DNA from: a virus
DNA length: 21,522 nucleotides
Virus record (IMG/VR): IMGVR_UViG_3300046680_000707
Span: 1 to 21,522 of that record
Direction: 5' to 3' (one strand)
The position numbers and the translations under genes were made by a program. Numbering within the stretch: the first letter of the stretch is position 1; the number at the start of each line of letters is the position of its first letter. The notes under the pieces are model-generated. The model was not told where the DNA came from, searched no databases, and worked only from the letters and a program-made list of their open reading frames with translations. Below, in pieces: positions 1 through 21,522 of this stretch.

Positions 1-61
1 CGCATGTGTCGCTGAGATCGTCGGAGAAGTACGGGTTCCGTACCCCGCACCAGCAAGTCAC
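1..61 (-). CDS. Partial small Cys-containing phage protein (N-terminus only)
   Basis: A GTG at 61-59 opens a frame that stays open to the left edge, giving about 20 codons. The visible protein begins VTCWCGVRNPY, with Cys at residues 3 and 5. The start forms a GTGA overlap with the stop of the preceding gene, the junction style used by the two genes before it, so I infer a real co-translated gene. The rest lies outside the window. Function is unknown; the close cysteines suggest metal binding. Confidence 0.45.
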   Translation of the reverse strand, partial: MTCWCGVRNPYFSDDLSDTC

Positions 62-183
62 GCTCGGCTCCAGTGGGGGGTGGTTTTGTGGCAGCGTGTG
101 CAGCGATCGAGGGCCAGGAGCCGGGAGGGTGAGCGTGGCCAGAAGCGCCAGCGGTGACCCAGCAACAGACACACGACGTTCAT
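58..183 (-). CDS. Small CxxC protein (41 aa)
   Basis: The 41-aa protein starts at an ATG that overlaps the upstream stop as ATGA, with AGGAG just upstream. It has a LLGHRWRFW block near residues 7-15 and a CTRCHK zinc-knuckle-like motif near residues 28-33. Phages often carry such tiny proteins with a hydrophobic/aromatic start and one CxxC pair; their functions are mostly unknown. It belongs to the leftward replication operon, after the methyltransferase-like gene. A longer start at 252 would run back into the upstream gene and has no better support. Confidence 0.6.
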   Translation of the reverse strand: MNVVCLLLGHRWRFWPRSPSRLLALDRCTRCHKTTPHWSRA

Positions 184-1154
184 CTCCTGCGGCGTTCGGC
201 TTTCGTCGTGGTCAGACGCTCCCACCGCTCCTGACCTTCCGGTGAATCCCATCTCACGAAATCGATCTTTGTGTACTCGGGGTAACTCTGCCAGCGAGTG
301 CCGAGCAGCCAGACGTGTTGCCAGTGACCGTTAACCGGCCCGATCAGCCACACGTCCTTTCGTGCGGGAGACAGGCAGTCGATAAGTGGGCCGGGACGTT
401 CGCCGCGATGCCATTTGTGATTGGCCGCGGCGACGTAGACCATGAAGTCAACCCGCGACAGTTGCGGGAGTGCCCCCAGGTCGGCCATCAACTCCGGATC
501 GACGCTGTTGTTGGCATCATGGACGACCAGGCCGAACGGACGCTCGCCGTATCGAAAGTGTCTCCGTACCCAATCTGGCGCTAGCGCGACATTGTGGCCG
601 GTGGCAATTTCAATGCTCGGCGGCAACGGCATACCACGCAACCGAGCCTCTTCGATGCGACGCGTGAGGTCCAGTGAATACCGTTCCTGGGCGTCGATAA
701 ACGCGACGGCCCACTGGTTGAGCCACGGACTGTCATGGACCGCTCGGAGAAATTGCAACGGAGTCCCACGGAGCAATATTCGAGAGAACCGGTTGCCGTT
801 GTCAGCCTCCCAGCAGTAGCCACCTGGACCGGAATTCGTGTCGAGCAGCATGCAGCGTTCGCCCCACTTCTGGGCGATGCGATGGCAGATGCCGACCTGG
901 CGTCGGAAAATCTGGTAGGCCCATTCGACCTTCTGGTCCGTGCCATCCGAACACCCGACCAGATCACCGTTCTTGATGATCGGCCATTGGCCATCGGCAA
1001 TGTACCGGTCGACCAGTGGTTGTTTCACACCTGGTCGTCGGCTGCGCTGCACGGCGCGTTGGCGCAGAGCTTCGTCGATGGGCATCAGCGTTCCATCTGG
1101 CGCCAGCGCATAGTCCGGAAGGTCGAAATCCAACGGCGCATCAAAGCGGATCAT
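180..1154 (-). CDS. TcmP-like / SAM-methyltransferase-fold protein (324 aa)
   Basis: The protein looks like a Rossmann-type methyltransferase related to three-Cys-motif partner (TcmP) proteins. The signs are KVEWAYQIF near residues 75-83, a nucleotide-binding-type loop DTNSGPGGY at 105-113, GTPLQFL near 130-136 in the place of the family's GSP segment, an acidic strand end FIDAQ at 152-156, and HDANNS at 212-217 in the catalytic-motif position. The order and spacing fit a SAM-dependent enzyme, but the substrate is unknown and the glycine loop is atypical. The ATG overlaps the upstream helicase-loader stop as ATGA, so expression is coupled to the replication genes. DNA or RNA modification during phage replication is a guess. 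Confidence 0.6.
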   Translation of the reverse strand: MIRFDAPLDFDLPDYALAPDGTLMPIDEALRQRAVQRSRRPGVKQPLVDRYIADGQWPIIKNGDLVGCSDGTDQKVEWAYQIFRRQVGICHRIAQKWGERCMLLDTNSGPGGYCWEADNGNRFSRILLRGTPLQFLRAVHDSPWLNQWAVAFIDAQERYSLDLTRRIEEARLRGMPLPPSIEIATGHNVALAPDWVRRHFRYGERPFGLVVHDANNSVDPELMADLGALPQLSRVDFMVYVAAANHKWHRGERPGPLIDCLSPARKDVWLIGPVNGHWQHVWLLGTRWQSYPEYTKIDFVRWDSPEGQERWERLTTTKAERRRR

Positions 1155-2110
1155 GCGGCGTCACTCCGTCGCAGGTTGGGGCCGTCGACTGTCAGAAACA
1201 CCGTGTCCTCCTCGAAGCGGCGCATGGTGCGTGCGCCGAGGTGCATGCCCAGATGCATGTGGTCGAGGTTGGTGGTGACGATGGTTTTCCGCTGGTGGTC
1301 GTGGCGGTCGTCGAGCACCTGGAACAGCATCGAGGTGGCCCAGTCGGTGTCTTTGTCGGCGCCGATGTCGTCGAGCACCAGGTAGTCCACGGTGCGGAGG
1401 CTGTCGAGCACGGTGGCTTCGGTGGTGGTGGCGTCTCTGGCGTAGGTGGCCTTGATGCGAGCGAGCAAATCGGGTGTTTTGACGAACAGGCCAGGCCGAC
1501 GCTGGAGCTCGGCGACCTCGCGCAGGGCACTGATGGCCAGGCCGGTCTTGCCGACGCCGAACTGGCCCATCAGCACGATGGCCCAGCCTGGACTGACCAG
1601 CCAGGCACGCAGCGAGGCGATCGTCAGATCGGTGGTCGGTGAACTGGGGAACGTGGCGAAGCTGCAGCCAGAAAAGCGCTCGGGAATTCTGGCGCCCTCC
1701 CAGATGCCCATCAGGCGGACCTCGTGCTGCCAGGTTCTGGACTGCTGGCGTAGATCGTCGTCGGCGAGTTTGCGGGCCTGGCCGATGGCGCAGCCGCAGT
1801 ACGTGCTGAACACCAGGGGCACCTCGTCACCGGGCAGGAGCACGGCACGTTCGTCCTTGCCGCCGGCGCCGTAGCACCAGCACCCCGGCGGCAACGCGGT
1901 GGCCAGGAGGTCGCGCTCCTGGGCGTCGACGAGCTGGCGTTCGAGACGGCGGAGACGATCGAGGCCGCCAGGGTCATCGAGGGCGACGGTGGCGAGGAGG
2001 GCCTGCAGGGTGAGCGTGTGGGGCAGGCGCAGGATGTTGTCGAGCGGCCAGGTGGCGACGGGCGTACGGTCGGCGGCGGTGGGATGGAGGAGGGCGGTGA
2101 GTGAGCGCAT
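1151..2110 (-). CDS. DnaC/IstB-like helicase loader ATPase (319 aa)
   Basis: This is a P-loop AAA+ protein of the DnaC/DnaI/IstB group, which loads the replicative helicase onto DNA. Visible motifs are Walker A GQFGVGKT (182-189), Walker B YLVLDDIG (243-250), a sensor-1-like IVTTN (277-281) and a candidate arginine finger near residue 294. The N-terminal half carries CWC (78-80) and CGC (105-107), a possible zinc site as in DnaI-type loaders. I chose the ATG at 2110 because it shares one base with the upstream stop (TGATG), a standard re-initiation junction. Upstream in-frame codons overlap the replisome organiser. Together with that organiser it forms the phage replication module. Confidence 0.85.
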   Translation of the reverse strand: MRSLTALLHPTAADRTPVATWPLDNILRLPHTLTLQALLATVALDDPGGLDRLRRLERQLVDAQERDLLATALPPGCWCYGAGGKDERAVLLPGDEVPLVFSTYCGCAIGQARKLADDDLRQQSRTWQHEVRLMGIWEGARIPERFSGCSFATFPSSPTTDLTIASLRAWLVSPGWAIVLMGQFGVGKTGLAISALREVAELQRRPGLFVKTPDLLARIKATYARDATTTEATVLDSLRTVDYLVLDDIGADKDTDWATSMLFQVLDDRHDHQRKTIVTTNLDHMHLGMHLGARTMRRFEEDTVFLTVDGPNLRRSDAA

Positions 2111-2946
2111 CAGGACGCCACGCTGGTCTTGTTCCGCAGGTAGCCGAATTCCTGCTCGAAGTACGCCAATTTGGCGGCCTCCGCGTCGGCAGCGGCGTCG
2201 GCTGCCGAGCGGGTGGGGCGTGTGTCGTTGCGGACCCGGTTCAGCCACTCGAGGTAGCGAGCGGTGGAGCACGTTTTGATCTTGTGGCGGCGCATCCAGT
2301 CGGCTTGCTTGAGGGCTTCGGCCTGGAGGTCGAGGCCCCCGTAGGTGTCGAGGGTTTTTCGCCACAACCCGGGATCGTGGGAGATGCCGAACGACTCGAG
2401 GACGACCGTCACCGCGTCGATGCGATCTTGCTCTTCGATTGAAAATTCTGCTGCCGTTGTCCCCTGGGGGTGCTGCGGCAGCAGCGGGGGTTTTACGTCT
2501 TCTACGTCTTCTTCTACGTCTACGTCTTTCGTCTTCGCGCGCTCAGCCCCGCGCGAGGGGCGTTCGAGTGTTGTTCCGTTGACGTTCGCGTGTTGTTCGT
2601 GAGTCGTTCGCGTGTTGTTCGTGAGTCGTTCAGGAGTGCTTCGCGTGTCGATCGCGTCATCTTCGGGAGACCAACGCTGCCAGTCTGGCCAGTCGTGCAG
2701 CCACACCCCGTCTGGCTGGTCGTCCAGCAGTCTGGCGGCGATCAACCGCTTGACTGAGGCCAGCGGACGGCGCACGACGGCGGCGGCGGTGGCGGCACTG
2801 TCGAAGTGACCGCGGACGCTCTGCTGGGCGCCAGCGTCGAGCAGCTCCACCCATGTTCGAAAGTCGGTATCGCTGAGGGTGGCGACCTTCTCATGTCGCG
2901 TAGCACCCACCCACACCTTGAACCACGGCAGACGTTTTGCTGGCAT
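2110..2946 (-). CDS. Phage replisome organiser / replication initiator (278 aa)
   Basis: The start MPAKRLPWFKVWVG, followed by a winged-helix-like stretch to about residue 95, resembles the N-terminal domain of phage replisome organisers that precede DnaC-type loaders. A low-complexity linker (about residues 100-160) is rich in Thr/Asn/Asp/Glu and includes DVDVEEDVEDVK. A second helical domain follows (about 165-255), with a WLNRVRNDTRP segment. It is followed directly by the helicase loader with a 1-bp overlap. The linker DNA contains a perfect 22-bp tandem repeat (2584-2631). The ATG at 2946 was chosen because it sits next to the preceding stop; the longer frame to 3045 would overlap that gene. 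Origin-binding activity is inferred from position and family resemblance. Confidence 0.7.
   Translation of the reverse strand: MPAKRLPWFKVWVGATRHEKVATLSDTDFRTWVELLDAGAQQSVRGHFDSAATAAAVVRRPLASVKRLIAARLLDDQPDGVWLHDWPDWQRWSPEDDAIDTRSTPERLTNNTRTTHEQHANVNGTTLERPSRGAERAKTKDVDVEEDVEDVKPPLLPQHPQGTTAAEFSIEEQDRIDAVTVVLESFGISHDPGLWRKTLDTYGGLDLQAEALKQADWMRRHKIKTCSTARYLEWLNRVRNDTRPTRSAADAAADAEAAKLAYFEQEFGYLRNKTSVAS
2584..2631. repeat. 22-bp tandem repeat, two copies plus 4 bp
   Basis: A 22-bp unit beginning GTTCGCGTGTTGTTC occurs at 2584-2605 and again without mismatch at 2606-2627, followed by the first four bases of a third copy. It lies in the linker of the replication initiator. Because 22 is not a multiple of three, the two copies are translated in different frames, as ERLTNNTR-like and TTHEQHAN-like peptides. 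Confidence 0.9.
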
Positions 2947-2947
2947 A

Positions 2948-3163
2948 TCAGGCTGCCACCACCCTCCCTTCGTTGAGATACGCGCGGGCTTTCGGCGTGA
3001 GCACGATGCCCCGCATATGCGCGATCCTCCCGCTCGCCTTCCCATGCTGCGAGCAGCACCCTTTGCACAATTTGCCGAGCTCGTCGAAGTGCTCGATGGA
3101 CTGCCACCGGTCGCAGCGGCGGCACCGGCGCAGAATGCCGATCTCCTGGTGCTCAGTCGTCAT
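2948..3163 (-). CDS. Small Cys-rich, zinc-finger-like protein (71 aa)
   Basis: The 71-aa protein has CRRC at residues 14-17 and CKGCC at 33-37, an arrangement typical of a four-cysteine zinc site. The C-terminal half is basic (TPKARAYLNEGRVV). A strong GGGAGG ribosome site lies 7-8 bases before the ATG at 3163. The gene overlaps the end of the annealing-protein gene by 11 bp and is separated from the replisome organiser by 1 bp. Small zinc proteins of this sort are common in phage replication operons. The function is unknown; nucleic-acid binding is plausible. The frame extends far upstream to 3601, but that part is the shadow of the annealing-protein gene. Confidence 0.65.
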   Translation of the reverse strand: MTTEHQEIGILRRCRRCDRWQSIEHFDELGKLCKGCCSQHGKASGRIAHMRGIVLTPKARAYLNEGRVVAA

Positions 3164-3632
3164 AGAGAAACCTCCCCACCCCCCACTGGACGGCGGCGCG
3201 TTTAAAGGCGTCGGAGTACGCCGCTTTGAATGGCTCCTCCTCGAGCTCCGGACGGCTCGGATTGTTGGGATACCCGACGTCGGACTTGTGCTGGCCGAAG
3301 ATGGTGACCGTGCATTCCACGACCTGTTTGGCGAAATCGAGCACCACGAACCGCGTCTCCCAGTTGCCTGGCCCGACCACGGCGTCGAGGCGATCGGCGA
3401 CCTGGCGAGCGGTGACGTAGTCGAACTTCTGGGTGCCGCGGCCTGGTCGCTGCTTGACGTCCATGACCCGGCGCAACTGCTCGCCGATCTTGCGCCAGCC
3501 CGCCGCGGTGGGCCGCCCATCGGGAGTGATGAGCAACTCCTGTGGGCTGGGCGCCTGCTCGCGCTGGAATTCAGCCCTTGCCGCCGCGTCTGCCTCAGCA
3601 TCTGCCTGTCGTATCTGAACCGCCGTGCTCAT
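3153..3632 (-). CDS. Rad52/DdrA-like single-strand annealing protein (159 aa)
   Basis: The core resembles the Rad52/Rad22/DdrA annealing domain: YVTARQVADRLDAVVGPGNW (72-91), a beta strand VECTVTIFG (105-113), the conserved SDVG turn and the C-terminal AYSDAFKRAAVQWGVGRFLY (139-158). Proteins of this family coat single-stranded DNA and anneal complementary strands, serving phage recombination or end repair. The length fits a minimal phage version without a long tail. The ATG at 3632 is preceded by GGGGGTG; a GTG two codons earlier is less likely. It is the first gene of the leftward replication operon. A TAGAAT hexamer at 3657-3652 could be its -10 element, but no convincing -35 was found. 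Confidence 0.85.
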   Translation of the reverse strand: MSTAVQIRQADAEADAAARAEFQREQAPSPQELLITPDGRPTAAGWRKIGEQLRRVMDVKQRPGRGTQKFDYVTARQVADRLDAVVGPGNWETRFVVLDFAKQVVECTVTIFGQHKSDVGYPNNPSRPELEEEPFKAAYSDAFKRAAVQWGVGRFLYDD

Positions 3633-3673
3633 TCGCACCCCCTACATCCCGATTCTACCATACTCTTCGCAAC

Positions 3674-3690
3674 ACGACGCGACACGTCGT
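3674..3690. promoter_or_regulatory. Inverted repeat, putative operator between divergent genes
   Basis: ACGACG (3674-3679) and CGTCGT (3685-3690) form a perfect 6-bp inverted repeat with a 5-bp spacer. It lies between the leftward replication operon (start 3632) and the rightward HTH gene (start 3716), overlapping the expected -35 region of the latter. It is a candidate binding site for the HTH protein or another phage regulator. Confidence 0.4.
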
Positions 3691-3716
3691 CGAGAGTTGT
3701 GCTATCCTTGGTACCG
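3679..3716 (+). promoter_or_regulatory. Promoter of HTH gene, probably leaderless mRNA
   Basis: TATCCT at 3703-3708 matches a -10 box and lies 7 bases before the GTG at 3716, so transcription would begin at or beside the start codon. GCGACA (3679-3684) gives a partial -35 with an 18-bp spacer. No ribosome-binding site precedes the GTG, which agrees with a leaderless message. Confidence 0.45.
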
Positions 3717-3922
3717 TGACGAGTGTGAGCGCAGAGCGATTCCTGACGGTCAGCCAGGTCGCAACCGAACTGCACCTGAGCATCGAGACCGTGCGCCGGT
3801 ATTTGCGCGCCGGTTCGCTGCACGGCGTCCAGATCAACCGCCAGGCCGGATGGCTCGTGTCCCGCGAAGAGCTGGACCGTTTCATCGCTGACCTGGAGGA
3901 CCGCGCGACCGACAATCCCTAG
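3716..3922 (+). CDS. MerR/excisionase-type HTH DNA-binding protein (68 aa)
   Basis: The protein is a compact HTH_17/excisionase-family domain: FLTVSQVATELHLSIETVRR (residues 9-28) forms the first helices and recognition helix. The wing RAGSLHGVQINRQAGWLVSR and a final helix EELDRFIADLED follow. Such proteins act as phage excisionases or small transcription regulators. The GTG start at 3716 was chosen because the family begins a few residues before the HTH and because a -10 box sits 7 bases upstream. Longer frames run through promoter DNA. The gene is divergent from the annealing-protein operon and converges on the early operon, ending 2 bp before its last stop. Excisionase or regulator cannot be told apart here. 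Confidence 0.75.
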   Translation: MTSVSAERFLTVSQVATELHLSIETVRRYLRAGSLHGVQINRQAGWLVSREELDRFIADLEDRATDNP

Positions 3923-3924
3923 CC

Positions 3925-4098
3925 TCACCCCGGCGTCACCTCCGCTGGTTCCGGTTCTCTCAAGGCGAGCAGCACCACCGTTTTCCGGTCCTCCAGAAGG
4001 TGCAGCCCGAGATGCTGATGAAAATGTCTGGGGTCCTGGGCCAGCCGGTCTGCCACCCGTTGCATCTCGTCAGCGAAGTCTTCTAAGTAGTTACTCAT
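3925..4098 (-). CDS. Small hypothetical protein (57 aa)
   Basis: ATG at 4098 overlaps the preceding stop as ATGA, giving a 57-aa protein. It begins MSNYLEDFADEMQRVADRLA, has a His-rich centre (HFHQHLGLHLLED) and ends in an acidic/proline tail. It looks helical and soluble. It is the last gene of the eleven-gene early operon and converges on the HTH gene. I do not recognise a family. Confidence 0.6.
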   Translation of the reverse strand: MSNYLEDFADEMQRVADRLAQDPRHFHQHLGLHLLEDRKTVVLLALREPEPAEVTPG

Positions 4099-4307
4099 GT
4101 CATGAAGTCCAATTGCTTGACCCGTGTGGATGGACGACTCACCGGTTCCGTCGGTCCCAGTAACAGCACGTCCAGCGTCGTCTGGGAGATCGCTGCCAGG
4201 TCGGTGACACTCACGACGCCCGGTAGCTGCTGGAAGGCGCAGAACAGGCCCACCTGCCGATACGCGGGCAGCTCCTCCTCCAACTCCACCAGCACCCAGC
4301 GGCTCAC
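4095..4307 (-). CDS. Small hypothetical protein (70 aa)
   Basis: The GTG at 4307 overlaps the previous stop (GTGA). The 70-aa product has an acidic WVLVELEEELPAYRQVG start, a hydrophobic centre (LFCAFQQLPGVVSVTDLAAI) and a LDVLLLGP stretch. Coupling at both ends supports translation. No family was recognised. Confidence 0.55.
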   Translation of the reverse strand: MSRWVLVELEEELPAYRQVGLFCAFQQLPGVVSVTDLAAISQTTLDVLLLGPTEPVSRPSTRVKQLDFMT

Positions 4308-4495
4308 GAGAAGAACTGCCTCACCACCGCGACTATGAGAAATACCGACCCCACCAGGATCAGCACGCTGACCCCGAGGATCACTCCCCAAATCGTCGCG
4401 ATGACAATGACCTCGGTGAAACTGCGGCGCCGACGGCCGGCGTTGTCCAGCGCGTAGATCTCATCGAGGTACTTCTGCCTGGCCGCTCTATTCAC
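4304..4495 (-). CDS. Small single-pass membrane protein (63 aa)
   Basis: A GTG start at 4495 has GGAGG 7-8 bases upstream and a GTGA overlap with the preceding gene. Residues 1-26 are charged and soluble, with a basic RRRR stop-transfer cluster at 21-24. Residues about 28-58 are continuously hydrophobic (VIVIATIWGVILGVSVLILV and on), enough for one transmembrane helix. It follows the secreted transglycosylase-like gene, so a role in membrane or wall remodelling is possible, but a holin call would be speculation. A longer frame to 4714 overlaps the upstream gene and is rejected. Confidence 0.6.
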   Translation of the reverse strand: MNRAARQKYLDEIYALDNAGRRRRSFTEVIVIATIWGVILGVSVLILVGSVFLIVAVVRQFFS

Positions 4496-4875
4496 GTACA
4501 GCCTCCGACGGTCCACTGGCGGCGTCTGCCCATCTGGAGGTCGTGTGCCGCTACCAGACGTGCCTGCCAGGGCACCCACAAACTCCACTCGGGGTGTCCC
4601 ATTTCCAGTGCTCCGCGGCGGAACGTGGACGGGAAGTACTGAAGTACGCCCCCCGCCCCGCTGCCGCCGCGGTTCCACACGTTGGCGCCGCCGCTCTCCT
4701 TGGCTTCTATGCACGCCACGCGCGGATCAACCACCGGCTCGACGACAGCTTCGACGACCTGGTCCTGGGCATCGTCCACGACCACCGGCGTGGGATCGTC
4801 GCCTACGTCTCGCGCGTGGGCCGTGTGGGTGGTCAGCACCAGGACTGCCGCCGATACCAGCGCCGCCACTCTCAC
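4492..4875 (-). CDS. Secreted Rpf/transglycosylase-like cell-wall protein (127 aa)
   Basis: The N-terminus (VRVAALVSAAVLVLTTHTAHA, about 21 residues) has a signal peptide with an AxA-type cleavage site. A Val/Asp/Glu linker (22-52) leads to a small lysozyme-like domain at about 54-127. In it, CIEAKESGG has Glu in the catalytic position of resuscitation-promoting-factor and transglycosylase-like domains, GVLQYFPSTF matches the G-x-x-Q-F/Y-x-x-x-TW-type segment, and the protein ends in a second Cys, likely to pair with the first. Such domains cleave peptidoglycan. Unusually it is encoded in the early operon, between RusA and a membrane protein, not with the late lysis genes. The GTG start overlaps the RusA stop (GTGA). 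Confidence 0.7.
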   Translation of the reverse strand: MRVAALVSAAVLVLTTHTAHARDVGDDPTPVVVDDAQDQVVEAVVEPVVDPRVACIEAKESGGANVWNRGGSGAGGVLQYFPSTFRRGALEMGHPEWSLWVPWQARLVAAHDLQMGRRRQWTVGGCT

Positions 4876-5237
4876 GCGACGTCCTCGATCTCGATCATGG
4901 TCGACGTGTAGCCGCTGCACACGACGCCGCGAACCACGAGCTCCAGGTGCTCGGTGTCGTCGTCCGCGAGAATGCCGCCCCTGACCAGCCCATCCAGAAT
5001 GCCCTTGCAGCGAGCCGTGAGGTTGTCCACGTCGCGCCGCCGCTGCACCGGGAACGTCAGCGTGATGGTGACCTTCGCGCGGCCCCGCAGCGGGATGATG
5101 CCGGCCTCGCGCGCGCACACGGTGGTATGCACCTGGGCACCCCTGAGCTTGCGCTGATACGTGCTCCAGTGGCCTCTCTGGCCGTTCACCGTGGCCGCCG
5201 GCAACCAGCCGGCCATGACAAAGCCCTGCACGGTCAT
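4872..5237 (-). CDS. rusA: RusA-like Holliday-junction resolvase (121 aa)
   Basis: The diagnostic RusA segment is present: RRDVDNL (67-73), Lys78 and DGL (82-84), then ILADDDTEHLEL (89-100), which supply the acidic metal-binding residues. RusA dimers resolve four-way DNA junctions formed during phage recombination and replication. The length (121 aa) is normal for the family. The ATG at 5237 overlaps the stop of the 30-residue mini-gene as ATGA; upstream in-frame codons are shadows. With the Rad52-like protein and DnaC-like loader it completes a recombination/replication set, although it sits in a different operon from them. Confidence 0.88.
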   Translation of the reverse strand: MTVQGFVMAGWLPAATVNGQRGHWSTYQRKLRGAQVHTTVCAREAGIIPLRGRAKVTITLTFPVQRRRDVDNLTARCKGILDGLVRGGILADDDTEHLELVVRGVVCSGYTSTMIEIEDVA

Positions 5238-5326
5238 GGCTCGTCGAATGCCTCGAGCAACTCGAGCAAGGCCTTGACCTTGCCCTCGATGCGGTGGAGC
5301 TGCGGCACGATGTCGCCGAAGGTCAC
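5234..5326 (-). CDS. 30-aa mini-gene, duplicate of the tail of the 78-aa protein
   Basis: The GTG at 5326 overlaps the HNH stop (GTGA), and its stop overlaps the RusA start (ATGA). The 30 residues read TFGDIVPQLHRIE, then KVKALLELLEAF. This aligns with the C-terminus of the protein encoded at 5748-5984 (EFGDVIPQLHRIE, then RVQRLLVLLEAF). It is best read as the 3' end of the recipient gene left behind when the HNH element and a donor copy of the tail arrived. It may still be translated because it keeps the overlap chain intact. A function as a separate peptide is unproven. Confidence 0.6.
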   Translation of the reverse strand: MTFGDIVPQLHRIEGKVKALLELLEAFDEP

Positions 5327-5751
5327 GCCGCCCTCTTTCGATCACGCTGGCGTTTCATGGCTGCTAGCCAGCAAGTACGGCATTTCCGCTTGCCACTGAT
5401 CAGGTACGTGTTGGCGGCACTGAACTCATGCCCGCGCTTGCAGCGATCAATGGGAACGTTGTGTGGGATGCGCCTGACGATGTTTTCGACGTGCGTCACG
5501 GGCTCGAGGTGCGCAGGATTTACGCAGGCGCGGTTATGGCAGAGGTGATCCAGTTGCATCCCCGGCGGGATCGGCCCCACGAGCCACCGATATGCCACAC
5601 GATGCGCCGCCTCGTTACTCCCGCGGCCATCAGCGAAGCGACCGTATCCGCCGGGGGTGCGCCCGCCCTTCCAGAAGAAACAACCACCGGGGTTGATTTC
5701 CACCTTGGCCCAGAACGCAGCCTGTCGCTCCTCCACTGTCCACGCCGTCAC
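5323..5751 (-). CDS. HNH endonuclease, homing type (142 aa)
   Basis: An HNH_3-type nuclease: the FW-K-VE and GGCFFWKG start (13-30) is typical, followed by AAHRVAYRW (48-56) and LDHLCHNRACVNPAHLEPVT (67-86), which holds the catalytic His and the metal/structural Asn-His residues. C104, H108, C124 and C127 form a likely zinc site near the end. These enzymes make site-specific breaks that let their genes spread into related phages. It sits inside the early operon with GTGA overlaps at both ends and lies between two diverged copies of one gene tail (5748-5830 and 5234-5326). It is probably a free-standing homing endonuclease; no group I intron core was seen around it. Confidence 0.88.
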   Translation of the reverse strand: MTAWTVEERQAAFWAKVEINPGGCFFWKGGRTPGGYGRFADGRGSNEAAHRVAYRWLVGPIPPGMQLDHLCHNRACVNPAHLEPVTHVENIVRRIPHNVPIDRCKRGHEFSAANTYLISGKRKCRTCWLAAMKRQRDRKRAA

Positions 5752-5984
5752 GAAAATGCCTCGAGCAGGACGAGCAACCGCTGCACTCGAGCTTCAATGC
5801 GGTGGAGCTGCGGGATCACGTCGCCGAACTCGACCATCGCCGTCACCGCATGGCGGGCGCCGGCGTTGAACATGGTCGATGCGAAACCCTCGACGTCTGA
5901 TAAGTCGCCGTGATGGTCCGAGGCGTACTTGGTGTACGCCGCGTCCACCGCCGCGGTCATCCGAATCGAGGGCATCGTCGTCAT
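5748..5984 (-). CDS. Small hypothetical protein (78 aa)
   Basis: The ATG at 5984 overlaps the preceding stop (ATGA). The protein has an N-terminal helical region (IRMTAAVDAAYTKYASDHHG) and ends FGDVIPQLHRIE plus an amphipathic LLVLLEAF helix, a likely short coiled coil or dimer segment. The last 25 residues are repeated, diverged, in the mini-gene after the HNH endonuclease. Its stop overlaps the HNH start. Family and role are unknown. Confidence 0.65.
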   Translation of the reverse strand: MTTMPSIRMTAAVDAAYTKYASDHHGDLSDVEGFASTMFNAGARHAVTAMVEFGDVIPQLHRIEARVQRLLVLLEAFS

Positions 5985-6112
5985 GCGATGTACGCCTGGT
6001 GGACGAGCTGTAGGAGCGGCTCACCATTGGGCATGGGCGCGAACACCAGCCAGACCAGGCCCAGGATCACCGCCAGCAGGGTGACGCGGTAGACGACCTC
6101 GTCCCAGTTCAT
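5981..6112 (-). CDS. Tiny membrane protein (43 aa)
   Basis: ATG at 6112 and stop at 5981 overlap both neighbours as ATGA. The 43-aa protein starts MNWDEVVYRV and has one hydrophobic segment at about residues 10-26 (VTLLAVILGLVWLVFAP), enough for a transmembrane helix, then a short polar tail. It is too short to assign. Gene coupling on both sides is the main evidence that it is translated. Confidence 0.6.
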   Translation of the reverse strand: MNWDEVVYRVTLLAVILGLVWLVFAPMPNGEPLLQLVHQAYIA

Positions 6113-6312
6113 CCCTGACGTGCCTCCCATGCATCACGAGCGGCAGTGGCCAGGCGGCGCTGCTCGCGATAGTAGGCGCTGGCTTCTTGCTCATCGAAGA
6201 AGTGGCGCCGCTCGCTCCCGTCCCAGGAAACGATGACGATCTCGCCGTGGGCCAGACCATAGTGCCGCTCTATGCGGCGGGTGAGATCGCGGGGCGCAGC
6301 CGTAGTCGTCAC
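6109..6312 (-). CDS. Small hypothetical protein (67 aa)
   Basis: GTG at 6312 overlaps the previous stop (GTGA), and the gene ends by overlapping the tiny membrane-protein gene (ATGA). The product has a basic start (RDLTRRIERHYG), a beta hairpin-like stretch (EIVIVSWDGSERRHFFDEQ) and a helical Ala/Arg-rich end. No family was recognised; it looks soluble. Confidence 0.6.
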   Translation of the reverse strand: MTTTAAPRDLTRRIERHYGLAHGEIVIVSWDGSERRHFFDEQEASAYYREQRRLATAARDAWEARQG

Positions 6313-6536
6313 GCCTGCGCGTCCAACTTGGCTACCAGCAGTCCACCGAGTCTGTCGTTGAGCTCACGCTGGAACGAATCCAGCTTGAACGACAGCGAGG
6401 TGTCGTAATGGTTCAACAACAGGCGCACGTCGCAGATGCGCTGGCGTGCGTCCTGAATGACGGCGATGGCCTTGTCGCGGTCCGACGCGGCCTGCATCGA
6501 CCAGGTACGGTCGGTCCCGTTGGTGAGCGTCACCAT
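6309..6536 (-). CDS. Small hypothetical protein, first gene of the early operon (75 aa)
   Basis: ATG at 6536 begins a 75-aa soluble, mainly helical protein (SDRDKAIAVIQDARQRI, LDSFQRELNDRL). It is the first of eleven overlapping leftward genes. No clear Shine-Dalgarno sequence lies before the start. A perfect 19-bp palindrome (6551-6569) lies 15 bases upstream and probably controls the whole operon. No family was recognised. Confidence 0.6.
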   Translation of the reverse strand: MVTLTNGTDRTWSMQAASDRDKAIAVIQDARQRICDVRLLLNHYDTSLSFKLDSFQRELNDRLGGLLVAKLDAQA

Positions 6537-6550
6537 GCGAGACGTGACCC

Positions 6551-6569
6551 TGACGTAATCGTTACGTCA
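6551..6569. promoter_or_regulatory. Perfect 19-bp palindromic operator
   Basis: TGACGTAA (6551-6558), TCG, TTACGTCA (6562-6569) is a perfect 8-bp-arm inverted repeat just upstream of the early operon start at 6536. It is a likely repressor or activator site. No other full copy was noticed in the window. Confidence 0.65.
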
Positions 6570-6586
6570 CCGGTAAACTGAGCCGG

Positions 6587-6614
6587 TTGCGTATTAACGG
6601 CGATTGCGTATGAT
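6587..6614 (+). promoter_or_regulatory. Putative rightward promoter within a direct repeat
   Basis: TTGCGTAT occurs at 6587-6594 and 6604-6611, 17 bp apart. TTGCGT (6587-6592) and TATGAT (6609-6614) with a 16-bp spacer resemble -35 and -10 elements. Transcription would start near 6621 and run through two hairpins toward, and antisense to, the leftward XRE gene. Moderate to weak support; the repeat could instead be protein-binding sites. Confidence 0.3.
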
Positions 6615-6678
6615 TGGGATGCACTGACGAAACGTGATTGGTCCTGCAAGACTAGGGTCCTTTCGTTGGTGTTGAGGT

Positions 6679-6702
6679 GTGGGGCCGTTAGGCCGGCCCC
6701 AC
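6679..6702. other. Perfect GC-rich hairpin 1 (possible RNA element or terminator)
   Basis: GTGGGGCCG (6679-6687), loop TTAGGC, CGGCCCCAC (6694-6702) form a 9-bp perfect stem. No U-tract follows on either strand, so an ordinary intrinsic terminator is not clear. It lies in the non-coding control region together with hairpin 2, whose loop differs by one base. Confidence 0.5.
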
Positions 6703-6717
6703 CCTCCTTGTCACTTC

Positions 6718-6743
6718 CGTAGTCCGATCAGGCTCGGACTACG
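6718..6743. other. Perfect hairpin 2 (possible RNA element or operator)
   Basis: CGTAGTCCGA (6718-6727), loop TCAGGC, TCGGACTACG (6734-6743) form a 10-bp perfect stem. It lies between hairpin 1 and the 3' end of the leftward XRE gene (stop at 6780). It could end that transcript, be part of a small RNA, or bind a protein. No U-tract is present. Confidence 0.5.
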
Positions 6744-6779
6744 CTCAATGGATTTACGTGCGGCGCGCGCGCCCGCCCT

Positions 6780-6986
6780 TCACGCCGCGACGGGCTCCGG
6801 GAACAGGTCTTCCATGCGCACGCCCAACGCGAGCGCTAGTTCACGTCTGCGCCGGGGAATGATCGGGTCAACTCCCTTGATCCAGCGGTTCACCGTGGAC
6901 GGGGTCACCCCCAACCTACGAGCCAGCCAGCTCTGAGTCCGGTCAAGCTCCCCGAGCCGTTTTAAGATCGGGCTCTCTGCTTGCAT
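6780..6986 (-). CDS. XRE/Cro-like HTH regulator (68 aa)
   Basis: A single helix-turn-helix of the XRE family: TQSWLARRLGVTPSTVNRWI (residues 18-37) contains the two DNA-contacting helices, followed by a family-typical LALALGVRMEDLF end. With little outside the HTH it is Cro-sized. The ATG at 6986 was chosen because a TAGGAT -10 box ends 6 bases before it, which implies a leaderless mRNA. A start two codons upstream would fall between the two. It is divergent from the second XRE gene and shares an operator sequence with it. Together they probably form the lysis-lysogeny switch; which one maintains lysogeny is not certain. Confidence 0.85.
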   Translation of the reverse strand: MQAESPILKRLGELDRTQSWLARRLGVTPSTVNRWIKGVDPIIPRRRRELALALGVRMEDLFPEPVAA

Positions 6987-6992
6987 GCGCAC

Positions 6993-7021
6993 ATCCTAAC
7001 GCGTGCATCCATGCAGTACAA
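6993..7021 (-). promoter_or_regulatory. Leftward promoter of the Cro-like gene, leaderless
   Basis: On the minus strand, TTGTAC (7021-7016), a 17-bp spacer and TAGGAT (6998-6993) precede the ATG at 6986 by 6 bases. There is no ribosome site and the transcript should begin at about the start codon. The operator 7004-7016 lies inside the spacer, which would allow direct repression. Confidence 0.55.
7004..7016. promoter_or_regulatory. Operator copy 1 (TGCATCCATGCAG)
   Basis: TGCAT-CC-ATGCA is a 5-bp-arm palindrome lying between the -35 and -10 of the leftward XRE promoter. The same 13-mer recurs at 7099-7111 at the start of the divergent XRE gene. A matching half-site TGCATCC lies on the minus strand at 6617-6623. 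Confidence 0.6.
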
Positions 7022-7069
7022 GGATAAATGAGAACTTGATGTGAGTAATCGGGACTGCCCACGATTCCA

Positions 7070-7099
7070 TTGCCCAACCATGCGTGCAGCGGCTATGCT
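7070..7099 (+). promoter_or_regulatory. Rightward promoter of the XRE-integrase pair, leaderless
   Basis: TTGCCC (7070-7075), an 18-bp spacer and TATGCT (7094-7099) precede the ATG at 7106 by 6 bases. No Shine-Dalgarno sequence is present. The geometry mirrors the leftward XRE promoter. Confidence 0.55.
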
Positions 7100-7111
7100 G
7101 CATCCATGCAG
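7098..7111. promoter_or_regulatory. Operator copy 2 overlapping a start codon
   Basis: CTGCAT-CC-ATGCAG is a perfect 6-bp-arm palindrome that covers the end of the -10 box, the expected transcription start and the ATG (7106-7108) of the rightward XRE gene. Protein bound here would block initiation directly. Confidence 0.6.
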
Positions 7112-7627
7112 GCTTTTAGCGACTGGTTACGAGAACGGCGAGCCGAGCGCAACTGGTCGCAGACTGACCTCAGTCGCGCAAGTACGGTGGACAGTAGCAA
7201 CATCACCCGCTGGGAGACGGGCGCGACCAGGCCCAGCCCCGCCAACCTCGCCAAGATCGCGCCGGCGCTCGGCGTGCCCTACGAAGACCTGTTGAAGCGG
7301 TGCGGCTACCTGCCGGGCACCCCAGAGCCAACTACCGTGCAGTCGGAGTTGCAGACGCGCATGGCGCGAGTATCTGAAACCCTGAGCCGCTACCCGCGGC
7401 CGTTCTGGGAGTCGGTGCTGCGGGCCATCGAGGCCATGGCCACCGCGGGGGAAGCGCTCCAGGCCCCTACTAACGGTAGCGGGCTGACTGAGAATAACCC
7501 ACCGTCGACCCGATTATCTGGCCACCAGACGATCCGCAAGCGGCGGATAACAACGGCTTATGCGTGGGCTACCGCCCACGTTCGCCACGGTTTTCACCCG
7601 TTAGCGTCGGTCACCACTCAATCGTGA
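7106..7627 (+). CDS. XRE-family regulator, probable phage repressor (173 aa)
   Basis: The N-terminal 70 residues form a classical HTH_3 domain: RNWSQTDLSRASTVDSSNIT (about residues 14-33), then RWETGATRPSPANLAKIAPA (34-53) and ALGVPYEDLLKRCGYLPG. The rest (about 75-173) has one predicted helix and then a basic, low-complexity tail. There is no visible S24 peptidase domain, so this is not a LexA/CI-type self-cleaving repressor. The ATG at 7106 is fixed by the -10 box 6 bases upstream. Its stop overlaps the integrase GTG (GTGA), so repressor and integrase are likely co-expressed. Three inverted repeats lie in its last 120 bp. Confidence 0.82.
   Translation: MQAFSDWLRERRAERNWSQTDLSRASTVDSSNITRWETGATRPSPANLAKIAPALGVPYEDLLKRCGYLPGTPEPTTVQSELQTRMARVSETLSRYPRPFWESVLRAIEAMATAGEALQAPTNGSGLTENNPPSTRLSGHQTIRKRRITTAYAWATAHVRHGFHPLASVTTQS
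7517..7580. other. Cluster of three inverted repeats at the repressor-integrase junction
   Basis: TCTGG-cca-CCAGA (7517-7529), ATCCGC-aagcg-GCGGAT (7532-7548) and CGTGGGC-tacc-GCCCACG (7563-7580) follow one another within 64 bp, inside the 3' end of the repressor gene and 44 bp before the integrase start. They may be an attachment or integrase-binding region, or RNA structure that limits integrase translation. Confidence 0.4.
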
Positions 7628-8688
7628 CGCGACAACCTTCCCGGTCATCTGCTACAGCCCCTATCCTCCCCCTATCTGTAGAACAGCAGTTCTACGAACC
7701 ATCTCAGAATGGGGAGGGTTTCAGGCCTGTGAATCTGGCCCAAGCCTCAACGTACCACCGTCTCGCCCTGGGCACGGCCGGCAAGTCGCCGCGCACCATC
7801 ACGCTCTACACCACGTACGAACAACGCTTCCTCGATTTCCTGGCACTGCGAAAAATCCCGGCGACCTACGCCGCCCTGAACCCGGCCAATGTCCGCCAGG
7901 CCATCCTCTGGCAGCAGCGCGCCGGCCGCGGCAAACGTGGCGGCGCGGTGGCCGTCAAAATGTTCGGCACCACCATGAAGGTGTGGGCTGGCTGGCTCTA
8001 CGCCGAGGGCATCCTGGGCGGCAATCCGCTGGCGCGCCTGCCGGTCCCCGCCGTGCGGGAGATCGAACGTCAGCCCTACACGCGCACCGAAGTCCTGGCG
8101 TTGCTCGAGGCCACCAAGTCCTCGAAGACACCCCTGCGCGACCGCCTGCTGATCCACCTGCTGCTCGACACCGGCACGCGGATCGGCGAGATCACCTCAC
8201 TCACGGTCGACCGCATCCGTCTCGAGCCGCCCCAGCGCCGAATCACCGTCATCGGCAAAGGGAACCGCGAGCGATCGATCCCGTTCGGTGATCCTACCGC
8301 CGCCGATGGCGGCGAGACCGTTCGCCTGCTCAAGACCTATCTGCGCGAGCGGGAAGCGTTCTTTGCCAGATTCCCCAGCCGTCGCACGGGACGGCTCTTG
8401 TTGACCAAGCAGGGGTTCTGCCTGTCGACCAGCGGCGCCGCGGATACCATCCGTCGTCTCGGTCAACAGGCGGGCGTCGCCGAGGCGCAGTGCCACCGCT
8501 TCCGCCATTCCTTCGCCACGATCTACCTGACCCAGTATCCAGGTGATGAAGCCGGGTTGCGGGCCATCCTGGGCCACGTCAGCGTCGACGTGATGCGGAC
8601 CTACACCCACCTGTCGGCAGCTACGATCGCCGAACGGTCGGGTCGCGTGAGCCCATCCCAGAACTGGCTGAAAGAAGGCCGGCGATAA
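7624..8688 (+). CDS. int: Tyrosine recombinase / phage integrase (354 aa)
   Basis: An XerC/D-like tyrosine integrase that carries out site-specific insertion and excision of the phage genome. The SAM-like core-binding domain is at about residues 40-135 (SPRTITLYTTYEQRFLDFLA). The catalytic domain carries Arg186 (GTRIGE), Lys212 (IGKGN), His291-x-x-Arg294 (HRFRH), His318 (LGHVS) and the nucleophile Tyr327 (RTYTHL), so it looks active. The GTG at 7624 overlaps the repressor stop (GTGA); a start a little downstream is possible because the first 35 residues are not conserved-looking. Adjacent attachment sites are expected in 7500-7630 or 8689-8970. Confidence 0.95.
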   Translation: MTRQPSRSSATAPILPLSVEQQFYEPSQNGEGFRPVNLAQASTYHRLALGTAGKSPRTITLYTTYEQRFLDFLALRKIPATYAALNPANVRQAILWQQRAGRGKRGGAVAVKMFGTTMKVWAGWLYAEGILGGNPLARLPVPAVREIERQPYTRTEVLALLEATKSSKTPLRDRLLIHLLLDTGTRIGEITSLTVDRIRLEPPQRRITVIGKGNRERSIPFGDPTAADGGETVRLLKTYLREREAFFARFPSRRTGRLLLTKQGFCLSTSGAADTIRRLGQQAGVAEAQCHRFRHSFATIYLTQYPGDEAGLRAILGHVSVDVMRTYTHLSAATIAERSGRVSPSQNWLKEGRR

Positions 8689-8970
8689 CGCGTGTTAGAG
8701 AACGAGCGGACGACGAGCGCCGTGTTGCACGACCCAAAGGCCACGACGCCCATCATCCGCTCCCGTTCCCCGCACAGGGGAGTTTATCGAGATGGGGGGG
8801 ATGGCGGCACAGCCGGTCGTCGAGCGGATTCGTGTGGTCCTGCAAAGAGTCACGAAACCGCGAGATCTGTCTGGTCGTCATCCCTCCTACCCGTCTCGTG
8901 CGGGGAGACGGCACGCGCGCCTGCGCGTACCACAAGTCAACACCCGCGTTGTGTCCCGGTCAAGGTAAAA
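8689..8970. other. Non-coding stretch after the integrase; candidate attP region
   Basis: No convincing gene is seen. The segment holds an inverted pair of the 9-mer TCCCCGCAC (8767-8775 forward, 8898-8906 reverse), a 7-bp stem-loop CCGTCTC/GAGACGG (8891-8897 and 8905-8911) that may end the integrase transcript, and TGGTCCTGCAA at 8835-8845, an 11-mer also found at 6639-6649. Phage attachment sites often lie next to int, so this is one candidate location for attP. The core cannot be identified without the attL/attR sites. Confidence 0.3.
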
Positions 8971-9003
8971 ATGGCCTATTTGTGCTCAACTCAAGGGGGC
9001 AAT

Positions 9004-9213
9004 GTGAACGACATCCCACAACTTTGTGAACGCGCTGGCTGCCGGGCTCCAGTGCAAACGTTTTGTCCTCTATGCTGTCGTGTGTTCTGCGCCGAACACG
9101 ACCGATTGACGGATGGGCACCTGTGCCTTTCGAGCGTGCGGTTCAACGTCAGCCGCCAGCTCGAGCCAGACGAAGTCGACCAGGCGCTCGAGCACTTCCG
9201 GCCACTGGCATGA
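9004..9213 (+). CDS. Small zinc-finger-like protein (69 aa)
   Basis: Cysteines and histidines are arranged C-x4-C-x6-C-x2-CC-x2-FC-x2-H, then H-x-C (residues about 7-45), resembling AN1- or B-box-type cross-brace zinc fingers. A C-terminal acidic helix follows (LEPDEVDQALEHF). GTG at 9004 has AAGGGGG just upstream; an ATG at 8971 in the same frame, with AAGG nearby, would add 11 residues. Its stop overlaps the next gene (ATGA). Eukaryote-like AN1-type fingers in phages are uncharacterised; protein or nucleic-acid binding is plausible. Confidence 0.65.
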   Translation: MNDIPQLCERAGCRAPVQTFCPLCCRVFCAEHDRLTDGHLCLSSVRFNVSRQLEPDEVDQALEHFRPLA

Positions 9214-9581
9214 TGGCAACGAGGCTGACTGTCCCGACTGGCAACGTGAAGTGGCCGCTCGGTGGCTGGCTCAAAGCGCGGCCTACGCCCAGCGTCGTCG
9301 AGATGCTCGATGTCAGCGGGTTCGCCACGTTCGACGGACCGAATGGGCTGGCCGTCATCGTAACTATCGACAACACGCCACGCTTTGGCCCCTTGCTCCA
9401 CGCCAGCATCAGCCACCATCGGCGTGACCCGTTCTGGGACGAGATCAAGGCAATGCGGGCGACGTTCTTTCCGTCGGATATCGACGTGATGATGATGCTG
9501 CCCCGTGCGAGCGACTATGTGAACCTGCACCCACACACGTTCCATCTGATCCAGACTCCCGAAGCATGGGATCTCCGCTGA
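9210..9581 (+). CDS. DUF7694-like hypothetical protein (123 aa)
   Basis: The C-terminal part (DPFWDEIKAMRATFFPSDID, MMMLPRASDYVNLHPHTFHL) resembles a phage domain of unknown function with the pattern P/F-W-E-IK, then a Pro-rich turn, then VN, then H-x-FHL (DUF7694, recalled from memory). The N-terminal half is mostly beta strand. ATG at 9210 overlaps the upstream stop (ATGA), and its stop overlaps the next start (TGATG). Function unknown. Confidence 0.6.
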   Translation: MMATRLTVPTGNVKWPLGGWLKARPTPSVVEMLDVSGFATFDGPNGLAVIVTIDNTPRFGPLLHASISHHRRDPFWDEIKAMRATFFPSDIDVMMMLPRASDYVNLHPHTFHLIQTPEAWDLR

Positions 9582-10030
9582 TGCCCGAGCACTCTGACCC
9601 CGGGCAAACCCACCACGTAGGCGACGGGTGTCAGCCAGCCCACGATCCCCGCATCGACCAGGCGCCCACTGACGCGAGGGTGGCCGCGGAGGCGTATCGG
9701 CGGGCGTCGACGGGCACCGGCCCCGTGAGCTTCGAGGAATTGCATGCCGAGTATCTGGTTGAGATCGACGCCAAGGTCCGCGCCGAAAAGGAGGTCGAGC
9801 GGCTGCAGCGCGAGAACGGCTCACTCGCGCGCATGTCCGCGTTGACAGAAGAGAAGCTGCGAGAACGTACTGGCCGGCTCAACCAGGCTATCGCTCGACT
9901 CAGCGTGATTGTCGAAGCCTTCGACGGTGACTGCCGGCTGGATCATCACGGCTTCTGCCAGGAGCACCTCGTGACGAAACCCTGCGAGATCCTCGAAGCG
10001 CGCCGCTTCCTGGCTCTTGCTAGCGATTAG
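9581..10030 (+). CDS. Coiled-coil protein with Cys/His motif (149 aa)
   Basis: ATG at 9581 shares one base with the upstream stop. Residues about 45-110 form a charged coiled coil (EYLVEIDAKVRAEKEVERLQ and following leucine-rich heptads). The end contains CRLDHHGFCQEH and a further Cys, a possible zinc-binding cluster. No family was recognised. It belongs to the four-gene rightward cluster after the integrase. Confidence 0.6.
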   Translation: MPEHSDPGQTHHVGDGCQPAHDPRIDQAPTDARVAAEAYRRASTGTGPVSFEELHAEYLVEIDAKVRAEKEVERLQRENGSLARMSALTEEKLRERTGRLNQAIARLSVIVEAFDGDCRLDHHGFCQEHLVTKPCEILEARRFLALASD

Positions 10031-10037
10031 GCCAAAT

Positions 10038-10304
10038 ATGCCTGACAAGACTGATCCCGTGAGTGCCGCACTTGCGACCGCAGAAGCGATTGCCAGGCTT
10101 CGAGCAGGCAGTGGTAACACAGACGTGCTGTTCCTGCTAGCCAGCTACGACTACTTCCGCGCCGAGGTCGAACAGGCGGACAAAGAGATCGCGCGGCTGC
10201 GGGCGGCACTGGCTGAAATGCTCGAATCGTTCACCGACCCCGAGGATGACAATGACATCCTGCGCCGTGCCCGTGCTGCGCTTGGTGACGCTAAAGCGAG
10301 TTAG
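10038..10304 (+). CDS. Small coiled-coil protein (88 aa)
   Basis: The ATG at 10038 lies 7 bp after the previous stop, without a clear ribosome site; a start 7 codons earlier is possible but overlaps. Residues 45-70 (FRAEVEQADKEIARLRAALA) form a coiled coil, and the end is acidic then helical. Its organisation resembles the preceding gene, suggesting two interacting helical proteins. No family was recognised. A terminator follows at 10322. Confidence 0.6.
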   Translation: MPDKTDPVSAALATAEAIARLRAGSGNTDVLFLLASYDYFRAEVEQADKEIARLRAALAEMLESFTDPEDDNDILRRARAALGDAKAS

Positions 10305-10321
10305 AAATGTCAAGCGCACCC

Positions 10322-10352
10322 GGCGTTTCACGACTTTACGAAACGCCTTTGT
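10322..10352 (+). terminator. Rho-independent terminator
   Basis: GGCGTTTC (10322-10329) and GAAACGCC (10340-10347) form a perfect 8-bp stem with a 10-nt loop, followed by TTTGT. It lies 18 bp after the last gene of the rightward cluster and should end that transcript. Confidence 0.7.
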
Positions 10353-10504
10353 AAGCCTTACAGCTTCGCCACAGGGCGGTCTACAATCGGCCTCGCGCCG
10401 ACCAAATCGCTCCCGTTTGCCCTGGAACGATGGGTGTACGCGCCTCGAGCAGGCGCACGCAATGCCGCCGCCCTGCGACGTACACCCCAGCGCTGCTCGA
10501 TCGG
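10353..10504. other. Intergenic structured region between convergent operons
   Basis: No gene is seen. GGGTGTACG (10432-10440) and CGTACACCC (10479-10487) form a 9-bp inverted repeat 38 bp apart, enclosing a smaller GCGCC-GGCGC hairpin (10440-10456). It is 18 bp past the last stop of the leftward late genes and could mark their transcript end, though without a U-tract. TACAAT at 10382-10387 resembles a rightward -10 box but lacks a good -35. Confidence 0.35.
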
Positions 10505-10582
10505 CTAGACGAGGCCCAGGACTCTGAGCAGGATGACGATGATCAGTACGGTGATGATCAGCCCGCCGACGCCGTACACCAT
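10505..10582 (-). CDS. Tiny hydrophobic protein (25 aa)
   Basis: ATG at 10582 shares one base with the upstream stop (TGATG). The 25 residues (MVYGVGGLIITVLIIVILLR then VLGLV) are almost entirely hydrophobic, one transmembrane helix with a single Arg. With the 50-aa gene before it, it forms a pair of minute membrane proteins after the endolysin. A holin-like or spanin-like role is a guess; peptide-sized genes carry a high false-positive risk. Confidence 0.45.
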   Translation of the reverse strand: MVYGVGGLIITVLIIVILLRVLGLV

Positions 10583-10734
10583 CAGGTCATACGTGCGATC
10601 GATAACCCGGCCAGCATGCCAAACACGATCAGGGGATTGAGCGGCAACACGCCGACCAGGCCGATGACGGCCAGGATCAGGATGATGATCGCCAGGATCA
10701 GGCCGATCGTAATCGGCGGCATAGCAATGTTCAT
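10582..10734 (-). CDS. Small two-helix membrane protein, holin candidate (50 aa)
   Basis: The 50-aa product starts at the ATG at 10734 and ends in a TGATG junction with the next gene. Residues 9-31 (TIGLILAIIILILAVIGLVG) form one strong transmembrane helix and 33-46 (LNPLIVFGMLAGLSI) a second, weaker one. It lies 10 bp after the C39-like endolysin gene. Size, hydrophobicity and position suit a small holin or holin partner, but there is no diagnostic motif. Confidence 0.5.
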   Translation of the reverse strand: MNIAMPPITIGLILAIIILILAVIGLVGVLPLNPLIVFGMLAGLSIARMT

Positions 10735-10744
10735 GGTTGCTCCT

Positions 10745-11407
10745 TCACACGATCCAGATGCAGGACCAGCCGCCCAGGCGTTCGTAGTCGTAGCGACTGA
10801 GCTCGTTCCAGATGCCGCGATACCCTAATGCCGAATTCTGAATGGCAAGATTGTTGCCATGCACACCGACGAACGCGACCCAGTGGTAGTACTCCTGACC
10901 CGAACCCAGTCCAAACGTCTGGCTATACGTCGCGTACGCCTCGTCAAAACTCAGCCAGCCCTGACGGGTGGTCAGTCCCGCGTGCTCTGAGAGCACGCGC
11001 TGCAGCTGGGCGCCGCTGCCATCGTGGAGTCCCAGCGCCGGGCTGATGTTCTGCGGCAAACCGATCGCGTACGTGACCGCCTCGCGGTTGGCGTAGATGT
11101 CATCTGAGCGCGCTGCGCCACTCCCCCGTTCGACGTATTCCGTCGCACACGAGCTGCATGACCAATCATAAATTTGGGCGGGCATCGGCAAATACGGATT
11201 CCAGGCAGTAGCGGTTTCGACAACTTCAAAAGGGACGCTTTGAGTAGTGTTGTCGGCTTCGAGATAGAACCAAACGGCATCTCGACCGAATGTCTGACTA
11301 ATGTTGTTGCCCTCGCGGAGGACGATGTATCGCTCGTCGGATCTCGGCTCATCGCCAGCGTCGGTCATTGACTGAAGTACGCCGGGCCCGACCACAAACT
11401 GCGTCAT
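10745..11407 (-). CDS. C39-like cysteine peptidase, probable endolysin (220 aa)
   Basis: Residues 1-56 form an N-terminal module (QFVVGPGV, DEPRSDERYIVLREG, SQTFG) that is also encoded alone at 11994-12179. Residues about 70-220 look like a papain-like C39 peptidase: DWSCSSCATEYV (81-92) provides the nucleophile (Cys84 or Cys87), HWVAFVGVHGNNLAIQN (175-191) the His and Asn/Gln partners, and GGWSCIWIV the final strand. Such enzymes serve as phage lysins that cut peptidoglycan peptides. It is followed by two tiny membrane proteins, forming a plausible lysis cassette. It is cut off from the late operon by an opposite-strand HNH gene. ATG at 11407 was chosen by alignment with the duplicate module. 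Confidence 0.7.
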   Translation of the reverse strand: MTQFVVGPGVLQSMTDAGDEPRSDERYIVLREGNNISQTFGRDAVWFYLEADNTTQSVPFEVVETATAWNPYLPMPAQIYDWSCSSCATEYVERGSGAARSDDIYANREAVTYAIGLPQNISPALGLHDGSGAQLQRVLSEHAGLTTRQGWLSFDEAYATYSQTFGLGSGQEYYHWVAFVGVHGNNLAIQNSALGYRGIWNELSRYDYERLGGWSCIWIV

Positions 11408-11475
11408 GGCGGACACACACTTTGATCGTAAAGATAGAAGACCTCGACCCTGCCGATTGGCTCCGGTTTGTTCGA

Positions 11476-12003
11476 ATGGCTGAATTGATGACCCTCACTA
11501 CCGGGGCCATGCTCAAGGAGATTGCCAGGGGATATAGCTCCACCCGAAGAGCCGAACTTCGATTCTGGTTCAGCGTCGACTTTAGTGAGGAGTGTTGGAT
11601 CTGGCAGGGCACCAGAAACCGGAATGGTTATGGACACTTCAACCACAGCGGACCGATGGGTGTTCTTGCCCATCGGATCGCTTGGACCTACACACGAGGC
11701 TCTCCCGGCGTGTTGCATGTGCTTCACACGTGCGACACCCCAGCGTGCGTACGACCCAATCACTTGTATCTCGGTACACACACGGAGAATATGCAAGACA
11801 AGGTTAGGAAGGGACGGCAGTTCGCTGCATCTCGGCAAGGCTCAGCAAACAAGATCTCAAAACTCCATGAGGCGGATGTCATTCTCATGCGGGCGCGTTG
11901 GGAATCGGGCGCACACACCATGACTTCATTGGCAGCCTCGTACGGCGTTAGCATCAAAACAGTCAGTCAGATTGTCCGCCGCAAAGCCTGGATTCACGTG
12001 TAA
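11476..12003 (+). CDS. HNH homing-type endonuclease with C-terminal HTH (about 175 aa)
   Basis: An HNH_3 nuclease domain: ECWIWQGTRNRNGYGHF (39-55), LAHRIAWTYTRG (64-75) and LHVLHTCDTPACVRPNHLYL (80-99), with the catalytic His and Asn-His. A NUMOD-like KISKL-HEADVILMRA segment and a helix-turn-helix (SLAASYGVSIKTVSQIVRRK, 151-170) at the end should supply target recognition. It is the only plus-strand gene within the late region, and its bases look less GC-rich than its neighbours, which suggests transfer. Its end overlaps the antisense end of the truncated module gene by 10 bp. The start is uncertain: ATG at 11476, 11488 or 11509, none with a good ribosome site. Confidence 0.82.
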   Translation: MAELMTLTTGAMLKEIARGYSSTRRAELRFWFSVDFSEECWIWQGTRNRNGYGHFNHSGPMGVLAHRIAWTYTRGSPGVLHVLHTCDTPACVRPNHLYLGTHTENMQDKVRKGRQFAASRQGSANKISKLHEADVILMRARWESGAHTMTSLAASYGVSIKTVSQIVRRKAWIHV

Positions 12004-12179
12004 CTGGCTCGTTTCACAACGTTCTCGGCTTCGTACCACCAATAGATGCCGAGCGATCCGAACGTCTGCGACACCTTGTCGCCTTCTCGGAGAATCACGA
12101 ATTGTTCATCGCTGCGAGCAGTATCTCCGGCGGCGGCAATGGCCTCTGCCACACCCGGCCCTATCGAAAATTCGGTCAT
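11994..12179 (-). CDS. Truncated endolysin-type N-terminal module (61 aa)
   Basis: ATG at 12179 overlaps the upstream stop (ATGA). The protein (EFSIGPGV, ARSDEQFVILREG, SQTFG, YEAEN) matches the first ~55 residues of the C39-like endolysin at roughly 45% identity by eye. It then ends 8 residues later, where the endolysin continues into its linker and peptidase domain. The opposite-strand HNH gene begins exactly at this end. I read it as the remnant of an older endolysin-type gene cut by HNH insertion, though a stand-alone virion or lysin accessory module is possible. Confidence 0.65.
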   Translation of the reverse strand: MTEFSIGPGVAEAIAAAGDTARSDEQFVILREGDKVSQTFGSLGIYWWYEAENVVKRASYT

Positions 12180-12562
12180 GCCTGAGTAGCCTCCAGCATC
12201 TTCAGCACCTGGTCGTCCAAGACCCAGCGGGCTTCCCCATCGGTGTCGATCACGCGCTGCTTGACCTCGGCCGCCGCCTGCTCGGCACTTTTGGCTTCAC
12301 GTGCCAGACCGGGCTGCATCGCCACCATGACGTGCAGCGACTGACCCAGCAACGCATCGGCCCCACCACCTGGCGGCCAGTACGACACGCTGCCGCAGTT
12401 CTCGAACGGACACGGCACCACCACCACGTTCTCGTTGGGCGTGCCATCGATGCCCACGCCGTAGGTGACCGTGGCGGGATCGAGCGTGCCGCCGTGGCTG
12501 CCACCGTGGGCATCGTCGTGAACGTACTCGTAGGTGTTGAAGTCAATGATCTTGACCGTCAT
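12176..12562 (-). CDS. Hypothetical protein, tail-region (128 aa)
   Basis: ATG at 12562 has GGAGG 7 bases upstream and an ATGA overlap with the fibre gene. The first half is beta-rich, with a Gly/His stretch (HDDAHGGSHGG) and CPFENCGS. The second half is helical (AREAKSAEQAAAEVKQRVID). It follows the fibre, a common position for fibre assembly or attachment proteins, but no family was recognised. Confidence 0.6.
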   Translation of the reverse strand: MTVKIIDFNTYEYVHDDAHGGSHGGTLDPATVTYGVGIDGTPNENVVVVPCPFENCGSVSYWPPGGGADALLGQSLHVMVAMQPGLAREAKSAEQAAAEVKQRVIDTDGEARWVLDDQVLKMLEATQA

Positions 12563-13638
12563 GGATTCGCCTCCAGTGTGACGTACGTGGTGGCGTTGAG
12601 CGTGTTGAAGACCATGATTCCAGCAGCGATAGATGTTCCTGTCACCACGAACGTAGACAACCCTGGGGTAACGGCGGGCTGCGAAGAATTGGTCACAGCC
12701 CACGTCCCAACTTTGGTGACCGTCGGCATCACTGGCATTTGCTGACGAGTCGGGAGCGTAATACCCATTCCCTGCGTTCCAGCGGTTGGAGTCGCCGCCA
12801 CATAGATGTCGGCGCTGAATGACCCCCCGTACTGGTCGTAATACCGCTTGCACCGCGCGAGGTCATCGGCCGGGTGCATGGGCACGTAGTTGGCCGCCTG
12901 ACTGCCCACCACCAGCATGGCCTGGCCCGCGTACCACGAGGGCGCGCTCGCCGTGAACTGAAGGAAGACATTGATGAACGTGGCATCAATCGGGACGAAC
13001 CCGGTAACGGTCAGGGTGTGCGGGGCCGAGTCGCCGGGGCAAAAGCTACTGGTGGCTACCAGTGGTGCTGTTCCGTCCGTCTGGAGTTGCAGCCGAACGG
13101 CATTGGCAGTGCCCGTGTACACCCGCATCGACAACGACGCGTTCTGCCCTCTGAGCAAGCCGGCGTTGCCGTCGCCGGCGAACTTAAGTTGCTGGAGGAT
13201 GTACGAACTGTTGCCGCCCGAGGTATGCGAGCCAGCCAGGCAATTCACGTTTGCCCCGCCCGGCCCGATTGCCGCGATCGCACCGGACACTGCGCCGGCC
13301 GTCACCGAAAGAGTGCAGCCCGCGCCGATGCCGGTCAGCCAGCGGTCAGCCGTGTAGGCGTTGCTTGTCGTAAACGGACCACCCCCACGCTGGGCCACAG
13401 CCATCGAACCATTGACCAGCAGGTTGTCGCGCGCGACGTCCGCGCCCAGCATGGCGTTGGTGATCGAGCCCGCGGCCGGTCCTCCGACCAGCAGACCCTT
13501 GCCCGCCCCATCGTGAACGTGGGTGCTCACCGCCGCGGCCAGTGCCTGCACGTCCTCTTTGACAAAAATATCCGTCGCCGCGGTCGCGCGCGGAAATGTA
13601 GGAAACGAGTAATTCGGGTCAACTGGGATACGCGCCAT
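12559..13638 (-). CDS. Tail fibre / receptor-binding protein (359 aa)
   Basis: The N-terminus is short and virion-attaching in style (ARIPVDPNYSFPTFPRATA), with VSTHVHDGAGKG near 37-48. NLLVNGSMAVAQRG (about 72-85) and YTADRW (94-99) mark the carbohydrate-binding-like domain often found in phage tail fibres. Further on, ARCKRYYDQYGG (about 262-273) and LPTRQQMPVMPTVT match the recurring fibre tip pattern of 'RCxRYY' followed by 'P-x-x-MR-x-x-P'. The protein is Ala/Gly/Thr-rich and beta-structured. Start ATG 13638 has GAGGAG 7 bases upstream. It should recognise the host surface. Confidence 0.75.
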   Translation of the reverse strand: MARIPVDPNYSFPTFPRATAATDIFVKEDVQALAAAVSTHVHDGAGKGLLVGGPAAGSITNAMLGADVARDNLLVNGSMAVAQRGGGPFTTSNAYTADRWLTGIGAGCTLSVTAGAVSGAIAAIGPGGANVNCLAGSHTSGGNSSYILQQLKFAGDGNAGLLRGQNASLSMRVYTGTANAVRLQLQTDGTAPLVATSSFCPGDSAPHTLTVTGFVPIDATFINVFLQFTASAPSWYAGQAMLVVGSQAANYVPMHPADDLARCKRYYDQYGGSFSADIYVAATPTAGTQGMGITLPTRQQMPVMPTVTKVGTWAVTNSSQPAVTPGLSTFVVTGTSIAAGIMVFNTLNATTYVTLEANP

Positions 13639-13649
13639 CTAGCTGCTCC

Positions 13650-15605
13650 TCAAATCCACTGCACCGCTTTGACTTTTAAAGCCCCTCGCCACTGGCGACC
13701 GATCTCGTCGAAAGACTGCATCACCGAATAGTCGGTAAAACTCAGCTCCTGCGTCGTCTCATCGGGCAGCACCACCGTCACCGCGCCAGGGTTGTCCACG
13801 GCCGCCTCGATCAGTGCTTGAATTTTCTTGCGGCCCATCCGCACGGGTACTCCATCACGGCGCACCAATCCATCGGCGCACAGGATGTCGGCCGAAAACT
13901 CCATCACCCGTTTCGGCCGCAGCGCATGCCCCAGACTGACCGCCGACACCAGCGGCGAACTGGCGTGGTCGGTGTTGTGCAGATGCACCCGCAACGCCGC
14001 CAGCGTGCAGGTCGCCCCCGTGGGGAACTTCGCGCGGTCATAGACCGCCGTGTTGAACGTGTGCGGAAACGCGGTCCACGCCATGCCCGGCGTCACGTCC
14101 AACCGGTACTCCAGCGTCACATAGTTGTTGGCGTCGATCCGCGGTCCCGTCACCGAGAAATGCCGCAGACTTTTGATGCTGGCGTGGTACCCGCCGTGCC
14201 AGACCGGCAGGTCCACCCACCCGTCGCCCGTGAAATACCTGTAGTCCACACACCCCGCGGGATTGGGCGTACACGGATTCAAGACCCAGCCGATCGACCC
14301 GTCGCTGAAGCCCACGTACGTGCGGGTGTGCCCGCTCACGGGCGAGCCGAGCTGGGAGACAAACAACGCCTGGATCGCGCGGCCGACGAACGGGATGCTC
14401 ACACTGCCGTGCCACGCGTCGATGTGGACCGGCTCACCCGTGCCCTGAGAGCCCAGTGCCGTCACCAGCGTGCTCTGCCGCGGTCCGCGCACCCCCATCG
14501 ACACCCACGCCCCGAACTTGCACAGGTAGCCCGTGTTCGTGTTCCGATCCAGCAATGCCGCGTAGGCAAACATCTGACCCACGCCCGCGAACGCGGTCAC
14601 CTGGCCCGCGATGCCCGCCACGTTCGAGCTCAGGTCGTCAGGCCCGACCGACGTCCACGACAGGTCCGAATCGATCCGCCCCAGACTGTCGCCATAGGCC
14701 ACGTACAGCCCGTTCTCGAACGTGCCCCACGCCTTGCCGTTGTTGGGGGTGTCGGCGTACCGCAGGAACGGGAAGAGCTCGTGATCGTCGCCTGCGGCAT
14801 TCAGCGTGTACGTGCCATCCGTTTTGCAGATCACCAGCGTGCCGCCACTGGTCACCAGGAGCGAGGTGATCGCGGCCGACTTGTCGCCCGCCCTGAAGAT
14901 CAAGCTGGTGTAGTTGGCCTCGTTGGTCGGGTCCGCGTTGGTGTCCAGCTTTCTCAGACGGTTGACGTCGTCAGCCCACCAGAACTCCTTACCCACGACC
15001 GTGAACGCCAGTGCGTTGAAGGTCGCCATCGCCGTGTACGCCGTACCGTCCGATGTGTACTGCGCGACCGCGCCGGCCAGCGCGAAGAACGCCCTTTGCA
15101 CGCCATCGAAGTTGCTGGAAAAGACGCACACGTCCAGGATGGGCTGCCCGAACGTGTGCGCGATCGACCACGTATCGCTCGTGCCCGCGGCTTTTCTGAG
15201 CACGTTGACCCCGTTGGCCGCGTACAGGGTGGCGCCGAGCTCGAAGAAGCGGTTGATGCCCCGCACGGCGTCCACACCCGCCAGGGTGTACGTGCCGATC
15301 TCGGGACCCAGGCACCACGGCCAGACCGACAGGTCCACCGCGTTGGCGCTCATGTACCGCTGGTCGTCCCATTTTTCTTGCAGTGCCAATCCCAGACCCA
15401 GCGTCAGATTCTGGAACGGCTCTTCCCTATCATTGGTCGGATTCGACCCCGCGTACGAGTAGTCGGGCGGCGCCACCGAGCCGACATCGGCCGTCTTGGT
15501 GGACACCAGCGCCGGCTGCCCCGGCTGCGGGGCGCCTATTAGAAACCCCACGTTGTCGATCCGCACGTGAAACGGCCAGGGTGAGCGTTTCGCGTACAGG
15601 CTCAT
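13650..15605 (-). CDS. Large tail protein, probable beta-propeller nozzle/hub (651 aa)
   Basis: The protein is entirely beta-rich, with repeated blocks about 45-60 residues apart, such as GINRFFELGATLYAANG, TVVGKEFWWADDVNRLRKLD, TLVICKTDGTYTLNAAG and GTFENGLYVAYGDSLGRID. This is the look of a WD/PQQ-like propeller. Short-tailed phages use large propeller proteins as the tail nozzle (T7 gp12 type), and other phages use them near the baseplate. A C-terminal domain includes a strand/helix unit after residue 560. The ATG overlaps the upstream stop as ATGA. The nozzle assignment is inferred from size, fold impression and position just before the fibre. Confidence 0.6.
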   Translation of the reverse strand: MSLYAKRSPWPFHVRIDNVGFLIGAPQPGQPALVSTKTADVGSVAPPDYSYAGSNPTNDREEPFQNLTLGLGLALQEKWDDQRYMSANAVDLSVWPWCLGPEIGTYTLAGVDAVRGINRFFELGATLYAANGVNVLRKAAGTSDTWSIAHTFGQPILDVCVFSSNFDGVQRAFFALAGAVAQYTSDGTAYTAMATFNALAFTVVGKEFWWADDVNRLRKLDTNADPTNEANYTSLIFRAGDKSAAITSLLVTSGGTLVICKTDGTYTLNAAGDDHELFPFLRYADTPNNGKAWGTFENGLYVAYGDSLGRIDSDLSWTSVGPDDLSSNVAGIAGQVTAFAGVGQMFAYAALLDRNTNTGYLCKFGAWVSMGVRGPRQSTLVTALGSQGTGEPVHIDAWHGSVSIPFVGRAIQALFVSQLGSPVSGHTRTYVGFSDGSIGWVLNPCTPNPAGCVDYRYFTGDGWVDLPVWHGGYHASIKSLRHFSVTGPRIDANNYVTLEYRLDVTPGMAWTAFPHTFNTAVYDRAKFPTGATCTLAALRVHLHNTDHASSPLVSAVSLGHALRPKRVMEFSADILCADGLVRRDGVPVRMGRKKIQALIEAAVDNPGAVTVVLPDETTQELSFTDYSVMQSFDEIGRQWRGALKVKAVQWI

Positions 15606-16627
15606 CCAGCGGTCCTGACGCCTGGGCCGAACGTGCGCTGGCGGTACAGTTTTTTCTGCGGCAGGTCAGCGATCAAGTGCTCGCGGACCAGGTCGTTGAA
15701 CGCGGCCACCGCGGTGGCCTGGTCCCTGATCAATCGCTGGTTCGCCGCCGGCTCGAGCAGATGCCCGAACTGCCGCCAGCCAGCCACCAGTGCCGCGGAC
15801 GCGGCCCACCCAGGCTCAATCGCCGCCTCGTCGGTTTCCAGGCTCAATCCCGCCTGATCGCCGAACGTGCCCCCCGCCGGCCGGCAGTGGTCGTACGCGC
15901 GCTTCAGCACGCGGAGATAAATCAGGTCGCCGTCATTGAACGTGTGCGGCTGGGTATTCAAATAGAAGTTGCCGCCGTCGCGTTCGACCTGGCCCATGAT
16001 GCGCCGCTCAAACGGGTCCTGCAGATTGCGGTCCTCGCCACTGGCCAGCAACCCCACCTGCAGCACGTTGCCACTGTCGATCAGCCACGGCGCCACCACG
16101 TTCAGATCGTGTCGGGTCGTCAGGATCGTCGGAACGCACGCCACCTCGACGACCATCCAGCAATGTTTCAGACCCTCGTTGATCAAACGGTGCGTCGTCG
16201 GCGCGTCGAACGGACCCAGGATCTCGAACCGTTCGCCGACCCCGCTCAGCCCACCGCCCGCGAGGTCCAGGTACTCGTACTGCTCCATGTCGTGATAGGT
16301 GAGTGCTTCGAGGAATCCGTACGTGGTGCCCGCGCCATCCGAGAACGGACTGACCGACCAGGGCAGATCGGGCGTGATGGTGCCCGTCGACGGGTCGTAG
16401 GCCATCACGTAGCGGTGGCGGTCGGTGGGCTGGGTGGCGTTGGGACGGTACAGCGGACGGTCGATCAACTGGTCTTCCTGGGGAATGCCACTCTGGATGG
16501 GATACGCCAGACACACGAGCTGGCTGGTCGTCGAGCCGACCATCGCCCGGACCTCGTACGACGATGGGCCGATGAAGGGTCCCGCCTCGACCGAAAAGCT
16601 CGCCCTGTACTGCTGCAGCGTGGCCAT
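15602..16627 (-). CDS. Virion/tail protein of unknown family (341 aa)
   Basis: ATG at 16627 is preceded by GGAGGGTGA. The first 100 residues look beta-structured (ASFSVEAGPFIGPSSYEVRA, YRPNATQPTDRHRYVMAYDP). The middle has GFLEALTYHDMEQYEYLDLA and GERFEILGPFDAP. The C-terminal third is helical (AASAALVAGWRQFGHLL). Position between small head-tail genes and the propeller protein suggests a tail or connector component. No family was recognised. Confidence 0.6.
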   Translation of the reverse strand: MATLQQYRASFSVEAGPFIGPSSYEVRAMVGSTTSQLVCLAYPIQSGIPQEDQLIDRPLYRPNATQPTDRHRYVMAYDPSTGTITPDLPWSVSPFSDGAGTTYGFLEALTYHDMEQYEYLDLAGGGLSGVGERFEILGPFDAPTTHRLINEGLKHCWMVVEVACVPTILTTRHDLNVVAPWLIDSGNVLQVGLLASGEDRNLQDPFERRIMGQVERDGGNFYLNTQPHTFNDGDLIYLRVLKRAYDHCRPAGGTFGDQAGLSLETDEAAIEPGWAASAALVAGWRQFGHLLEPAANQRLIRDQATAVAAFNDLVREHLIADLPQKKLYRQRTFGPGVRTAG

Positions 16628-16631
16628 CAGC

Positions 16632-16745
16632 TCACCCTCCACCCATGAGATCGACCGCCACAACCGGCGTCGTCGGTTGCACCACGGGCTCGAGCGACGG
16701 CGCCGGCGGGCTCGGGGGTGCCGGCTGCAGTGACGGTGTCGTCAT
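16632..16745 (-). CDS. Tiny proline-rich protein (37 aa)
   Basis: ATG at 16745 overlaps the previous stop (ATGA), and its TGA lies 4 bp before the next ATG. The product starts MTTPSLQPAPPSPPAPSLEP and is rich in Pro, Val and Thr, ending in GGG. It probably is a flexible, unstructured peptide. Its coding status rests on the coupled junctions alone. Confidence 0.45.
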   Translation of the reverse strand: MTTPSLQPAPPSPPAPSLEPVVQPTTPVVAVDLMGGG

Positions 16746-16960
16746 GCGGGTCCGTAGACCAGGTCGTCGAGGCTGTTGATGACGGGCCTGGCCTCGAGCG
16801 CCGCCACGCGCGCCAGCAACGTCTGCCAGTCATCCGGCAGCGTGATGGTCACCACCGCGCCCGTCGTCAGCCGATAGCTGACGCGCAATCGCCCCGTATG
16901 TATCCAGAAGCCATCGGTGATGTGGTCACTGGGAACCACCGGCGCCTGCGTCGTCATCAC
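16742..16960 (-). CDS. Small hypothetical protein (72 aa)
   Basis: Starts either at GTG 16960 (GTGA overlap) or the next codon ATG 16957 (TGATG). The N-terminal half is beta-like (GFWIHTGRLRVSYRL, AVVTITLPDDW) and the C-terminal half helical (TLLARVAALEARPV). No family was recognised; its place in the late operon suggests a minor virion or assembly protein. Confidence 0.6.
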   Translation of the reverse strand: MMTTQAPVVPSDHITDGFWIHTGRLRVSYRLTTGAVVTITLPDDWQTLLARVAALEARPVINSLDDLVYGPA

Positions 16961-17409
16961 GCGTTCACCACCCTGGCCCCTGGCCGCTTGATGACGATGG
17001 ACGCGCGCACGCCGCCCTGGCTTGCGCGGTTGTCCCTACGGTAAACCGTGGCAGCGATCGCGTCGTACGCCCGCTTGTAATCGGCTTCTCTGGTCAGCCC
17101 CAGCTCGCGCATCGCGTCCTCGCGCGGCAGAGACAGCCACCAGTCGCCGTCGACGACGTCGGGCGTCCTGGCATCCCCGATCAGGGAGTCGCCATCCAGA
17201 CAGTGGCCGTCGCGTTCGATGCGGATCTCGCCCACGACGCCCTCGAGCAATCGGGTCACCCTTAGCACGTCGTCCCACGTCTGGCAGTAGCGCACCTCGT
17301 GCTGACCTGGATTAAAGGTCAGCCGGAAAAAGCCTGAGCCGAAGGCGCAGTCGGGCCGATGCGCCGCCGTGACGCTCAGGTACGCGGTCCGACCGTGCTC
17401 GTCGATCAC
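16957..17409 (-). CDS. Hypothetical late-operon protein (150 aa)
   Basis: GTG at 17409 overlaps the upstream stop (GTGA). The protein is compact and mixed alpha/beta, with FGSGFFRLTFNPGQHEVRYC, EIRIERDGHCLDGDSLIGD and a helical LTREADYKRAYDAIAATVYR segment. It ends ASIVIKRPGARVVNA. A head-completion or tail-adaptor role is possible by position and size. The frame continues upstream to 17784, but that part is His/Arg-rich shadow sequence. Confidence 0.6.
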   Translation of the reverse strand: MIDEHGRTAYLSVTAAHRPDCAFGSGFFRLTFNPGQHEVRYCQTWDDVLRVTRLLEGVVGEIRIERDGHCLDGDSLIGDARTPDVVDGDWWLSLPREDAMRELGLTREADYKRAYDAIAATVYRRDNRASQGGVRASIVIKRPGARVVNA

Positions 17410-17858
17410 GACGTGGTGAACGTCCTGTCTGATGTGCTCGTGGCCACGCCACCGCCAGGGGTGGCGACGATGCGGTAGTGGTACAGCGTGCCCGTCGTCA
17501 GCCCGGCCAGGGCTTTGGTCTGCGCGCCATTGCCCGATCCGCTGACCTGCGTCCCGTACGCCGTCGTGGTGCCGTACTCGACGACGTAGTTCGCTGGCCC
17601 TGACAGCGTGAAATTGACCGTGGCGGCGATGGTGGTGATGCCCGACACGGAGATGGCGGTGATGCCGACGATCAGGCCGATGGCGCCCGCGGTCGATCCG
17701 TTGGGCACCACCGCGGTACTGGCGCTGGCGTCGGTCGGCCAGCCGCCCGGTTTGGCCGTGCCCGGTGGCTCGTTGCCGCGCCAATCGACGGGCGTGTGCG
17801 TCCAGAGCCCCGTCGCGGCGCCGACCTGGCCCGCGATCGTGGCCGCATCCAGGGGCAT
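17406..17858 (-). CDS. Fibronectin-III-like virion protein (150 aa)
   Basis: The N-terminal 45 residues are polar and Pro/Gly-rich (VDWRGNEPPGTAKPGG). The C-terminal ~90 residues look like an Ig/FN3-type beta sandwich: VEYGTTTAYGTQVSGSGN, then LAGLTTGTLYHYRIVATPGG and a final DRTFTTS, the usual FN3 strand order. Such domains decorate phage capsids and tails and may bind carbohydrate. The ATG at 17858 is preceded by GAGGGACTGAG. Confidence 0.65.
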   Translation of the reverse strand: MPLDAATIAGQVGAATGLWTHTPVDWRGNEPPGTAKPGGWPTDASASTAVVPNGSTAGAIGLIVGITAISVSGITTIAATVNFTLSGPANYVVEYGTTTAYGTQVSGSGNGAQTKALAGLTTGTLYHYRIVATPGGGVATSTSDRTFTTS

Positions 17859-17861
17859 GGC

Positions 17862-18176
17862 TCAGTCCCTCTTCGACGGCGCAGGCGGCGTGGGCTGGTG
17901 CCGCGACTCGTGCTCCGGCGCGTGCGTTTCACGTTCCGCTTTGGGCGCGGCTTTGGCCGCCTGCTCCGCGTTGTACGCATCCACGCTTTCGATGGTCTGC
18001 TCACCCGTGATGGTGAATCCTTCCCGCAGGTACACCTCGGCACTGGTCGCGGGTCCGACGATCGATTCACCGTCAGGTTTCAGATAAGTGAAGAACAGCG
18101 TCGACGGCGGGGTCGCCGCCGGCCCGTTCTCGTGTATCAAATTGGCCTGGGCGACGTAATCCACAGGTTCACTCAT
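17862..18176 (-). CDS. Hypothetical late-operon protein (104 aa)
   Basis: ATG at 18176 has GGAGGAG upstream. The first 70 residues are mixed (PSTLFFTYLKPDGESIVGPA, GFTITGEQTIESVDAYNAEQ). The tail is charged and Pro/His-rich (APKAERETHAPEHESRHQPT), probably disordered. It lies between the capsid and FN3 genes. No family was recognised. Confidence 0.6.
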   Translation of the reverse strand: MSEPVDYVAQANLIHENGPAATPPSTLFFTYLKPDGESIVGPATSAEVYLREGFTITGEQTIESVDAYNAEQAAKAAPKAERETHAPEHESRHQPTPPAPSKRD

Positions 18177-18179
18177 GTC

Positions 18180-18794
18180 TCAACTCCTCCTTCGACGCGC
18201 CTCGTCGATGGGATCTTTCCCGGTGCCTTCGATCGTGGTTGCCCTGGCGCCGTCTGCGCTCAGTTTGCGTTGCAGGTCCTCGAGCGCGTTGGTCGCGCTC
18301 GTCTCGACGCCGCGCAGCAGACTCGGCTCGGGCTCGTCCCGAAACTTGGTGTCGACCACGCGGACCGTGCCGCCCCGCGACCGAATGTCTCGGATCGTGG
18401 CCTCGAGCTCGTCGGTGGTCTGCGAGTCGATCGTCTCGACATCGACCAGCGTGCCCAGGGTGGGATCTTTCTGATCTGCCTTACGGATGGCATTGATGAG
18501 CTTGGCCCGCTTGCGCTGCTCGGCGACGATCCGCGGCCGCTCGAGCCGTTCCCACTCTTCGACTTCCGACATCGAGTCGCCGCGCGCGGCGGTGTCGGCC
18601 AGCAGATGAAAGCCCAGGTCGGCGTACAGCGCGCGGTTCTGGGGGTCAGACTGCAACTGGACGATGTCCCCGTTGGGGGTCGCCCACCAGCGCAGCGGGT
18701 AGTTGTAATTCTGGCCCCGCCTGAGAGGAATGTCCGAGCGGCCAAGCGTTTTTGATTGCATCCGCTCGGTAAAGGTTTCTGTCGCTTCGGGCAC
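18180..18794 (-). CDS. Hypothetical head-region protein (204 aa)
   Basis: GTG at 18794 directly follows the capsid TAA, with AAAGGGAG about 8 bases upstream. The N-terminus (LRRGQNYNYPLRWWATPNGD) is followed by long charged helices (SEVEEWERLERPRIVAEQRK, TDELEATIRDIRSRGG) and a polar end. Helical, charged proteins right after the capsid gene can be adaptor or internal head proteins. No family was recognised. Confidence 0.6.
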   Translation of the reverse strand: MPEATETFTERMQSKTLGRSDIPLRRGQNYNYPLRWWATPNGDIVQLQSDPQNRALYADLGFHLLADTAARGDSMSEVEEWERLERPRIVAEQRKRAKLINAIRKADQKDPTLGTLVDVETIDSQTTDELEATIRDIRSRGGTVRVVDTKFRDEPEPSLLRGVETSATNALEDLQRKLSADGARATTIEGTGKDPIDEARRRRS

Positions 18795-20416
18795 TTACGC
18801 GGCTCCCTTTGCCCAGACACCAAAGGTCGGCCGCATCATCTGGTGACCGTAGATCTCTTCGACCGCGAGCTTCCAGGTGAAGACGTCGATGTCGTAGAAG
18901 ATGTGCGACTTGGGCGTGCGCTGCATCACCAGCGCGATGGCTTCCCGATGGCCGATGAAATTGTTGGCCTGGCCGCCAGCCGGCTTGACTAAATTGGTGG
19001 TCACCCCCAGGTTCAGGCCGTACATGTCGCCGAGCTGGCCGTCCTTCGACGGCAGGTTCGTGTTGCCGATGTACAAGGCATTGCTCCACCGGTCCAGTGC
19101 CAGCTTGGCCACCTTCTCTGCCGGGCTCATCAAGAAGAATCTTTCCGTTTGCGGCGCGTCGGCGTTATCGAGAAGCTGCACCGCAGCCAGGACGTTGGCG
19201 TCGGACAATGCCGTGCCGAGCGTGCCCACGGTCTGGGTGAAGCCCGCGACGTCCACGGCCAGGTTGGTGTCGACGTCCTTGGCCAGGGCGTAGCCCAGTT
19301 TCTGCTGGTATTCGGATTGGACATCGATGATGCTCTGCACCTTCACAATGTCCTCAATTCCCAATGCCGCATACGACCAAATGTTGCACTGACCCGGCCC
19401 TTTCGGACCGGAGTGGACTATCTCATCATCGCGTTCCTGCGAACGCGAGCGGGGCGCTAGTGCTGGCTTATTGTTGGGACTCACCAGCTAGTCTCTGAAC
19501 CTTCCAGGCTACGCAGCGTTAGGCTGCCCCGGCCTGGCTTGGCTGCGGATTCCCATGCATCGGGTGACGGCGTAGAAACAACGCGATTTCTCTCTGCTCG
19601 TCGGTGTAGTGCAGGTGCGAGTCGCGCGACTGCGCGATTTCGATGAAGCGCCAGAGCGCATCTGCCTGTGCTCGCTTGGTCACGAGATACGGCATAAGCA
19701 CTTCGAGCAGGACGCGCGCAGCGACGAAGCTCATCACCGAAATATGACGTTGCGGCCGCCTGCCCATCCTGCTCGGTTGGACGACTTTCGGGTCTGCCCG
19801 AAGGTAGTGCTTCGCACCGATTTGCACTAGCAGGTCGTCCACATGAGCGCACGTCGGCATGTCCGTGTGCGAGAGCGCAAGCAACGGACGGTAGCGCTCG
19901 GGCTCCCGCTCGTGGTTGGGCAGTCGCCGTGTGTTCGGTCCGTCTGGCTTCCACGTCCACCTGCTGCGATAGAGAGAGATTGTTCCTTCGCCGTCCCAAA
20001 AGCCAGCGAGCCACGCGGCATCTGTTGGTTGCATAACCTTGAATATGCTGCATGTTCGTTGTCATCTGGTTGATGTGTAGGGTTCCCGACAGTTCACCCC
20101 GTGTTTTCACTCTCGCCTAAGCGGCGAGGCGTGCCCCCAGAACTTTTCGGTCGAGGGTAATGGTCGTGGCCGTCTCAGCCACCGTCTCGTACACGATGGC
20201 CGTGTTCTCGGTCTTCGCCCGCGCGGCCAGGTTTCCGATGCTTGCGACCTTGACCGTCTTGCCGACGCTCGCATCGTTCTCAAAGCCCCTATTGACGCTC
20301 TTGGCGAACAATAGATTGGACTCTGTTGCGCGTAATACCTGCTTCGACCAAATGTCAGGCGAGAAAACGCCATCGGAAATGGTCTTATCTACAAATTCGG
20401 TCGCGCCTGTAGCCAT
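18795..20416 (-). CDS. Major capsid protein, split by a group I intron (join of two exons, 284 aa)
   Basis: Exon 1 is 20416-20141 (92 codons) and exon 2 is 19373-18795 (192 codons plus stop). Exon 1 carries FSPDIWSKQVLRATESNLLF, VGKTVKVASIG and TATTITLDRKV. Exon 2 continues YAALGIEDIVKVQSIIDVQS and LGYALAKDVDTNLA. The joined TITLDRKV-YAALGIEDI aligns without a gap to the usual capsid pattern (TLT-x-D-x-x-K-Y-x-A-F-x-x-DD), so the splice point is well supported by protein logic. The product should be an HK97-fold coat protein. Without splicing, exon 1 would stop at 20117 after seven extra residues. ATG at 20416 has AAGGGGG upstream. It follows the scaffold gene. Confidence 0.82.
19374..20140 (-). 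ncRNA. Group I self-splicing intron in the capsid gene (about 767 nt)
   Basis: On the minus strand the conserved core is visible. An R-type element GTTCAGAGACTA (19500-19489) and an S-type element AGATAGTCC (19423-19415) contain the P7 strands GACTA and TAGTC. Between them lies a perfect P8 hairpin CGCGTTC-gcag-GAACGCG (19447-19430). P9 follows as CCGG-t-CC-gaaa-GG-g-CCGG (19411-19394). A P-type segment GTGAACTGTCGGGAA lies near the 5' end (about 20099-20085) and a CTCGCC/GGCGAG stem, probably P2, precedes it. The intron ends in G and exon 1 ends in U, as the class requires. I could not draw a convincing P1, so the exact 5' site rests on the protein alignment. Confidence 0.82.
19519..20034 (-). 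CDS. LAGLIDADG homing endonuclease inside the intron (171 aa)
   Basis: The motif WLAGFWDGEGTISL (residues 8-21) is a clear LAGLIDADG signature with the acidic catalytic residue. A single motif means the enzyme probably works as a homodimer. The typical end of the family fold is present (FVAARVLLEVLMPYLVTKRA, ALWRFIEIAQ). It would cut intronless capsid genes and so spread the intron. The ORF lies between the 5' core segment and the R element, ending with TAA 19 bases before the R element. ATG at 20034 has AAGG only 3 bases away, suggesting weak translation. Confidence 0.9.
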   Translation of the reverse strand: MQPTDAAWLAGFWDGEGTISLYRSRWTWKPDGPNTRRLPNHEREPERYRPLLALSHTDMPTCAHVDDLLVQIGAKHYLRADPKVVQPSRMGRRPQRHISVMSFVAARVLLEVLMPYLVTKRAQADALWRFIEIAQSRDSHLHYTDEQREIALFLRRHPMHGNPQPSQAGAA

Positions 20417-20464
20417 TACGCTACCCCCTTATTATTGCACTAACTGTCAGCACTAGCAACAGGG

Positions 20465-21352
20465 CTAATGTTGACGAACGGGGATCCCTCGGGTTGACCG
20501 ATGGCGTACCCCTGGCTTTGGCTTACCGTTCTCGTCGAACAGCGCCTCATATTCTCGAAGTGTCATGGCGGCGATCATTTCGTCTGTCACTTCTCGGACG
20601 CGACCGGGGGTACCAGAGTCGCGCTCAGGGACAGGCTCGTCGCCGTTTATCTCGCTCATCACCGATTTCCTCAGTGCGGACTCGCGTTTCTGCACGCCGA
20701 GCTCCACCGCTTTATCGACGACGGCTGCCATGTATTCTGCCACGCCCTCGGCATAGCCCTTGCCTGCGCCGAATGTCTGCCCGGCGATCGCCTTCTGGAT
20801 CGTTTCCGGCAGGGTCTTCTGGAACTGGACGACGCCGTCCATGAACGGTCCCGCGGCCTGGGCGGCTTGCTGCGACGCGAGCTGCCCTTGCAACTCGCGC
20901 TGAGTCATTTCACCCAGGGTGTACAGGTCGTTGTTGGCGGCCGCTTCCAGTTTGGCTCGCTCCTGCGCCGCGCGCTCTTGCTGAGCCTTGATCTCGTTGA
21001 ACCGACGTTCGGCACGCGCGCCGATCACGCCAGACATGACCTCGTCTTTTTCGAGCTGGTCCCGCGGCAGATTCTTGGTGATCAGCCGCAGGGCTTCGAC
21101 GGGGTCTTTGGCGTCCCGCACCTGGTCAAACCAGGCGAGGTCGGATGTTGCCGGGTCGGGCTCGGCAGTGCCGTCGGAACCTGACTCAGTGACAGGCTCT
21201 TCCGATACTGCCTCGCCCGCCGTCGCGGGGAGGGCCGCGTCAGAGGTGGCACGCCCGCGACCGCGAGGGCGGGGCGCCGACGGCTCGGACGACGAGCTCT
21301 CCTCGTCATCGACCAGGTCGGGGTGGACGTTGCGGTCCCAATCGCCTGGCAT
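20465..21352 (-). CDS. Capsid scaffolding protein (295 aa)
   Basis: The protein is highly charged and helical. An acidic/Ser/Pro-rich, disordered N-terminus (about 1-75, SSSSEPSAPRPRGRGRATSD) is followed by a coiled-coil core (EIKAQQERAAQERAKLEAAA) and an Ala/Gln-rich middle, then a short basic tail. This composition and the position directly upstream of the major capsid gene are typical of scaffold proteins that guide procapsid assembly and then leave. No protease domain is visible. ATG at 21352 overlaps the previous stop by 1 bp (TAATG). Confidence 0.75.
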   Translation of the reverse strand: MPGDWDRNVHPDLVDDEESSSSEPSAPRPRGRGRATSDAALPATAGEAVSEEPVTESGSDGTAEPDPATSDLAWFDQVRDAKDPVEALRLITKNLPRDQLEKDEVMSGVIGARAERRFNEIKAQQERAAQERAKLEAAANNDLYTLGEMTQRELQGQLASQQAAQAAGPFMDGVVQFQKTLPETIQKAIAGQTFGAGKGYAEGVAEYMAAVVDKAVELGVQKRESALRKSVMSEINGDEPVPERDSGTPGRVREVTDEMIAAMTLREYEALFDENGKPKPGVRHRSTRGIPVRQH

Positions 21353-21486
21353 TACTTCTTGCCCTTCGCCGCGCGCTGTGTCGAATACGCGGCTGCAACC
21401 GCTTGCTTGACAGGACGGCCCGACTTGACCATCTCGCGGACGTTGGCCTTGAAGGCTGCTTTACTGGCGCTCTTCTTGAGTGGCAT
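21352..21486 (-). CDS. Small basic protein, DUF6496-like (44 aa)
   Basis: The 44 residues (MPLKKSASKAAFKANVREMV, then KSGRPVKQAVAAAYSTQRAA and KGKK) are strongly basic and helical. The pattern NVREM-x-x-SGRP-x-KQAVAAA-x-S-x-x-R is one I recall from short phage proteins annotated DUF6496. GGAGGGG precedes the ATG at 21486 by about 8 bases, and its stop overlaps the scaffold start. DNA or scaffold binding is possible from its charge; the role is unknown. Confidence 0.7.
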   Translation of the reverse strand: MPLKKSASKAAFKANVREMVKSGRPVKQAVAAAYSTQRAAKGKK

Positions 21487-21522
21487 CACTCAACCCCTCC
21501 TGACCGTATAATGTGGCAATGG

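Follow-up and report, generated by a model that had tools for sequence, protein, structure and literature searches.

The window analysed here is a virus fragment from IMG/VR of 21,522 bases with ~58-67% G+C, derived from a metagenome and belonging to an uncultivated phage. On its minus strand lies a major capsid gene in two exons, and the insert between them carries the helices of a group I ribozyme and an open reading frame (ORF) for a LAGLIDADG homing endonuclease (Table 1). The capsid reading frame that starts at 20416 hits an early stop at 20117, inside the insert. Joined, the exons encode 284 residues. An initial annotation of this DNA had proposed aligning the joined protein to capsid families, and with a corrected join the protein matched Pfam Phage_capsid_2 (PF19821) at 6e-8 and PHROG 267 (phrog_267), annotated 'major head protein', at 4e-30. 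When viral contigs were searched with the joined protein, the 80 loci retained were all uninterrupted, and the best of them was 100% identical to the spliced protein over residues 1-284. The initial annotation was also right about the two capsid halves with 767 nt between them, the LAGLIDADG ORF, the R and S elements and the P7, P8 and P9 pairings.

The window also encodes an integrase (PF00589, 7e-26 in a Pfam search) and, by PHROG search, a repressor-like gene. The phage had been called temperate, a description for which the window offers only these two genes. By capsid, the closest named phages were cyanophages (e.g. Pf-WMP4 and A-4L) and one pelagiphage, at 25-32% identity. The capsid sequence is nearest to those of lytic-type cyanophages, yet it shares its window with an integrase and a repressor-like gene. 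Named phage genomes held no DNA match and no match to the nuclease, and their capsid matches were remote only. No relative was detected in GTDB species genomes searched with the capsid protein and a capsid profile, and the literature searched contained no report of this group of phages.

Table 1. Features of the split capsid gene, its intron and a second capsid-gene insert (window positions, except for the last two rows, which refer to contigs L010 and L037).
Feature	Position	Strand	Details and evidence
Major capsid gene, split	20416-18795	minus	Two exons around 767-nt insert
5' exon, codons 1-87 and first two bases of codon 88, ending ...ATTACCCT	20154..20416	minus	tblastn/blastn against 80 uninterrupted homologues; conserved ...CCCT at the border
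Group I intron, 767 nt, CGACC...GTCAGTG, terminal G (omega-G)	19387..20153	minus	Homologue comparison and structure
P1: exon CCCU (20157-20154) with guide GGGG (20138-20135), U.G at 5' splice site	20135..20157	minus	Invariant, 11/11 intron copies
P2 hairpin	20108..20133	minus	Alignment and pairing
P3 5' strand (CGGGGU), partner 19450-19455	20096..20101	minus	G-C/C-G swap, 5 vs 6 of 11 copies
P4 5' strand (P element CUG-U-CGG), partner 19543-19548	20086..20092	minus	Structure, RNAalifold
P5/P5a 5' strands, partner 19552-19561; loop filled by endonuclease ORF	20072..20082	minus	Structure, RNAalifold
LAGLIDADG homing endonuclease ORF, 171 aa, one motif (LAGFWDGEG), I-CreI/I-MsoI type	19519..20034	minus	Profile, fold, phrog_5046 1.5e-14
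Q element, P4 3' strand, P6, P6a, P6b	19500..19548	minus	Two-sided changes: three in P6a, two in P6b
R element GGUUCAGAGACUA and P7 5' strand GACUA (19493-19489)	19489..19501	minus	Aligned to RF00028 consensus; invariant
Extra hairpin between P7 and P3, P7.1-like	19462..19488	minus	5 bp, one two-sided change
P3 3' strand (GCCCCG)	19450..19455	minus	Covariation
P8 hairpin	19430..19447	minus	Two-sided changes in 6/7 pairs
S element and P7 3' strand UAGUC (19420-19416)	19416..19423	minus	Rfam alignment and structure
P9 hairpin, GAAA loop	19394..19411	minus	Two-sided changes in 5/7 pairs
3' exon, starting CAACATTTGGTCG	18795..19386	minus	blastn: uninterrupted homologues resume at 19386/19385
Codon-5 insert, L010, 766 nt	3247-4012		Directly after ATG GCA ACC GGT GCT
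Codon-5 insert, L037	1955-2719		

The borders of the intron were placed between 20154 and 20153 and between 19387 and 19386. Splicing after ...ATTACCCT with a restart at CAACATTTGG gives TITL-NIWSY. These borders were adopted because the junction reads L-N-[I/L]-W-[S/D/T]-Y in all 80 uninterrupted homologues and because of where BLAST DNA homology resumes: it stops at ~20156-20150 for the 5' part and in most loci begins again at 19386 or 19385. The insert is exactly absent from the uninterrupted alleles on these 80 contigs. The initial annotation had instead placed the intron at 20140-19374, with GTT (20141) joined to TAT (19373), and this has to be corrected, as that join gives LDRKVYAA, and LDRKVY is found in none of the homologues. 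The corrected insert is of equal length, 767 nt, and is moved 13 nt toward the 5' end of the gene. The corrected borders put a U at the end of the 5' exon and a G at the end of the intron, both of which group I splicing requires, and the terminal G was present in every copy in which the end was read.

A structure from P1 to P9 with the P3/P7 pseudoknot was written onto an alignment of 11 distinct intron copies. In this structure of 69 pairs, 98.2% of the helix cells were paired and 19 pairs showed two-sided compensatory changes, whereas in a control with the partners slid by 1-3 columns only 31-42% were paired and 0-8 pairs had two-sided changes. The covarying helices were P3, P6a, P6b, P7.1, P8 and P9. 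The pairs of P1, P4, P5, P6 and P7 were invariant among the copies, with no covariation signal of their own, so that their assignment is based on conservation and agreement with the P, Q, R and S consensus. RNAalifold, unaided, recovered the same helices except P6 and P7. The intron shares with the Rfam family RF00028 (Intron_gpI) its P, Q, R and S elements as well as the succession of helices from P1 to P9, and the extra hairpin that separates P7 from P3 is suggestive of subgroup IA. Pairing to the GGGG guide predicts an excess of CCCT at the exon end of alleles with the intron; all 11 intron-plus alleles had CCCT there, against 9 of the 62 distinct intron-less alleles (Fisher p 5e-8, relatedness ignored).

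The Rfam group I model, which had been named earlier as a check on the intron, did match the window, at 19656-19394, but with 19.6 bits it stayed under the gathering score of 50. Relatives scored 25.7-34.1 bits against RF00028, all below 50. As a yardstick, we scored the capsid intron of mycobacteriophage LittleE (see below), which reached 30.7 bits and also fell below the cut-off. Since a verified intron scores only this much, the sub-threshold score is not evidence against an intron in the window. The gathering score is a search threshold and no biological requirement, and the low value is probably caused by the 500-nt ORF within P5 together with sequence divergence. A covariance model built on the window's intron (R1) detected gathering-level Rfam group I introns elsewhere with E-values from 1e-14 to 1e-22.

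The endonuclease ORF has the same orientation as the capsid gene and occupies the P5 loop; its final codons extend across the P5, P4 and P6 strands. Motif residues A7-F12 and D14-G17 were invariant among the copies compared. The profile of the endonuclease matched I-MsoI and I-CvuI in the PDB, and its predicted fold (mean pLDDT 76, pTM 0.73) matched I-MsoI, I-CvuI and I-CreI in Foldseek with TM-scores of ~0.53-0.68 and a best E-value of ~3e-7. With these three enzymes it shares a single LAGLIDADG motif, a length of ~160-170 aa and, by model comparison, the fold, at ~20% identity. I-CreI, I-MsoI and I-CvuI reside in group I introns of organellar rRNA genes, whereas the window's enzyme is encoded in a phage capsid gene. 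Pfam LAGLIDADG_3 was found in 10 of 11 members at E-values up to 1 (best 7.7e-6), and the window's own endonuclease scored 0.025, under the curated cut-off. The ORF was intact in all 11 copies compared, with ATG or GTG as the start codon, and the endonuclease is under purifying selection (median dN/dS 0.14). PHROG 5046 is named 'HNH endonuclease', yet the window's member is LAGLIDADG by both profile and fold, and the family label looks wrong.

A homologous insert was found at the same capsid site in 14 further contigs, 13 of them retrieved with the endonuclease as query and one (L095) added through its profile; L094 contains no more of the insert than its 3' end. One contig, L082, shows no difference from the window across the 2.3 kb that were compared and may come from the same population. 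The inserts are 767-777 nt long and in most the length is not divisible by three, yet the two exons remain in frame wherever they could be read. On the capsid tree, intron presence needs eight changes, at least six of which are forced by well-supported (starred) branches. For the 11 copies, AU tests showed the intron tree and the capsid tree to be mutually incompatible (p = 0.001 and 6e-5). As judged from the sequences, this scattered presence and the conflict between the trees fit homing, and recombination within the capsid gene without homing could also contribute to the conflict. In a codon alignment, capsid dN/dS was 0.144 among intron-plus alleles and 0.143 between intron-plus and intron-less alleles. 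The spliced product therefore appears to be under normal selection.

Several other accounts of the locus can be weighed against these results. That the same intron is spliced at the sites first annotated (20141/20140 and 19374/19373) is highly improbable: this runs against the junction read in every one of the 80 intron-less homologues and against the homology that intron-less DNA shows to the window starting at 19386; no U.G P1 pairing with the exon end of those sites was seen when the sequence was inspected, and P9 directly precedes the 3' site of the corrected model. The lowest probability of all goes to an intein, or an in-frame insertion either removed from or retained in the protein. It would agree with an endonuclease lying within a conserved gene, but is excluded because the insert lengths are mostly not multiples of three while both exons stay open, and it also conflicts with the stop met by the 5' exon frame, with an endonuclease that has its own start and stop, and with the strong RNA covariation. 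The origin of the window as a metagenome-derived fragment could fit a capsid gene that is broken and not functionally spliced, because the insertion has decayed or the assembly is chimeric. However, the same insert recurs at the same site in the 14 further contigs with the exons intact where read, every copy compared has an intact nuclease ORF, and capsid dN/dS is the same with and without intron-less alleles in the comparison, so that we give a broken gene very little weight.

The computed borders, the covarying ribozyme core, the family and fold of the nuclease, the purifying selection on it and the scattered, tree-incongruent distribution point almost conclusively to a mobile group I intron that encodes its own LAGLIDADG enzyme and interrupts the capsid gene at codon 88, presumably spliced in the cell and able to home. 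The transcript would fold into the P1-P9 core, and an external guanosine would attack after the U of ...ACCCU. The freed U would then attack after the terminal G (19387), and joining of the exons would yield a 284-codon message with the conserved TITL-NIWSYAA. Virion production would depend on splicing. The 171-aa single-motif endonuclease would act as a homodimer, and during co-infection it should cut intron-less capsid genes at the junction, with repair of the cut gene copying the intron in.

The closest precedent is mycobacteriophage LittleE (Omegavirus; JF937101), a temperate phage of a high-GC host that has a probable group I intron of ~820 nt with a LAGLIDADG ORF in its major capsid gene, and splicing of this intron was shown by RT-PCR and N-terminal sequencing (PMC3706429). 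A capsid-gene intron in lactococcal phage Tuc2009 is cited in the same paper (PMC3706429). The view that such introns are uncommon in capsid genes of temperate phages from GC-rich hosts was therefore overstated, and the window's intron adds to a kind already known. The two systems are alike in having a capsid-gene intron with a LAGLIDADG ORF, an exon 1 that ends in U, an intron that ends in G, and an RF00028 score below the gathering cut-off. In contrast, the ORF of LittleE is antisense to the capsid gene, whereas the window's ORF is in the sense direction inside the P5 loop. The capsid of LittleE is HK97-related and that of the window belongs to another family (phrog_267), so the insertion sites are not comparable. 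The two nucleases align over the motif region only (21 aa), and covariance model R1 did not detect the intron when run on LittleE.

A second, different insert was present in nine relatives without the window's intron (L010-L016, L021 and L037); in the DNA fetched for L011, L012 and L021, the insert is represented by its 3' end alone. In L010, the joined exons restore M-A-T-G-A-T-E-F-V-D. The insert has a perfect 6-bp P1 (GGUGCU/GGCACC) whose terminal pair is U.G, its last base is G, and P3 (CGCAGC/GCUGCG), P4, P5, P8 and P9 could be drawn by hand. The insert encodes a 206-aa LAGLIDADG ORF that is 22% identical to the window's, and an Rfam search of the codon-5 insert returned nothing up to E = 1. 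This insert is a group I-like intron that differs from the window's, and it would make gene callers lose the capsid start. The capsid gene of this clade has probably been invaded separately by at least two group I introns with LAGLIDADG genes, at codons 5 and 88, and by free-standing LAGLIDADG and HNH genes at its 3' end (described below), as a standing target of competing homing elements, perhaps in rivalry during co-infection.

What makes the finding interesting is chiefly that the capsid gene is hit repeatedly by homing elements. In a clade of high-GC phages, a LAGLIDADG-encoding group I intron is dispersed through a major structural gene, and the correct splice sites are now given for annotating that gene. 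Ordinary gene callers are expected to report two broken genes, and the intron is missed at the default Rfam threshold. The intron-plus and intron-minus alleles, together with the second intron site, form a natural set for asking whether the nucleases are weapons between co-infecting phages.

Additional endonuclease genes were seen around the capsid gene and elsewhere. Immediately after the capsid gene, L002 (~997-1480), L039 (~2278-3000) and L072 and L074 (after ~4835) carry an antisense LAGLIDADG ORF, which in L002 and L072 is followed by an apparent second copy of the last codons of the capsid gene (these read WAKGAA-stop in the window). L035 has an antisense HNH-like endonuclease ORF (~4855-5490) between the capsid gene and the next gene. 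The window itself contains two HNH_3 endonuclease ORFs, at 5323-5751 on the minus strand (Pfam 4.7e-13) and at 11368-12003 on the plus strand (1.2e-9). Beside the latter, a short minus-strand ORF (11994-12179) resembles the N-terminus of the ORF at 10745-11416. Among other phages, covariance model R1 matched L098, L099, L100 and L105, and in L105 three gathering-level group I matches (219-498, 1576-1835 and 1908-2124) lie within 2 kb and adjoin a distant relative of the window's endonuclease.
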